From: Rahnella variigena
GTDB taxonomy: Bacteria > Pseudomonadota > Gammaproteobacteria > Enterobacterales > Enterobacteriaceae
Assembly (NCBI RefSeq): GCF_003610915.1
Contig: NZ_NSDJ01000001.1
Span: 2,046,001-2,110,000, forward strand
Direction of reading: 5' to 3'
Length of the DNA stretch: 64,000 bases
Of the stretch, positions 1 through 64,000 are shown piece by piece. Each line of letters opens with the position of its first letter. The first letter of the stretch is position 1. Below the pieces are notes generated by a model that worked only from the letters and a program-made list of their open reading frames with translations, did no database searches and was not told the DNA's origin. The position numbers were made by a program, and so were the translations under genes.

Positions 1-1
1 A

Positions 2-484
2 CACAGCGGCAACGTGATGCTGCACCGTAAAATCGATGGCATGGTATTAAATTCTGAATCCGCGCCGTATGTATTTGGAATAAGTACCCAATATACTGAT
101 CCGGATTATCTTTTTATCCGCATCCATGAACATTCGCAGGTCAGCTTACTGCCTGTCGAGCTGGCGAATCAGATTGTATCGACAAACAATTTATGGCGCA
201 GTCTGGCGCAGTTATTAATTTATACCGCCACACGGGTTTATGATCACTGCGCCAAGATTTCTGCGCTGTCCTCGTATGAAATTATTTGTTATCAGCTGTA
301 TGAGTTGATGTATGAACCGGAGGAGGTCAGGAATAATATCACCGTTGTTTCCTATGTGATGAACCGTACCTTTCTTTCGCGAAGTACCATCATGAAAATC
401 CTCGCGCAACTGAAAACCGGGGGTTATATCGCTATGGAGAAAGGCATTTTAAAAACGATTAACCGTATTCCTTCACGATATTAA
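2..484 (+). CDS. IprA-like winged-helix regulator, 5' part missing
   Basis: The reading frame is open from the window edge (CAC at 2-4) to TAA at 482-484, so the start lies outside the window. The visible 160 residues look like the C-terminal two thirds of the IprA/YaiV group: an effector-domain remnant, then a winged helix in which the segment SRSTIMKILAQLKTGGY is the likely recognition region, followed by a short wing ending PSRY. IprA is described in enterobacteria as affecting hydrogen peroxide resistance. Whether this copy does so is inference. No enzyme motif is visible. The next gene is about 200 bases downstream. Confidence 0.6.
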   Translation, partial: HSGNVMLHRKIDGMVLNSESAPYVFGISTQYTDPDYLFIRIHEHSQVSLLPVELANQIVSTNNLWRSLAQLLIYTATRVYDHCAKISALSSYEIICYQLYELMYEPEEVRNNITVVSYVMNRTFLSRSTIMKILAQLKTGGYIAMEKGILKTINRIPSRY

Positions 485-681
485 GTGCTTGCTCTGATTA
501 TCTCCGCGTTTATTTTTGCTAAAAGAAGCAAAGTCATCCCTGCGGAATTTTACGTAAGTCATTCATGAATAAAATTCATAACACCATTCTGATTAGCCCT
601 CTGGTGGCTGCCCGCTAAGGGCGATATTGTTACCTGACAATCAAACGGCCAGCGACAGTCTGTGCCGAAGTGGAGAATGAA

Positions 682-1089
682 ATGACTGATAAAATGAAAA
701 TCACCAAAAGCGGTTCTGTGCCTTCACAAAAAGGGCCGGAGAATTATTTCACCGGTAAGGTGCGTATCGATTCGCCTTTCAGCGGCACGGAATCCGCCCG
801 CGTCGGCGGTGCAACAGTGACTTTCGAACCGGGTGCGCGTACCGCATGGCATACGCATCCGCTGGGTCAGACGCTGATTATCACGCAGGGGCGTGGCTGG
901 TTGCAGGAAGAAGGCGGTGAAATCCGTGAGATGAATGTCGGCGATATCGTGTGGATCCCGGAAGGCGTAAAACACTGGCACGGTGCTACTCCTGAAAATG
1001 CCATGACCCACATCGCGATTGCCGAATCTCTGAACGGCAGCCCGGTTGAGTGGATGGAAAAAGTGACTGACGCTCAGTACTCAAAATAA
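682..1089 (+). CDS. small single-domain cupin protein
   Basis: A 135-residue protein with one cupin barrel. The metal-binding pattern is H57-x-H59-x3-Q63 in motif 1 and H98/H100 in motif 2, with the usual G-D-x-V-W-I-P turn between them. This resembles the (R)-mandelonitrile lyase/carboxymuconolactone-decarboxylase-associated cupins, but the substrate cannot be read from sequence. I use ATG 682 because GGAG at 672-675 lies six bases before it; an in-frame GTG at 670 overlaps that ribosome site. It has no signal peptide and is probably cytoplasmic. It stands alone between the IprA-like gene and a diguanylate-cyclase-like gene. Confidence 0.8.
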
Positions 1090-1107
1090 TTTTCCACCCT
1101 GCCTCAG

Positions 1108-1129
1108 GACGCAGTTTTTTGGCTGCGTT
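1108..1129 (+). terminator. possible hairpin after the cupin gene
   Basis: ACGCAG at 1109-1114 pairs with CTGCGT at 1123-1128, but the T-run lies in the loop rather than after the stem, so this is a weak terminator candidate. Confidence 0.3.
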
Positions 1130-1321
1130 CACTCAAATCCTGTCCGGTATTGCTGGTCAGGATTTCGTTGTTTAACCTAAATTCGCGCATTAACGATCAA
1201 TCCCTCCGATTTACGCCTAAAAACCCCGCTGTTCGGGCTATTGAAACCCATGCTTTCTGTAGCTCTCTCATAAGCAACTCGACTACTATAAATAGACATC
1301 AACTTAAGAGTCGCTTCAGGT

Positions 1322-2389
1322 ATGCCATATTATTCTCCCGGTGAAAGCCTTGTTCGCGAGCGTTCAGATCGCTTCTTACGCCGAATGTACTTTATGCGCA
1401 TGCTGGGCACGTTCCTGTGCTTTTTGCCGATCCTTTCCGTTCTTCTGGAACGGGGGGCTTCCTGGATTGCGATCTTTTTGCTGACGCTGAATGCCTTTGT
1501 CTGGCCACATGTCGCGATGATGATTTCCCAGCGGTCTAAACACCCCAATCAGGCTGAATTTCGAAATCTGGCGTTTGATGCGATTGCCGGTGGCGCGTGG
1601 GTGGCGCAGATGGGGGTTTGTTTGCTGCCCTCGGCGGTGATCACCTCAATACTCATTGCTGACCGGTTCTCTGCCGGAGGCTGGCAGTTACTGCGCCGCG
1701 CTGCGCTGTTTTACTGCATCGGATTTATTGTTTGCTGGCCGTTCACCGGGATGACCTTCTATACCACCGTCACTGACCGGACGTTATGGCTGACATTGCC
1801 TCTTTCGACGATTTACATTATTGCGTTCAGCGCAGCCAATTATTCCATCTCAAGAAAGCTGCGCGATAAACAGCATGAGCTGGAGAAATCGGCGCTGATG
1901 GATCCTTTTCTCGGTTTGCCCAACAGAAGGTTACTTGACCGGCGACTGATGCTGGAATTTGAACGTTCTAAACATGACCTGGCCTGTCTGATGGTGCTGG
2001 GCGTGGACGATCTGAAAATGGTGAATGATCTGTTCGGGCGCGAAGCGGGCGATTATGTGTTGCGATCGGTTTCCGCTATTTTGCGTCAGGAAACGGGGCT
2101 GAATGATTTTCCAGCTATTCTGGGTGGCGATGAATTTGTGGTTATTCTGCCGGGCGTTTCGGAGGAAGAAGCTTATGCCGTCGGTTACCGGTTATTACTG
2201 AAAACCTCTGAAATTCGTTTATCGCAGGATGAAGGGTTTCAGTGTTCATTGAGTATTGGTGTGGCGACATCAAAACATCATGAGGATTATCATCAGTGGC
2301 TGGCGACAGCGGAACGTGCGCTGATGAATGTAAAACGTAATGGTAAAAACAGTATTGGCAGCGCGGGCAGGGCAGAAGCCGTCGCCTGA
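1322..2389 (+). CDS. MASE2-GGDEF membrane protein, substituted active-site positions
   Basis: A 355-residue protein. The N-terminal ~180 residues are several membrane segments of MASE2 type, as in DgcC/AdrA. The GGDEF domain covers roughly 185-350, with the signature GGDEF at 268-272 and the N235/D244 guanine-contact positions intact. The family's DxDxFK metal motif reads G227-V-D-D-L-K, so the first metal-binding aspartate is glycine. The residue two before GGDEF, normally arginine, is isoleucine, and the RxxD inhibitory site is absent (GLND at 259-262). It could be a weak or inactive cyclase or a c-di-GMP/GTP-sensing scaffold. ATG 1322 has only a poor ribosome site. Confidence 0.85.
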   Translation: MPYYSPGESLVRERSDRFLRRMYFMRMLGTFLCFLPILSVLLERGASWIAIFLLTLNAFVWPHVAMMISQRSKHPNQAEFRNLAFDAIAGGAWVAQMGVCLLPSAVITSILIADRFSAGGWQLLRRAALFYCIGFIVCWPFTGMTFYTTVTDRTLWLTLPLSTIYIIAFSAANYSISRKLRDKQHELEKSALMDPFLGLPNRRLLDRRLMLEFERSKHDLACLMVLGVDDLKMVNDLFGREAGDYVLRSVSAILRQETGLNDFPAILGGDEFVVILPGVSEEEAYAVGYRLLLKTSEIRLSQDEGFQCSLSIGVATSKHHEDYHQWLATAERALMNVKRNGKNSIGSAGRAEAVA

Positions 2390-2457
2390 CTATACTGAAT
2401 ACACTATTAGCGACATAACGACATACACGAATGAACAAATATTTTCCCGGATGAAAA

Positions 2458-2811
2458 ATGAAAAATATTAAAATAATGATGGTGGCAGCAGTTGCAGTGA
2501 CGGGTGTTCTGGCAGGATGCTCATCAATAGATAAACCCGTTGGCGCTGAAACTTACCGGCCTGCGAATTACGATGCATCATTTGCACAGGGCGAGGCGAG
2601 CTATACCACGTCAGTGTTTTCGATACTTGAACGCCAGCGTCGCGCGGATACTTACAAGAAGATCTTCGAATTCTGCAGCGGCAAATTCCAGACGCTGGGC
2701 GAAAGTGACGACGGCGAAAAGATGCATATCCGCTTCGCCTGCTTGCCAAAAGAAACGGTTCAGACCCAAAGTTCTTATTCAATACAGCAGAAGTCTCCTT
2801 CACTTTACTGA
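2458..2811 (+). CDS. small lipoprotein of unknown function
   Basis: A 117-residue protein with a clear lipoprotein signal: positively charged start (MKNIK), a hydrophobic stretch, and the lipobox LAGC with C20 as acylation site. Ser-Ser at +2/+3 predicts sorting to the outer membrane. The mature part has two cysteines (near residues 73 and 94) that could form a disulfide; no domain was recognised. It starts 68 bases after the GGDEF gene and ends 24 bases before the second cupin gene, so co-transcription with one of them is possible. Confidence 0.7.
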   Translation: MKNIKIMMVAAVAVTGVLAGCSSIDKPVGAETYRPANYDASFAQGEASYTTSVFSILERQRRADTYKKIFEFCSGKFQTLGESDDGEKMHIRFACLPKETVQTQSSYSIQQKSPSLY

Positions 2812-2835
2812 GTTTAAAACTGACTCGGAGGTTTT

Positions 2836-3354
2836 ATGAGCAAGGAAAGACCTGATTTTATCCGTCACTGGACTGAGCTCGAAGGCGCTGACGACGGCAA
2901 TTATCCTGGCGATGACGAGCTGATGTCGATTGGCGCGCCGCTCGGCAAAACGCTCGGACTGACGCGCATTGGCATTCATCATGAACGCCTGTTGCCTGGC
3001 CGTCGTACCTGTTACGCCCATGCTGAAAGTGCAGAAGATGAATTTGTGTATGTGCTGGAAGGGCATCCTGACGCCTGGATCAACGGCACATTGCACCGGC
3101 TGAACGCAGGTGATGCGGTAGCGTTTCCGCACGGTACGGGGATTTGCCATACCTTCATCAATAACACGGATGAGGAAGTGCGGTTGCTGGTCGTGGGTGA
3201 AGCCAATAAACCGGAAAACCGGATTTATTATCCGCTCAATCAGGAATATGAGGCGACGCGCAAAGACCGCTGGCAGGATGTTCCGCAGCAGGAATTTGGC
3301 GGGCACGATGGTCTTTCCGATGTAAGAAGACAGCAAATAAAAAAACCGGTGTAG
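2836..3354 (+). CDS. cupin-domain protein
   Basis: A 172-residue protein with a strong ribosome site (GGAGG at 2827-2831, then ATG). One cupin domain spans about 45-125: motif 1 includes H62 and the acidic E-D-E-F stretch at 67-70, motif 2 has P-H-G-T-G-I-C-H (H105). Enzymatic role and ligand are unknown; members of this group are often annotated only as cupin. There is no signal peptide. The stop codon lies inside the bidirectional terminator shared with the convergent gene downstream. Confidence 0.8.
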   Translation: MSKERPDFIRHWTELEGADDGNYPGDDELMSIGAPLGKTLGLTRIGIHHERLLPGRRTCYAHAESAEDEFVYVLEGHPDAWINGTLHRLNAGDAVAFPHGTGICHTFINNTDEEVRLLVVGEANKPENRIYYPLNQEYEATRKDRWQDVPQQEFGGHDGLSDVRRQQIKKPV

Positions 3355-3362
3355 AAACCGGT
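3345..3362. terminator. bidirectional terminator between convergent genes
   Basis: Two copies of the self-complementary ACCGGT (3345-3350 and 3357-3362) form a stem around a six-base loop. A/T tracts lie on both sides, stronger for the minus strand. It overlaps the end of the plus-strand cupin gene. Confidence 0.7.
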
Positions 3363-3393
3363 CTTTCTGTACTTTCCATTAATTTCTCAATAA

Positions 3394-3639
3394 TTACTGG
3401 ATGGAAAGCGACTGCCAGCGTTGCTGACAATAAGGCATCATCTTGTGGATCTTCAGACTTTGCGCCTGATGATGATTGAGGGAATAACCCTCCGGCGTGA
3501 TCTCTAAAGTATCACCGGCTTTCAGGGTAAAATCGTTATCCACAGACAGGATCAGCTTCAGATTTCTGAACGCCTGAATGCAGATATACTTCAGTCCCGT
3601 CTGAGGGATGCTCAGGATATCTATGATTTTCCATTCCAT
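3394..3639 (-). CDS. small conserved-looking hypothetical protein
   Basis: An 81-residue protein that I do not recognise. The start is well supported: AGGAG lies about seven bases before ATG on the minus strand, and a terminator follows the gene. The sequence alternates hydrophobic and polar residues as a small beta-rich domain would, with basic C-terminal residues and one cysteine pair (positions ~20 and ~71). There is no signal peptide or membrane segment. It is convergent with the cupin gene. Confidence 0.6.
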   Translation of the reverse strand: MEWKIIDILSIPQTGLKYICIQAFRNLKLILSVDNDFTLKAGDTLEITPEGYSLNHHQAQSLKIHKMMPYCQQRWQSLSIQ

Positions 3640-3949
3640 ATTCTCACTCCTTTCGTGTTTCTGTCTGATTTCTCGTGAGTCTTTCTGCCTCTTTTTTAAC
3701 TCATAAGTCCGTCATGTTTTGTCATCACAAAGTAATGATTTCTTTATAGGCGTTCCGATAGGTTCAATGCTTGAACTGACTCACAAAAGAGGCAGGAAGA
3801 ACTTTCACAGATCGCATAATGGATTAATTAGGACAAAATGCATTTATTCGGAACGGACTTTGGAAATGAAAACGAAAGCAAAAAGACTTGAAATGACAAC
3901 GATAAAACAGGTATTTCTGAATCCTTTCTGATTTTCAGGGCTGAACATC
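3640..3949. other. intergenic region with long inverted repeat
   Basis: About 310 bases without a convincing gene. It contains imperfect inverted arms at 3681-3701 and 3779-3799 (17 of 21 positions pair, with an 11-base perfect core CTGCCTCTTTT) and, between them, a perfect hairpin GTTCAA-tgc-TTGAAC at 3762-3776. An open frame at 3719-3931 has no ribosome site and looks spurious. Confidence 0.6.
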
Positions 3950-6040
3950 ATGACAACTGATTCATTATCTGTGCCGAAGGATGATTTCATCTGGCTGGAA
4001 GGATTGCGTAACGAAAAAGCGCTCGAATGGGCGCACGAACAAAATGCCATTACGCTGGCGGCTTTCACACAAGGCAGCGAATTTACGCCTCTGCGCGAAA
4101 AAGTGCTGCAAGGGCTGAACTCTCCGGAGCAGATCCCGGTCGTCTCAAAGTGCGGCAATGACTGGTACAACTTCTGGCAGGATGCGCAGAATCCCAAAGG
4201 ATTACTGCGCAGAACCACACTCGACGAGTTTCGTAAACCGCAGCCGAAGTGGGAAACCGTGCTGGACATCGATGCACTGGGCAAAGCAGAAGGAAAAGAC
4301 TGGGTATATCACGGCGTCTTTGCGCTGAAGCCCGATTTCAACCGGGCGCTGATTTTTCTGTCACCGGATGGCGGCGATGCTTCTGAAGTGCGTGAGTTTG
4401 ATTTGCGGACGCTGGAATTTGTCTCTGACGGATTTTTCCTGCCGGTCGCCAAAAGCCGTACCGGCTGGATTGATCATGACCATCTGTTTGTCGCCACAGA
4501 CTTTGGCGAAGACTCGCTGACCAATTCCGGTTATCCGCGCATTGTAAAAATCTGGCAGCGCGGCACACCGCTCTCAGAAGCCAAAACGGTATTCAGCGCA
4601 GATAAGAAAGACATGCTGGCGGCCGGTTATCACGACAGTTTTAAAGGGTTTGAACGCGATTTTGTGGTGCGCGTTATCGACTTTTATCACCGTGAGGCCT
4701 TTGTGCTCAATGCACAAAAAGAGCTGACCCGGATTGATTTGCCAACGGATGCCAAATTCAGTACCTGGCGCGACTGGCTGCTGATCCAGCCTTCCAGCGA
4801 ATGGCAGATTAACGGTGAAACATGGCCTTCCGGCTCACTGCTGACCGTAAACTTTGAGGCGTTTCTGGCCGGGGAACGCGCACTGAAACCGCTGTTTATG
4901 CCGGGGGCGCATTCGTCTCTCAGCGGTGTGACGGCAACCCGCGACCAGCTAAACGGTTATTCCTTCACCAGCGATCACATTATCCTCAGTATCACGCATG
5001 ATGTGGTCAACCGCCTCGAAGTGCTGACGCCGGAAAACGGTGAATGGCGGCGTGAACCGTTCGGCAAGGTGCCGGAGCTGAGCAAAATCCATGCCTGGGG
5101 CGTGGATGACGACACCAACGAATATTTCGTGACGGTCAGCGGGTTCCTGCAACCGGCGAGTTTATCACTCGGTAATCTGGATAACGGCGTGGAGGCGGAG
5201 GCTGAACTGCTGAAACAGGATCCGTCGCATTTTGATGCATCGCGTTATCAGGTCAGTCAGCATTTCGCGCAATCTGATGACGGCACACGCGTGCCGTATT
5301 TTGTTATCTGTCGCAAAGACGTGGTGTACGACGGGCAAAATCCGACGCTCCTTTATGGTTACGGCGGCTTTGAAGTCTCGCTGGATCCGTATTATCTCGG
5401 CGTCAGCGGCGTGTCGTGGCTGGATCGCGGCGGCGTCTTTGTGGTCGCCAATATCCGTGGCGGCGGTGAATACGGGCCGGAATGGCATAAAGCGGCACTG
5501 AAAGAAAAACGTCTGCGGGCGTATGAGGATTTCGCCTCAGTCGCCAAAGCGCTCATCGCCAGCAACATCACCTCTCCGGCACATCTGGCGGCGCAGGGTG
5601 GCAGCAACGGCGGTTTGCTGGTCGGCAATATGCTGACGCGTTATCCGGAGCTATTCGGGGCGATTGTTTGTGAAGTTGCGCTGCTGGATATGTACCGTTA
5701 TACGCAAATTTCGGCAGGCGCTTCGTGGATTGCCGAATACGGCGACCCGCAAAAGCCAGAAGAGTGGGCATTTATCCGCGAGTTTTCGCCGTATCATAAT
5801 CTTGATGCGACGAAAAAATATCCGCCGGTGCTGATAACCACTGCCACCAGCGATGATCGCGTGGGACCTGACCATGCACGAAAAATGGCCGCCAAAATGC
5901 AGGCAATGGGCATCCCGGATGTGTATTTTTATGAGAATACCGACGGGGGCCACAGTGCGGCGGCAGACAAGGCGCAGTCTGCGTTTAAGCGCGTGATGGT
6001 GAGTGAGTTTTTGTTGCACTTCATTGGACGTAAAGTATAG
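3950..6040 (+). CDS. prolyl oligopeptidase family (S9) serine peptidase
   Basis: A 696-residue protein with the two-part S9A layout: an N-terminal beta-propeller of about 400 residues and a C-terminal alpha/beta-hydrolase domain. The nucleophile elbow GGSNGG places the catalytic serine at S552, followed by D635/D636 in SDDRV and H668 in DGGHS, giving a full Ser-Asp-His triad in the expected order. No signal peptide is visible, so it should act in the cytoplasm on short proline-containing peptides. The substrate preference is inference. It is a monocistronic gene with its own terminator and an AT-rich upstream region. Confidence 0.88.
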   Translation: MTTDSLSVPKDDFIWLEGLRNEKALEWAHEQNAITLAAFTQGSEFTPLREKVLQGLNSPEQIPVVSKCGNDWYNFWQDAQNPKGLLRRTTLDEFRKPQPKWETVLDIDALGKAEGKDWVYHGVFALKPDFNRALIFLSPDGGDASEVREFDLRTLEFVSDGFFLPVAKSRTGWIDHDHLFVATDFGEDSLTNSGYPRIVKIWQRGTPLSEAKTVFSADKKDMLAAGYHDSFKGFERDFVVRVIDFYHREAFVLNAQKELTRIDLPTDAKFSTWRDWLLIQPSSEWQINGETWPSGSLLTVNFEAFLAGERALKPLFMPGAHSSLSGVTATRDQLNGYSFTSDHIILSITHDVVNRLEVLTPENGEWRREPFGKVPELSKIHAWGVDDDTNEYFVTVSGFLQPASLSLGNLDNGVEAEAELLKQDPSHFDASRYQVSQHFAQSDDGTRVPYFVICRKDVVYDGQNPTLLYGYGGFEVSLDPYYLGVSGVSWLDRGGVFVVANIRGGGEYGPEWHKAALKEKRLRAYEDFASVAKALIASNITSPAHLAAQGGSNGGLLVGNMLTRYPELFGAIVCEVALLDMYRYTQISAGASWIAEYGDPQKPEEWAFIREFSPYHNLDATKKYPPVLITTATSDDRVGPDHARKMAAKMQAMGIPDVYFYENTDGGHSAAADKAQSAFKRVMVSEFLLHFIGRKV

Positions 6041-6077
6041 AAAGAAAGCCGATGCAGTGATTCGGTGACTTAAGCCA

Positions 6078-6104
6078 AACGGGATACCATTACGGTATCC
6101 CGTT
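6078..6104 (+). terminator. terminator of the S9 peptidase gene
   Basis: Perfect 11-base stem AACGGGATACC / GGTATCCCGTT with a five-base loop, followed by an AT-rich tail. Confidence 0.8.
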
Positions 6105-6191
6105 AATATTTCGACATGTTTTAACCGCCAATATTCATCCTAAAAACATTGCCCCGCCAATCCTTCCATGTTTATTATTTCGGCTTCACTT

Positions 6192-6210
6192 GATAACAAT
6201 TATCAAAATC
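6192..6210 (+). promoter_or_regulatory. Fur box upstream of the iron-binding protein gene
   Basis: GATAACAATTATCAAAATC matches 14 of 19 positions of the Fur consensus, by direct comparison with the remembered GATAATGATAATCATTATC. It lies about 35 bases before the chosen ATG, as expected for iron-repressed transcription. Confidence 0.7.
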
Positions 6211-6243
6211 ATTTCTTATTCATTCTCATCTTCGGGTAATCGC

Positions 6244-7374
6244 ATGTTAAAGAACACCGCTCGCGTGCTGTCTGTCGCAGGTCTGATGGCTGCCTCATTC
6301 TCCGTTTTTGCTACCACCTATCCGCTGACCGTGACCGATATGGCCGGGCAAAAGGTCACAATTGATAAAGCGCCGCAGCGTGTGATTTTGCAGGACGGGC
6401 GTGATTTGCTGGCGCTGGCCGTACTGGATAAAGCCAACCCGTTCCAGCACGTGGTGGCGTGGAATAATCTGCTGAAGAAAACGGACAGCGGCACCTGGGA
6501 CATGCTGAAAAGCAAATGGCCTGACTCAGCAAACATCCTTGATATGGGATTCAGCGATAAGGGGCAAGTGGATCTGGAAACGGTGATCGCCAAAAAACCG
6601 GATCTGATGATTGCCCAGACGCGTGCCAAAGACTCGTTGGCGCAGGCTGGCGTGCTGGAAAAACTGGCTGCGTTGCATATTCCGGTGCTGTTCGTGGATT
6701 ACGAACTGGATCCGGCCAAAAATACCGCGCCGAGCATTGAGCTGCTGGGTAAAGTGATGAACCAGGAAGACAATGCCCGCGCCTATACGGCGTTTTATAA
6801 TGAGCACTTCCAGGCTATTCAAAAGGCTGTCGCTGCGATTAAAACCAGGCCTAATGTGTTTATCGAGCCGATTGCCGGACGTGACGATTCCTGCTGCTTT
6901 ACCCACGGAAATGCTGGCTGGGGTAAACTGATCCAGGCCGTTGATGCCAATAATATTGGTTCTAAACTGCTGCCGGGCGCATCAGGCACGGTTTCTCTGG
7001 AACAAGTCATCAGCATGAAACCGGACGTTTACATTATGACCGGTTCTGCGCGTCCGGCTTCCGGTTCTGTGACGCACATTTTGCCATTCGGTTATGGCGC
7101 GAATGAAGCTGATGTGGATAAACAAGCCAAAGTGTTGCTCTCCCGTACCGGCGTTGCGCAGATCCCGGCGGTAAGCGCCAACCATGTGTATGGCGTTTAT
7201 CACCAGTTCTATAACCATCCGTACAACATTGTCGGCATGGAATATCTGGCGAAATTTATCTATCCGGAACAGTTCAAAGATTTGGATCCGGCGAAGACGT
7301 ATCACGACATCGTGCGTAACTTCACTAACCTGCCGGATCAGGATTTCATTCTGGGCTGGACGCCGAAAAAGTAA
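6244..7374 (+). CDS. iron-siderophore/cobalamin-type periplasmic binding protein
   Basis: A 376-residue protein from ATG 6244; the upstream TTG frame start overlaps the Fur box and is unlikely. The first ~23 residues form a signal peptide ending V-F-A. The mature protein has the PF01497-like start P-L-T-V-T-D-M-A-G-Q-K-V and two lobes joined by a long helix, as in FepB, BtuF and related proteins. It would bind a ferric chelate in the periplasm. No permease or ATPase gene is adjacent, so it must share a transporter encoded elsewhere. An alternative ligand such as haem or cobalamin cannot be excluded. Confidence 0.8.
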   Translation: MLKNTARVLSVAGLMAASFSVFATTYPLTVTDMAGQKVTIDKAPQRVILQDGRDLLALAVLDKANPFQHVVAWNNLLKKTDSGTWDMLKSKWPDSANILDMGFSDKGQVDLETVIAKKPDLMIAQTRAKDSLAQAGVLEKLAALHIPVLFVDYELDPAKNTAPSIELLGKVMNQEDNARAYTAFYNEHFQAIQKAVAAIKTRPNVFIEPIAGRDDSCCFTHGNAGWGKLIQAVDANNIGSKLLPGASGTVSLEQVISMKPDVYIMTGSARPASGSVTHILPFGYGANEADVDKQAKVLLSRTGVAQIPAVSANHVYGVYHQFYNHPYNIVGMEYLAKFIYPEQFKDLDPAKTYHDIVRNFTNLPDQDFILGWTPKK

Positions 7375-7405
7375 CGACTGACATCTTTCCTTCTCAGGTC
7401 TGATG

Positions 7406-7436
7406 ATTCCGCCTGTGGTCCCGCAGGCGGATTTTC
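7406..7436 (+). terminator. terminator of the siderophore-binding protein gene
   Basis: CCGCCTG (7409-7415) pairs with CAGGCGG (7424-7430), followed by ATTTTC. Confidence 0.7.
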
Positions 7437-7589
7437 AATCCCTCCGCATGTTTTCTGCACCAACTTTACCTCCGTCACATTTGTTGACACTCCGTTAATT
7501 CATACAAAAATGTAACTGTATTACTGTAGAGTTATCACGCCGGTGAATACCGTATAAGGCGTCGTGCGAAACATCAACAAGGTGAATTT

Positions 7590-8333
7590 ATGCAATCTGA
7601 AGAACAGCGTTTAATTGACGGGCTTTTTAGTCGCTTACAACAGGCTGAGTCCAATACAGCACCGCGTGATGCGGAAGCTGAGCGTGTGATTCAGGCCCAT
7701 ATTCGTCAGCAACCGTCTGCCCCGTATTACATGGCGCAGGCGATGATTATTCAGGAAGCGGCGCTGACCAAGCTCAATGCGCAGGTGCAGGAACTGCAAC
7801 AGCAGAATGAACAGCTGCAACAGCAGGCGCAAACCGCAAAACCGCAAAGCAGCGGTTTTCTGGCTGGTTTGTTTGGCGGCGGCTCCTCCCAGGCTGCGCC
7901 ACAGCGCCAGGCGTCGCAGGGCAGCCAGCCTATTCCCGGTACGCAAGGGTGGGGCAGTCAGCCTCAGCAACAACAATATGCTGCACAGCCGCAGCAGCAG
8001 GCTCCGGCTCAGGCCGCACCTCAGCAGCCGGGCTTTTTAGGCAGCGCACTGCGCACAGCCGCCGGTGTCGCGGGCGGTGTGGTGCTGGCGGATATGCTGA
8101 CCGGCATGTTCCATCACAGCCAGCCGCAGGAAATCGTCAATATTATCGAAGAGCCGCCAGTGCAGGATCTCAATCCGGCTGACAGCAGTTTCCTCGACAA
8201 TAATCAGAGTTTTGATAGCGGTCAGCCTTCCTGGGAAGATGCCTCGCTGCGCAATGATAATTCGGATTTGGGTTTTGGAAATGATGATTTCGACACTGAC
8301 GATTTCAACAATGATGACGACTCATTCTTCTAA
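7590..8333 (+). CDS. DUF2076 family protein, Gln-rich with acidic tail
   Basis: A 247-residue protein with AAGGTG eight bases before ATG. Region order: an N-terminal helical segment (1-60); a Gln-rich coiled coil (about 60-82); a low-complexity Gln/Ala/Pro linker broken by Gly-rich patches; a conserved FLGSALRTAAGVAGGVVLADML patch around 150-170 that could insert in or lie on a membrane; and a strongly acidic Asp/Asn tail. The family function is unknown. It stands alone between the iron-binding protein and cspE. The repeated CAG/CAA codons make the middle prone to length variation. Confidence 0.75.
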   Translation: MQSEEQRLIDGLFSRLQQAESNTAPRDAEAERVIQAHIRQQPSAPYYMAQAMIIQEAALTKLNAQVQELQQQNEQLQQQAQTAKPQSSGFLAGLFGGGSSQAAPQRQASQGSQPIPGTQGWGSQPQQQQYAAQPQQQAPAQAAPQQPGFLGSALRTAAGVAGGVVLADMLTGMFHHSQPQEIVNIIEEPPVQDLNPADSSFLDNNQSFDSGQPSWEDASLRNDNSDLGFGNDDFDTDDFNNDDDSFF

Positions 8334-8468
8334 CCGGTTGATGTCATAAGGCGATTAAAGGCCTTTTTGACAGCAGAACAAAGCAACAGAAAGCCAGGAG
8401 TGAGAGCTTTATCGCTTATTACCATCAGAATTCTGGACAAAAGTGAAATCTGTTGCTGTACTGTATTT

Positions 8469-8485
8469 GACACACATTTTGTGTC
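8469..8485 (+). promoter_or_regulatory. hairpin in the cspE leader
   Basis: GACACA and TGTGTC form a six-base stem around a five-base loop, 26 bases before the cspE start. Cold-shock family leaders are often structured; the function of this one is not known. Confidence 0.4.
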
Positions 8486-8510
8486 CAACATTCACGTAAA
8501 GGTAAGTTTG

Positions 8511-8720
8511 ATGTCTAAGATTAAAGGTAGCGTTAAGTGGTTCAATGAATCTAAAGGTTTTGGTTTCATTACCCCTGAAGATGGCAGCAAAGATGTTTTC
8601 GTTCATTTCTCTGCTATTTCCAGCAACGGTTTCAAGACCCTTGCTGAAGGCCAGCGCGTAGAGTTCGAAATCACCAATGGTGCCAAAGGCCCGTCGGCTG
8701 CTAACGTTATCGCTATCTGA
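8511..8720 (+). CDS. cspE: cold-shock-like RNA chaperone CspE
   Basis: 69 residues starting [20 protein letters not shown], matching E. coli CspE nearly throughout. RNP1 (KGFGFI) and RNP2 (VFVHF) are intact. It binds single-stranded RNA and DNA and melts RNA hairpins, including at transcription terminators. I place the start at ATG 8511, after AAGG at 8499-8502; the upstream in-frame extension has no family support. A strong terminator follows. The position matches E. coli, where crcB comes next; here a tetR-MFS pair is inserted between them. Confidence 0.96.
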
Positions 8721-8734
8721 CTTTAGCCGAATTC

Positions 8735-8764
8735 TAAAAAACCCGCCGAAGCGGGTTTTTTTTT
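8735..8764 (+). terminator. cspE terminator
   Basis: ACCCGC-cgaa-GCGGGT stem (8741-8756), extended by A and T tracts; nine T residues follow. It also serves the convergent MFS gene. Confidence 0.9.
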
Positions 8765-8784
8765 GCCTGTCATTCGTGAAATGT

Positions 8785-9972
8785 TTACGCCGGTTTTCGG
8801 ACCAGCAGCACGAACATCAGGATAGCAATCGCGTAGCAGCCAAGAATGGTCAGCCCCATCGACAGCGCGGGCTGGCTGCCAAAACCGGTCACCGGCACCG
8901 CCAGTGCGCCAAGCGCAAACATACAAACCCCGAGCAGTGCAGAAGCGCTGCCTGCGTTTTTCCCCTGACTTTGCATCGCCAGTGATCCGGCATTCGGGCC
9001 GATAATTCCTATCACCATCACCGAGAAGAACAGCGGGATCAGCAGCATCACCAGCGGCGCGTTAAGGCTTGCAGCGATGACCAGTGCAACGGATGCCACA
9101 GCGGCGATACATAAACCGGCTTTCACCAGAGCCAGTTCACCAAAACGACGGCTCAGGCGGGTAGACACCTGGGCAGAAATCACCAGCCCGATGCCGTTTA
9201 TCGCAAAGCACAGGCTGAACATCTGCGGGCTGAGATGGTAAATCTGTTGCAGCACAAACGGTGATGCGCCGATATACGCAAACATTCCTGCCATGATAAA
9301 GCCCTGTGTCAGGCACAAACCCATAAACGGACGGTGTTTCAGCAGTCCAAATACCGAGCCTAACATGCTGAAAATGCCGCCCTGCGAACGGCGTTCGGGG
9401 GCTAAGGTTTCATGCAGTTTCAGCGATGAGAAGCTGAACAGTAAGATGGCAATGAACGCCAGTACGCCGAATATTCCCCGCCAGTTCACCCAGTTCAGTA
9501 AGGCGCCGCCAAGTACCGGCGCGATAATCGGTGCCAGCCCGTTGACCAGCATCAGCAACGCAAAAAAACGTGTCAGCTCATGTCCGTTATATAAATCCCT
9601 CGCGACTGCGCGTGACAACACGGCACCTCCGGCACCGGCGATCCCTTGTAAAAGACGGGCGACAATCAGCTGACTGATATCCTGCGCCACGGCGCACCAG
9701 ACTGACGCGGCCAGCAATAAAGCCAGTGACCATAATAAAGGTCGCATACGGCCATAGCGGTCACTCAGCGGGCCAAACAGTAACTGGCCGAAACCGAGGC
9801 CGAGTAAACCGGCGGTCAGACTAAGTTGCGCGCTGGCGGTTGTGGTATTCAGATCGCCTGCCATTTCTGGCAGAGCGGGAAGGTATAAATCGGTGCATAA
9901 GGGACCCAGTGCGGCGAGGGAGCCTAGCACCAGGGCATAACCGAGGCGTTTTTCTTGCAGATGAGCGCTCAT
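8785..9972 (-). CDS. Bcr/CflA-family multidrug efflux MFS transporter
   Basis: A 395-residue inner-membrane protein with about 12 predicted hydrophobic segments. The drug:H+ antiporter (12-TM) signature near the start reads T-D-L-Y-L-P-A-L-P (27-35), and the loop 2-3 motif A is GPLSDRYGRMRPL (67-79). These are typical of Bcr/CflA proteins, which export drugs or small metabolites by proton antiport. The substrate is unknown. It starts only nine bases after a tetR-type gene on the same strand, so the two likely form one operon with autoregulation. Confidence 0.88.
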   Translation of the reverse strand: MSAHLQEKRLGYALVLGSLAALGPLCTDLYLPALPEMAGDLNTTTASAQLSLTAGLLGLGFGQLLFGPLSDRYGRMRPLLWSLALLLAASVWCAVAQDISQLIVARLLQGIAGAGGAVLSRAVARDLYNGHELTRFFALLMLVNGLAPIIAPVLGGALLNWVNWRGIFGVLAFIAILLFSFSSLKLHETLAPERRSQGGIFSMLGSVFGLLKHRPFMGLCLTQGFIMAGMFAYIGASPFVLQQIYHLSPQMFSLCFAINGIGLVISAQVSTRLSRRFGELALVKAGLCIAAVASVALVIAASLNAPLVMLLIPLFFSVMVIGIIGPNAGSLAMQSQGKNAGSASALLGVCMFALGALAVPVTGFGSQPALSMGLTILGCYAIAILMFVLLVRKPA

Positions 9973-9981
9973 GGTAAAGGT

Positions 9982-10638
9982 TTATTCCGGTTTGCTGGTG
10001 ATTAAATCCGTTTCGAAGAGGCTCTGAAAGTAGCGATGGTAGATGGCTTCCAGAAGCTCCGCGTCGGCGTGAATTGTCGTCAGTCGACGAAATGCGGTGC
10101 CCTCACAAATCACTGCTAAAGTTTCCACTTTGGCCGTCATTTCAGCTTCTGAAAATTGCGGGAAAGTGGCACTGAGCAGAGACTTTGCTTCGTTGAACAA
10201 TTGTTTTTCAGAGTCGCGCCAGATTTTTTCCACGACAGGATTGCGTGTGGCTTCTGCGGCCACTTCCAGCATTAATGCGTGGTCAATTTCTGCCTGTTCT
10301 TGCTGAACCACGCACAGTTCTTCTTTATAAGGCGCGCTGAGATTGCCAATCCGGCGGTAGGCCAGATTGTGTGCCACCTGCTGCAGATTATGGGCATTGC
10401 CGGTCATCAGACTGATTTTTTTCATCACGATGCGGCGCACAATCTCTTCGATGATGGCGTCTTTATTCGCGAAATAGCGGTAAATCTGTCCCACGCTGAG
10501 CAGTGAAGTTTTAGCGATTTCAGCCATGCCGGCACCGTGAAAGCCGTGCTTGCGAAAACACAGGCGTGCTGCGGCAATAATCTGGTCGCGCCGTGCGCTG
10601 ATGCGCGCGTCTTTACTGCATTGTTGTGGGTGAAGCAT
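9982..10638 (-). CDS. TetR/AcrR-family repressor, partner of the MFS pump
   Basis: A 218-residue protein. The N-terminal helix-turn-helix runs through about residues 17-63, with the recognition-helix pattern SVGQIYRYFANKDAI (48-62) typical of TetR proteins. The C-terminal ligand domain is helical. It most likely represses itself and the adjacent MFS gene, being released by a substrate of the pump; this is inference from gene order. A possible operator lies 33 bases upstream. Confidence 0.88.
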   Translation of the reverse strand: MLHPQQCSKDARISARRDQIIAAARLCFRKHGFHGAGMAEIAKTSLLSVGQIYRYFANKDAIIEEIVRRIVMKKISLMTGNAHNLQQVAHNLAYRRIGNLSAPYKEELCVVQQEQAEIDHALMLEVAAEATRNPVVEKIWRDSEKQLFNEAKSLLSATFPQFSEAEMTAKVETLAVICEGTAFRRLTTIHADAELLEAIYHRYFQSLFETDLITSKPE

Positions 10639-10670
10639 GATTTACCTGAGAATTTTGCGGACAGTGACTG

Positions 10671-10686
10671 TGAACGATCATTCTCA
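10671..10686. promoter_or_regulatory. candidate TetR-family operator
   Basis: TGAACGATCATTCTCA is an imperfect palindrome centred on GATC, just upstream of the tetR-type gene. Symmetry is partial, so the call is weak. Confidence 0.35.
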
Positions 10687-10788
10687 AGTATAGGCAATAA
10701 GGAGGAACAGGTAAATATTTGTATTATGAATGGAATGAAAAGTGACGTTTAGTTTCAGCGCCATTACGCACGACGCTGAAATGCAAAC

Positions 10789-10811
10789 GGCGCAACCCAG
10801 AGGAATGCGCC
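10789..10811 (-). terminator. hairpin after the 30-residue microprotein gene
   Basis: GGCGCA (10789-10794) pairs with TGCGCC (10806-10811). On the minus strand it is followed by GTTTGCATTT. A second inverted repeat, TTTCAGCG / CGCTGAAA at 10753-10781, lies beyond it. Confidence 0.5.
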
Positions 10812-10860
10812 GCTTACGGAAAAGGGAGAAGTGATAACACTACGGGCAAGGCATTGTTAT

Positions 10861-10953
10861 TCAGGCAAAGTATGCCTGTAAAAAAGCGACAACAGTCAGA
10901 ATACAGAGAGCAACAACCAGAAGCTCAGAAGACGTTTTTGGAACAGAAAACAT
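10861..10953 (-). CDS. 30-residue single-span membrane microprotein (candidate)
   Basis: A short frame: ATG at 10953-10951, TGA at 10863-10861. The Shine-Dalgarno GAGGT lies five bases before ATG. The product begins MFSVPKTSSE and then has one hydrophobic segment of about 18 residues (LLVVALCILTVVAFLQAYFA), so it should be a single-span inner-membrane protein. The C-terminal F-L-x-A-Y-F recalls MgtS and the general build recalls PmrR, but such short hydrophobic matches prove little. A hairpin follows. A GATAAT hexamer about 45 bases upstream of ATG could be a -10 element. It lies between tetR and crcB. Confidence 0.6.
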   Translation of the reverse strand: MFSVPKTSSELLVVALCILTVVAFLQAYFA

Positions 10954-11108
10954 GCCATACCTCGAAAATAGACCAGAGTGAACTGACGCTATTATCGGTA
11001 CAGAAGATGAAGGAAACATTAAGAAACGTCGGAAGGATAAGAACCTGTGTCACAAATTTAGGGCAGCGATGCCTTTTGTCATAAAAAAAGCATCGCCGGA
11101 AGATAGTA

Positions 11109-11492
11109 TCAGTGCGCGCTGAACCAGCTGACCAGCATGAAGGCCAGTAACGTCATGGCCAGGGAACCGGCAAGATTGAGCGCCATATTAAGCAGGGCGG
11201 CACCAAAACGGCCATCCTGTAACATGTACACGACTTCCAGTGAGAAGGTGGAGAAGGTGGTTAAACCGCCGCAAAAACCGGTGGTGATCAGCAGTTTCCA
11301 CACCGGATCAATATGGGTCAGACGGGTGAAAAGGGCGATACACAGACCAATAATAAAAGCGCCGACCAGATTCACCGTCAGTGTACCCACGGGCAGAACC
11401 GGGCTCATCCCGTTCATTTTGAGGCTGACATACCAGCGAACCACGCTGCCAATACCACCGCCAATAAAAACTGCAAGTAAGGTGCTAAACAT
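11109..11492 (-). CDS. crcB: fluoride channel CrcB/FluC
   Basis: 127 residues and four hydrophobic segments. Signature stretches are present: [10 protein letters not shown] (11-20), N41 in the TLTVN stretch, and [12 protein letters not shown] (72-83), which includes the Phe/Thr residues lining the pore in Fluc channels. It works as a dual-topology dimer exporting fluoride from the cytoplasm. The gene order after cspE agrees with E. coli. I looked for the fluoride riboswitch in 11493-11560 and did not see its conserved GAUGG core. Confidence 0.93.
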
Positions 11493-11606
11493 AGTAATGC
11501 CTTAAAAAAGCAGATGAATTCAGAAAGGGCCTGGCGCTAAGTTTACCTCGCGTCCTGAGGCTTGTGTAGCCACGATACAGAAACAGTATGTAACCAGGAA
11601 AATGCC

Positions 11607-12029
11607 ATGCTAATCAGAGAAGGTGTTGTTTCAGACGCGCAGATTCTGGCGCAATTGCTGGGCGATTTGGATTATCCCAACACGCCGGAAGCTATAGCAG
11701 AACGTGTGGTAAAAATGGCGACGAACCCGGACAGTTGTCTGCTGGTCGCTGAGGCAGACGGCAAAGCGGTGGGTTTAATCTCGTTGCACTATATCCCGCA
11801 AATCGCCCTGGCCGGAGAATTCTGCCGTATCAGCTATTTATGCGTCAGTGACCAGTGTCGTGGCGGCGGTATCGGCCAGAAATTGCTGGATGAAGCAGAA
11901 CGGCTGGCGGCGGAGCGCGGCTGTGACCGTATGGAAGTTCACAGCCATACCCGCCGCGTGCGCGCCCACCAGTTCTATGCGCGGGCGCAGTACGAAGAGT
12001 CGCCGAAGTATTTGCTAAAAAAACGGTAA
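11607..12029 (+). CDS. GNAT-family N-acetyltransferase
   Basis: A 140-residue protein from ATG 11607, chosen because AGGAA ends six bases before it; an upstream in-frame start at 11562 lacks a ribosome site. It has the GNAT core: beta strands with V-G-L-I-S-L, then the acetyl-CoA pyrophosphate loop RGGGIGQ (85-91), and the C-terminal HQFYARAQY segment. The acceptor substrate is unknown. It is divergent from crcB and convergent with the MocR-type gene, ending four bases from that gene's stop. Confidence 0.85.
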   Translation: MLIREGVVSDAQILAQLLGDLDYPNTPEAIAERVVKMATNPDSCLLVAEADGKAVGLISLHYIPQIALAGEFCRISYLCVSDQCRGGGIGQKLLDEAERLAAERGCDRMEVHSHTRRVRAHQFYARAQYEESPKYLLKKR

Positions 12030-12033
12030 GTCA

Positions 12034-13380
12034 TCAGGCACCCATTGCCAGAACCAAAGCATCGGCAATTAAATCAACCTGTTCCGGTTTCACCTGACTG
12101 GTACTGATACGGATAAACTGCCCCGGTCCGATGCGGCTGCGCTCGCCGGGCAGAACGGCAATCCCCCGCGCAGCCATTGTCACCAGTGCGAACTGCTCCG
12201 ATGGCACCGGGATCCACATCGCCAGCCCGTCGCGTTCGGGAATGTTAATCCCGCGTATGCGTAAGGCATCGGACATGGCTTTACGGCGCTGTGCATACAC
12301 ACTCTTGGCGTGCGAAATACCTTCCTGCGTTTTCGGATCTTTAATCAGCCAGGCCAGTGCTTCCTGTAAAATACGGCTCGACCAGCCGGCACCAAAGTTA
12401 CGGAATGATTTGATTTGTTTGATTAAATCTTTCGATCCTGAAATAACGGCCAGCCGCAAATCCGGCCCGTAAGCTTTGGAATAAGAGCGGACATGCACCG
12501 TCCGGTCAGGCAGGCGACTGCCCATACTGAGCGGCGGATGACAGGACAATTGTCCGATGCCGTCATCTTCAATGATCAGCGTATTGCTCTGGCTGAGAAT
12601 TTCCGCCAGCGCAGCATAACGCTCCGCATTGATGGCGTGACCGCAATGTGAGTGCGTACGGGGCTGATAAATAAACGCGGAAGGATTTTTCAGCAGCGCC
12701 TGAACCAGGGATTCCGGCAGCGGGCCGAACTCATCACATTTCACTGCAATGACCTGTGCGCCCAGATTGTCCAACATATCCAGCAAACGGGTAGCGGTCG
12801 GATCTTCGATAGCCACCACGGAACCCTGCATCAGCAAGGTTTGCAGCGTCAGGTTCATCCCGTCAAAACCCCCATCCGCAGACATAAACGCCGGCGCGTC
12901 ATAAGGCCAGTCGTGTTTAGCCGCTTCAAGCAAAGACGGCGCGATGGCCTCACGCTGATAACTGTTGAGATTATCAGCGCCAACGCCGTGTTGCATGGCT
13001 TCGAGCAGGTTTGGCAGCAGTTCAGGATCCGGCGAAGACAGCGCCAGATCCGCAATGATATGTTCGCCAAAATTGCCGATTTTCTCGAACCGCGCCGGTC
13101 TCGGCGACAGCATGTCCCCGCACACCCAGACGCCGTTACGCCCGCGACCGGCGATCACTTTTTGTCTGCGGAGTTGCCCCCAGGCGGCGGATACCGTGGC
13201 CGGACTGACCCCCAGCGCCTGTGCCAGTTCGCGGACGGCGGGCAGGTGCGTTCCGATTTCAATCACGCCGGAGCGGATCATCGCCGCGGTTTCAATTGCA
13301 ATGCCCCGCATGGAACGATCCTGTAATTGCGTCGCTAACCATTGTGCATCCAGCGTTTTTTCGAGGGGGTTTTCTGCCAT
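12034..13380 (-). CDS. MocR-type regulator (GntR HTH fused to aminotransferase fold)
   Basis: A 448-residue protein. The GntR-like winged helix covers about 13-90, with LPAVRELAQALGVSPATVSAAW (46-67) as the helix-turn-helix. The rest has the fold-type I aminotransferase layout, with the PLP lysine probably K302 in SYSKAYG and the preceding D-D-G (272-274) contact. MocR proteins sense an amino compound or PLP and usually control a neighbouring operon. It is divergent from the ABC/nitrilase operon at 13591, which is its likely target. Confidence 0.88.
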   Translation of the reverse strand: MAENPLEKTLDAQWLATQLQDRSMRGIAIETAAMIRSGVIEIGTHLPAVRELAQALGVSPATVSAAWGQLRRQKVIAGRGRNGVWVCGDMLSPRPARFEKIGNFGEHIIADLALSSPDPELLPNLLEAMQHGVGADNLNSYQREAIAPSLLEAAKHDWPYDAPAFMSADGGFDGMNLTLQTLLMQGSVVAIEDPTATRLLDMLDNLGAQVIAVKCDEFGPLPESLVQALLKNPSAFIYQPRTHSHCGHAINAERYAALAEILSQSNTLIIEDDGIGQLSCHPPLSMGSRLPDRTVHVRSYSKAYGPDLRLAVISGSKDLIKQIKSFRNFGAGWSSRILQEALAWLIKDPKTQEGISHAKSVYAQRRKAMSDALRIRGINIPERDGLAMWIPVPSEQFALVTMAARGIAVLPGERSRIGPGQFIRISTSQVKPEQVDLIADALVLAMGA

Positions 13381-13590
13381 TTTCTCGCCTTTTGTTCAGT
13401 AACAAAGAATCTATTGTACATATTAATTTATGCCATTAGTATCAAACTTAGCCAGAGGAGGCGATAAAATAATCACATTACGATGAAGATGGTCTCCTTC
13501 GTAAAAGAATTTGGTGTGTTTGCCGGAAGGTTTGTAAACGCACAGTTGTTTTTCTGCATATCAACCATGCTGACACTTAAGGGGACAGAT
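13381..13590. promoter_or_regulatory. divergent control region between mocR and the ABC/nitrilase operon
   Basis: An AT-rich 210-base region expected to hold both promoters and the MocR-type operator. I see no clear direct repeats to name as the operator. An in-frame ATG at 13483 would extend the plus-strand gene but has no good ribosome site. Confidence 0.5.
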
Positions 13591-14553
13591 GTGACGATTA
13601 CCATCAGGCTGGCAGTTCGTGACTGGGATTATTTTACGCCGCTGGCGTTGGGCGACCTCAAACCGGAAGGCTTTAATCTTGAAATCGATCGCGTGGGTAC
13701 GCTGGTCGATAATCTGGGCAGCAGCGATAAATACGATGCGGGTGAAGTCTCTTTCAGCCGCTACGCACAAGGGCGTGCGCGGGGCGAATCCGATTTGCTG
13801 GCAATACCGCATTTCCTGATGCGCGGTTTCCGCCAGCGTTGCATTATCACCCGCGAAGACAGCCCGCTGACCGAACTTTCTCAGCTGGCAGGTAAACGTA
13901 TCGGACTGACCGGCTGGCAGGATTCCGGCAATACCTGGACCCGCACGTTGCTGGCGCTGGAAGGCGTGGGCATTGAAGATGCGAACTGGTATGTCGGTCG
14001 TCTGACCGAAGCGCATCCGGTTGTGGATCGTCTGGCCGGTTTTGGTCGTGAAGGCCGTATTGAAGCGGTGCCGCAAGAGCGCCCGATGATGGAGTTGTTG
14101 CAGGAAGGCTGGCTGGACGCGATTTTCACGCCCTTCATGCCTGACGGTTTCTTCAAGCCTGACTCCGGTTTCCGTCAGTTCCAGCCGGATTTCCGTGCCG
14201 CCGAACTGGCCTATTTTAATCGCGTCGGTTACATCCCTGGCATTCACCTGCTGGCGATCAAACCCGCACTGGCCGAAGAACACCCGTGGTTACCGCAGGC
14301 ACTGAGCGAAATTATCGACCGTTCTTATCAGGTCTGGATGGATAAGCGTGCTAAATATGCCGATACCACACCGTGGTTGCTGGACGATTTACGTCGTACG
14401 GTCATCGATTTACCCGCGAACTGGAATGCAAACGGTTACGCGGCCAACGAGAAAATGATCGACGATTTTGCTCATGAATTACATGCTCAGGGGCTGACGG
14501 CTAAGCGCCTGACGCCGCAGGAGTTGTTCCCGCAATTTGCCAATACTATCTAA
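13591..14553 (+). CDS. NMT1/THI5-like, periplasmic-binding-fold protein without signal peptide
   Basis: 320 residues from GTG 13591, preceded by AAGGGGA at proper spacing. The longer frame from ATG 13483 adds 36 residues that do not form a good signal peptide. The sequence resembles the group annotated as 4,5-dihydroxyphthalate decarboxylase or nitrate/taurine-type binding proteins (D-W-D-Y, L-K-P-E-G, F-D-A-G-E-V-S-F-style core, then G-K-R-I-G). With the short start it would stay in the cytoplasm, pointing to a ligand-binding or lyase role rather than transport. It heads an operon with a nitrilase and an amino acid ABC transporter. Confidence 0.65.
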   Translation: MTITIRLAVRDWDYFTPLALGDLKPEGFNLEIDRVGTLVDNLGSSDKYDAGEVSFSRYAQGRARGESDLLAIPHFLMRGFRQRCIITREDSPLTELSQLAGKRIGLTGWQDSGNTWTRTLLALEGVGIEDANWYVGRLTEAHPVVDRLAGFGREGRIEAVPQERPMMELLQEGWLDAIFTPFMPDGFFKPDSGFRQFQPDFRAAELAYFNRVGYIPGIHLLAIKPALAEEHPWLPQALSEIIDRSYQVWMDKRAKYADTTPWLLDDLRRTVIDLPANWNANGYAANEKMIDDFAHELHAQGLTAKRLTPQELFPQFANTI

Positions 14554-14590
14554 CCACTTGCCTGAACTCTCAGGCGACAGGGGAGTAAAG

Positions 14591-15385
14591 ATGAAAGTTG
14601 CATTAGGTCAGTTTGCCGTTTCCCGCGAATGGGAAGCGAACGTCGAAACTTGTCTTTCGCTGATGGCGAAATCGCTGGAAGCGGGCGCGGATTTACTGGT
14701 ATTGCCGGAAGGCATTCTGGCGCGCGACATCACCGATCCGGATCTGGTTTTGAAAGCGGCTCAGCCTCTGGATGGCCCGTTTGTCAGCCAGCTGGTCGCC
14801 GCCAGCCGTGGCAATCAGATGACCACCATGATGAGCGTGCACACGCCCGCACCGGATGGTCGAGCCTATAACGTGCTGATTTCCATCCGTAATGGCGAAA
14901 TTATCTCTGAATACCAGAAGCTGCATCTTTATGATGCCTTTTCATCGCAGGAATCGAAAAATGTTACGGCTGGCGATGAAGTGCCGCCGCTGGTCAATGT
15001 CGCCGGTTTTAACGTCGGCCTGATGACCTGTTATGACGTGCGTTTCCCGGAACTGGCGCGTCGTCTGGTGCTGGATGGCGCAGACGTGCTGGTTCTGCCT
15101 GCCGCGTGGGTGAAAGGCCCGCTGAAAGAAATGCATTGGGAAGTGCTGGTCACGGCGCGCGCACTGGAAAACACCACTTATATGGTGGCAGTGGGCGAGT
15201 GTGGCGAGCGTAATATCGGCAACAGTATGGTGGTCGATCCGCTGGGTGTGGCCATTGCCCGCGCAGCAGAAGCCCCGGCGCTGGTGTTTGCCGAACTGGA
15301 CAAAGATCGTCTGGCACATGCCCGCAAGGTGTTACCGGTGCTGGCAAACCGCCGCTTTGGTTTACCGCAATTGCGTCAGGACTGA
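14591..15385 (+). CDS. ybeM: deaminated glutathione amidase-like nitrilase (YbeM type)
   Basis: 264 residues from ATG 14591, with GGGGAG seven bases upstream. It matches E. coli YbeM along its length (GQFAV, Q-K-L-H-L-Y-D-A-F, L-M-T-C-Y-D-x-R-F-P-E-L). The nitrilase-fold triad is E40, K110 and C147. YbeM/Nit1 enzymes hydrolyse the amide of deaminated glutathione, a repair reaction. Its position between crcB and tatE agrees with E. coli. Here it is inside a transport operon, 37 bases after the THI5-like gene, so a role in degrading the transported compound is also possible. Confidence 0.85.
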   Translation: MKVALGQFAVSREWEANVETCLSLMAKSLEAGADLLVLPEGILARDITDPDLVLKAAQPLDGPFVSQLVAASRGNQMTTMMSVHTPAPDGRAYNVLISIRNGEIISEYQKLHLYDAFSSQESKNVTAGDEVPPLVNVAGFNVGLMTCYDVRFPELARRLVLDGADVLVLPAAWVKGPLKEMHWEVLVTARALENTTYMVAVGECGERNIGNSMVVDPLGVAIARAAEAPALVFAELDKDRLAHARKVLPVLANRRFGLPQLRQD

Positions 15386-15618
15386 TTTCGCTGCCGGTCC
15401 TCAACGGCGGCCACTGATTTCATGCAGTACAGCGCCCTCACCAGGGAATGCGTTTGTTTTATAAATAAAAGGCTAAAGCTGTTTTTAATAGCCATAGTAA
15501 AAGCCATAGAAAAAGCTTCGAAAAGAAGCATCCGGAATCCCGCCACGGAAGGCACTCACTATAAATACACAACATTCATAAACTCACAGACCGACTTTTC
15601 GACAGAGGAAATAAGAGA
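15386..15618 (+). other. intergenic region with possible attenuator hairpins
   Basis: Contains a GCTTC-gaaaa-GAAGC hairpin (15515-15529) and a near repeat of GCCATAG. It may hold a separate promoter or mRNA processing site for the ABC genes. No gene was seen. Confidence 0.4.
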
Positions 15619-16527
15619 ATGATGGCAAAAAAATTACGTCAGGCTGCTGTTCTGACTGCTGCATTACTTTCCGTATCTTCCATGAATGCCCTGGCTGCTG
15701 AAAATGTGACCATCCCGACGCAGACGATGGATCCGGCGATCCACGCTAAATTACCTGCGGATATTCAAAAGTCAGGCGTGATGACGTCGGTGAATAACGG
15801 GTCATTCCCTCCGTATGAAATCGTCACCGGCGCAAACGGTCTGGATGGTGCAAGCGCCGATCTGGCAAACGCGCTGGCCGAAGTGTTAGGTGTGAAAATT
15901 GAACATGCTTCCGTGAGCGGTTTATCTGGCATCCTCAGCGGTATGGCGGCAGGTCGTTACCAGATGGGCATCGGCCCGATTGGTGACTATCCGGATCGTC
16001 AGGCGAAAAATGATTTCATTGATTTTGTGAAAGAATACGTGGTGTTCGGCGTACGCAAAGGTAATCCGGAAAAGATCACTTCTCTTGATGATACCTGCGG
16101 TAAACGCATCGCTGTCATGGCGGGCGGGTCCGCTGAACAGGTTATCCGCAAGCAATCGGATGTGTGTGTGAAAGACGGTAAACCGGCAGTCACGGTGCAA
16201 TCTTTCAGCGATCAGCCGACGTCAATTCTGGCTGTGCGCTCAAACCGTTCCGACGCGTTCTTCTCTTCTCAGGCACCGCTGACGTATTTCGTCGAAAAAG
16301 CCAACGGCCAGCTTGAGCTGACCGGCACCGGTAAATCCAACGGATTTGGCGATATCTTCCAAGGCACTGTGGTGGCTAAAGATTCCCCAGTGCGTGATGC
16401 GATCCTTGCCGGTTATCAGAAATTGTTCGATAACGGCACTTACGCCATCATCATGAAAAAATGGGGGCTGGAAGGCAATATGATCCCGGCACCGGGCATC
16501 AACCTGGCAAAGGCGCAGGCTAAATGA
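15619..16527 (+). CDS. ABC transporter solute-binding protein, family 3 (polar amino acid type)
   Basis: 302 residues with a signal peptide (basic M-M-A-K-K-L-R-Q, then a hydrophobic core ending A-L-A-A). The family 3 layout is visible: N-G-S-F-P-P-Y-E near the start of the mature protein, a central G-P-I-G-D-Y-P-D-R loop with the carboxylate-binding arginine, and S-I-L-A-V-R-S-N-R-S-D-A-F in lobe 2. Two cysteines frame a loop in the hinge half. Ligand unknown. It overlaps the permease gene by four bases (ATGA), which shows translational coupling. Confidence 0.88.
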   Translation: MMAKKLRQAAVLTAALLSVSSMNALAAENVTIPTQTMDPAIHAKLPADIQKSGVMTSVNNGSFPPYEIVTGANGLDGASADLANALAEVLGVKIEHASVSGLSGILSGMAAGRYQMGIGPIGDYPDRQAKNDFIDFVKEYVVFGVRKGNPEKITSLDDTCGKRIAVMAGGSAEQVIRKQSDVCVKDGKPAVTVQSFSDQPTSILAVRSNRSDAFFSSQAPLTYFVEKANGQLELTGTGKSNGFGDIFQGTVVAKDSPVRDAILAGYQKLFDNGTYAIIMKKWGLEGNMIPAPGINLAKAQAK

Positions 16528-17507
16528 CTGATAAACCGTATAGTTCAAAGCCGGCAGTCAAGGACGACTATACGCAGGATCCACGACGTAACGTTGAGTT
16601 TTCCCATGCACCGCGGAATTACGGTCGCTGGATTGCCTGGATAGTGGTGGTGCTGATTGCCGCGGATGTTCTCTGGGCTGTCTCTCACAATCCCAATTTC
16701 GAATGGCATGTGGTGGCGCAGTGGTTTACGGAAGGCACAGTCATCAAAGGCCTGGGCGTCACGCTCGGCCTTACCGTGGTCTCAATGGTGCTCGGTGTTT
16801 TCATCGGCCTGATGCTGGCGATTGCCCGATTGTCCGACAGCATGCTGCTGCGAAGATTGGCAGGGTTGTACATCTGGTTCTTCCGCGGTACGCCGCTGCT
16901 GGTGCAATTGCTGTTCTGGTACAACATGTCGACGCTGTTCCCTCGGGTGGTGATCGGTATCCCGTTTGGTCCGCAATATTTGAGCTGGAATACCAATGAT
17001 CTGATCACGCCGCTGACGGCAGCGATTGCCGGTCTGGCGCTGAACGAAGCGGCGTATATGGCGGAAATCATCCGCGCCGGTTTGTTATCGGTGGATAACG
17101 GTCAGGCGGAAACTGCGCAGGCGTTCGGCATGAGCCGTGGTCGCGCGTTGCGCCGGATCATCATTCCGCAGGCGATGCGTTCGATTATCCCTCCGACCGG
17201 TAATCAGCTGATCAGCATGATTAAAGCGACGTCGCTGGTCAGTGTTATCGCCATGGGTGATTTGCTGTATTCGGTGCAAACCATCTATAACCGCACCTTT
17301 GAAGTGGTACCGATGCTGATGGTGGCCGTGATCTGGTATCTGTTTATCACGTCATTGCTCAATCTCGGACAGTCGGCGATAGAACGCTATTATTCCCGGG
17401 GTACGCGCCGGACGTTGCCTAATGCGAAGCGACGTCAGAGTAATGCGGAAGAAAAAACCGCGCCGATCATTAACTCGCCGGGTCTGGCCCGAAAGGAGGA
17501 CTTATGA
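16524..17507 (+). CDS. polar amino acid ABC transporter permease
   Basis: A 327-residue HisM/GlnP-type permease. It has a cytoplasmic N-terminal tail of about 35 residues and then about five to six membrane segments. The EAA loop contacting the ATPase reads [17 protein letters not shown]. Only one permease gene is present, so it should act as a homodimer. It overlaps both neighbours by four bases and forms a single translational unit with the binding protein and ATPase. Confidence 0.9.
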
Positions 17508-18301
17508 GTCAACTATTATCCGACGCACAGTCATCCGAACCGGCATCGCTGGTGACAGCCCGTAACGTACATAAAAGTTACGGCGATAATGAAGTGCTGA
17601 AAGGCATTGATCTGGATGTGAAACCCAGCGAAGTGGTGGTGATCCTCGGGCCGTCAGGCTCAGGTAAATCGACATTCCTGCGCTGTATTAATCATCTGGA
17701 AGATATCGATCGCGGCTCTATTATGGTGGGCGGTGAGCAAATCGGTTATGAGCTGCGCGGCGACCGTTTGCATAAATTGCCTGAACGGGCGATTGCGCGC
17801 CAGCGCCGGGATATCGGCATGGTGTTTCAGCAATTCAATCTTTATCCGCACATGACCGTGCTGCAAAACATTATTGAAGCCCCGGTCGGCGTGCATAAAG
17901 AAAGCCGTCAGGACGCAGAGAAATATGCACGTGAGTTGCTGCAAAAGGTCGGGCTGAGCGATAAGGCCGATGCGTATCCGCGCCATCTTTCCGGCGGACA
18001 ACAGCAGCGCGTCGCGATTGCCCGTGCGCTGGCAGTGAAACCTAAACTGATGTTGTTTGATGAACCGACTTCAGCGCTTGACCCTGAACTGGTGGGCGAG
18101 GTGCTTGCGACTATGCGCGATCTGGCGCAGCAGGGGCTGACCATGATTGTGGTCACCCATGAAATCGGTTTTGCGAAAGAAGCAGCGGACCGAGTGGTGT
18201 TTATGGATCGCGGGGTGGTGGTTGAGCAGGGCGCGGCAGATGAGGTGCTGGTGAATCCCCAGCATCCTCGCACGCAGGCATTCCTGAGCCGCTTCATCTG
18301 A
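17504..18301 (+). CDS. polar amino acid ABC transporter ATP-binding subunit
   Basis: 265 residues. Walker [10 protein letters not shown] is at 49-57, the signature LSGGQ at 162-166, Walker B LMLFDEP at 182-188, and the switch histidine in V-V-T-H-E. This is a GlnQ/HisP-type ATPase that powers import through the preceding permease. It overlaps the permease gene by four bases and is the last gene of the operon. No clear terminator follows; the next 330 bases hold a GGDEF-like remnant on the other strand. Confidence 0.93.
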
Positions 18302-18334
18302 TAACGGCGGGCAGAACACGGGAAAGCGATAGTT

Positions 18335-18472
18335 TTACTCTGCTATTTCAACCCGGTTCCGCCCGTTTTTCTTCGCCTCAAACACCACATGGTCGGGCGG
18401 GCTAATCGGGCGTGTAAAACGGGTCGAAATCAAAGTCGAAGTGGTTTTGCTGTAAATAAAGACAGAATTACT
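18335..18472 (-). pseudogene. remnant of a GGDEF-domain C terminus
   Basis: Minus-strand open frame of 45 sense codons between stops, with no start codon or ribosome site. Its last 19 codons, 18338-18394, read D-H-V-V-F-E-A-K-K-N-G-R-N-R-V-E, which fits the closing motif of GGDEF domains (D-x-A-L-Y-x-A-K-x-x-G-R-N-R-V). Nothing upstream resembles the rest of a cyclase, so it is most likely a decayed relic. The 18302-18637 gap holds nothing else recognisable apart from the tatE leader. Confidence 0.55.
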
Positions 18473-18637
18473 TTATGAGCAGGCTATTCACGCTCATAAT
18501 ACCTCACTATGGTCATAATGCGCACAGTTCTGGATCCGTTCTGTTACATTTTCGGGTTGTATTAACGTCGCGAATGGCCATTAATAACGACAAATTGTCA
18601 CTGCTGTTTTCCAGCACTCAGTGTAAAGAAGGTATGT

Positions 18638-18844
18638 ATGGAAGGTCTAAGTATTACTAAATTGTTGGTGGTCGGCGTGCTGATCGTCCTGTTGTTCGGT
18701 ACCAGCAAACTGCGTTCTCTGGGCGGCGACCTGGGTGCAGCACTGCGTGGCTTCAAGAAAGCCATGAATGATGATCCGGCTCCGGCAGCTGCTGAAAAAA
18801 CAGCAGAAGCTAAACCGGCTGAACGCGTAGAGCACAAAGACTGA
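18638..18844 (+). CDS. tatE: Sec-independent translocase component TatE
   Basis: 68 residues: a short periplasmic N terminus, one membrane span (about 7-22), the FGTSKLR hinge, and an amphipathic helix ([14 protein letters not shown]) followed by an Ala/Glu/Pro-rich tail. It is a TatA paralogue that joins the twin-arginine translocation complex and can partly replace TatA. AAGG precedes ATG. It lies next to lipA as in E. coli and ends in a shared bidirectional terminator. Confidence 0.94.
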
Positions 18845-18873
18845 GTCTGACTCAATTACGTTTTCCGGGCATG

Positions 18874-18905
18874 AAAAAAGGTTGTTCTCACGAACAACCT
18901 TTTTT
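18874..18905. terminator. bidirectional terminator between tatE and lipA
   Basis: AGGTTGTTC / GAACAACCT stem (18879-18900) with A residues before and T residues after, so it works on both strands. Confidence 0.9.
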
Positions 18906-18965
18906 GTTTTCGGCGATAAGAAGTAACAAAATATTAAACGCAGTGCCGGAGCACCACGTCAGACT

Positions 18966-19931
18966 TTATTTAACTTCTAAGCCTTTGGCTTGCAGATCGG
19001 CGTGATAAGAAGAACGCACGAACGGGCCGCAGGCTGCATGGGTGAAGCCCATTTCCATCGCCGCTTCTTTCATCTGGTCAAACTCTTCCGGGCTCACGTA
19101 ACGCTGTACCGGCAGGTGGTGACGGCTTGGCTGTAAATACTGGCCGAGCGTCAGCATGGTCACACCATGGCGACGCAGGTCGCGCATCACTTCGATGATT
19201 TCTTCGTTGGTTTCACCCAGACCGACCATCAGGCCAGATTTGGTTGGGATTTCCGGGTGCGCTTCTTTAAAGCGTTGCAGCAAGGTCAGTGACCATTCGT
19301 AGTTCGCGCCAGGACGAACCTGACGGTAAACGCGTGGCACGTTTTCCAGATTGTGGTTAAACACATCCGGCGGGCTGGCATTGAGAATGTCCAGTGCGCG
19401 ATCCATACGGCCACGGAAATCCGGTACCAGCGTTTCGATTTTGATTGTCGGGTTTTTCGCGCGGATTGCCGTAATACAATCAGCAAAGTGCTGAGCACCG
19501 CCGTCGCGCAGATCATCACGGTCAACAGAGGTGATAACCACATAACGCAGACCCATATCCGAGATGGTTTGCGCCAGTTTTTCTGGCTCATTGGTGTCTG
19601 GTGCGGTCGGACGACCATGTGCCACGTCGCAGAACGGGCAGCGACGGGTACAAATAGCGCCCAGGATCATGAAGGTCGCGGTGCCGTGGTTGAAGCATTC
19701 GGAAAGGTTAGGACAAGCCGCTTCTTCACAGACAGAATGCAGGCCGTTCTTGCGCAGCGCTGATTTAATGCCCTGAATTTTCGTTGAGTCGGCAGGTAAT
19801 TTGATTTTCATCCATGCCGGCTTACGTAACATTTCCTGCCGGTCACTGACCACGGTTTTCACCGGGATTAACGCCATCTTGTCTGCATCGCGGTATTTGA
19901 CGCCGCGTTCCATCTGAATCGGTTTACTCAT
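18966..19931 (-). CDS. lipA: lipoyl synthase
   Basis: A 321-residue radical SAM enzyme that inserts sulfur at C6 and C8 of protein-bound octanoate. The auxiliary cluster cysteines are C68, C73 and C79. The radical SAM cluster cysteines C94, C98 and C101 lie in C-T-R-R-C-P-F-C. Both sets are in the E. coli spacing. The C-terminal R-S-S-Y-H-A segment, which supplies the serine ligand of the auxiliary cluster, is intact. It acts on E2 subunits and GcvH after LipB. Unlike E. coli, no LysR gene (ybeF) separates it from lipB. Confidence 0.97.
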
Positions 19932-20265
19932 AATCTCGCAGCTTCCAGGTTTGTCACTCGTTACCCGAGTTTTTTCAGGACATTCAATGAACTGGCTGAT
20001 TCATCAAAAAAAGTAGAAATAATGCGGAAATTATATCATTGAAGCATCCCTGCGTTCAGCCCTTCGTCATGGCCTGAAGTGCTAAATGCTGCAATTATTT
20101 AACCTTAAACAAGAATAATTCTCGAAAAACCAACCCTGTAATGATTCCAGTGGATTGAAAATATTAACTTTTTCTACAAACACCCCCTGCCGGAGAGGGG
20201 GTGTTAATGGTGTGTAAATATTTTTTCGCAGCAGGTTTTATGACGCAGTTTTGAATCGATGAAAA
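19932..20265. other. lipA-lipB intergenic region without a gene
   Basis: About 330 AT-rich bases. It contains the lipB terminator and presumably the lipA promoter. No ybeF-like gene or remnant was seen on either strand. Confidence 0.6.
20179..20205 (-). terminator. lipB terminator
   Basis: AACACCCCCT (20179-20188) pairs with AGGGGGTGTT (20196-20205) around a seven-base loop. Confidence 0.7.
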
Positions 20266-20949
20266 TCATTCCGCTGAAGAGGAATAGTGTTCAATCTGCC
20301 ACGGCAGATAATCAACCTGCTGATAATCAAGGCGATAGTTAAAGGATTTCACCAGAACAGGCATGACCTGATCGACTGTTAATCCCGGCATTTCCAGACT
20401 GGCCTGAGTCATTTCGAGACCGGCATATCCGCAGGGATTGATCCGGTGGAACGGCTCCAGATCCATATCAATATTCAGCGCCAGACCGTGTAACGAACAG
20501 CCTTTGCGAATGCGCAAACCAAGCGAACAAATCTTCTTGCCATCGACATAGACACCCGGCGCGTCAGCACGCGGATAAGCGTCGATAGAGAAATGCGCCA
20601 GCGTATCCACTACCGTTTGTTCGATAGCTGTGACCAGCTGACGGACGCCGAGCTTTTTGCGCTTGAGATCCACCATCACGTACATCACCTGCTGGCCGGG
20701 ACCGTGATACGTCACCTGACCGCCGCGATCACTCTGGATAACCGGAATATCGCCGGGCATCAGAACATGTTCAGCTTTGCCTGCCTGACCCTGCGTAAAG
20801 ACACGCGGATGCTGAACCAGCCAGATCTCGTCAAGCGAGTCAGCGTTACGGTGTTCAGTGAAGTGGTGCATGGCCAGAGAAACGGGCTCATAAGGCTGAA
20901 GGCCAAGCTGGCGCAGTACGATACGTTCTTGCGGGTTATGTGGTTGCAC
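20266..20949 (-). CDS. lipB: lipoyl(octanoyl) transferase
   Basis: 227 residues. It transfers octanoate from acyl carrier protein to lipoyl domains. The acyl-thioester cysteine is C173 in R-I-N-P-C-G-Y and the general base lysine is K139 in [17 protein letters not shown] (75-86) is the family signature. The predicted start is GTG at 20949; ribosome-site support is weak, so a slightly different start is possible. It lies 76 bases after ybeD and provides the substrate for LipA. Confidence 0.95.
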
Positions 20950-21025
20950 GGCAGTTATCGTCAGTCAGGGAAGGGGAGAACGCGCGACAGTGTTGTGGCT
21001 CCCGCGCGTATCGGTCAGAAAGGGC

Positions 21026-21289
21026 TTACAGCACCATGCGGACAATTTCGATATTGCCCAGCTCATCGTACAGGGTCTCGACCTGATCGATGTGGGTGGC
21101 AGTGATCGTAATAGAAACGGAGTGATAATTCCCTTTACTGCTCGGTTTTACCTGAGGATTGTAGTCACCAGGCGCATGGCGTTGCACGACTTCCACAACC
21201 TGGTCCACCAGCTCGGGTTGTGCCAGGCCCATTACTTTGTAAGTAAAGGGACAAGGGAATTCGAGCAGTTCGTTCAGTTTGGTTTTCAT
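21026..21289 (-). CDS. ybeD: DUF493 family protein YbeD
   Basis: 87 residues, beginning [14 protein letters not shown] use ATG 21289, preceded by GGAG; an in-frame GTG two codons upstream is unlikely. YbeD has a small ferredoxin-like alpha/beta fold resembling regulatory domains of amino acid enzymes; its role is unproven, and it is usually found next to lipB. It lies between dacA and lipB in the same direction, after a hairpin that may reduce read-through from dacA. Confidence 0.93.
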
Positions 21290-21341
21290 GTGCACTCCAG
21301 CGTGTTGTACAGCGTATTAAGTTTTGTCTCTGAAAGTATAA

Positions 21342-21359
21342 CTCCCGCCGTAGCGGGAG
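21342..21359 (-). terminator. hairpin between dacA and ybeD
   Basis: CTCCCGC-cgta-GCGGGAG is a perfect seven-base stem with four-base loop. On the minus strand it is followed by TTATACTTTC. It is either a partial terminator or an mRNA-stabilising element. Confidence 0.6.
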
Positions 21360-21413
21360 CCATAATCTATACCGGTTATATGGGGATTGTTGCAAACTTT
21401 TTCAAGAAGCCAC

Positions 21414-22622
21414 TTAACCGAACCAGTGGTGGAACATCAGTTTGATGTAATCCACGATGCGACCAAAGAAGCCGCCTTCTTTCACTTCGTTCATCACCAC
21501 CAGAGGGCGCTCATCAATGGTTTTACCATCAAGCTGGAAGTTGATTGAGCCAACCACCTGATTTTTCTGCAACGGCGCGTGCAGTTCAGGAGTGTTCAGC
21601 ACGTAGCTGGCTTTCAGGTCTTTCATACGGCCACGTGGGATGGTCAGGTATGCATCTTTTTCGACACCCAGCGCGACACGGTCGGTATCGCCAAACCAGA
21701 CTGGCTCAGAGGCAAACTCTTTCCCGGCTTTCAGCGGAGAAACCGTTTCGAAGAAGCGGAAGCCCCAGGTCAGCAGCTTTTTACTTTCAACTTCACGACC
21801 TTTGTAGGTGTGACCGCCCATGACGGCAGAGATCAGACGCATCTGGCCTTCAGTCGCGGAAGCCACCAGGTTGTAACCTGCTGAATCGGTATGACCGGTT
21901 TTAATGCCGTCAACATTCAGACTGTTATCCCACAGCAAACCATTACGGTTCATCTGGCGGATATTGTTGAAGGTGAATTCTTTCTCTTTATAGGTGGCGT
22001 ATTCTTCCGGCACATCACGGATCAGCGCCTGACCAATCAGCGCCATATCACGGGCAGAGCTGTACTGACCGGCGGCATCAAGACCATGAACGGTACCGAA
22101 ATGGGTATTTTTCAGACCCAGCGCGTTCACGTAGTTGTTCATGATGGCGACGAAAGCGTCCTGGCTGCCGGCAACATGGTCGGCCATCGCCACACAGGCG
22201 TCATTACCTGATTGCAAGATAATACCGCGGTTCAGTTCAGAAACCGGCACGCGATCGCCTGGTTTTAAGAACATCAGGGAAGAGCCTTTGAACACCGGAT
22301 TGCCGGTTGCCCAGGCGTCCTGACCGACGGTCACGATATCGGTTGGAGAGATTTTGCCGGCTTTAATAGACTGACCAATAACATAACTGGTCATCATTTT
22401 TGTCAGGCTGGCAGGGTCGCGGCGTGCGTCGGCATTCATTTCTGCCAAAACTTTACCGGAGTTGTAGTCGATCAGGACATAGGCTTCAGCATCAATTTGC
22501 GGAACGCCAGGGATCATTGTTTTTAAATTAACATCGTCGGCATAGGCGGACGCTGCACTTAAAGTGATTACGGTGCCAAATGCGAGGCTTTTGACTAAAC
22601 GTGAAGTATTTACAAGTTTCAT
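21414..22622 (-). CDS. dacA: D-alanyl-D-alanine carboxypeptidase, PBP5
   Basis: 402 residues with a cleaved signal peptide (about 1-28, ending A-Y-A). The penicillin-binding motifs are S72-L-T-K75, S138-G-N140 and K241-T-G243. After the transpeptidase-like domain comes a beta-rich C-terminal domain, and the last ~18 residues form an amphipathic helix ([14 protein letters not shown]) that anchors it to the periplasmic face of the inner membrane. It trims the fifth D-Ala of peptidoglycan stem peptides and helps keep rod shape. It is separate from rlpA by 170 bases. Confidence 0.96.
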
Positions 22623-22726
22623 GATCGGGACAACAACATCCGTGGGAGTAAGTGATAAACGTGCGCCACTATAGCAGAAGAGTCATAAGTCAGACATCTT
22701 CGATTACCGGCGCTTACTGATTTTTA

Positions 22727-22765
22727 CTTATAAGACAGAGCTCTTATTAGACAGAGCACTTATAA
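22727..22765. repeat. short tandem repeat, 2.4 copies of a 16-base unit
   Basis: Units CTTATAAGACAGAGCT and CTTATTAGACAGAGCA are followed by a partial third unit CTTATAA. It lies just before the rlpA terminator hairpin, in the dacA-rlpA gap. Confidence 0.8.
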
Positions 22766-22785
22766 AAACGGGGCCGCAGCCCCGT
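22764..22785 (-). terminator. rlpA terminator
   Basis: ACGGGGC (22768-22774) pairs with GCCCCGT (22779-22785). On the minus strand five T residues follow. Confidence 0.85.
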
Positions 22786-22794
22786 ATTTCTAAA

Positions 22795-23946
22795 TTACAT
22801 ACTGGCAGTGACGAAAGACTGCTGCTGGGCTTCGCTGGCCAGTCGCTGTTTCAGCTGTTCGGCCTGCTGGCGGGTGCTGAACGGACCAAGCTGCACGCGA
22901 TAGGTGCTGCCATTGGCCTGGACTTTACCGGGTACAGAGAAACGCTGGCTGAGGCTTTTTTGCCACAGTTGCGCATTCTGAGGATTACTCAGTGCGCCAA
23001 CCTGTACCATAAATCCCGAGGAAGGAACGGCAGTGGTATGCGCAGGCGCTGCGGAGGCAGCAGTTGCTGCTACCGGCGCGGCACTGGCGACAGCAACCGG
23101 TGCTGCCACCGGTTCGCTGCCTTCTAACACTCCCTGACGCAGAGGTGTTGGCGCACTCAGAAATCCGCCGCCGCTGCTGTTACCGGACATCGTGGTCGCT
23201 GCTGGTGCAGAGGCTACGGCGGCGTTGTTATCTTCTTCATTGGTTAATGGCGCAGCATTCGGATTACTCAGGGTGCTGTTGCTGATCGGACGCACATCTG
23301 ACGTATCGACCGGTTGAGCGCTCAGCGTTGGCGTGCCCATGCTGCTGGCACCTAAACTTGGACGTGACGGCAGGGCGTAAGATTGTTTAGCGACAGTCGT
23401 ACCAATCGTACCCGGTCCGGACAATGTGCCGTCTTGTGCCACATTAATGAAATCGATACGGACTTTAGTGCTGTTGGTCAGATTCAGGCGATCTGCGGCC
23501 GCCTGTGACAGGTCAATGATTTTGCCCGGCACATAAGGACCACGGTCGTTAACACGCACAACCAGCATACGGCCTGTTGCCATGTTGGTGACGCGAACAT
23601 AGCTTGGGATCGGCAGTGTCGGGTGCGCAGCGGTCATGGCACTCGGGTCGAATTCTTCACCGATTGCCGTGGTGTTGCCGCCATTTTCCTGACCGTACCA
23701 GGCAGCCTGACCGACCTGAGAGAAGTTAGACGGGTCTTTGATGATCTTATAGGTTTTACCGTTAACGGTATAATCCTGCATCGTGCCCTGATTATAAGGT
23801 TCGTAACGCGGATCAGCCCCGCCGATTTCCACCACAGGGCCGTTATAGGCTTGTTGCGGTGCCGGTTGTTGTTGCTGAGTATCTTCAGTGGCGCAACCAC
23901 TTAACAGCAAACCGATAATGACAGCTCCAAGCCACTCCTTACGCAT
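22795..23946 (-). CDS. rlpA: septal ring lytic transglycosylase RlpA, lipoprotein
   Basis: 383 residues. The lipoprotein signal ends L-L-S-G-C with C18 lipidated. A double-psi beta-barrel domain spans about 75-170 (G-Q-A-A-W-Y-G to V-N-D-R-G-P-Y). A long Ala/Pro/Ser-rich linker follows, then a C-terminal SPOR domain (about 310-383, F-M-V-Q-V-G-A to R-V-Q-L-G-P-F) that binds denuded glycan at the septum. In some species RlpA is a lytic transglycosylase for denuded glycan; E. coli RlpA has not shown activity. It lies ten bases after mrdB. Confidence 0.95.
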   Translation of the reverse strand: MRKEWLGAVIIGLLLSGCATEDTQQQQPAPQQAYNGPVVEIGGADPRYEPYNQGTMQDYTVNGKTYKIIKDPSNFSQVGQAAWYGQENGGNTTAIGEEFDPSAMTAAHPTLPIPSYVRVTNMATGRMLVVRVNDRGPYVPGKIIDLSQAAADRLNLTNSTKVRIDFINVAQDGTLSGPGTIGTTVAKQSYALPSRPSLGASSMGTPTLSAQPVDTSDVRPISNSTLSNPNAAPLTNEEDNNAAVASAPAATTMSGNSSGGGFLSAPTPLRQGVLEGSEPVAAPVAVASAAPVAATAASAAPAHTTAVPSSGFMVQVGALSNPQNAQLWQKSLSQRFSVPGKVQANGSTYRVQLGPFSTRQQAEQLKQRLASEAQQQSFVTASM

Positions 23947-23955
23947 TGCTCACCT

Positions 23956-25068
23956 CTATAAATTTTTTGACAACATTTTTCGATGAGTATGTATCGACAT
24001 GACGATACCAAACCCTGCCATTAGCACGATGAGTGCTGACCCGCCATAGCTGACCAGAGGCAAAGGTACCCCAACTACCGGGACAATACCACTGACCATG
24101 CCGATGTTAACAAAGACATAAACGAACAGAATCAGCATCAGTCCGCCGGACATGACACGCCCGAAAGTTGTTTGCGCATTGGCGGCGATCACCAGACCAC
24201 GCATGATCAGGCACAGGTACAGCCCCAGCAGCACCAGCACGCCAATCAGGCCCAGTTCTTCGGCCAGTACGGCAAAGATAAAGTCGGTGTGTCGTTCCGG
24301 CAGGAATTCCAGCTGTGACTGCGTACCGTGCAGCCAGCCTTTACCGGATAGTCCGCCCGAACCGATAGCAATTTTCGACTGAATAATATGATAGCCGGCT
24401 CCCAGCGGATCGCTTTCCGGATCGAGGAGCATCATAACGCGGTCGCGCTGATAATCGTGCATCAGGAAGAACCACAAAATCGGGATAAACGCGGCAACCA
24501 GAATGGCGGCGACGGCGATCAGTTTCCAGCTCATACCGGAAAGAAACAGCACGAACAGACCTGAGGCGGCAATCAGAATCGAGGTGCCGAGATCGGGCTG
24601 CGCGGCCACCAGCAGGGTAGGGATGAAGATCAGCGCCAGTGCGATAGCGGTATTTTTCAGTGACGGCGGACAGACGTCGCGGTTAATAAAGCGCGCGACC
24701 ATTAGCGGCACGGCGATCTTCGCCAGTTCCGAGGGCTGGAATTTGATAATCCCCAGATCCAGCCAGCGCTGTGCACCTTTACTGATACTGCCGAACGCAT
24801 CTACCAGCACTAACAGGAAGACGCAGAAGATATAAAGATAGGGCGCCCAGCTTTCATAAACGCGCGGCGGGATTTGCGCCATGACCAGCATGATCACCAG
24901 ACCCATCAGGATCTGGCCGATTTTACGTTCCATCATGCCCATGTCCTGACCGCTGGCGCTCCACATGACAAACGCACTGTATGTCAGCAGCGCAAGTATG
25001 ATCAGCAACATCGTCAGGTCGATATGCATTTTCGACCACAATGATCTTTTCTGTTGGTTCTCAGTCAT
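23956..25068 (-). CDS. mrdB: peptidoglycan glycosyltransferase RodA (MrdB)
   Basis: A 370-residue SEDS-family protein with about ten membrane segments. It polymerises lipid II for cell elongation in complex with PBP2. Family markers are present: the W-S-A-S-G stretch near residue 37, A-A-Q-P-D-L-G-T-S with the essential aspartate, and the C-terminal [11 protein letters not shown]. It nearly matches E. coli RodA throughout. It follows mrdA by six bases in one elongasome operon. Confidence 0.97.
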
Positions 25069-25074
25069 TGACGG

Positions 25075-26979
25075 TTAATCACCTTCGGTTCCCGGCGGCG
25101 CTGGCGCGTCAGCCGGTAATTGTGTCGTATTGTCGCCCAGTAAAATATGGTCGAGTATCTGGCGGGAAATGGTCCCCACTGCCGGACCTGCACCGCCATT
25201 CTCCAGCACCACGGCCACGGCCACGGTCGGTTTATCGTACGGTGCGAAAGAGGTCATCAGCTTATGGTCACGCAGATGCTCAGCGATTTTATGCGCATTA
25301 TAGATTTCATTGGCTTTCAAACCGTAAACTTGTGCTGTCCCGGATTTGGCCGCTGCTTTGTAAGGCGCATCAGCAAAATATTTGCGCGCAGTCCCGTTTG
25401 GACGGTTAGCTACGCCGTACATCCCGTCTTTGGCAATTTCCCAATAGCCGGAATGGATATCACCAATTTGCGTGGTTTCCTGTTGCTTATAAGGCACGAG
25501 CTGCCCGTCAACTTTGGTACTCAGCAGTAAATGCGGTGTTTTGACATTGCCGTCATTAATCAGTGTGGTCATGGCCTTCATGATTTGAACCGGAGTTGCT
25601 GTCCAGTAGCCCTGACCGATACCGACCGGAATGGTGTCGCCCTGATACCACGGTTTTTTGAAGCGTTTAAACTTCCAGTCACGGTTTGGCATATTACCGC
25701 TGCGTTCTTCCGATAAATCAATGCCGCTGTAGTGCCCGTAACCAAATTTACCCATCCACTCGGAAAGGCGGTCGATCCCCATATCATAAGCCACCTGATA
25801 GAAGAAGGTATCAGCCGATTCCTCAAGTGCTTTGGTGACATTCAGACGACCATGCCCCCAGTGTTTCCAGTCGCGATAACGCTTGTCAGATCCCGGCAAC
25901 TGCCACCAGCCCGGATCGAACAACGACGTGTTTTTAGTGATTACGCCAGAGGTCAGTGCTGAAACCGAAATGTATGGTTTCACGGTCGAGGCCGGCGGGT
26001 AAACACCCTGCGTGGTACGGTTAATCAGCGGTTTGTTCGGGTCGTTAAGAAGACCGCTGTAATCCTTGCTGGAGATGCCATCTACAAACAGGTTCGGATC
26101 ATAACTTGGGTTGGACACCAGCGCGCGGATCGCCCCATCGCGTGGATCGGTCACCACCACGGCGGCGCGGCTGCCGGTCAGCAATACTTCAATGTATTGC
26201 TGCAAAGGCAGGTCGATAGTCAGGTAAATATCTTTCCCCGCCTGAGGCGGTTCTTCGTGAAGCTGGCGGATAACGCGGCCGCGGTTATTAACTTCTACCT
26301 CTTCGTAGCCGGTTTTGCCGTGCAGGGTATCTTCGTAATAACGCTCAATGCCGAGCTTACCAATGTCGTGCGTCGCCGCGTAGTTGGCGAGAATGCCGTC
26401 TTTATCCAGACGTTCTACGTCGCGGTCGTTAATTTTCGACACGTAGCCGATCACGTGCGTCAGTGCAGAGCCGTAAGGGTAATAGCGACGCTGATAGCCT
26501 TTGACTTCAACGCCGGGGAAATGGAACTGGTTCACGGAGAAACGCGCGACCTGAACTTCTGTCAGGGCTGTTTTTACCGCAATTGAAGTGAAACGCCGCG
26601 AGCGCTGACGTTCTTTCTTGAAGTTTTCGATATCTTCATCGGTGAGATCAACAATCGGTCTGAGGCCTTCGAGCGTAGCCTGCAAATCGTCAACCTTTTC
26701 CGGCACCAGTTCCAGCTGATAAATAGTTCGGTTCAGCGCCAGCGGGGTGCCGTTGCGGTCATAGATAATCCCGCGGCTTGGCGCAATCGGCACCAGCTTG
26801 ATGCGGTTATCGTTGGAACGGGTTTGGTAATCCTGAAACCGGACGATTTGCAGGTTATAGAGATTGAAGGCCAGGACACCGCTAAGTAGCAGAATGCCGA
26901 TGAACGCCACCAGTGCACGGCGCACAAAGAGGGCTGATTCAGCCGTATAGTCGCGAAAAGGGTTACGATCTATTTTCAT
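25075..26979 (-). CDS. mrdA: peptidoglycan D,D-transpeptidase PBP2
   Basis: 634 residues. One N-terminal membrane anchor (about 21-42) is followed by the pedestal domain and the transpeptidase domain. Active-site motifs are S331-T-V-K334, the S-A-D triad, and K-S-G-T-A-Q near residue 547. It cross-links side-wall peptidoglycan with RodA and MreBCD and is the mecillinam target. The C-terminal tail is rich in Pro/Ala. It lies 38 bases after rlmH in the same direction. Confidence 0.97.
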   Translation of the reverse strand: MKIDRNPFRDYTAESALFVRRALVAFIGILLLSGVLAFNLYNLQIVRFQDYQTRSNDNRIKLVPIAPSRGIIYDRNGTPLALNRTIYQLELVPEKVDDLQATLEGLRPIVDLTDEDIENFKKERQRSRRFTSIAVKTALTEVQVARFSVNQFHFPGVEVKGYQRRYYPYGSALTHVIGYVSKINDRDVERLDKDGILANYAATHDIGKLGIERYYEDTLHGKTGYEEVEVNNRGRVIRQLHEEPPQAGKDIYLTIDLPLQQYIEVLLTGSRAAVVVTDPRDGAIRALVSNPSYDPNLFVDGISSKDYSGLLNDPNKPLINRTTQGVYPPASTVKPYISVSALTSGVITKNTSLFDPGWWQLPGSDKRYRDWKHWGHGRLNVTKALEESADTFFYQVAYDMGIDRLSEWMGKFGYGHYSGIDLSEERSGNMPNRDWKFKRFKKPWYQGDTIPVGIGQGYWTATPVQIMKAMTTLINDGNVKTPHLLLSTKVDGQLVPYKQQETTQIGDIHSGYWEIAKDGMYGVANRPNGTARKYFADAPYKAAAKSGTAQVYGLKANEIYNAHKIAEHLRDHKLMTSFAPYDKPTVAVAVVLENGGAGPAVGTISRQILDHILLGDNTTQLPADAPAPPGTEGD

Positions 26980-27017
26980 CCCACTACTTAATTCATGTTG
27001 CTGACATTCACCACCCG

Positions 27018-27488
27018 TTATTCGCGGTGGTATGGATGATTAGTGGTAATACTCCAGGCACGGTAAAGACTTTCCGCGACCAGAACCCGAACCAGCGGGT
27101 GAGGAAGTGTCAACGGAGAGAGCGACCAGCTCTGTTCCGCCGCCGCCTTGCAGGCCGGAGCTAACCCTTCCGGACCGCCGATCAGCAGACTGACATTACG
27201 TCCGTCCTGTTTCCAGCGTTCCAGTTGCTGCGCCAGTTGCGGGGTTTCCCACGGTGTCCCTGGAATATCCAGCGTCACGATGCGATTCCCTTTGCCGACC
27301 GCGGCCAGCATCAGCTCGCCTTCTTTCTCAAGAATGCGTTTGATATCTGCGTTCTTCCCGCGCTTCCCTGCCGGAACCTCAGTCAGTTCAAACGGCATGT
27401 CTTTAGGAAAGCGGTGCAGATAATCGTTAAAACCGGTTTGTACCCAGTCAGGCATTTTAGTGCCGACGGCGACAAGTTGCAGCTTCAC
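27018..27488 (-). CDS. rlmH: 23S rRNA pseudouridine-1915 N3-methyltransferase
   Basis: 156 residues of the SPOUT fold, beginning [11 protein letters not shown] with a GTG start, as in E. coli. The trefoil-knot SAM site includes L-I-G-G-P-E-G-L (104-111) and L-P-H-P-L-V-R-V near the C terminus. It methylates pseudouridine 1915 in helix 69 of the large subunit on assembled 70S ribosomes. It starts three bases after rsfS, so the two are translationally linked. Confidence 0.96.
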
Positions 27489-27491
27489 GCA

Positions 27492-27809
27492 TCAGCCCCA
27501 GAGTTTCTCAAGCTCATACAACTGACGGCTTTCTTCCTGCATAACATGAACGATCACTTCGCCCAGATCGACAACGACCCAGTCAGCTTCGTTGATGCCT
27601 TTCACGCCCATCGCATCGAGACCGACGGCTTTGATTTCTTCAACCAAATGCCCGGCGATGGACATAACATGGCGGCTTGATGTGCCGGTACAAATAATCA
27701 TGCAGTCAGTGATGCTTGATTTACCTTTAACATCAATGGCAATGATGTCTTGTGCTTTCAGGTCGTCGACTTTATCGACAACAAAATCTTGGAGCGCTTT
27801 ACCTTGCAA
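27492..27809 (-). CDS. rsfS: ribosome silencing factor RsfS
   Basis: 105 residues. I set the start at TTG 27809 because AGGGGG lies five bases before it and the protein then begins L-Q-G-K-A-L-Q-D as E. coli RsfS does; a longer frame to 27890 has no family support. RsfS binds L14 (uL14) on the 50S subunit and blocks joining to 30S in starvation. Conserved segments are [15 protein letters not shown] and D-W-V-V-V-D-L-G. It forms a unit with rlmH. Confidence 0.95.
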
Positions 27810-28015
27810 AGGTTCCCCCTGGGGATGTTTGAAACAATTGACACCACAAGACGTTCGCCGGTGCGGCACCGAAGCGACAGTCAGTCTCATGATGGATAAA
27901 CATAGCGGTTATCAGGAAAACAGCCTAAAACGTTTAACAATCAATACATTGTATTGGTGAGTCACGTAGCGTTATCGAGAGCCGAAATTAAGCGGCGCAG
28001 TATAGCACGCGTTCG

Positions 28016-28696
28016 CTACTGGCGGTACAAGCCCTGCGATTCAATATAGTGCTCAACGGCTGCTGGCAGTAAATCTGAGCAATCTAGCCCCGCATGTCGC
28101 CGTTCCCGGATTTCCGTCGCTGAAATATCCAGCAGGGGCGTATTGGCCTGATAAATGAATCCGCAGGGTTTCTGTTTCAGCTTTTCAGCATCAGTCACCC
28201 GGTGGGCGTCATACCATTTCTGTAATTCTGGCGTATCGAGATGCTCTTTGTATCCCGGTCGCGCCATCACCACCAGATGACAGAAATCCAGCAGTGACGC
28301 CCAGCGGTGCCATTTATGCAACGTCAGCAATGAATCCTGCCCAATGATAAACGCCAGCGGGCAATCATCGCCATGTTCTTTACGTAACGTTGCAAGTGTC
28401 TCGATGGTGTAGGAGGGCGTATCCACCATCAGTTCGCGGGGATCAACCGAAAACAGCGGATCGGCGGCGACGGCAAGCTCAACCATCTGCAGGCGTTGTT
28501 GCGCCGTGGCCTCGGGCTGCGGACGATGCGGCGGGACATTATTAGGCAGCAGGATCACCTGATTAAAGCCGGCGATTTTCGCCAGACTGGCCACCGGTTT
28601 CAGATGACCGTAATGGATCGGATCGAAGGTGCCGCCAAAAAAGGCCAGCAACAGTGCTGGGCCGGAGGAAGAAGTAAGAGAGGTGTTACGCGGCAT
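28016..28696 (-). CDS. nadD: nicotinate-nucleotide adenylyltransferase
   Basis: 226 residues. It makes deamido-NAD from nicotinate mononucleotide and ATP in NAD synthesis. The nucleotidyltransferase signatures are [12 protein letters not shown] (21-32) and [10 protein letters not shown] near residue 195. The N terminus carries about 15 residues before the first beta strand, slightly longer than E. coli. It lies 15 bases after holA, in the minus-strand leuS-lptE-holA-nadD series. The 206 bases to rsfS hold only a small palindrome (CAATAC-att-GTATTG at 27942-27956). Confidence 0.96.
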
Positions 28697-28711
28697 AACG
28701 GATACCTGACT

Positions 28712-29752
28712 TCAATACGAACCCAAACCAGCGAAATGGGTGGGTAATGGTTTTCCACATAATAGCATGGAGAGGCTTTCAAGCTCCGACCAGACTGACT
28801 GACCGTAATCTTGTTTAAGCGTGATTTCCATTTGAGTCAGTAAACGTACGGCCTGAGAAAGTTGCGCTAGCGATAAGCGTTGCAGTGCCTGTGTCACCAG
28901 TGCCCGGCGATTTTGCCAGACTTTTTGCTGATCAAACAATGTGCGGAGTGGCGTGTTATCCATTTTACGTTTCAGATTCAACAGCATCAGAAGTTCACGT
29001 TGTACGGTGCGCAGTAAAATAACCGGCTCGCTGTCTTCCTGTTGCAGCTGACGCAAAATGTGCCAGGCACGTTTACTTTTACCCGCAAGCAGAGCATCCA
29101 GCCAGTGATATGGCGTAAAATGCGCAGCATCATTCACGGCTTCTTCCACGCGTGGCAGCGTGAGTTTACCATCCGGATAAAGCAGGGAGAGGCGCTCCAG
29201 AGACTGCGCTAACGCCAGAAGGTTGCCTTCGTAGCAGTAACACAAAAGCTGGTTGGCGGGCTCATCAAGCTCCAGAGATAACTCTTTCGCACGGCGTGAA
29301 ACCCAACGCGGCAACTGAGCCTGTTCGGGCGTCTGGCAACTGACGAAAACGCCTTTGTCACTCAGCGCTTTAAACCATGCACTGTTTTCCTGAGCTTTGG
29401 TCAGCTTAGTTCCGCGTAACAGCAGCAGGATGTCATCATGCAATAACGTCGTGAGTTTAAGGAGTTGTTCGGCAACCGGCGCTGTCGGACCATTTTCGGG
29501 CAGGATAAGCATCAGGGTCTGACGGCTGGCGAAAAGGCTGAGCGCCTGGCAGATGCTGAAGATTGATTCCCATTCAGTATGGTTATCAATGATAAAGGTG
29601 TAATGCTCTTCAAAATTAGCCAGCTGCGCCGCTTTGCGGATGCTGTCCTGACTTTCCTGCAGCAACAAAGGATCGTTGCCACATAACACATAACAAGCGC
29701 GCAGCCCCTCACGGAGCTGCGCGGCAAGTTGTTCCGGATAAACTCGGATCAT
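28712..29752 (-). CDS. holA: DNA polymerase III subunit delta
   Basis: 346 residues. The delta subunit of the clamp loader opens the beta clamp. The N-terminal region has the family start Y-P-E-Q-L and the clamp-contacting L-S-L-F-A-S segment (73-78 region). The AAA+-like fold has no functional Walker motif, as expected for delta. The start overlaps the lptE stop by four bases, a translational coupling seen also in E. coli. Confidence 0.95.
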
Positions 29753-30387
29753 TTTACAGACGTGCTGGACGACGTCGTTGGTGGTACCTCTTTGGTATCC
29801 TCAGACGACTTGCTGGCAGCGGATGTACTGGTAGAAATGACTTCTACCTCACGTCCGCCGACATCTTCAGCTTTATGCAGTTCAGACGCATGAACGGTCA
29901 GCAACTTACGGATCAGTTGCTGTGCAGCCTGCTGACGCATTTCATCGATAATGATGTCCTGCTCGTTATCTTTTGCCAGCGCCGTTAACGGGTTGTCAAA
30001 GAACGAACGGAACACTTTCACGTGGATTGGATAAATATCTTTACCCGGCATCAGTACGGTTGCATTCAGATTCATTTCCATCTGGTACTCAGCGGTTTTA
30101 CCGTCCTGGAAGATCGACGCGGTACTTTGACCTACTGACTCTGCACCCACGCGCAGCGAAGGAATATCCTTACGCTGCTGTTTGGTTGGATCATCAACAA
30201 TGGTCACATTGCTGAGGCGCAGCTGAGTCCTGATATTACGAGTCATCGGACCATACGGATCCCCACTGTCTAAAACGATTGTTTGCAGTTCGTCGGGAAC
30301 GTTGGTTTTTCCACGTAAATGGAATCCGCAACCTGCTGTCACCATAACTGCGGCGGTCAGCAGCAGTGTCACTAAGGGATGTCGCAC
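29749..30387 (-). CDS. lptE: LPS assembly lipoprotein LptE
   Basis: 212 residues from GTG 30387, chosen because AAGGAGG stands four bases before it and the product then begins [10 protein letters not shown], parallel to the E. coli M-R-Y-L start. An ATG at 30405 overlapping leuS would give a longer, less normal signal. The lipobox is T-A-G-C with C20. LptE plugs the LptD barrel in the outer membrane and guides lipopolysaccharide insertion. The C-terminal Ser/Thr-rich tail is longer than that of E. coli (193 residues in total). Confidence 0.93.
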
Positions 30388-30401
30388 AGATCCTCCTTGA
30401 C

Positions 30402-32984
30402 TCAACCTACAACCAGGTTAAGAAGTTTGCCCGGGACGTAGATTACTTTGCGAACCGTAACCCCATCCAGATATTTTGCGACCAAATGCTCTTCTGCCGC
30501 ACGCTCGCGCACTTGCTGCTCGGTAGCATCAGCGGCTACGGTGATTTTAGCACGCACTTTACCGTTCACCTGTACCACGACCAGCTTAGAGTCTTCAACC
30601 ATTGCCTTTTCGTCAGCCTGTGGCCACGGCGCGGTATCGACATCGCCTTCACCTTTCAGTGACTGCCAGAGGGTGAAGCAAACGTGTGGAGTGAACGGAT
30701 AAAGCATACGCACAACCGCCAGCAACGCTTCCTGCAGCAACGCACGATCCTGTTCGGTCTCTTGCGGCGCACGCCCCAGCTTGTTCATCAGCTCCATCAC
30801 GGCTGCAATAGCGGTGTTGAAGGTCTGACGGCGGCCGATATCATCGGTCACTTTAGCGATCGTTTTGTGCAGGTCACGACGCAGATCTTTTTGCGCTTCG
30901 TTCAGAGAAGCCGCGTCCAGAGCAACGGTAGCGCCTTTTGCAGTGTGCTCGAAGGCCAGTTTCCAGACGCGTTTCAGGAAGCGGTTTGCCCCTTCAACGC
31001 CTGATTCCTGCCATTCCAGCGTCATTTCAGCCGGTGAAGCGAACATCATAAACAGACGCACGGTATCGGCGCCGTATTTATCTACCATGACCTGCGGGTC
31101 GATGCCGTTGTTTTTAGACTTGGACATCTTGCTCATGCCGGCATAAACCAGCTCGCGGCCCTGCGGATCAGTGGCTTTAGTAATGCGGCCTTTTTCGTCA
31201 CGCTCAACCGTGGCATCTGTCGGAGAAACCCAGATACGTTCGCCGTTGCTGCCGGTGTGGTAGAAGGCGTCAGCCAGAACCATACCCTGGCACAGCAGAC
31301 GTTTTGCCGGTTCGTCAGAATCGACCAGACCTGCGTCACGCATCAGTTTGTGGAAGAAGCGGAAATACATCAGGTGCATGATGGCGTGTTCGATACCGCC
31401 GACATACTGATCAACCGGCAGCCAGTAGTTGGCAGCAGCCGGATCCAACATACCTTCGTCATATTGCGGGCAGGTGTAACGCGCGTAATACCAGGAAGAT
31501 TCCATGAAGGTATCGAAGGTGTCGGTTTCACGCAGACCCGGGATACCGTTCACGGTGGTTTTTGCCCACTCAGGATCGGCTTTGATCGGGCTGGTGATGC
31601 CATCCATTACGACGTCTTCCGGCAGAATAACCGGCAGTTGATCTTCTGGTGTAGGAATAACGGTACCGTCTTCCAGCGTGATCATCGGGATTGGTGCACC
31701 CCAGTAACGCTGACGGGAAACACCCCAGTCGCGCAGGCGGTAGTTGACTTTGCGCTGACCTACGCCCTGAGCAACCAGTTTGTCGGCAATGGCATTAAAG
31801 CCGTCTTCGTGGCTCAGACCGTCGAATTCGCCTGAATTGAACAGCGTACCTTTCTCGGTCATCGCTTCTGCGCTGACGTCAGGCTGGCTGCCATCAAGGT
31901 TCAGGATAACCGGTTTAATTTGCAGGTCATATTTAGTGGCGAATTCCCAGTCACGCTGGTCGTGACCTGGAACGGCCATCACGGCGCCGGTGCCGTATTC
32001 CATCAGAACGAAGTTAGCGACCCAGATTGGCAGCTTTTCACCAGACAGCGGGTGAATAGCAAACAGACCAGTTGCCATGCCTTTTTTCTCCATCGTTGCC
32101 ATTTCTGCTTCGGCAACTTTGGTATTTCGGCATTCATCGATGAAATCGGTCAGGGCAGGATTGTTTTGTGCACCCTGTTGCGCCAGCGGATGACCCGCAG
32201 CCACGGCGACATAAGTCGCGCCCATGAAGGTGTCCGGACGGGTGGTGTAAACCGTCACTTTTTCGTCGCTGTCTGCCACGTCAAAAGTGATTTCCACGCC
32301 TTCGGAACGGCCAATCCAGTTACGCTGCATGGTCTTAACCTGCTCTGGCCAGCTTTCCAGCGTGTCCAGATCGTTAAGCAGCTGATCGGCGTAATCGGTG
32401 ATTTTGATAAACCACTGAGGAATTTCTTTGCGTTCTACTTTGGTATCACAACGCCAGCAGCAGCCATCGATAACCTGTTCGTTCGCCAGAACGGTCAGGT
32501 CATGCGGGCACCAGTTCACCGCGGAGGTCTTCTTATAAACCATGCCTTTTTCATACAGCTTGGTGAAGAACCATTGTTCCCAGCGATAATAATCCGGTTT
32601 GCAGGTCGCCACTTCGCGATCCCAGTCATAGCCGAAGCCCAGCAATTTAAGCTGGTTCTTCATGTATTCGATGTTTTCGTACGTCCACGGAGCAGGCGCA
32701 GTGTTGTTTTTCACCGCAGCACCTTCAGCAGGCAGGCCGAAAGCATCCCAGCCGATTGGCTGCAGAACGTTTTTGCCGAGCATACGCTGATAACGGGAAA
32801 TCACGTCACCGATGGTGTAGTTGCGCACGTGTCCCATATGGAGACGACCCGACGGGTAAGGCAACATGGAGAGGCAGTAATATTTCTCCTTGCCAGGCTG
32901 TTCGGTAACTTTGAAGGTTTGCTTCTCTTGCCAGTGAAGCTGAACGTGTGACTCGATGTCTTCTGGACGGTATTGCTCTTGCAT
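30402..32984 (-). CDS. leuS: leucyl-tRNA synthetase
   Basis: A class I aminoacyl-tRNA synthetase of 860 residues, the same length as in E. coli. The HIGH-type motif is S-G-R-L-H-M-G-H (45-52) and KMSKS lies near residue 620. Between them are the zinc-binding region (W-C-P-H and C-C-W-R-C-D) and the CP1 editing domain that removes mischarged amino acids (T-x-R-P-D-T-F-M-G). It leads the leuS-lptE-holA-nadD group. The leuS promoter must lie in 32985-33252, divergent from ybeL. Confidence 0.97.
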
Positions 32985-33252
32985 GGCGGCCGGTGGTCCT
33001 GTGAGTGAAAACAGCTACGCCTGTAGCTCAAAAAGTTTTAATCAAAAGATCCGCATAGCATAGCTGATAAGCGGATGGTGCAACAACACCCAGCGAAGGC
33101 TAAAGGGGATTTCTGTCCGCTATTGGCGCAATATTCATAATCTGCGAGCCGGCACGACATAATCTGCGCAACGGATCAGGGATTTACGGCTAAAATAAAG
33201 TCAATGCGCTTTCGTCGGGCAAATGATCACGTCAGTTCAAGGAGAAGAAATT

Positions 33253-33756
33253 ATGAGCAATATTACGCAATCTTACCGCCAGCTGGTGGCTTCACTCACT
33301 GAACGGTTAAAAAATGGGGAACGTGATATCAGCGCGCTGGTGCAGGATGCCCGTATTGAGCTGCAAAACGAAGGCAAACTGTCTGAAATCCAGATTGAGC
33401 AGCTTACGTCAGCGGTAAGACGCGACCTGCATGAGTTTGCGCGCAGTTATTCTGAAAATCAGCAGGCAGTAGCAGAAGCTGAAGATGACGGCACGGACAG
33501 CGTATTTATGCGGGTGATTAAAGAAAGCCTGTGGAAAGAGCTGGCGGATATGACCGACAAAACTCAGCTGGAGTGGAAAGAAGTCTTTAAAGATGTCAGC
33601 CATCACGGGATTTATCACAGCGGAGAAGTGGTCGGGCTGGGAAATCTGGTCTGTGAAAACTGTCATTTCAATTTAGCGGTGTATACGCCGGAAATTCTGA
33701 GCAAATGTCCTAAGTGCGGCCATACAGAGTTTACGCGCCGTCCGTTTGAGCCTTAA
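33253..33756 (+). CDS. ybeL: zinc-ribbon protein YbeL (DUF1451)
   Basis: 167 residues from ATG 33253, with GGAG nine bases upstream. The N-terminal two thirds is helical and charged. The C terminus has a zinc ribbon with two pairs, C-E-N-C and C-P-K-C, spaced as in rubredoxin-like knuckles. Function unknown. It is a single plus-strand gene among minus-strand neighbours, convergent with gltL and sharing its terminator. Confidence 0.93.
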   Translation: MSNITQSYRQLVASLTERLKNGERDISALVQDARIELQNEGKLSEIQIEQLTSAVRRDLHEFARSYSENQQAVAEAEDDGTDSVFMRVIKESLWKELADMTDKTQLEWKEVFKDVSHHGIYHSGEVVGLGNLVCENCHFNLAVYTPEILSKCPKCGHTEFTRRPFEP

Positions 33757-33764
33757 GTCTCAAT

Positions 33765-33792
33765 AATCAGCCCCGCATTTGCGGGGCTGATT
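33765..33792. terminator. bidirectional terminator between ybeL and gltL
   Basis: AATCAGCCCCGC / GCGGGGCTGATT, a perfect 12-base stem with four-base loop. Confidence 0.9.
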
Positions 33793-33818
33793 TGTTCCTG
33801 TCGCTGGAATTCTTCTGA

Positions 33819-34544
33819 TCAGTGCAGGATTTTCGCCAGAAAGTCCCGCGCACGGTCTGATTCCGGATTATTGAAGAAATCGTCTTTATTACGATCTTCC
33901 ACAATTTTACCTTCATCCATGAAAATCACGCGGTTAGCCACTTTACGGGCGAAGCCCATTTCGTGCGTGACCACCATCATCGTCATGCCTTCGTTTGCCA
34001 GTTCAACCATCACGTCCAGCACTTCGTTGATCATTTCCGGATCAAGCGCAGAAGTCGGTTCGTCAAACAACATGGCGATAGGATCCATACATAACGCACG
34101 GGCAATCGCCACACGCTGCTGCTGACCACCGGAAAGCTGACCCGGGAACTTATTGGCATGTGCGGATAAACCCACGCGATCCAATAATTTCAGGCCTTTG
34201 TCTTTGGCTGCGGCTTTATCACGTTTCAATACTTTGACCTGTGCCAGCGTCAGGTTATCGATGATAGAAAGGTGCGGGAACAATTCAAAATGCTGGAACA
34301 CCATACCCACTTTGGCACGCAGTTGCGCCAGATTGGTTTTCTTATCATTTACTGGAGTGCCGTTAACCAGGATCTGGCCTTTCTGAACCGGCTCCAGACC
34401 GTTAACGGTTTTGATCAGCGTCGATTTACCTGAGCCGGAAGGCCCGCAAACCACCACAACTTCACCTTTTTTAACTTCGGTGCTGCAATCGGTAAGCACC
34501 TGAAAGTGCCCGTACCATTTAGAAACATTCTTCAGTGAAATCAT
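33819..34544 (-). CDS. gltL: glutamate/aspartate ABC transporter ATPase
   Basis: 241 residues from ATG 34544, overlapping the gltK stop by four bases; a longer frame to 34589 runs through gltK and is not used. Walker [10 protein letters not shown] is at 34-42, and L-S-G-G-Q, the Walker B L-F-D-E-P and the V-V-T-H-E switch follow in order. It powers high-affinity import of glutamate and aspartate with GltJ and GltK. It is the last gene of gltIJKL. Confidence 0.95.
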
Positions 34545-35218
34545 GAAACGGTCCTTTTCTTCAAATAACGCACCAGCAAGGAAGCACAAAGGCTGATAAC
34601 AAAGTAAATAAGTCCTGCAAACAGCACCATCTCAACCAGCGTACCGTCGCGGTCGCCAATGTTGGATGCACTGCGGAAGAAGTCCGCGAGGCCCAGAACG
34701 TACACCAGCGAAGTATCCTGGAATAATACGATTGCCTGTGTCAGCAGCAGCGGCACCATGGCGCGGAAAGCCTGCGGCAATATAACCAGCTTCATCGACT
34801 GCCACTGCGTCATACCCAGCGCCAGTGCGGCAGAAGACTGGCCACGGGCGATACTGATAATCCCTGCGCGGATGATCTCGGAATAGTAGGCCGCTTCAAA
34901 CAGCGCAAATGCCACCATCGCTGAAATCAGGCGGATATCGGTTTTCGGTGACAGCCCGAGCACTTTCTGTAAAAAGCCCGGCACAATCAGATAGAACCAC
35001 AACAACACCATCACCAGCGGAACGGCACGGAACAGATTGACGTAGGCAGAAGCAAACCAGCTGATCGGTTTAAACGTCGATAAACGCATCACCGCCAGCA
35101 ACGTACCCCACAAAATACCGACCACAATCGCCAGTGACGTAATCTTCAGCGTAATGACCATGCCTTGCCACAGATAGGGCAGACCGGGACCAATAGAACT
35201 CCAGTCAAATTCATGCAT
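34541..35218 (-). CDS. gltK: glutamate/aspartate ABC transporter permease GltK
   Basis: 225 residues, with five main hydrophobic segments and the EAA loop [12 protein letters not shown] that contacts GltL. It pairs with GltJ as a heterodimeric membrane channel. The N terminus M-H-E-F-D-W-S-S and length match the family. It begins two bases after gltJ ends and overlaps gltL. Confidence 0.95.
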
Positions 35219-35220
35219 GC

Positions 35221-35961
35221 TTATTTACCTCCCATGTTGCCCGGCAGGCGGACTTTCCGTTCTACAAAGTGCATCAGCAGCATGATGACGGCATTAATCA
35301 GGACATAAGCCAGGGTAATCGCGGTGAAAGACTCATACGCATGCGCGGAGTAATCCAGCAATTTACCGGCCTGTGCCGCCATATCGACCAGACCAATCGT
35401 CGAGGCGATGGCGGAGTTTTTAACAAGGTTGACCATTTCAGAAGTCATCGGCGGCACAATCACACGATAAGCATTCGGCAAAAGCACATAACGGTAGGTT
35501 TGTGGCAGGGTCAGACCCATCGCCAGTCCCGCATTGCGTTGCCCGCTTGGCAGTGACTGAATCGCAGCACGCACCTGCTCGCACACGCGGGCAGCGGTGA
35601 ACAAACCGAGACAAATCACAGATGAAGTGAAGAATTGCACGTCCGGTGCCAGTTCAGATTTAAACCACATGCCGATATTTTCCGGCAGTAATTCAGGGAC
35701 CACCAGATACCAGATGAAGAACTGAACGATCAATGGAACGTTACGGAATAACTCAACGTAACAGGTACCAATGCCTGAGAGGACGCGATTGGGGACGGTA
35801 CGTAAGATACCGAACAGAGAGCCGACGAAGAAGGCGATGATCCATGCGCAAATTGACAGTGCGACAGTGACCTGAAATCCATTCCAAATCCAGCCCAGAT
35901 AAGTGGTATTGCCGAAGGGGGCTTGTTGCAGAAAAATGCCCCAGTTCCAATCTATTGACAT
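35221..35961 (-). CDS. gltJ: glutamate/aspartate ABC transporter permease GltJ
   Basis: 246 residues from ATG 35961, with GGAG upstream; the frame continues upstream to 36057 but without family support. It begins [10 protein letters not shown]. The EAA loop reads [10 protein letters not shown]. It forms the membrane channel with GltK. It is separated from gltI by 190 bases holding two hairpins, a layout that lets gltI mRNA be more abundant than gltJKL mRNA. Confidence 0.95.
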
Positions 35962-36150
35962 AAAAACTCCGTAAAACGGGTAATGAATTACCCTCTGAGT
36001 GATGACGTAATTCCGCCTAAAGTGAATGGGAAGAAACGCGGGGTGGGGAACGACCACCCCGCATCTTTATCATCACAGGCTGGTGGGCCAGCCTTATATT
36101 TTAGTCACTTTTCACTCTTCTCTTGGTTATACCTGTCTGTCTGGTATTTC
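35962..36150 (-). ncRNA. sroC: gltI-gltJ intergenic RNA, position of SroC
   Basis: In E. coli and Salmonella the sRNA SroC is processed from the gltI-gltJ intergenic transcript and sponges GcvB. This window has the same place, with two stems (GGCTGG-tggg-CCAGCC at 36078-36093, and the GC-rich 36038-36062 hairpin). I cannot show sequence identity to SroC from memory, so only position and structure support the call. Confidence 0.4.
36038..36062 (-). terminator. hairpin between gltI and gltJ
   Basis: GCGGGGTGG (36038-36046) pairs with CCACCCCGC (36054-36062), loop seven bases. GTTTCTTCC follows on the minus strand. It probably ends part of the gltI transcripts. Confidence 0.65.
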
Positions 36151-37047
36151 TTACAGCGCTTTATCGTTTGGCGCTTTGAACAGGGCTTTCATGTCGTCAG
36201 ACAGTTCAAAGTTCATGTTCAGGTTTTTCGGAGGGATTGGTTTTTTGAACCAGGTTTCAAACCATTTAGTGGCTTCACCGGAGGTCTGCGCTTTCACGAT
36301 GGTGTCATCAACCAGTTTTTTGAACTCCGCATCGTCTTTACGCATCATGCAGCCATAAGCTTCTTTGGACTGCGGCGTGCCGATGATTTCCCAGTTATCA
36401 GGTTTTTTGGCTTTAGCACGTTCACCAGCCAGCAGGGCATCGTCCATCATAAAGGCAACAGCACGGCCAGTTTCCAGCGTACGGAAGGAGTCACCGTGGT
36501 CTTTCGCGCTGATGATGCGCAGATCCAGTTTCTTCTCTTCGTTAAGCTTGTTGAGCAGCACTTCTGAGGTAGTACCGGAAGTCACCACCACAGTTTTGCC
36601 TTTCAGATCAGCAAAATCTTTAATGTCGGAGCCTTTTTTCACCAGCAGGCGGGTACCAATCACGAAGATGGTGTCAGAGAACGCGGCCTGTTGTTGACGT
36701 TCCAGATTGTTGGTGGTTGAACCGCACTCAAAATCGTAGGTCCCATTTTGCAACAGCGGAATACGGTTCTGGGAAGTGATCGGCATCATCTTGACTTGCA
36801 GGTTTGGCAGGTCGAGTTTTTTCTTCACGGCATCGACGATAGCGTCAGAGTAGTCCTGTGAATAACCCACGACTTTTTGTTCGTTATTGTAATAAGAGAA
36901 GGGCACTGAGGATTCGCGGTGACCCACAACGATAACGCCGTTGTCTTTAATTTTTTTCAGGGTACCGGTCAGTTCTTCTGCGTGAGCAAAGCTGCTTACG
37001 GTAACGCTTGCCAACAGTACTGATAATGCCAATTTGCGCAATTGCAT
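36151..37047 (-). CDS. gltI: glutamate/aspartate-binding protein
   Basis: 298 residues from ATG 37047, with AAGGAG six bases upstream; the TTG two codons earlier is not the start. The signal peptide runs to about residue 22 (S-F-A-H-A). The family 3 fold has V-I-V-V-G-H-R-E-S-S-V-P-F-S-Y near the start and the arginine-containing ligand loops. It binds glutamate and aspartate in the periplasm and feeds GltJKL. An NtrC-type box lies 160 bases upstream. Confidence 0.95.
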   Translation of the reverse strand: MQLRKLALSVLLASVTVSSFAHAEELTGTLKKIKDNGVIVVGHRESSVPFSYYNNEQKVVGYSQDYSDAIVDAVKKKLDLPNLQVKMMPITSQNRIPLLQNGTYDFECGSTTNNLERQQQAAFSDTIFVIGTRLLVKKGSDIKDFADLKGKTVVVTSGTTSEVLLNKLNEEKKLDLRIISAKDHGDSFRTLETGRAVAFMMDDALLAGERAKAKKPDNWEIIGTPQSKEAYGCMMRKDDAEFKKLVDDTIVKAQTSGEATKWFETWFKKPIPPKNLNMNFELSDDMKALFKAPNDKAL

Positions 37048-37053
37048 GTCCAA

Positions 37054-37440
37054 CTCCTTGCTGTCATTAGGGATCCAAACTCAGGGATCAGAAAGTACTA
37101 ATGCCTCGTCATATGAAGCTAGAAAATAGCTGAATGTGAATATTATGAAACCATATTGTTTCTTTTTTGAGACGAGACGCGCACCAATTCGAAGCAATCA
37201 AATGGCTGTGCACTGAAAAAGTGCATGAGGATCAGCCTGTTTGTATCAAAATGATGCATCCCGTCGCAAAAAATCACTAAACAGATATCTTTCAATCAGA
37301 TGTAGCAAGACTCGTGCCAGATAGCCCGATTTAACTTCATTAGCGGTCATTCCTGCAGCGCTAAATGCGGCAGTCTCAATAATCGGCAGCAGGTAAAAGG
37401 GAGCGGGAAGAGCGGGGCAGAACAGGGTGCGACATAAAAG
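37054..37440. other. gltI upstream region, no gene seen
   Basis: Nearly 390 bases. It contains the NtrC-type palindrome described separately and the presumed gltI promoter. A minus-strand frame at 37246-37449 lacks a ribosome site. I found no exact GG-N10-GC sigma-54 promoter. Confidence 0.5.
37209..37225. promoter_or_regulatory. NtrC-type binding site upstream of gltI
   Basis: TGCACTGAAAAAGTGCA: arms TGCACT and AGTGCA fit the TGCACY-N5-RGTGCA form of NtrC sites. It lies about 160 bases before the gltI start. Confidence 0.6.
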
Positions 37441-37464
37441 AACAGGCACCAGGAGGTGCCTGTT
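37441..37464 (-). terminator. lnt terminator
   Basis: AACAGGCACC-agga-GGTGCCTGTT, perfect ten-base stem; CTTTTATG follows on the minus strand. Confidence 0.85.
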
Positions 37465-37485
37465 TTCACTGCGAAATGCGTTTAT

Positions 37486-39015
37486 TTAGGATTTACGACG
37501 GCCAAGCCACAAGGCTGCGCCCGCCATCACTACGGTTGCGAACCATACCGGCCACCAGCCCACCCGGGCATACGGTGTCATACCGGTTGTCGGCGTGACT
37601 TTCACGTTCAGCACCTGACGGGTGAATTGCGGGATTTCGTGTGTCACATCGCCCTGCGCATTTACCACGGCAGTAATACCGTTGTTGGTGCTGCGCAGCA
37701 ACGGGCGACCCAGTTCGAGCGAACGCATACGTGCCATCTGAAAATGCTGCCACGGGCCGATTGAATGTCCGAACCAGGCATCGTTGGAAATCGTCAGCAG
37801 GAAGTTAGTGTCCGGTTGCAGGTTATCACGCACCTGTTCACCGAAGACCACTTCATAACATATTGCCGTGGTCAGATTCAGGCCGCTGACCACCAGCGGT
37901 TTCTGCACGTAATCACCGCTGGTCAGTCCTGACATCGGCAAATCAAAGAACGGTGCCAGAGGGCGAAGAATTGTTTCAAGCGGCACGAATTCACCGAACG
38001 GCACCAGATGATGCTTGTTGAAGCGGTTTTCGTCGGGATAGCGATACGGCTTTTCCCCGCCGAGCACGATGGCGCTGTTATACACCTTCATGCCTTCTTC
38101 GTTACGGCGCGCATCGATAATGCCGGTGATGAGTTGGGTGCCGTGTGAGCGATAGATATTATCTACCATGCTCAGGAAACCTTGCTGATCGGACTCAATG
38201 TCGGAAATCGCCGATTCCGGCCAGATGATCATGCTGGATTTGCCCACGTACGGACGGCTGAGATCCAGATAGGTCTGTAAGGCACTTTCCAGCGCCTTTG
38301 GATCCCACTTCATCGACTGCGGAATATTGCCCTGAACCAGTGCCACATCGACCGTTTTATCGGTCTGTTCCTGATACCAGTGGATATAACGCAACGGCCA
38401 CGGCAGCAGCAACATAGCAACAGCAATGATCCCCGGCGTGATGCGACGCTGATGCACCGCATACACAATCAGGCCGCTCAGCGAAGTGAGCAAAATCGTG
38501 ATGCCGTCGACGCCAGTGATGGGGGCAAGGCCTTTCAGCGGACCGTCGATTTGGCTGTAACCAAACTGTAGCCACGGGAAACCGGTCAGTACCCAGCCGC
38601 GCAGGAATTCCGTCATCTGCCACAGGGCGGGCGCGGCAAGAGCCAGTTTCCACCAGGTGGTTTTTGGCCACAGTTTGCTGAACAATCCGGCAAACAGCAT
38701 GGTGTACAGCGACAAATAGGCTGCCAGCAACACGACGAGGAAAAGGTTAATCGCTTCCGGCATGCCGCCAAAGGTGGCGATACTGACATACACCCAGTTT
38801 ACGCCGCTGCCAAACAGTCCCATCCCCCAGAAGAAGCCGATCAACGCGGCCTGACCCGGACGGCGATCGAGCGTTAATGCCAGCAGACCGCACAGCGAAA
38901 TAATCGCCGCAGGCCAGAAGTCATAAGGGGAAAATGACAGCGTGCCACAGGCACCGAAAAAGAGCGCCAGCAGGGCGCGAACCCGCTGGCGTTGATATAA
39001 AGAGGCAATTGCCAT
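37486..39015 (-). CDS. lnt: apolipoprotein N-acyltransferase
   Basis: 509 residues. About six to eight membrane segments in the first 210 residues are followed by a periplasmic nitrilase-like domain with the triad E267, K334 and C386, and a final membrane anchor. It adds the third acyl chain to the N-terminal cysteine of lipoproteins, which here include RlpA, LptE and ChiQ. It lies six bases after ybeX, in a ybeZ-ybeY-ybeX-lnt series. Confidence 0.96.
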
Positions 39016-39021
39016 GGAGAA

Positions 39022-39900
39022 TTATTCTTCCAGTATCGGTTGCGGCGCGTCGTCCGGTATTTTTACGTGAACCTGAATGATACGGCGGCTGTCAGCCATC
39101 GCAACCTTGAACAGGTAACCGTCAATTTCAATGCTTTCGCCACGCGCCGGTAAATGGCCAAATGACTGCATCACCAGACCACCAATGGTATCGACTTCGT
39201 CATCACTGTAGTGGGTCTGGAACACTTCATTGAAATCTTCAATCGGCGCGAGGGCGCGGACGGTATACGTATGACGGCTGAGCTGGCGAATATCCAGATC
39301 TTCCGCTTCGTCGTACTCATCATCGATTTCGCCGACGATCAGTTCGAGAATATCTTCGATGGTGACCAGACCGGAAACGCCGCCGAATTCATCTACGACA
39401 ATCGCCATGTGATAACGCTGGGAGCGGAATTCCTTCAGCATGCGGTCTACGCGTTTGCTTTCAGGAACAACGACCGCGGTTCTCAGCACTTTATCGATGC
39501 TGAAGGGTTCAGACTCTGTGCGCATAAACGGCAACAGGTCTTTGGCCATCAGGATGCCTTCAATGTGATCCTTATCTTCGCTGATCACCGGGAAGCGTGA
39601 GTGTGCGGATTCGATGATGACATCGAGGCACTCTTCCAGCGGCTGATTGCGTTTTAGCGTGATCATCTGGGAACGCGGGATCATGATGTCCCGCACGCGC
39701 TGCTCGGCGATATCCATCACGCCTTCCAGCATGTCTCGGGTATCGGGGTCGATCAGATCGTTTTGTTCTGAATCACGGATCAGCTCAACCAGATCGCCAC
39801 GGTTTTTAGGTTCACCGTGAAAAAGCTGGCTAAGGATAAGGGAAAAGAAGCCCTTCTTGGGACTGGGGCTGTCACTATTTTGTGAATGGTCATCGCTCAT
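39022..39900 (-). CDS. ybeX: CBS-domain protein CorC/YbeX
   Basis: 292 residues as in E. coli. A charged N-terminal region is followed by a CBS pair (about 70-190, with I-M-I-P-R-S-Q-M and R-F-P-V-I) and a C-terminal CorC_HlyC domain (about 205-285). It has been linked to magnesium/cobalt efflux and, more recently, to ribosome metabolism with YbeY. It has no membrane segment, unlike the longer CNNM/CorB proteins. There is no clear ribosome site before ATG. Confidence 0.94.
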
Positions 39901-40000
39901 GGCGTTTGGTTTTTTTTACTCGTAGTTAGTGAAAATTATGCGAAACGCCTGCGGATGATAAACCTTCACCGGGCAGGCGCTGCGCGAGTTTACTGATAAA

Positions 40001-40474
40001 TCAGTGGTCTTCTTTCTCTGAAATGTACGGATCCGGATAACCCAAACCCTGCATGATTTCAGTTTCAATCGATTCCATTTCTTCGGCTTCTTCGTCAACG
40101 ATATGGTCATAGCCCAGCAAATGCAAACTGCCGTGAATCACCATATGCGCCCAGTGGGCCAGAAGCTCTTTATCCTGCTCTTTCGCTTCTTTCTCAACGA
40201 CCTGACGACAAATAATCAGGTCGCCAAGAAGTGGCATCTCCATACCCGGAGGTGCTTCGAACGGGAAGGATAACACGTTGGTCGGTTTATCCATGCCACG
40301 ATACGTCATATTCAGTTCATGACTTTCGGGGATGTCGACCAGACGGATGGTCACTTCCGATTCTTCCTGAAATTGCGGAAGAACAGCTTCGAGCCATTTT
40401 TGAAAGTCATTTTCAGACGGTAAACCTGCGGGTTCTTCGCAGGCAATTTGTAAATCGAGAATTACCGTATTCAT
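40001..40474 (-). CDS. ybeY: endoribonuclease YbeY
   Basis: 157 residues. The metal site is H114-x3-H118-x5-H124 in [11 protein letters not shown], at the same positions as in E. coli. It acts in 16S rRNA 3'-end maturation and ribosome quality control. It overlaps ybeZ by four bases, and ybeX follows after 100 bases. Confidence 0.96.
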
Positions 40475-41529
40475 TGACCGGCCTGTTGTGTTGAGCTGTT
40501 CTGGTGTTCATGTTTACGCTCTGCGGCAATCGCATCGCGGCGTTTTTGATCTTCTTCTTCCCAGGCTTCGTACGCGACAACAATGCGCGCCACCACCGGA
40601 TGACGGACGACGTCCTCACTGTGGAAGAAGTTGAAACTGAGTTCATCAACGGAAGACAGCACTTCAATGGCATGACGTAGCCCTGATTTCTGATGACGCG
40701 GCAAGTCGATTTGCGTGACGTCACCGGTGATCACCGCTTTGGAGTTAAAACCAATACGGGTCAGGAACATCTTCATCTGTTCGATAGAGGTGTTCTGGCT
40801 TTCATCGAGAATAATAAAGGCGTCGTTCAGCGTACGGCCACGCATGTAAGCCAGCGGGGCGACTTCAATGACGTTGCGCTCAATCAGTTTTTCCACTTTT
40901 TCAAAGCCGAGCATTTCGAATAATGCGTCATACAGCGGGCGCAGATACGGGTCGACTTTCTGGCTGAGATCGCCCGGCAGGAAGCCCAGCTTTTCACCGG
41001 CTTCAACAGCAGGGCGGGTCAGCAGAATACGGCGTACTTCCTGACGCTCCAGCGCATCCACCGCAGCAGCCACGGCCAGATAGGTTTTACCCGTACCCGC
41101 AGGACCAATCCCGAAGGTGATATCGTGGTCGAGGATATTAGCGATGTATTGCGCCTGATTTGGCGTACGCGGCTTCACCATCCCGCGTTTGGTTTTGATA
41201 ATGACCGCTTTGCCGAAATCCGGCACGCTTTCTGCGGTTTGTTCCAGCACCCGGCTTTCTTTGATCGCCAGATGGATTTTTTCAGGGTCGATATCCTGGA
41301 TTTCACCACGCAGCGGCGCAGTGTCTACGTATAAATCACGCAGGATGTCGGCGGCTGCCGCAACAGGCAGACTCTTTCCGACCAATTTAAACGCGTTATC
41401 ACGACGGTTGATTTCAACGCCCAACCGGCGCTCCAGTTGTTTGATATTGTCATCAAACGGCCCGCACAGGCTCAGCAAACGCTGGTTGTCTTCGGGCTCC
41501 AGTAAAATCTCTTGTGTTACAACGTTCAA
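40471..41529 (-). CDS. ybeZ: PhoH-like ATPase YbeZ
   Basis: 352 residues from TTG 41529, preceded by AAAGG. With this start the N terminus ([12 protein letters not shown]) aligns with the E. coli M-N-I-D-T-R-E-I start. A GTG at 41547 is an alternative with no ribosome site. The PhoH P-loop reads G-P-A-G-T-G-K-T (142-149 from this start) and Walker B is F-I-I-L-D-E-S-Q-N. It partners YbeY in RNA metabolism. A shortened ERIC element lies about 30 bases upstream, in its leader. Confidence 0.93.
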
Positions 41530-41559
41530 ACGAATCCTTTGGGTCACTTCGGACCAGTT

Positions 41560-41634
41560 TACCCTTCATACTGAAGCTACAGAGTGTGTTGGCTGCATTC
41601 ACTCGACTTTATGCAACTCGAATTATTTCGGGTA
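41560..41634. repeat. deleted ERIC element (about 75 bp)
   Basis: Ends TACCC (41560) and GGGTA (41634) bound a sequence with the ERIC outer parts (GTTGGCTGC, GCAACTCGAATTATTT) but without the central AAGTAAGTGACTG-type core. Such internally deleted ERICs are known in Yersinia and relatives. It lies in the ybeZ leader. Confidence 0.75.
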
Positions 41635-41871
41635 CGTTTTATGAAGCACCCGGCTGATTACTGCTTTCAGCCGTCAACCATACCTGACTTAATAATACAT
41701 GCCCTTGGCAAAATATGCTGCGCCGTGGCAGCAGTTGCAGGGACCTTCATCCGGATATGCGGCCTTTGCTGGAAAATTAAACCCTTGTGATGAAGGTATT
41801 AGCGAAAATCTCAAAAGAAACAGGACGCCGGAGCGCCCTGTCGATATCGGGTCATACATCATTACTATGGT
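41635..41871. other. remaining ybeZ-miaB intergenic sequence
   Basis: No gene is visible; overlapping short plus-strand frames lack ribosome sites. It holds the miaB terminator at 41820-41841. Confidence 0.5.
41820..41841 (-). terminator. miaB terminator
   Basis: ACAGG and CGC arms pair with GCG and CCTGT, with one mismatch. TTTCTTTT follows on the minus strand. Confidence 0.75.
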
Positions 41872-43296
41872 TCAGGGTTGATACATTCCAACGCCCAATT
41901 CATTTTCTTTACGGGTACGTTCGATGACCGATTGCGGAGATTCATGCAGGCGCAGCGCCATCTGTTCTTCGGTGCGGACAACCACACCGCGCAGCGAGTT
42001 GGCATACACATCGACAATTTCGACATCCACGAACTTACCGATCATATCCGGTGTGCCTTCGAAGTTGACCACGCGGTTACATTCGGTACGCCCGGTCAGC
42101 TCCATAATATCCTTGCGGGACGTGCCTTCCACCAGAATGCGCTGAACGGTGCCCAGCGTGGCGCGGCTGAAACGCATGACCTGCTGAGTGATTCTGTCCT
42201 GCAACAGCGCCAGACGCTGTTTCTTCTCGTCCATGCTCACATCATCCACCATGTCCGCCGCCGGTGTACCAGGGCGCGGAGAGTAGATGAAGCTGAAACT
42301 GACGTCGTAATTGACCTGTGCGATCAAATCCATTGTGCGCTCAAAATCATCATTGGTTTCGCCAGGGAAGCCAATGATGAAATCTGAACTGAAATGAATA
42401 TCAGGACGCGCAGCGCGTAACTTACGGATCGTCGATTTGTATTCCAGCACCGTATGAGGGCGTTTCATCATGGTAAGAATGCGGTCGGAACCGCTCTGAA
42501 TCGGCAGATGCAGGAAGCTCACCACTTCCGGCGTGTCTTTGTACACATCGATAATGTCATCGGTAAATTCGACCGGGTGACTGGTGGTGAAACGGATACG
42601 GTCGATGCCGTCAATGGCCGCCACCAGACGCAGCAGCTCAGCGAAGGTGCAGATGCCGCCGTCAAAAGAATCGCCGCGATACGCATTGACGTTCTGGCCC
42701 AGCAGATTGACTTCACGTACGCCTTGCGCGGCCAGCTGGGCGACTTCGAACAGCACGTCATCGCACGGGCGGCTGACTTCTTCGCCGCGGGTATAAGGCA
42801 CCACACAGAAGCTGCAATATTTGTTGCAGCCTTCCATGATGGAAACGAAAGCGGTCGGGCCGTCGGCGCGCGGTTCCGGCAGTCGGTCAAATTTTTCGAT
42901 TTCAGGGAAACTGATATCGACGACAGGACTTTTAGTGCCACGCACATGGTTCACCATTTCTGGCAAGCGGTGCAGGGTTTGCGGGCCGAAGACGATATCA
43001 ACACAAGGCGCGCGTTTACGCAGCATTTCGCCTTCCTGCGAGGCTACGCAGCCACCGACGCCGATAATGATATCCGGATTTTTCTTCTTCAGTAATTTCC
43101 AGTGTCCGAGCAGGCTGAAGACTTTCTCCTGCGCTTTTTCCCTGATTGAGCAGGTGTTCAGCAGCAGAATGTCTGCTTCTTCAGCGTTATCCGTCAGCTG
43201 GTAACCATGGGTGCTGTCGAGAAGGTCAGCCATCTTGGATGAATCATATTCATTCATCTGGCAGCCCCAGGTTTTTATGTGCAGTTTTTTAGTCAT
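41872..43296 (-). CDS. miaB: tRNA-2-methylthio-N6-dimethylallyladenosine synthase
   Basis: 474 residues from ATG 43296; an upstream extension to 43350 is not supported. It is a radical SAM methylthiotransferase. The N-terminal cluster cysteines are C12, C49 and C83, the radical SAM cysteines C157, C161 and C164, and the C-terminal TRAM domain covers about 380-445. It adds the 2-methylthio group to i6A37 in tRNAs reading UNN codons, including the tRNA-Leu type class. It is divergent from ubiF. Confidence 0.96.
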
Positions 43297-43483
43297 CAGC
43301 GTGTCAGTACTCAATACGGGGAACGTGAGATCGGCAATGCCGCAGTGCATAGCATAGTTCAGGGGCGCTATTGTAAACCCTCACTCCGGTGCTGACCAGT
43401 GCAGGAAAGCAGCTTAGGCCCTGATGCTGACATAAAAATCCGGTACACTTCGCATAATGAACTGAACAGAAAGCCGGAATAAA

Positions 43484-44668
43484 ATGAATAATTCTGAGAA
43501 GACATTTGATGCAGTAATTGTCGGCGGCGGCATGGTCGGCGCAGCCGCGGCGCTGGGACTGGCAAAACAAGGTCTGCAAGTCGCACTGATAGAGAATGAA
43601 GCGCCTGCCGGATTTGACCCGTCAGCACCGGCTGATTTGCGTATTTCCGCCATTGGCTGTGCATCCGCCCGCTTTTTACAGAAACTGGGCGCATGGGGAT
43701 CTGTTGAGAAAATGCGCTCAGTACCGTACCGCCGCCTGGAAACCTGGGAAGTGGACGGTTCTGAGGTGAAATTTGACGCGCAGTCCCTCGGATTGCCGGA
43801 GCTGGGATTTATGGTCGAAAACCGTGTGTTGCAGCTTGCGTTGTGGCAGCAGTTCGACGCACTCACAAACCTGACGCGTTTTTGTCCTGCAAAGTTACGT
43901 CATCTCTTGCAGCACGATGATAAAACCTGGTCGCTTCAGCTGACCACAGGGGATTTACTGCGCGCGAAACTGGTGATTGCCGCCGATGGGGCGAACTCAC
44001 TGGTACGGCAGCTGGCGGGCATTGGCGTGGATGGCTGGGAATACCGCCAGCACTGCATGCTGATTAACGTTGAAACTGAAACGTCGGATCAGGACGTCAC
44101 CTGGCAGCAATTTTTCCCTTCCGGCCCGCGGGCGTTTCTGCCTCTGTTCGGCAATCAGGCCTCGCTGGTCTGGTATGACAGTCCGCAGCGTATCCGTTAT
44201 CTGAAAACGCTTAATATGCAGCAGCTCACAACAGAAGTGATGCAGGCGTTCCCTGCGCGACTTGGCACGGTCAAAGCGTTATCGGCAGGGGCGTTTCCGC
44301 TGGTTCGCCGTCATGCTCAGCGTTACGTCTTGCCGGGGCTGGCGCTGGTGGGTGACGCGGCGCATACCATCAATCCGCTGGCAGGGCAGGGCGTGAATCT
44401 GGGATATCGTGACGTGGAAGCATTGCTGTCTGTGCTGGAGAAAGCGCGGGATCATGATGAGGCGTGGAGCAGTGAAAAAGTGTTGTTAGGCTATCAGCGT
44501 CAGCGTCGTCTGGATAATTTGCTGATGCAAAGCGGCATGGATTTGTTCTATACCGCCTTCAGCAACGATCTGCCACCGGTGAAAGCGTTGCGTAATCTGG
44601 CGCTGATGACCGCACAGCGTGCCGGCGCACTGAAAACCAAAGCACTAAAATATGCTTTAGGGATTTAA
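43484..44668 (+). CDS. ubiF: 3-demethoxyubiquinol 3-hydroxylase
   Basis: A 394-residue FAD monooxygenase of the UbiH/UbiF group. The ADP-binding fold is G-G-G-M-V-G-A (14-20) and the second FAD motif is G-D-A-A-H-T-I-N-P-L-A-G-Q-G-V-N-L-G. It performs the C6 hydroxylation (C5-type numbering varies) late in aerobic ubiquinone synthesis. It faces miaB and is followed by its own terminator before the tRNA operon on the other strand, as in E. coli. Confidence 0.95.
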   Translation: MNNSEKTFDAVIVGGGMVGAAAALGLAKQGLQVALIENEAPAGFDPSAPADLRISAIGCASARFLQKLGAWGSVEKMRSVPYRRLETWEVDGSEVKFDAQSLGLPELGFMVENRVLQLALWQQFDALTNLTRFCPAKLRHLLQHDDKTWSLQLTTGDLLRAKLVIAADGANSLVRQLAGIGVDGWEYRQHCMLINVETETSDQDVTWQQFFPSGPRAFLPLFGNQASLVWYDSPQRIRYLKTLNMQQLTTEVMQAFPARLGTVKALSAGAFPLVRRHAQRYVLPGLALVGDAAHTINPLAGQGVNLGYRDVEALLSVLEKARDHDEAWSSEKVLLGYQRQRRLDNLLMQSGMDLFYTAFSNDLPPVKALRNLALMTAQRAGALKTKALKYALGI

Positions 44669-44677
44669 TCAGCTCAG

Positions 44678-44712
44678 GGCAAACCGGAGAAATACTGGTT
44701 TGCCTTTCTTGT
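44678..44712 (+). terminator. ubiF terminator
   Basis: GGCAAACC (44678-44685) pairs with GGTTTGCC (44697-44704), followed by TTTCTTGTTT. Confidence 0.8.
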
Positions 44713-44737
44713 TTGCTGACTAAAAAATAAATAGCAA

Positions 44738-44760
44738 AAAGCCCGCACGAGGCGGGCTTT
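44738..44760. terminator. terminator of the tRNA operon (bidirectional)
   Basis: AAAGCCCGC-acgag-GCGGGCTTT. It ends the minus-strand tRNA transcript and can back up the ubiF terminator. Confidence 0.85.
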
Positions 44761-44767
44761 CTTAATG

Positions 44768-44842
44768 TGGCTGGGGTGCCAGGATTCGAACCTGGGTATG
44801 CTGGTATCAGAAACCAGAGCCTTACCGCTTGGCGACACCCCA
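44768..44842 (-). tRNA. glnV: tRNA-Gln (anticodon CTG)
   Basis: 75 bases with encoded CCA. The anticodon loop TTCTGAT gives CTG, which reads CAG. It is the last gene of the six-gene operon. E. coli has two tandem copies here (glnV, glnX); only one is present. Confidence 0.95.
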
Positions 44843-44886
44843 ATTTTGTTTCTCACTACCTTTTGAGCAGTGTACTGCAAGTAAAA

Positions 44887-44963
44887 TGGTGGCTACGACG
44901 GGATTTGAACCTGTGACCCCATCATTATGAGTGATGTGCTCTAACCAGCTGAGCTACGTAGCC
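44887..44963 (-). tRNA. metU: elongator tRNA-Met (CAT)
   Basis: 77 bases with encoded CCA. The anticodon loop CTCATAA gives CAT. The acceptor G-C pair at the end and the body match metT/metU elongator tRNAs, not the initiator. Confidence 0.94.
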
Positions 44964-45055
44964 AAATTTTACTGACTTACTTCAAAACTTCAAGCACTAA
45001 TTTAACTAACTTAATAATAAATTTCAAGTGCTTACCAATTATACAGAAAGAAGTA

Positions 45056-45130
45056 TGGCTGGGGTACCTGGATTCGAACCAGGGTATGCTGGTATCAAAA
45101 ACCAGTGCCTTACCGCTTGGCGATACCCCA
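45056..45130 (-). tRNA. glnW: tRNA-Gln (TTG), promoter-distal copy
   Basis: 75 bases with encoded CCA. Anticodon TTG reads CAA. It differs from the next copy by a compensatory T-stem change (CCTGG/CCAGG instead of CCAGG/CCTGG) and one variable-loop base. Confidence 0.95.
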
Positions 45131-45200
45131 ACAGTACAACTTCTTCAAATTGGATTTTCCTCACAAACACATCAGTAAAGCAATGTGAAAGATAAGAAAA

Positions 45201-45275
45201 TGGCTGGGGTACCAGGATTCGAACCTGGGAATGCTGGTATCAAAAACCAGTGCCTTACCGCTTGGCGATACCCCA
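45201..45275 (-). tRNA. glnU: tRNA-Gln (TTG), promoter-proximal copy
   Basis: 75 bases with encoded CCA and anticodon TTG. The T-stem arm is CCAGG/CCTGG, shared with the tRNA-Gln(CTG) gene of the same operon. Confidence 0.95.
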
Positions 45276-45298
45276 ACTGTGCTACCGATGTCTGGAAA

Positions 45299-45383
45299 TG
45301 GTGCGGGAGGCGAGACTTGAACTCGCACACCTTGCGGCGCTAGAACCTAAATCTAGTGCGTCTACCAATTTCGCCACTCCCGC
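45299..45383 (-). tRNA. leuW: tRNA-Leu (TAG)
   Basis: 85 bases with long variable arm and encoded CCA. The anticodon loop ATTTAGG gives TAG, reading CUN codons. Confidence 0.95.
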
Positions 45384-45391
45384 AAAAAAGA

Positions 45392-45468
45392 TGGTGGCTA
45401 CGACGGGATTCGAACCTGTGACCCCATCATTATGAGTGATGTGCTCTAACCAACTGAGCTACGTAGCC
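45392..45468 (-). tRNA. metT: elongator tRNA-Met (CAT), first gene of operon
   Basis: 77 bases with encoded CCA. Nearly identical to the copy at 44887; differences are in the D-arm (CAACTG) and one T-loop base. It is 33 bases from the predicted transcription start. Confidence 0.95.
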
Positions 45469-45500
45469 ATCTTTTTTCGCGCTACCTTCATCGGCGTTGC

Positions 45501-45536
45501 GGGGCGCATTATGCGTATATGACCGTTTTGCGTCAA
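45501..45536 (-). promoter_or_regulatory. promoter of the tRNA operon
   Basis: On the minus strand, -35 TTGACG (45536-45531) and -10 CATAAT (45513-45508) are 17 bases apart. A GC-rich discriminator (GCGCCCC, 45507-45501) follows, as in stringently controlled stable-RNA promoters. Confidence 0.85.
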
Positions 45537-45645
45537 CACCTTTTTTGGAGAAAAAGCCCTGATGGCGTCCATTTGTCTGGCTTATAACCACTCTGGTGAT
45601 TAATTGGACAAAAGACATTATTTTTAGTGGCTTTACCCACAAAAA

Positions 45646-45667
45646 AACGGGCCATAAGCGGCCCGTT
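45646..45667 (-). terminator. asnB terminator
   Basis: AACGGGCC-ataagc-GGCCCGTT. On the minus strand seven T residues follow. Confidence 0.88.
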
Positions 45668-45696
45668 TGTTACAAGGATATTTACCGGGGAATGGA

Positions 45697-47361
45697 TTAT
45701 TTGTAGGCGGACTGGTGCACGCCAACAGCACGCCCGGATGGATCGTCCATGTTTTTGAACGCTTCATCCCACTCAATCGCTTTCGCAGAAGAACAGGCTA
45801 CAGAAGGGCCGCCAGGCACGCATTCTGCCGCGCTTGGGACCGGGAACAATTCTTCAAAAATCGTACGGTACAGGTAGCCTTCTTTGGACGTCGGCGTGTT
45901 GTACGGGAAACGGAAATGCGCAGTTTCGAGCTGTTGATCGGTGATCTGCTGAGAGGCCACTTCTTTTAAGGTATCGATCCAGCTATAGCCTACGCCATCA
46001 GAGAATTGTTCTTTCTGACGCCATGCCACGCTGTGTGGCAGGTAAGACTCGAAACATTCACGCAGGATATGTTTTTCCATCTTGCCGTTGCCGCACATCT
46101 TGTCTTTAGGGTTGATACGCATCGCAACGTCGAGGAATTTTTTGTCCAGGAACGGTACGCGGGCTTCCACACCCCAGGCTGACATGGCTTTGTTGGCACG
46201 CGCACAGTCATACATGTGCAGGGCCAGCAATTTACGCACGGTTTCTTCGTGGAATTCTTTGGCGTTTGGTGCTTTATGGAAATACAGGTAGCCGCCCAAC
46301 ACTTCATCTGCGCCTTCGCCAGACAACACCATTTTGATGCCCATCGCTTTGATTTTACGCGACATCAGATACATCGGCGTTGATGCACGGATAGTCGTCA
46401 CGTCATACGTTTCGATGTGATAGATAACATCACGGATAGCATCCAGACCTTCCTGCACGGTGAAATGAATTTCGTGGTGCACGGTACCTAAATGGTTTGC
46501 CACTTCCTGAGCTGCGCGCAGATCCGGAGAACCTTCCAGACCGACTGCAAAGGAGTGCAGTTGCGGCCACCAGGCTTCGCTCTGATCTTTATCTTCGATA
46601 CGACGACCTGCAAATTTCTTGGTGATCGCGGAAATCACGGAGGAATCCAGACCACCTGACAGCAGTACGCCGTAAGGCACGTCGGACATCAGGTGACTTT
46701 TCACTGCTTCTTCCAGTGCATCTTTCAGCGCCGCAGCGTCAGTGACGTTGTCTTTGACGTTTTCGAAGTCAAACCAGCCACGTTGGTAATATTCGCGAAT
46801 TTCACCGTCCTGGCTCCACAGATAGCTGCCTGCCGGGAATTCTTTGATGGTGCGGCAAACCGGCACCAGTGCTTTCATTTCAGAAGCGACATACATGTTG
46901 CCGTGTTCGTCGTAACCCATATACAGCGGAATGATGCCCAGATGGTCACGGCCAATCAGGTACGCGTCTTTTTCTGTGTCATACAGAATAAAGGCGAACA
47001 TGCCTTGCAGTTCATCCAGGAAGGCAGGGCCTTTCTCCTGATACAGCGCCAGAATAACTTCGCAGTCAGATGCGGTCTGGAATTCATATTTATCGCCCAG
47101 TTCTGCGCGCAGAGCCTGGTGGTTGTAGATTTCGCCGTTAACAGCCAGTACGTGTGTATGTGCAGCGTTGTACAGAGGCTGTGCGCCGTTGTTGACGTCA
47201 ACGATGGACAGACGCTCGTGCGACAGAATCGCTTTATCGCTGGCAAACACGCCGGACCAGTCTGGTCCGCGGTGACGCATCAGGCGCGACAGTTCCAGCG
47301 CTTTTTTGCGCAACTCGACGGAGTCAGTTTTGATATCGAGCACACCGAAAATTGAACACAT
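45697..47361 (-). CDS. asnB: asparagine synthetase B, glutamine-hydrolysing
   Basis: 554 residues. The N-terminal glutaminase uses C2 (M-C-S-I-F-G) as the nucleophile. The C-terminal synthetase domain has the pyrophosphate loop L-S-G-G-L-D-S-S near residue 233 and the second A-D-E-V-L-G-G-Y loop. It makes asparagine from aspartate, ATP and glutamine. It is monocistronic with its own terminator. The upstream 360 bases are AT-rich and contain its promoter. Confidence 0.97.
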   Translation of the reverse strand: MCSIFGVLDIKTDSVELRKKALELSRLMRHRGPDWSGVFASDKAILSHERLSIVDVNNGAQPLYNAAHTHVLAVNGEIYNHQALRAELGDKYEFQTASDCEVILALYQEKGPAFLDELQGMFAFILYDTEKDAYLIGRDHLGIIPLYMGYDEHGNMYVASEMKALVPVCRTIKEFPAGSYLWSQDGEIREYYQRGWFDFENVKDNVTDAAALKDALEEAVKSHLMSDVPYGVLLSGGLDSSVISAITKKFAGRRIEDKDQSEAWWPQLHSFAVGLEGSPDLRAAQEVANHLGTVHHEIHFTVQEGLDAIRDVIYHIETYDVTTIRASTPMYLMSRKIKAMGIKMVLSGEGADEVLGGYLYFHKAPNAKEFHEETVRKLLALHMYDCARANKAMSAWGVEARVPFLDKKFLDVAMRINPKDKMCGNGKMEKHILRECFESYLPHSVAWRQKEQFSDGVGYSWIDTLKEVASQQITDQQLETAHFRFPYNTPTSKEGYLYRTIFEELFPVPSAAECVPGGPSVACSSAKAIEWDEAFKNMDDPSGRAVGVHQSAYK

Positions 47362-47671
47362 ATTGCTTTCTCCCTAACGACGTTTCTCTGGCTGTCATTT
47401 TTATGTTTATGAATGAGGATCAACGTTGCCGTTCTTGCAGTTTTAACCGGCGGTTGTTGCGTTGCTGACTATGAAAATGCGTCAAAACCCCCATGTTGTG
47501 CAAGTGGTTTAACGCTCTTCTGATAAAAAGTTGGTAGAGGGAGGGTGATCTTTAACGAATTATCAGTTTTATGGCATTTTCATTAGCGAATTATTAATTT
47601 AATTGCCAAAAATTGAGGAGGATTCAAAAAAAGAGAAAAGTGGATAAAAATCAGGCGGCAAGACGAAAAAA
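47362..47671. other. asnB-nagD intergenic region, no gene seen
   Basis: AT-rich, presumably with the asnB promoter. GAGGAGG near 47621 is not followed by a start codon at useful spacing. Confidence 0.5.
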
Positions 47672-47701
47672 AACGAGCCGGGAGTCAAATCCGGGCTCGT
47701 T
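47672..47701 (-). terminator. terminator of the nagBACD operon
   Basis: AACGAGCC (47672-47679) pairs with GGCTCGTT (47694-47701), with further inner pairs. Eight T residues follow on the minus strand. Confidence 0.88.
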
Positions 47702-47723
47702 TTCATAGACTTATCAGTGGCCG

Positions 47724-48476
47724 TTAAATTACGTCAATATCGGCAACGGAAGGATAAATCCAGGTCGGGCGGAATGGCATTCCCTCAATATCATTGAGAG
47801 TGGAAACGCCGGACAGTACCAGAATGGTTTCCAGACCGGCCTGGAAGCCCGCAAGTATGTCGGTGCGCAGATTGTCACCCACAATGACCGTCTCTTCGGA
47901 ATGCGCCTGCATTTTATTCAACGCCGAGCGGATGATCCAGGGGCTTGGCTTACCGACGTAAAACGGCTGGCGCCCGGTGATTTTTTCGATAGGTGCGCAT
48001 AACGCGCCACAGGCCGGGACAAAACCGTGTCCGTGATTATCAGGATTGGTGGCGATAAAACGTGCGCCGTTAGCCACAAAATACGCGGCTTTATGGATCA
48101 TATCCCAGTTGTAAGACCGGGTTTCGCCAACAATCACGAAATCAGGGTTGATATCGGTAATGGTAAAACCGGCCTTATACAGTTCATGAATCAATGCGCC
48201 TTCGCCGACGACATAGGCTTTTTTGCCTTCCTGGCGTTTCAGGAAATCGGCGGTCGCCATCGCGGAGGTGAAAAATGCACTTTCAGGCACTTCAAGACCG
48301 GCTGCGCTGAAGCGGTTAGCCAGATCCTGCGCTGTCTGGGAAGGGTAGTTAGTGAGGATCACTAACGGCATTCCCTGTTCCTGAATTCGCGCGAGAAAAC
48401 GGTCGGCGCCGGGTACTGCGGTATTGTCGTGCAACAGCACGCCATCAATGTCACAAATTACGTTCTTTATTGTCAT
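47724..48476 (-). CDS. nagD: ribonucleotide monophosphatase NagD
   Basis: 250 residues from ATG 48476. HAD superfamily with the nucleophile motif C-D-I-D-G-V-L-L-H-D (7-16 region), motif II L-T-N-Y-P-S and motif IV G-D-N-L-R-T-D-I. It dephosphorylates UMP, GMP and other phosphate esters. Its role in the amino-sugar regulon is unclear, although it is the last gene of nagBACD, as in E. coli. Confidence 0.95.
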   Translation of the reverse strand: MTIKNVICDIDGVLLHDNTAVPGADRFLARIQEQGMPLVILTNYPSQTAQDLANRFSAAGLEVPESAFFTSAMATADFLKRQEGKKAYVVGEGALIHELYKAGFTITDINPDFVIVGETRSYNWDMIHKAAYFVANGARFIATNPDNHGHGFVPACGALCAPIEKITGRQPFYVGKPSPWIIRSALNKMQAHSEETVIVGDNLRTDILAGFQAGLETILVLSGVSTLNDIEGMPFRPTWIYPSVADIDVI

Positions 48477-48533
48477 GATTTCCAAACCCACATTTTCAGT
48501 CCCATTCCTGGCAGCCTGATACTATAGCACGTC

Positions 48534-49757
48534 TCAATTTTCCATCAGACGCTGCAACAGAACGCCATTCAGCATCGCCCGTTTGACCAGTGCAAAAGCG
48601 CCAATCGCAGACTGATGATTCAGGGCTGAAGTCACTACCGGTAAATTGCGGCGGAAATCTTTCAGAACTTGCGCATTAATACAGTTCTGAATCGCAGGAA
48701 GCAACACTTTGTCGGCTTCCGTGATTTCACCCGCAATCACCACTTTTTGCGGATTAAACAGGTTAATCGCAATCGAAACGCCTTTACCCAACTGGCGCCC
48801 CACATGCTCAATGACTTCGGTTGCCAGCGCATCGTGGCGATTGGCGGCCTTACAAATGGCGGAAATCGAACAGTCTTCCAGGGTCAGTTTGCTGGCATAG
48901 CCTTGCGTAAGCAGGTGGCGCACACGATTTTCGATGGCGGCGTTGGCCGCAACGGTTTCCAGACAGCCGAAATTACCGCAATGACAGCGTTCGCCCAGCG
49001 GATCAATTTGGATATGCCCGATTTCCCCCACATTGCCGTTGCTGCCCAGGAAAATCTGCCCGTTAACGATGATCCCTGCACCTGTACCACGGTGTAAACG
49101 AACCAAAATCGAGTCCTGACAGTCACGGGTCGCACCGAAATAGTGCTCAGCCAGCGCCAGACTGCGGATATCGTGGCCAACAAAACTGGTGACTTTGAAT
49201 TTTGCTTCCAGCGCATCCACTAATTTCCACGCACCGACGCTGATATGCGGCATGTAGCGCACAATTCCTTTATTAGGATCGACCAGCCCCGGAAGGATGA
49301 CAGAAATGGCAATCAGTTCGCGGATTTTACGCTGATTCAGCTCGATGAACTGGGCAATAGCCTCGAACAGCGCGTTCTCCAGAGTTTCCTGAGTGCGCTC
49401 GGGCAGGGCGTAATGTTGTTCAGCCAGCGATTTGGCACTGAGATCGTAGAGGGTAATCGTTGCATCGTGGCGGCCAAGGCGCACCGCAATAGCGTGGAAA
49501 GGGCGGGTTTCAGTAATGATGGAAATTGCGCGGCGGCCTCCCGTGGAAGCCTGCTGATCCACTTCTTTGATCAGCCCGCGCTCAAGCAATTGCCGGGTAA
49601 TTTTGGTGACACTGGCGGGTGCCAGCTGGCTCATGTCGGCAATCTGAATGCGCGAGATGGGCCCTTGCTGGTCAATCAGGCGGTAAACGGCTGCGCCGTT
49701 TAACTGCTTAACCAGATCAACGTTGCCGATTTGTGCCTGCTGTCCGCCAGTTGTCAT
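48534..49757 (-). CDS. nagC: N-acetylglucosamine repressor
   Basis: A 407-residue ROK-family repressor from ATG 49757. The N-terminal winged helix (S-R-I-Q-I-A to V-T-K-I-T-R) binds the operators; the ROK domain includes the zinc motif C-H-C-G-N-F-G-C-L-E. GlcNAc-6-phosphate releases it from DNA. In this window its likely targets are the nagB-nagE region and chiP. It is third gene of nagBACD, 20 bases after nagA. Confidence 0.97.
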   Translation of the reverse strand: MTTGGQQAQIGNVDLVKQLNGAAVYRLIDQQGPISRIQIADMSQLAPASVTKITRQLLERGLIKEVDQQASTGGRRAISIITETRPFHAIAVRLGRHDATITLYDLSAKSLAEQHYALPERTQETLENALFEAIAQFIELNQRKIRELIAISVILPGLVDPNKGIVRYMPHISVGAWKLVDALEAKFKVTSFVGHDIRSLALAEHYFGATRDCQDSILVRLHRGTGAGIIVNGQIFLGSNGNVGEIGHIQIDPLGERCHCGNFGCLETVAANAAIENRVRHLLTQGYASKLTLEDCSISAICKAANRHDALATEVIEHVGRQLGKGVSIAINLFNPQKVVIAGEITEADKVLLPAIQNCINAQVLKDFRRNLPVVTSALNHQSAIGAFALVKRAMLNGVLLQRLMEN

Positions 49758-49777
49758 CAATGCTGTATTCCGCTCAA

Positions 49778-50917
49778 TTAAACTTCGTCACCATTAACGA
49801 TAGTTTTTGTGATTTTAAAATCATGAGTGAACGCGGTGAGGTTGGCGACTTTACCTGCTTCGATGCTGCCAAGCTGATCTTCAACACCAATGGCGCGAGC
49901 CGGATAAAGCGATGCCATACGCAGCGTTTCATCCAGAGCAATTCCGACATGTTCGACGCTGTTTTGCACCGCTTCGATCATCGTCAGCGCAGAGCCGCTC
50001 AGCGTACCGTTTTCGTCCACACAGAGTCCGTCACGGTAGTATATTGTTTTACCGGCAAAAATGAACTCATCAATATTCGCACCCGCTGGCGCGGTAGCAT
50101 CAGTGACCAGCACCAGCTTCTCGCCTTTGAGCTTTTTCGCGTTGCGGATGTTGGCCCAGTCCACATGCAAACCGTCTGCAATGACGCCGGTATACACTTC
50201 AGGCGTATCGAAGATTGCACCAATAAGGCCAGGCTGACGACCGGTAATGGCGGGCATTGCATTATAAAGGTGCGTCGCAAAGCTGATACCTGCCGCAAAA
50301 CCGGCACGGGCTTCAGCATACGTTGAATTTGAATGGCCTGCGGAAATTACAATCCCGGCATCACGCAACTGGCGGATATATTTCGCATCAACCTGTTCCG
50401 GTGCGAGCGTCAGTTGGGTAATCACATCGGCATTCGCGCACAGGAAATCAATCATGGCGCTGTCTGGCAGGCGGATAAAGGCAGGATTATGCGTGCCTTT
50501 TTTTGCCGGGCTGAGGTATGGCCCTTCCAGATGCAGACCCAAAGCCTGGTTCGGATATTTTTCCAGATAGGTGCGCATCACGCTGATACCGTGTTTCATG
50601 TAGTCGTCGCTACAGGTGATCAGCGTCGGTAAGAAACTAGTACAGCCGGATTTTTCATTGGCTTTCTGCATGATTTCTAACGTTTCTACTGAAATGGCTT
50701 CCAGAGAATCGTTGAACTGCACGCCGCCACAACCATTAAGTTGCAGATCGATAAATCCGGGGGCAAGAATGGCGCCGTCCAGACTGCGGGTTTCCACATT
50801 CGCCGGCAATTCACTCACCGGACAGACACGTTCGATTTTGCCATCGGCAATCACTACCGCGTGGTTATCCAGAACGTCATGACCGGTATAGACCCGGCCC
50901 TCAATCAATGCGTACAT
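49778..50917 (-). CDS. nagA: N-acetylglucosamine-6-phosphate deacetylase
   Basis: 379 residues from ATG 50917; an ATG immediately upstream (50920) is an alternative. Amidohydrolase fold with E131-type metal ligand in H-L-E-G-P, then G-H-S-N and the catalytic aspartate in L-V-T-D-A-T. It removes acetate from GlcNAc-6-P, giving GlcN-6-P for NagB. The tyrosine in G-P-Y-L replaces the tryptophan of E. coli. An ERIC element lies between nagB and this gene. Confidence 0.96.
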
Positions 50918-50936
50918 CATGCCCCCATTCCCCTAA

Positions 50937-51050
50937 ATCCTTTGAGCCGCAGCAGCGTTGGTTGCCTTCACTCACTCCGGTCACTTACTTGAGTAAGCTC
51001 CCGGAGACTCGTTCCGTTGCCGCCTTGCTGCAACTCCAATGCTTTCGGGG
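50937..51050. repeat. ERIC (IRU) element between nagB and nagA
   Basis: Contains the ERIC core CACTTACTTGAGTAAGCTCC flanked by GTTGGTTGCC-type and GCCGCCTTGCTGCAAC-type parts. The outer ends are divergent, so the limits are approximate. Confidence 0.8.
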
Positions 51051-51060
51051 ACTCAGTTAA

Positions 51061-51861
51061 TTAAAGGTTTTTCATATTTTCCGCTTCTAACTCGCGGAAA
51101 TATTTAACAGTTTTGACTTTCAGTTCCATGGTGGAAGGTTCATCACACACCATAACGGCTTTTGCGTGTAATTGCAGGCAACTGATGGTCCACATGTGGT
51201 TGATATTACCTTCAACAGCGGCTTCAAGCGCCTGCGCTTTCGCGTGACCGGTAACCAGAATCATCACTTCTTCCGCATCCAGCAGCGTACCCACGCCAAC
51301 GGTCAGGGCGAATTTTGGCACCTGAGACACATCGTTGTCGAAGAAACGGGAGTTCGCGATACGGGTTTCATGGGTCAGGGTTTTGATACGCGTACGTGAA
51401 GCCAGGGATGAAGCCGGTTCGTTGAACGCGATATGACCGTCGTTACCCACGCCACCCATGAACAGGTTAATTTTGCCGTAAGACTTAATTTTCGCTTCGT
51501 ACTGGCGACATTCTTCGTCGACGTCTGGTGCATTACCATTCAGCAAGTTGATATTTTCACGTGGAATATCAACGTGATCAAAGAAGTTTTTATACATGAA
51601 GGTATGGTAGCTCTCAGGGTGTTCCTGCGGCAGACCCACATATTCATCCATATTAAAGGTGACGACGTTCTTGAAGCTAACCTGGCCTGCTTTATGCATG
51701 GCGATTAAATGTTTGTAAGCTTCGAGAGGGGTACCACCGGTAGGCAGGCCCAGAACGAAAGGACGGTCGGCGGTAGGTTTGAAAGCGTTAATACGTTCAA
51801 CGATATGACGTGCAGCCCATTTGCCAACTTCAGTGGTGGTGTTTAAAGGAATAAGTCTCAT
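51061..51861 (-). CDS. nagB: glucosamine-6-phosphate deaminase
   Basis: 266 residues from ATG 51861, after AGAGGT. It converts GlcN-6-P to fructose-6-P and ammonia. It nearly matches E. coli: [17 protein letters not shown] with the catalytic aspartate, and [13 protein letters not shown] with the catalytic histidine. It is the first gene of nagBACD. A full ERIC lies in the leader, 38 bases before the start codon, so the promoter is unusually distant or the ERIC is transcribed. Confidence 0.97.
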
Positions 51862-51898
51862 CACGTACCTCTAGTTTCAGAATATTGAATATACTGTT

Positions 51899-52024
51899 GA
51901 TATCCTCTGTCCTTGACGCTGCAGGGGCGTTGGCTGCTCTCGCTCACCCGAATCACTTACCTGTGTAAGCTCATCGGGTTTCACTCGATTGCCGCCTTCC
52001 TGCAACGTCAATGACTGCGGATAT
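51899..52024. repeat. full-length ERIC (IRU) element in the nagB leader
   Basis: About 126 bases bounded by GATATCC and GGATATAC-type inverted ends. It carries GCGTTGGCTGCTCTCGCTCA and the CACTTACCTGTGTAAGCTC core, close to the 127-base consensus as remembered. Confidence 0.88.
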
Positions 52025-52078
52025 ACGTAGTCAAAGTAAAAACTAAGTTCGTCAGTTCAAAGGCGGTCTTGTTAAGCG

Positions 52079-52098
52079 TAAACCACCGCGGCGGTTTA
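52079..52098. repeat. 20-base imperfect palindrome
   Basis: Arms TAAACC and GGTTTA flank a CCGCGG-type centre; 18 of 20 positions are symmetrical. Its role is unknown. It lies between the ERIC and the nagB-proximal NagC box. Confidence 0.6.
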
Positions 52099-52121
52099 TG
52101 ACTGGCACAATGCCGTCTAGA

Positions 52122-52141
52122 TTTTTTTAATGATAAAATAA
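52122..52141. promoter_or_regulatory. NagC box, nagB side
   Basis: TTTTTTAATGATAAAATAA on the plus strand, that is TTATTTTATCATTAAAAAA on the minus strand, similar to remembered E. coli nagB-side operator. Confidence 0.6.
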
Positions 52142-52186
52142 GTTTTGTGTGTTGACCAGTCTGATGGCATGTTATGACCTCTTTTT

Positions 52187-52202
52187 GGTGACATTTCTCA
52201 CA
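52187..52202. promoter_or_regulatory. CRP-cAMP site
   Basis: GGTGA-CATTTC-TCACA matches nine of ten half-site positions of TGTGA-N6-TCACA. It lies between the two NagC boxes. Confidence 0.72.
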
Positions 52203-52214
52203 AAAAGAGAGGTT

Positions 52215-52235
52215 TTAATTTGCGATACGAAATAA
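52215..52235. promoter_or_regulatory. NagC box, nagE side
   Basis: TTAATTTGCGATACGAAATA plus a final A at 52235: AT-rich ends with central GCG/CG, as in the NagC consensus. Confidence 0.8.
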
Positions 52236-52362
52236 TCTTTTTACACTCGCAGTGCTGTTAGTTATAAGTGCAGTTGGTTAAATCGGAACGGTAAATGTAA
52301 AGGTAGTAACCATACTAATTAAACTACTTAGGTGATTCGCCTGACGGCGGATAGGGGGAAAT

Positions 52363-54309
52363 GTGAATATTCTTGGATTCTTTCAGCGTTTAGGCAGAGC
52401 GCTACAGCTGCCGATAGCCGTACTGCCGGTCGCTGCTTTATTGCTGCGTTTCGGTCAGCCTGATCTTCTTAATATGCCTTTCATCGCGCAAGCCGGTGGC
52501 GGGATTTTCGATAACCTCGCATTAATTTTTGCTATTGGTGTGGCATCCAGCTGGTCTAAAGACAATGCGGGTGCAGCAGCATTAGCCGGCGGTATTGGTT
52601 ACTTCATCCTGACTAAAGCGATGATCACCATCAACCCTGCGGTAAACATGGGCGTGCTGGCCGGTATTATCACCGGTCTGGTGGGCGGTATGGTTTACAA
52701 CCGCTGGTCAGATATCAAACTGCCTGACTTCCTGAGCTTCTTCGGTGGGAAACGCTTCGTTCCTATCGCAACCGGCTTCTTCTGTCTGATTCTGGCCGCT
52801 ATCTTCGGTTACGTCTGGCCTCCGGTGCAGGATGCAATCCGTGCGGGCGGGGAGTGGATCGTAGGTGCTGGCGCATTCGGTGCGGGTATCTTTGGTTTCG
52901 TCAACCGTTTGCTGATCCCAACCGGTCTGCATCAGGTTCTGAACACCATCGCATGGTTCCAGATTGGTGACTTCACTAACGCTGCAGGTACTGTATTCCA
53001 CGGTGACATCAACCGCTTCTACGCGGGTGACGGCACTGCAGGGATGTTCATGTCCGGCTTCTTCCCAATCATGATGTTTGGTCTGCCAGGCGCAGCATGT
53101 GCAATGTACTTTGCTGCACCAAAAGAACGTCGTCCGTTGGTTGGCGGTATGCTGGTATCCGTCGCGGTGACTGCATTCCTGACCGGTGTGACCGAGCCAT
53201 TAGAATTCCTGTTCATGTTCCTTGCTCCGTTGCTGTACTTAGTGCACGCCATCCTGACCGGGATCAGCCTGTACATCGCAACCGCGCTGGGCATTCACGC
53301 AGGCTTCTCCTTCTCTGCAGGCGCCATCGACTATGCGTTGATGTACAACCTGCCAGCAGCAAGTAAAAACGTCTGGATGTTGCTGGTGATGGGTGTGATC
53401 TTCTTCATCATCTACTTCGTTCTGTTCAGCGTTATCATCCGTATGTTCAACCTGAAAACGCCAGGTCGTGAAGACGAAGTTGATCATATCGGTGAGCCGG
53501 AAGCAAACAGCAACACTGAAGAAGGTCTGAATCAGCTGGCTGTGAGCTACATCGGTGCTCTGGGGGGTTCTGATAACTTCAAAGGTATTGATGCCTGTAT
53601 TACCCGTCTGCGTCTGAACGTGAAAGATGCCGGCACCGTTGATGACGCCGCATGTAAACGTCTGGGGGCATCAGGTATTGTTCGTCTTAACAAACAAAGT
53701 ATTCAGGTTATCGTCGGCGCTAAAGCAGAATCTCTGGCAGATGCCATGAAGAAAGTGATGGCGCGTGGCCCGATTGCTGCCGGTGTTGCTACGCCAGTGG
53801 CTGCGGTTAAAGCAGCGCCGCAGGCTGTGCCAAACAGCGTCAAAACCGTCGTAGAGACGCTGGTTTCGCCGGTTACCGGTGACATCGTTGCGCTGGATCA
53901 GGTGCCTGATGAAGCATTTGCCAGCAAAGCGGTCGGTGATGGCGTCGCTATTCGTCCGACAGATAAAATCGTCGTTTCTCCTGCGGCCGGTACTGTGGTG
54001 AAAATCTTCAATACCAACCATGCGTTCTGCCTGGAAACCACTTCCGGCGCTGAAATCGTGGTGCATATGGGGATTGATACGGTTGCACTGAATGGTCAGG
54101 GCTTTACCCGCCTGGTTGAAGAAGGTGCAACGGTCGTCGCTGGTCAGCCTGTACTGGAACTGGATCTGGATTATCTGAACGCCAATGCGCGCTCAATGAT
54201 AAGCCCGGTTGTGGTCAGCAACATCGACGATTATACCGGTGTGATTTCTCTGGCCAGCGGCTCAGTGGTTGCCGGTCAGACCAAACTGTTCGAGATCCAG
54301 AGTAAGTAA
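52363..54309 (+). CDS. nagE: PTS N-acetylglucosamine transporter, EIICBA
   Basis: 648 residues from GTG 52363, with GGGGG upstream. Domain order: EIIC membrane channel (about 1-370, M-N-I-L-G-F-F-Q-R-L-G start), EIIB with the phosphorylated C412 in D-A-C-I-T-R-L, a linker rich in Ala/Val/Pro, and EIIA with H568 in V-V-H-M-G-I-D. It imports GlcNAc and phosphorylates it to GlcNAc-6-P, the inducer released from NagC. It is divergent from nagBACD. Confidence 0.97.
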   Translation: MNILGFFQRLGRALQLPIAVLPVAALLLRFGQPDLLNMPFIAQAGGGIFDNLALIFAIGVASSWSKDNAGAAALAGGIGYFILTKAMITINPAVNMGVLAGIITGLVGGMVYNRWSDIKLPDFLSFFGGKRFVPIATGFFCLILAAIFGYVWPPVQDAIRAGGEWIVGAGAFGAGIFGFVNRLLIPTGLHQVLNTIAWFQIGDFTNAAGTVFHGDINRFYAGDGTAGMFMSGFFPIMMFGLPGAACAMYFAAPKERRPLVGGMLVSVAVTAFLTGVTEPLEFLFMFLAPLLYLVHAILTGISLYIATALGIHAGFSFSAGAIDYALMYNLPAASKNVWMLLVMGVIFFIIYFVLFSVIIRMFNLKTPGREDEVDHIGEPEANSNTEEGLNQLAVSYIGALGGSDNFKGIDACITRLRLNVKDAGTVDDAACKRLGASGIVRLNKQSIQVIVGAKAESLADAMKKVMARGPIAAGVATPVAAVKAAPQAVPNSVKTVVETLVSPVTGDIVALDQVPDEAFASKAVGDGVAIRPTDKIVVSPAAGTVVKIFNTNHAFCLETTSGAEIVVHMGIDTVALNGQGFTRLVEEGATVVAGQPVLELDLDYLNANARSMISPVVVSNIDDYTGVISLASGSVVAGQTKLFEIQSK

Positions 54310-54342
54310 CTCTGTTGATTGATTCACAGTAGAAAGCCCTGT

Positions 54343-54375
54343 CGCGGGAAGAGAGTAATCTCTTCCCGCGTTTTT
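54343..54375 (+). terminator. nagE terminator
   Basis: Twelve-base stem CGCGGGAAGAGA / TCTCTTCCCGCG with loop GTAA, then TTTTTA. Confidence 0.92.
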
Positions 54376-54502
54376 ATTGCTTCTAAGCAGAAGTCATGCA
54401 GATAACCACGATTTTATGCAACTAACGGTTGTTTCCTTACGTGGCTTGTTGGAACATAAGCGGTTATCCGTAGAGTCAAATGTCGCGTAGAGGAATTGCA
54501 CA

Positions 54503-56173
54503 ATGAGTGAGGCAGAAGCCCGCCCAACAAATTTTATCCGTCAGATTATTGATGAAGATCTGGCGACCGGGAAACACAATACCGTTCATACCCGTTTCCC
54601 GCCTGAGCCTAATGGCTATCTGCATATTGGTCATGCGAAATCTATCTGCCTGAATTTTGGCATCGCGCAAGACTATCAGGGGCAGTGCAACCTGCGTTTT
54701 GACGATACCAACCCGGCAAAAGAAGATATTGAATTCGTTGAGTCGATCAAACACGACGTGCAATGGTTAGGTTTCGACTGGAGTGGTGATATTCACTATT
54801 CTTCAGACTATTTTGATCAGCTGCACGCCTATGCGCTGGAACTGATCAATAAAGGTCTGGCGTATGTAGATGAACTGTCTCCTGATCAGATCCGCGAATA
54901 CCGTGGTTCCCTGACATCGCCGGGTAAAAACAGCCCGTATCGCGATCGCAGCGTAGAAGAGAACATCGCGCTGTTCGAAAAAATGCGTAACGGCGAATTT
55001 GCTGAAGGCGCTGCGTGTCTGCGTGCAAAAATCGATATGGCTTCGCCATTCTTCGTGATGCGTGATCCGGTAATTTACCGTATCAAATTTGCAGAACACC
55101 ATCAGACCGGTAACAAATGGTGCATCTATCCGATGTACGATTTTACCCACTGCATTTCCGATGCGCTGGAAGGGATCACCCATTCACTGTGTACGCTGGA
55201 ATTCCAGGACAACCGTCGTCTGTACGACTGGGTGCTGGATAACATCAGCATTCCATGCCATCCGCGTCAGTACGAGTTCTCCCGTCTGAATCTCGAATAC
55301 TCCATCATGTCCAAGCGTAAGCTGAACCTGCTGGTGACGGATAAAATCGTTGAAGGCTGGGATGACCCGCGTATGCCGACCGTTTCCGGTCTGCGTCGCC
55401 GTGGCTACACTGCCGCGTCTATCCGTGAATTCTGCCGTCGTATTGGCGTGACGAAACAAGATAACAACGTCGAAATGATGGCGCTGGAATCCTGTATTCG
55501 TGACGATCTGAACGAAAACGCACCGCGCGCCATGGCGGTTATCAATCCGGTTAAAGTGATCATCGAGAACTTTACCGGTGATGACGTGCAGATGGTGAAA
55601 ATGCCGAACCATCCGAGCAAGCCGGAAATGGGTACCCGCGAAGTGCCGTTCACGCGCGAGATTTACATCGATCAGGCTGATTTCCGTGAAGAAGCGAATA
55701 AACAGTACAAGCGTCTGGTGCTGGGCAAAGAAGTTCGCCTGCGCAATGCGTATGTGATTAAAGCGGAACGCATTGAGAAAGACGCAGAAGGCAATATCAC
55801 CACCATCTTTTGTTCTTACGATATCGAAACGCTGAGCAAAGATCCCGCTGATGGCCGCAAGGTGAAAGGTGTGATCCACTGGGTTTCTGCGACAGAAGGT
55901 AAACCGGCGGAATTCCGTCTGTATGACCGTCTGTTCAGCGTGGCGAATCCTGGCCAGGCAGAGGACTTCCTGACCACGATCAACCCGGAATCGCTGGTGA
56001 TTGCTCACGGTTTTGTTGAACCTTCTCTGGTGGCAGCTCAGGCTGAAATCAGCCTGCAGTTCGAGCGTGAAGGTTACTTCTGCGCCGACAGCCGCTACTC
56101 AAGCGCTGACAATCTGGTGTTCAACCGTACCGTTGGTCTGCGTGATACCTGGGAAAGCAAACCCGTCGCGTAA
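54503..56173 (+). CDS. glnS: glutaminyl-tRNA synthetase
   Basis: A 556-residue class I synthetase. The HIGH motif is H-I-G-H in [12 protein letters not shown] (33-44), and the KMSKS-type loop is M-S-K-R-K near residue 270. The C-terminal beta-barrel pair binds the CUG/UUG anticodons of the tRNA-Gln genes found at 44.8-45.3 kb. E. coli is 554 residues. It has its own terminator, and the nagE terminator limits read-through from upstream. Confidence 0.97.
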
Positions 56174-56206
56174 TTGCCTCTGAATGGCTTGTTTGAACGA
56201 CTGATG

Positions 56207-56233
56207 AAACGCAGCTCCGGCTGCGTTTTTTTT
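56207..56233 (+). terminator. glnS terminator
   Basis: AAACGCAGC-tccg-GCTGCGTTT followed by a T-run. Confidence 0.9.
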
Positions 56234-56282
56234 ATGTCTGCTATTTCTGTCTGCTGGTAATGACATGTGCATGGTGATTTTG

Positions 56283-56300
56283 TTTTTCATCGCGAATTAA
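56283..56300. promoter_or_regulatory. candidate NagC box, distal to chiP
   Basis: TTTTTCATCGCGAATTAA resembles the NagC consensus (AT-rich ends around TCGC/GCGA). Confidence 0.5.
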
Positions 56301-56480
56301 TGTGTTTTTGATGTTTACTTTTAAACCCTGTTTTTTGTGTGCTGAAACGTTTAAATGAACGCTTAAAACTATCAATTCACTGATTATGTTATTTATTTTA
56401 GTTACTCCTCCGCTTAACTCTTTCCTATGGCATTTTGTTACACTTTTTCATCTTTATGTGCACTTTGTCATACTTCAGCG

Positions 56481-56504
56481 ATCAATGAGTAATTACTCAT
56501 TGAT
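56481..56504. repeat. perfect 24-base palindrome upstream of chiP
   Basis: ATCAATGAGTAA followed directly by its reverse complement TTACTCATTGAT, without a loop. It could be an operator for an unidentified dimeric regulator. Confidence 0.85.
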
Positions 56505-56524
56505 AATTCGCGTCGCGAAAAATA
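56503..56524. promoter_or_regulatory. candidate NagC box, proximal to chiP
   Basis: ATAATTCGCG-TC-GCGAAAAATA: symmetrical TTCGCG/CGCGAA core with AT-rich ends. It touches the 24-base palindrome. Confidence 0.5.
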
Positions 56525-56601
56525 CTCTTGAACGTGATTTAACCGGTTACGCCTTTGGCGGCCGCTTTTAATACCCGTTTGGGTTTTGTTGGTATTTTTT
56601 A

Positions 56602-56620
56602 GTCAAAGATGAGGAATTTC
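56602..56620 (+). promoter_or_regulatory. ChiX-complementary region overlapping the chiP ribosome site
   Basis: GTCAAAGATGAGGAATTTC. Against the remembered ChiX seed (GAAAUUCCUCUUUGAC) it pairs in two blocks, GTCAAAGA and GGAATTTC, with a three-base bulge. It includes the GAGG Shine-Dalgarno. Confidence 0.65.
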
Positions 56621-56621
56621 T

Positions 56622-58043
56622 ATGCACAAGCACCTTAACAGGGGCAGGGGATCGGCTTACCTGAAACCTGCACTATATTCTCTTGCCGGCACCTTATTGG
56701 GTGGCGGAATGATGTTTTCTGAAGATGCCAAAGCGGCAGGTTTTATTGATGATTCGACGCTGACCGGCGGTGTGTATTACTGGCAGCGTGAGCGTGACCG
56801 CAAGGACATGGATCCGGCGAGCGACAACTACAAAGACTACACAACCAACCTTTCACATTCTACCGCTAACCTGAATCTCGATTTTTCTTCCGGCTATGCC
56901 TGGGACATGTTTGGTATTGATATCGCAGCCTTTACGGCGATAGAAATGGCCGAAAGCAGCGAAAGCGGACATCCCAACGAAATCGCTTTCTCCAACAGCA
57001 ACCGTGCTTACGACGAAGATTACTCCGGCGATAAAAGTGGGGTCAGCCTGTACAAAGCCGCCGGTAAATTTAAATACGGCGGATTCTGGGGGCATGCCGG
57101 TTACATCCAGCCAACGGGCCAGACACTGATTGCACCGCACTGGAGCTTCATGCCGGGAACTTACCGCGGTGCGGAAGCGGGCTACAAGCACGATTTCGGT
57201 GATCCGGGAGAGTTGAGTTTCTCCTACATGTGGGCGGATGAATATAAATCTCCGTGGCATCTGGAAATGGATGATTTCCGCCAGAACGATAAGAAAACGG
57301 GCGTTTCATACATCCACTCTCTTGGAGCGAAATACGACTTCAAAAACGACTTTGTGCTGGAAGGCGCTTTTGGTCAGGCTGAAAGTTACGTCGATCAGTA
57401 TTTTGCCAAAGCGTCTTACAAAATCGATCTGATGGGCAATCCGCTGACCACCAGCTACCAGTTCTACGGTGCGGAAGATCGCATCAGCAATAAGAACGAT
57501 CCGAACAGCTTGTATGACGGGATGGCCTGGTTGCAGGCGCTGACTTTCGGTTACACCACCGGTCAGTTTAACTGGCGGCTGGAAGGTACGATGGTCAAAG
57601 CGGAAGGTAATCAGGGCTACTTCCTGCAACGTATGACCCCGACGTATTCCTCCTCCAACGGTCGTCTTGACGTGTGGTGGGATAACCGTTCGGACTTCAA
57701 CGCCAACGGCGAGAAAGCGGTGTACGCCGGCGTACTTTACGATCTGGCGAAATGGGATCTGCCGGGCTTTGCCGTCGGGGGTTCTTACGTTTACGCGTGG
57801 GACGCCAAACCGAGTACCAACGCCGCTTATGACCAGAGCCAGCGTCTGAAAGAGAGCGCCTGGAGCCTGGATGCGCTTTACACCATTCAGGAAGGCCGCG
57901 CGAAGGGGACACTGTTCAAACTGCATTACACCCAGTACGACAACCACTCGGATATTCCGAGCTGGGGCGGGGGTTACGGCAACATATTCCAGGATGAAAA
58001 AGACGTGAAATTCATCGTTATTGCTCCATTCACTATTTTCTGA
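56622..58043 (+). CDS. chiP: chitoporin ChiP (OprD family)
   Basis: 473 residues. The signal peptide is long (about 38 residues, ending D-A-K-A-A-G). The rest has the alternating strand pattern of an outer-membrane beta-barrel and ends in phenylalanine (A-P-F-T-I-F), as BAM substrates do. The OprD-family start [14 protein letters not shown] is clear. It imports chitobiose and longer chitin oligosaccharides. It is translationally linked to chiQ and probably repressed by ChiX and NagC. Confidence 0.94.
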
Positions 58044-58050
58044 GGTCGTT

Positions 58051-58398
58051 ATGTCGATGAATAAATTACTGATGATGGCGGTATCGGCTGTTCTGCTGGC
58101 AGGCTGTGCGCCTACCGCCGATCAGGCACAGATTTCGCAAACGCGTGAAGACTACCGCACCTGTATTAACTCTTCAGAAGGTAATCCGGACAAACTGGCG
58201 ACCTGTCAGGTGTTGCTGAACAAGCTGAAACAGGAAAAAGCACACCAGAAATTTGCGGAACAGGAAACAGTTCGCGTGCTGGATTACCAGCGCTGTCTGA
58301 CGGCGCGCAAAACCGGTGATGGTCAGGCATATGCGGCGGATTGCGGTAAAATCTGGCAGGAAATCACATCCAATAACGCGCCTGCAATGGCGAACTAA
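58051..58398 (+). CDS. chiQ: lipoprotein ChiQ
   Basis: 115 residues from ATG 58051; GAGG overlapping the chiP stop codon is its ribosome site. The frame open from 58021 is not used. The lipobox L-L-A-G-C gives C18 as the lipid site. Four further cysteines suggest two disulfides. ChiQ is co-expressed with ChiP in enterobacteria; its molecular function is unknown. Confidence 0.88.
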   Translation: MSMNKLLMMAVSAVLLAGCAPTADQAQISQTREDYRTCINSSEGNPDKLATCQVLLNKLKQEKAHQKFAEQETVRVLDYQRCLTARKTGDGQAYAADCGKIWQEITSNNAPAMAN

Positions 58399-58450
58399 TA
58401 GCAGATTTTTGTAAAAGCCTTAGCTGGCAAAAACATCATTATCAAAAGCG

Positions 58451-58476
58451 AAACCCCGGCTTGCCGGGGTTTTTTA
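58451..58476 (+). terminator. chiPQ terminator
   Basis: AAACCCCGG-cttg-CCGGGGTTT followed by TTTTA. Confidence 0.9.
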
Positions 58477-58520
58477 CGTCGGCAAGCGGCGTCTGTGTTC
58501 GGGGTGAAGCACAGGCATAA

Positions 58521-58541
58521 AAAAACCGCTTTCCAGCGGTT
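58521..58541 (-). terminator. fur terminator
   Basis: AACCGCT-ttcc-AGCGGTT; seven T residues follow on the minus strand. Confidence 0.88.
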
Positions 58542-58581
58542 AGTTTATTTAGAACATTTGCGACAATCGAAGCTGTGCAAA

Positions 58582-59037
58582 TTAATGCGCAGGTTTGTCA
58601 TTGTGCAAAGATTCATCTTCACGGCAGTCGCCTGCTTCACAGTGACCGTACAGGTACAGACTGTGGTTGGTCAGTTTGATGCCATGTTTTTTAGCAATCT
58701 CACGCTGACGACCTTCAATATATTCGTCACGGAATTCAATCACACGACCGCAATCCAGGCAGATCAGGTGATCGTGGTGATGTTGCTGAGTCAGTTCGAA
58801 TACGGACTTGCCGCCTTCGAAGTTATGACGGGTGACGATACCAGCATCATCAAACTGGTTCAGAACACGGTATACCGTGGCCAGACCAATTTCTTCGCCC
58901 ATATCAATCAGTTGCTTGTACAGATCTTCCGCACTAACGTGATGACCTTCCGGCGCTTGCAGCACTTCCAGGATTTTGAGGCGCGGAAGCGTGACTTTTA
59001 AGCCGGCTTTCTTCAGTGCGGTGTTGTTGTCAGTCAT
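58582..59037 (-). CDS. fur: ferric uptake regulator
   Basis: 151 residues. The N-terminal winged helix (L-K-V-T-L-P-R-L-K-I-L to V-Y-R-V-L-N-Q-F) binds the Fur box; the C-terminal dimerisation domain has H-H-H-D-H-L-I-C-L-D-C-G metal ligands. It represses iron uptake when Fe2+ is bound; the binding protein at 6.2 kb is a likely target. E. coli Fur is 148 residues. Confidence 0.97.
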   Translation of the reverse strand: MTDNNTALKKAGLKVTLPRLKILEVLQAPEGHHVSAEDLYKQLIDMGEEIGLATVYRVLNQFDDAGIVTRHNFEGGKSVFELTQQHHHDHLICLDCGRVIEFRDEYIEGRQREIAKKHGIKLTNHSLYLYGHCEAGDCREDESLHNDKPAH

Positions 59038-59350
59038 GCGGATTCAGTCCTGTTACTATGTGCTAATCAAGTTGAGGCATGCAGCCTGTGGCATCGGCGG
59101 CACAAAATTGTTCGTTTACTGTTCTTCGTTTAAGGGAAGTGTGCCCATTCTCGTAAACGACAGCCTGTTAATAAAGATCACAAATTGCCTGTCACACTAA
59201 TAATGCAACGACTTGATCGATAGAAAAAACAGATGAACTCAGTGTACCTTGATACGACCGAAAGTTACAATTTTGTAGCGGTTAAATTGTTAATTTCAGT
59301 AATAGTTTGGCCCTTCAATTGTAGAATAAATCCTCAGGGCCAACAGGGTT
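59038..59350. other. fur-fldA intergenic region
   Basis: 313 bases holding the fur promoter. I looked for a uof-like upstream frame: ATG-initiated frames of 10 and 12 codons exist on the minus strand but none has a convincing ribosome site. Confidence 0.5.
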
Positions 59351-59878
59351 TTAGCCGATAATTTCTGAAAGGCTGAGTTCTTCTGTGATCTGTTTCACCC
59401 ACGCATCAACACGTTCAGCGGTCAGTTCCGGCTGACGGTCTTCGTCAATTGCCAGTCCGATGAAGTGCTTATCATCTGCCAGGCCTTTGGATGCTTCAAA
59501 GTGGTAACCTTCAGTTGGCCAGTGTCCGACAATCACTGCGCCGCGTGGCTCAATGATATCGCGCACGGTACCCAGTGCATCGCAGAAATACTCGGCATAG
59601 TCTTCCTGATCGCCGCAGCCAAACAGGGCAACCAGCTTACCTTCGAAATCTATCTCTTCGAGCGACGGGAAAAAGTCATCCCAGTCACACTGCGCTTCAC
59701 CGTAATACCAGGTTGGAATTCCGATCAGCAAAATATCGAATTTTTCCAGATCCTCTTTGCTGCTCTTCGCAATGTCATGCACCTCAGCCACATCTTTACC
59801 CAATTGTTTCTGGATCATTTTAGCGATGTTTTCGGTGTTACCTGTATCGGATCCAAAGAAGATACCTACAACGGCCAT
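59351..59878 (-). CDS. fldA: flavodoxin I
   Basis: 175 residues, FMN-binding electron carrier. The phosphate loop is G-S-D-T-G-N-T-E-N (8-16 region). W57 and Y94-type isoalloxazine flanking residues occur in P-T-W-Y-Y-G and G-D-Q-E-D-Y. It feeds electrons to IspG/IspH, MetH, BioB and pyruvate formate-lyase activation. It is upstream of fur in the same direction, as in E. coli. Beyond it the E. coli order is interrupted by a chemoreceptor gene. Confidence 0.96.
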   Translation of the reverse strand: MAVVGIFFGSDTGNTENIAKMIQKQLGKDVAEVHDIAKSSKEDLEKFDILLIGIPTWYYGEAQCDWDDFFPSLEEIDFEGKLVALFGCGDQEDYAEYFCDALGTVRDIIEPRGAVIVGHWPTEGYHFEASKGLADDKHFIGLAIDEDRQPELTAERVDAWVKQITEELSLSEIIG

Positions 59879-60102
59879 AAGATTATCTAACCTCTTGTTC
59901 TAAATGAAGTGCCCTGCATTGCAGGCAATAATAGCGAAGATGATAACAAACTCGCGAGGCGGAGAATATGCTTCTGCTCGCCTTCTTAACTGGGGAATAA
60001 GTTTATCGGGCAATATTTTAAAGTGTTATCGCCATCGTGTGCTTATCAACCACAGGGTTCCTGAGGTCATAAGCAAAGTGAAGAAATAAACCGGCTCCTT
60101 CC
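59879..60102. other. fldA-chemoreceptor intergenic region
   Basis: Holds the fldA promoter on the minus strand. A small palindrome CCTGC-att-GCAGG lies near 59913. No gene was seen. Confidence 0.45.
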
Positions 60103-60129
60103 TTAAGTTTACGCATGTCCCGCCGATAG
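60103..60129 (+). promoter_or_regulatory. sigma-28 (FliA) promoter
   Basis: TTAAGTTT, 11 bases, then GCCGATAG. It matches TAAAGTTT-N11-GCCGATAA at 14 of 16 positions with exact spacing. It places transcription start about 150 bases before the chemoreceptor gene. Confidence 0.82.
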
Positions 60130-60286
60130 ATGATGCGAGAGCAATCTCAACATAATAAAGAAATCGATGCCCGGAGAGGTGTTCAAACATGTCCGGGGGC
60201 GTAAGCCTGCTGGTTACCTGTTTTGATTCTCCGCATCCCCGTCAATCCTCAGACCAGAAACAGTCCTGTTTCGAGAGAGGCATATC

Positions 60287-61969
60287 GTGCAGTTTTTAAA
60301 AAATATTACCATCAGGGCCGCTTTATTAACCATTCTTGGCATCTTCTGCGTGATGTGGGCCGGTGTTTCCCTTTATACCGTCACATCACTTGGCACATTA
60401 ACGCAAAATACCAGGAACAGTACCGAACTGGTCAACAACATGACGCTGATCAGCAAAGGTAACGATCAGTATTTCCGTACCGTGACGCGTCTGAGTCGTG
60501 CGGTTGCACAGCTTCAGGCTGACCCGTCAAAGGGCCCTGAAATTTTTGACAGCGCCAAACAATCTCTTGATGGACTGACTCAGGCGCTGGCTGATTTTAA
60601 ATCAGTACCCCATCCGGGCCTGGAAGAATCAGCCATTCAGGAACTGCAGACCAGCTGGGAAAACCTGCTGACACAGGGCGTTACGCCGTTATTCAATGCT
60701 GCCAGCAGTAAGAATATCGACACCTATAACCAGTTAGCCAACACCACGGTTCCGGCGCTGAGCCGCACTTTTGGTTCATCAATGGAAAAAGTCAGCAGCC
60801 AGATTTCAGTTGATTTTCAGGCCGCACAAAATGAATCCAATCATCTGACCTACATGAGCAAAGTGATCCAGCTGAGCGCATTTGGTATTGGTTTGCTCCT
60901 GTTGCTGCTGACCGACCGCTATCTGGTGATGGCGCTGGTGAAACCGCTGGATAAAATCCGCGATCAGTTCGCGGTGATCGCCAGCGGTGACCTGACGCAG
61001 TATATGGAAGAGTTCGGTAAAAACTGCGCCGGTAAACTGATCCCGCTGCTGAATGTGATGCAGGCGAGTCTGGTGAATACGGTGCAGACGATCCGTAACT
61101 GTACTAACCATATCTATCAGGGCGCATCGGAAATTTCAGCAGGGAATAATGACTTGTCTTCGCGTACCGAAGAACAGGCTTCTGCTCTGGAAGAAACTGC
61201 AGCCAGCATGGAAGAACTGACAGCGACGGTGAAACACAATGCCGATAACGCACATCACGCCAGCCAGCTGGTGATTGAAGCCTCCGGCACAGCGCAGAAG
61301 GGCGGAAATATTGTGGCGGACGTGGTCAGTACCATGAAAGACATTTCCGGCAGCTCAAAGAAAATTGCTGAAATTACGTCGGTCATCAACAGCATAGCTT
61401 TCCAGACCAACATTCTGGCGCTGAACGCCGCAGTTGAAGCCGCACGTGCGGGCGAACAGGGGCGTGGATTTGCGGTGGTCGCCAGCGAAGTGCGCAATCT
61501 GGCACAGCGCAGCGCCCAGGCGGCGAAAGAAATCGAATCCCTGATCAGCGAATCGGTTTCCCGCGTCGACAGCGGTTCTAAACTGGTTGAAAACGCCGGT
61601 CTGACGATGAATGAAGTGGTGCGCTCAATTACGCATGTCACGGATATCATGGCGGAAATTGCTTCGGCATCTGATGAGCAAAGCAAAGGCATCGGTCAGG
61701 TGGCGGTGGCGATCACTCAGATGGACAGTGTGACGCAGCAGAACGCCTCGCTGGTTGAAGAGGCATCGCAGGCTGCGGTTTCTCTGGAAGAACAGGCTGC
61801 ATTACTCAACAACGCCGTGGCCACGTTCAAACTCAAAGACAGCGTCACCAACGTGAAGGGACGTCCAGCGAAAGCGGTTTCCGCTCCGTTGCTGCGTCCG
61901 GATACCGGGATGGGCGGGTTGCTTTCGGCGAATAGCGCGAAAAGTGCTGAGAACTGGGAAACGTTTTGA
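60287..61969 (+). CDS. methyl-accepting chemotaxis protein
   Basis: 560 residues from GTG 60287, with GAGAGAGG six bases upstream. Layout: first membrane span (about 11-32), periplasmic four-helix sensor (about 33-188), second span (about 190-212), HAMP (about 213-265), then the cytoplasmic signalling coil with the conserved hairpin tip E-I-T-S-V-I-N-S-I-A-F-Q-T-N-I-L-A-L-N-A-A. It ends in NWETF, the pentapeptide that tethers CheR and CheB, so it is a high-abundance-type receptor. The ligand is unknown. It is inserted between fldA and ybfE relative to E. coli, with a flagellar-type promoter. Confidence 0.93.
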   Translation: MQFLKNITIRAALLTILGIFCVMWAGVSLYTVTSLGTLTQNTRNSTELVNNMTLISKGNDQYFRTVTRLSRAVAQLQADPSKGPEIFDSAKQSLDGLTQALADFKSVPHPGLEESAIQELQTSWENLLTQGVTPLFNAASSKNIDTYNQLANTTVPALSRTFGSSMEKVSSQISVDFQAAQNESNHLTYMSKVIQLSAFGIGLLLLLLTDRYLVMALVKPLDKIRDQFAVIASGDLTQYMEEFGKNCAGKLIPLLNVMQASLVNTVQTIRNCTNHIYQGASEISAGNNDLSSRTEEQASALEETAASMEELTATVKHNADNAHHASQLVIEASGTAQKGGNIVADVVSTMKDISGSSKKIAEITSVINSIAFQTNILALNAAVEAARAGEQGRGFAVVASEVRNLAQRSAQAAKEIESLISESVSRVDSGSKLVENAGLTMNEVVRSITHVTDIMAEIASASDEQSKGIGQVAVAITQMDSVTQQNASLVEEASQAAVSLEEQAALLNNAVATFKLKDSVTNVKGRPAKAVSAPLLRPDTGMGGLLSANSAKSAENWETF

Positions 61970-62010
61970 GAAGCACGAAGAGAGTGAGCGTTGAATAAGT
62001 AAGAAAAAAC

Positions 62011-62042
62011 AAACGGGTAGCCTGAAAAGGTTACCCGTTTTT
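62011..62042. terminator. terminator shared by the chemoreceptor and ybfE
   Basis: AAACGGGTAGCC-tgaaaa-GGTTACCCGTTT (one G-T pair), with A and T tracts on both sides. Confidence 0.88.
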
Positions 62043-62044
62043 AA

Positions 62045-62326
62045 TCAGCCTTCATGACCGTTAAGATGTGCCAGCAGCATCTCTTCAATCAGTTCGCTAC
62101 GACTGATGTTACGTTCTTCAGCCAGCTTATTGAGCGTATCAACAGCATCGGCATTCATTTTCAGCTCAACGCGACGCAGACCGCTCGCTTTATCGCGGCG
62201 TAACTGATTGCGCTTGTTGATCCTGAGCTGTTCATCACGGGATAGCGGATTTGTTTTTGGACGCCCCGGACGGCGGTCATCTGCGAACAGATCAATCGTC
62301 GTGCGATCCAGTTGTTCTTTTGCCAT
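62045..62326 (-). CDS. ybfE: YbfE, ribbon-helix-helix-like small protein
   Basis: 93 residues from ATG 62326 (M-A-K-E-Q-L-D-R-T-T start, as in E. coli); a longer frame to 62395 is not used. A basic N-terminal half (R-R-P-G-R-P-K-T-N) is followed by R-R-V-E-L-K-M-N and two helices with S-R-S-E-L-I-E-E-M-L, a ribbon-helix-helix pattern. In E. coli ybfE is LexA-controlled; I found no CTG-N10-CAG SOS box in the upstream sequence here. Confidence 0.9.
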   Translation of the reverse strand: MAKEQLDRTTIDLFADDRRPGRPKTNPLSRDEQLRINKRNQLRRDKASGLRRVELKMNADAVDTLNKLAEERNISRSELIEEMLLAHLNGHEG

Positions 62327-62587
62327 AGGTAGCGGTACAACCAGGGAAGTTTTTACATCGGAAAACGGCAAGCCGATTCCTGACGAGCGTTTCACACATT
62401 TCGGGCTAAGAAACCCTGACCCAATTTACCCCCCGCGACTCAGCCTGAGTGAACGGGGCGGCAAAATTATAGCGCGCAATCATACACTGGCGCGCCTGGG
62501 GTTCACAACGCCTGATTGCCCTGATTTCATGATAACTTTCTAAGTTGTGCAGACTTTTTGCACAATTTATCCCCAGGATGTTAAACC

Positions 62588-63358
62588 TTAGTCCACATCG
62601 ATGAAACGGTGAACAGCGCGCAGCACGGCCTCAGGTTTTTCCGCGTGAACCCAGTGTCCGGTTCCGGCGACGACATAGGCTTTGGCCTGCGGGAACTGAC
62701 GGGCGATATCTTCGCGGTAAGCGTCCTGCACATACGGCGACAATCCGCCGCGGATAAATAACGCCGGGTGATCCCACGCCGGTACGTCTTCCCAGCCGGT
62801 GATGGTTTCGTATTCACTGAGCAGCACCGGAACGTTAAAGCGCCATTCTCCCTGCTGGAAAGATTTCAGCAGAAACTGAATCACGCCGTCTTCCTTTATA
62901 TACTCGCGCATACAGGCGGCAGCCGACGTGCGGTCACGTAATCCGGCAGCGGTGACGGCGTTAATCGCGGCAAAAATCTCATCGTGACGGCGCACGCGGT
63001 AATCGACCGGCGCGACATCAATGACGATCAGCTTCTCGATACGGTCAGGGATCAGCGCGGTCAGCGCCATCGCTGCTTTGCCGCCCATCGAGTGGCCGAT
63101 AACAATGATTTTTTGGAAACCCACTTCATCCAGCGTTTCTGCTAAATCCTGCGCCATCGCGGCGTATGACATCTCATCAGAACGCCCGGACTGGCCGTGG
63201 TTACGCAAATCGACCTGTAACACTCTATGCTGTTGTTTCAGGTCGCGGCCCAGAACGCCCAGATTATCAAGGGTTCCGAACAGGCCGTGGATTAACAAAA
63301 CCGGCAGGGCATGGCTGCCAGCGACTTCAGGTTCTTGCAGGCGATAATGTAATTTCAT
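62588..63358 (-). CDS. ybfF: alpha/beta-hydrolase esterase YbfF
   Basis: 256 residues from ATG 63358, where the E. coli protein begins; ATG 63370 is an alternative and a long upstream frame is unlikely. Alpha/beta-hydrolase with oxyanion region H-G-L-F-G-T-L-D-N, nucleophile elbow G-H-S-M-G-G, and C-terminal catalytic histidine in G-H-W-V-H-A-E-K-P. Esterase activity on short acyl esters is known for the family; the natural substrate is unclear. It is divergent from seqA. Confidence 0.92.
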   Translation of the reverse strand: MKLHYRLQEPEVAGSHALPVLLIHGLFGTLDNLGVLGRDLKQQHRVLQVDLRNHGQSGRSDEMSYAAMAQDLAETLDEVGFQKIIVIGHSMGGKAAMALTALIPDRIEKLIVIDVAPVDYRVRRHDEIFAAINAVTAAGLRDRTSAAACMREYIKEDGVIQFLLKSFQQGEWRFNVPVLLSEYETITGWEDVPAWDHPALFIRGGLSPYVQDAYREDIARQFPQAKAYVVAGTGHWVHAEKPEAVLRAVHRFIDVD

Positions 63359-63608
63359 GGCGAAGTTCATACTGATAAACGATTCCATTAGGTTATCATG
63401 AGTTGCGGATGATTTTTTAGAACAGAAAGTTTCTGCCAGATGCCTGAGCGGGATTTGACTACCAGAAGCAAGAACAGGCCGGAGCCTGCATGCAGCAAAA
63501 ACGGGAAGTAGTCTGGTTTTTGCTTCGCGGCGCAATTCCCCTGTTTGTTACTGTGTAGAAATTTGTATAATCCTTTTGAATTAAGTAGAAAAACAGTACT
63601 GGATAAAG

Positions 63609-64000
63609 ATGAAAACTATTGAGGTTGACGAAGAACTCTACCGCTACATTGCCAGCCACACGCAGGCTATCGGTGAAAGTGCGTCTGATATTTTACGCCG
63701 TATGTTGAAGTTTACTGCCGGACAGACCGCTCCTGCCGCGACAGTGAATGCTTCCATTATTGCCGGCACCGTTGCACAGGAAAAACCTGTCGCCGCTGCA
63801 GCACCGACGTCGCGTGATAAAGTCCGCGCCGTCCGTGAACTTTTGCTGTCTGACGAATACGCAGAGCAGACCAAAGCGGTGAACCGCTTTATGTTGATCC
63901 TGTCGACCTTGTATGGCCTGAACCCGAAAGAATTTGCCGTTGCGACCGAGTCATTAACGGGCCGCACACGTACCTATTTTGCCGGTGACCAGCAAACCCT
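63609..64000 (+). CDS. seqA: negative modulator of replication initiation SeqA, 3' part missing
   Basis: 130 codons from ATG 63609 to the window edge without a stop. It begins M-K-T-I-E-V-D-E-E-L-Y-R-Y-I-A, the N-terminal oligomerisation domain; the linker is Ala-rich, and the C-terminal domain that binds hemimethylated GATC begins near residue 75 (S-R-D-K-V-R-A-V-R-E-L-L). SeqA sequesters oriC and organises newly replicated DNA. The end lies outside the window. Confidence 0.96.
   Translation, partial: MKTIEVDEELYRYIASHTQAIGESASDILRRMLKFTAGQTAPAATVNASIIAGTVAQEKPVAAAAPTSRDKVRAVRELLLSDEYAEQTKAVNRFMLILSTLYGLNPKEFAVATESLTGRTRTYFAGDQQT

Follow-up and report, generated by a model that had tools for sequence, protein, structure and literature searches.

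The stretch of Rahnella variigena DNA analysed here (the window, 64,000 nucleotides) carries, all on the same strand, the fluoride channel gene crcB, a frame of 30 codons that starts 155 bases after it, and next a gene for a TetR-family regulator (Table 1). Translation of the frame yields MFSVPKTSSELLVVALCILTVVAFLQAYFA and then a stop, bearing out the original prediction of a 30-residue minus-strand frame between tetR and crcB. The Shine-Dalgarno that had been placed five bases from the ATG is present, and the hairpin expected after the frame turned out to be two. The best 19-residue Kyte-Doolittle mean of the peptide is 2.54 and its composition is that of a single-span protein, again as foreseen. 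An in-frame extension to 52 residues (10861-11019) is not favoured and was set aside, because its start would fall inside the PmrA box described below and because stops interrupt the upstream frame at loci L011, L013 and L014, at distances of 15, 4 and 4 codons from the ATG, respectively. Two RNA features lie elsewhere in the window, a cspA-type thermoregulator RNA (8345-8764; Rfam RF01766, 112.9 bits) and a minus-strand cluster of six tRNA genes (44771-45468).

Table 1. Features at the crcB-linked peptide locus, in window coordinates.
Feature	Position	Strand	Remarks
Two hairpins 3' of the peptide gene, possible transcript end	10755..10817 (10783-10817 and 10755-10779)	-	fold of 10755-10860, z -5.5
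30-codon gene, predicted PmrR-like membrane peptide	10861..10953, stop codon included	-	14/14 Rahnella genomes, pN/pS 0.16
Shine-Dalgarno GAGGT	10959..10963	-	5 nt before ATG
-10 hexamer GATAAT	10991..10996	-	10 nt after PmrA box
Predicted PmrA (BasR) box CTTAATGTTTCCTTCAT = CTTAAT-N5-CTTCAT	11007..11023	-	11 of 12 half-site matches
Hairpin (14 bp) that separates crcB from the peptide promoter, perhaps the crcB terminator	11064..11098	-	z -3.0
crcB, fluoride channel, conserved upstream neighbour	11109..11492	-	NF010792, 174 bits

The 30-codon frame is a real, conserved gene, as follows from its presence in all 14 Rahnella genomes and from a pN/pS of 0.16 across their coding sequences, which are all distinct. 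The encoded peptides are 76-100% identical over at least 29 of the 30 residues, every locus keeps the ATG, and GAGGT is found in 13 of the 14 loci (GAGGC in L008). The synonymous excess is also evident in the variable columns, which fall at codon positions 3, 1 and 2 in the numbers 26, 10 and 5. The check in relatives that had been proposed at the outset therefore came out in favour of a genuine membrane microprotein gene without a curated model, with frame, start and Shine-Dalgarno all retained. No NCBIfam or Pfam model matches the window peptide, and a search of a 5.8-billion-protein database with the 52-residue version as query returned three 30-residue proteins, the window peptide itself and two at 93% identity, all without a name. 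The strong hairpins 3' of the frame could be taken as marks of a conserved regulatory RNA or leader in which the frame is incidental; however, the low pN/pS and third-position excess, an amino acid pattern kept across genera, and the lack of any Rfam match at the locus make that reading extremely improbable.

A profile built from 28 relatives of the window peptide and holding no PmrR row (A1; 26 crcB-linked sequences and two from loci L031 and L036) has M1, P5 and E10 invariant and K6, C17 and F24 in at least 90%. When the window peptide was searched against 295 genomes of the broad family, 34 genomes matched at E <=1, and crcB was nearby in 23 of the 30 loci returned. A pattern scan of a collection of named species recovered 42 loci, in Rahnella, Yersinia, Serratia, Ewingella, Hafnia, Chimaeribacter, Edaphovirga and two further Enterobacterales. 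All 42 have crcB upstream in the same orientation, with 74-188 bases between the end of the crcB match and the ATG. Note that the scan pattern includes the PmrA box, so that the boxes of these 42 loci are no independent evidence, while the crcB neighbour is. At the level of the order (394 genomes, E <=0.01), 22 genomes gave matches, 17 of them in the peptide's own family and five outside it, a search that suggests that the peptides are confined to that family. The five outside matches were judged spurious, with best boxes of 7-8 of 12 positions and internal stops in two.

The promoter, with its PmrA box and -10 hexamer, had escaped the original prediction and is the key to the identity of the peptide. 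According to the accessible text of PMC3973317, half-sites CTTAAT or CTTAAG set five bases apart are PmrA boxes of Salmonella and Klebsiella. The box of the window is identical in all 14 Rahnella loci, and among crcB-linked members recovered through protein similarity the leaders share one standout block, CTTAATGTTTYCTTMAT, with a -10 hexamer usually ten bases on (L019, L023, L027 and L029 depart from the block by one or two bases). The same layout precedes E. coli pmrR (CTTAAGGTTCACTTAAT, ten bases, CATACT), and a simple pattern found the 10-nt spacing between box and -10 in 47 of 58 leaders, including most E. coli-type pmrR leaders. The pattern CTTAAKGTTNNCTTMAT has a single match in the 5.5 Mb genome, at the window box, which shows uniqueness and not discovery since the pattern was written from this peptide family. 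In Rahnella, CTTAAGGTTAAATTAAG also stands about 130 bases before the conserved N-terminal motif of arnB in 14/14 genomes (with a one-base variant in one), and arnB is the first gene of a PmrA-activated operon in enteric bacteria, as the accessible part of PMC4244539 has it. As read from the sequence, the peptide gene has a predicted PmrA-type promoter of its own. The hairpin between crcB and this promoter, together with the two hairpins 3' of the peptide gene, fits a separate short transcript, and crcB and the peptide gene would thus be carried on separate transcripts.

Some leaders hold a further element. The Shine-Dalgarno of E. coli pmrR (leader L041:4087-4112) falls within a perfect inverted repeat, CTCTCCTCC...GGAGGAGAG, and Serratia leaders L018 and L020 have a counterpart, CTCATCCAG...CTGGATGAG. 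Judging from the -10, the transcript start may fall inside the left arm of the repeat, in which case the repeat may work at the level of DNA and not of RNA.

PmrR of E. coli (NF033224; b4703) is a peptide of 29 residues, and by hydropathy the window peptide has the same build, about 30 residues with a single predicted membrane span. The original Salmonella PmrR paper is said to be that of Kato et al. 2012. The two peptides have in common an equal spacing of E, L, S/C, F and W/Y along the helix, a PmrA box with its -10 ten bases on, and genomes that encode LpxT and PmrAB. They differ at the N-terminus (MFSxPKT in the window peptide versus MKxR in PmrR), at one position of the helix (C17 versus S14) and in location. 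The window gene follows crcB, whereas pmrR overlaps the end of pmrB on the opposite strand, an overlap given for E. coli in the accessible text of PMC8129183. The same text, and that of PMC4244539, in their accessible parts, report inhibition of LpxT by PmrR in E. coli and Salmonella. In the Rahnella genome itself the window gene is the sole family match; the PmrR query gave none there, and no copy overlaps the end of pmrB.

Homology of the window peptide to PmrR is detectable at the profile level. Aligned by hhalign with a profile of 12 PmrR sequences (A2), A1 gave an E of 2e-5 and a probability of 77, gap-free over 24 columns. E. coli PmrR scores 22.9 bits on A1, and its shuffles reach at most 9.3 (485 of 500 scored). 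In whole-genome searches with A1, pmrR was the top match in 7 of the 16 genomes that have it, including the E. coli-like genome G245 (E 0.004); it ranked lower in one of the other nine and was missed at E <=10 in eight. Identity is modest, 33% to E. coli PmrR in a joint profile with three PmrR rows (A3) and 19-33% across those rows. The curated PmrR model NF033224 (cut-off 30 bits), on which E. coli PmrR scores 74 bits, matches neither the window peptide nor any tested relative from Serratia, Yersinia or of the Chimaeribacter type. Peptides L037, L102, L107 and L109, all behind PmrA-type boxes, have sequences between the crcB-linked and PmrR groups; on NF033224, below its cut-off of 30, L107 scores 19.4, L102 15.7 and L109 13.1 bits, and L037 has no match. 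L037 lies just before eptA and L102 and L107 near basS, while the flank of L109 showed none of basRS, eptA and crcB. From its sequence, the window peptide appears to be a remote relative of PmrR that has escaped annotation. The remark in the original prediction that the overall build recalls PmrR holds at the level of profile and promoter architecture, and the identity that it left open can be largely closed, because the window peptide groups with this known peptide.

The second resemblance that had been proposed, to MgtS (E. coli b4599), did not survive. MgtS is a small protein under PhoPQ control that partners with MgtA, and the sole point linking it to the window peptide is the C-terminal F-L-x-A-Y-F; MgtS itself ends in FLAAYF-SHKWDD, so that the motif is not at its end. 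It scores 3.9 bits on A1, a value that 4 of 459 scored shuffles equal or exceed, and it offers no profile similarity. Its locus is another one, with no PmrA box before mgtS (best 9/12), and of the three A1 matches in G245 none but pmrR is a frame of about 31 codons. We consider an MgtS-like microprotein barely credible.

To survey the family we ran A3 over the 295 genomes and chose 40 further matches by E-value and short frame, with their promoters unseen. A box of at least 11/12 lies within 170 bases of 37 of the 40, two of the others having 10 and one 9, and control windows, one per locus, reach at most 9. Nine matches of the same E range (from small genomes, second matches and one congener) had initially been left out; added later, they contributed one box of 12 and eight of 9 or less, giving at least 11/12 in 38 of 49, a count that stands apart from five more matches of that range with frames of 391-558 codons. 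Among eleven still weaker matches the box was 11-12 in three and 8 or less in eight. Matches with and without a box separate cleanly: those lacking one resemble chance frames and are near none of crcB, basR, basS and eptA. The exception is L192 (box 9), found close to proP, where E. coli pmrR is located as well.

The pooled set of 88 peptides comprises the 40 promoter-blind ones and 48 kept once frames and boxes had been seen; dropped from it were L030, L033, L039 and L040 from the window-peptide search and L101, L104, L105, L106, L108, L110, L112 and L113 from the PmrR queries (best boxes 7-9). A box of at least 11/12 precedes 80 of the 88 and one of at least 10/12 precedes 87, counts that are not independent since many of the peptides are closely related. 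The controls comprised 352 windows, none at 11 and one at 10, and 1760 shuffles, none at 11 and 34 at 10. By location, 41 of the peptide genes follow crcB in the same orientation, another 41 are neighbours of basS, basR or eptA, and the fetched flanks of the remaining 6 show none of these genes. This is one peptide family with two standard genomic homes. No genome was seen with verified copies of both kinds, crcB-linked and pmrAB-linked, second matches having been examined in part. Genome G251 has two PmrR-like peptides (L037 and L213), each with a PmrA-type box, one of them just upstream of eptA. Locus L233 (genome G239) encodes a peptide beginning MSYFPKTSVEF behind a box of 11/12, with neither crcB nor pmrAB within 2 kb, and is possibly a third home.

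That the gene follows crcB in the same orientation in 41 of the 88 pooled and all 42 named loci might indicate that its product serves the fluoride channel, as a small subunit or as a regulator, and that the two genes are co-transcribed. Against this, the peptide gene has a PmrA-type promoter of its own and in the window a hairpin separates it from crcB, 41 of the 88 homologues sit beside pmrAB or eptA instead, and no crcB was found in the fetched flank of L036, which keeps the window's next gene (MocR type, 58% identity), nor at L031 of the same genus. A partnership with CrcB is consequently very unlikely.

The genomes supply the parts that a PmrR would need. LpxT of the window's own genome (64% identical, E 3.6e-94) lies in the order yeiR-lpxT-mepS, and BasR and BasS (56% and 52% identity) are encoded at a locus separate from the peptide gene. 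This basRS locus (L126, C1:193000-208000) has no eptA beside it, the adjoining gene being read by eye as dacB. LpxT is found in 174 of the 295 genomes overall and in 87 of the 87 that hold pooled peptides, an association inflated by genome reduction, since many of the genomes lacking LpxT are small; it is also present in the four genomes added with the later-fetched matches. A verified peptide is missing from 83 of the 174 LpxT genomes, and some members will have been missed because the E value of a true member can be 0.1 or higher. In 13 LpxT-lacking genomes larger than 3 Mb, drawn from the matches listed, there was no verified peptide, the box having been checked in four (G149, G159, G243 and G297). 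Other matches checked from LpxT-lacking genomes, five and a further four (G235, G202, G078 and G205), had no box above 9/12.

Taken as a whole, the evidence points to a gene switched on by PmrA whose product, a PmrR-like peptide of the inner membrane, restrains LpxT, a reading to which we assign a probability of roughly 0.75; homology and promoter are read from sequence, and expression and LpxT inhibition are inferred. Upon stimulation of the sensor PmrB/BasS, phosphorylated PmrA would bind the predicted box, and transcription would start some 30 nt 5' of the ATG. The peptide would insert in the inner membrane as one helix, and the face formed by E10, C17 and F24, which lie seven residues apart and hence on one side of the helix, would bind and restrain LpxT, which places a second phosphate on the 1-position of lipid A. 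Such restraint would lower the negative charge of the surface and leave the site free for other PmrA-induced modifications. Supporting this reading are conservation and selection, the box, the profile homology, the shared promoter layout, the linkage to pmrAB and eptA, and the LpxT and PmrAB orthologues. It is weakened by the lack of a match to NF033224, the modest identity to PmrR, the failure of pmrR to rank first in 9 of 16 genomes, the position of the Rahnella gene away from pmrAB, the confounded LpxT association, and the varying equivalent of E10. In the 12 PmrR sequences the three positions correspond to E7, S14 and F21; S14 and F21 are invariant and the E7 position varies (E/K/T).

Neither promoter nor homology bears directly on the partner, and the peptide is widely diverged from PmrR. 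It could instead be a PmrA-regulated relative of PmrR that acts on EptA, ArnT or the sensor PmrB, and the genome does encode an EptA-like protein (44% identity; C1:2868866) with a box-like site upstream (11/12). However, LpxT is kept in all 87 genomes with pooled peptides, and the known PmrR acts on LpxT according to the accessible part of PMC8129183. We hold a partner other than LpxT to be unlikely, and LpxT is the preferred target.

The suggestion that the gene is truly undescribed stands, as far as our search reached, for the crcB-linked branch, which no NCBIfam or Pfam model covers, but not for the peptide as such, which groups with a known one. Our literature search, which left most subscription papers outside, found no description of this branch and no paper that pairs PmrR with crcB. 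The accessible parts of the literature examined treat PmrR for E. coli and Salmonella alone; in those of a Y. pestis peptide survey (PMC8563848), PmrR appears only in the introduction and crcB is absent from the main text, and a Yersinia copy might stand without a name in the supplementary lists of that survey.

Promoter box and weak profile together can identify microproteins that neither could identify alone. In a bolder and unlikely extension, PmrR would be just the known tip of a wide range of fast-diverging, PmrA-switched membrane peptides found throughout the broad-sense Enterobacteriaceae; these would have two standard homes, and in the crcB-linked branch the partner or mode of contact would have changed. 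If true, one response regulator would tune different lipid A enzymes in each lineage through a microprotein family. The LpxT reading would imply that microprotein feedback on lipid A phosphorylation is far more widespread, through genes absent from curated family models. Some of the genera that carry these genes are known for intrinsic polymyxin tolerance. The many divergent natural variants may also help to map how a helix of 30 residues restrains a lipid phosphotransferase.
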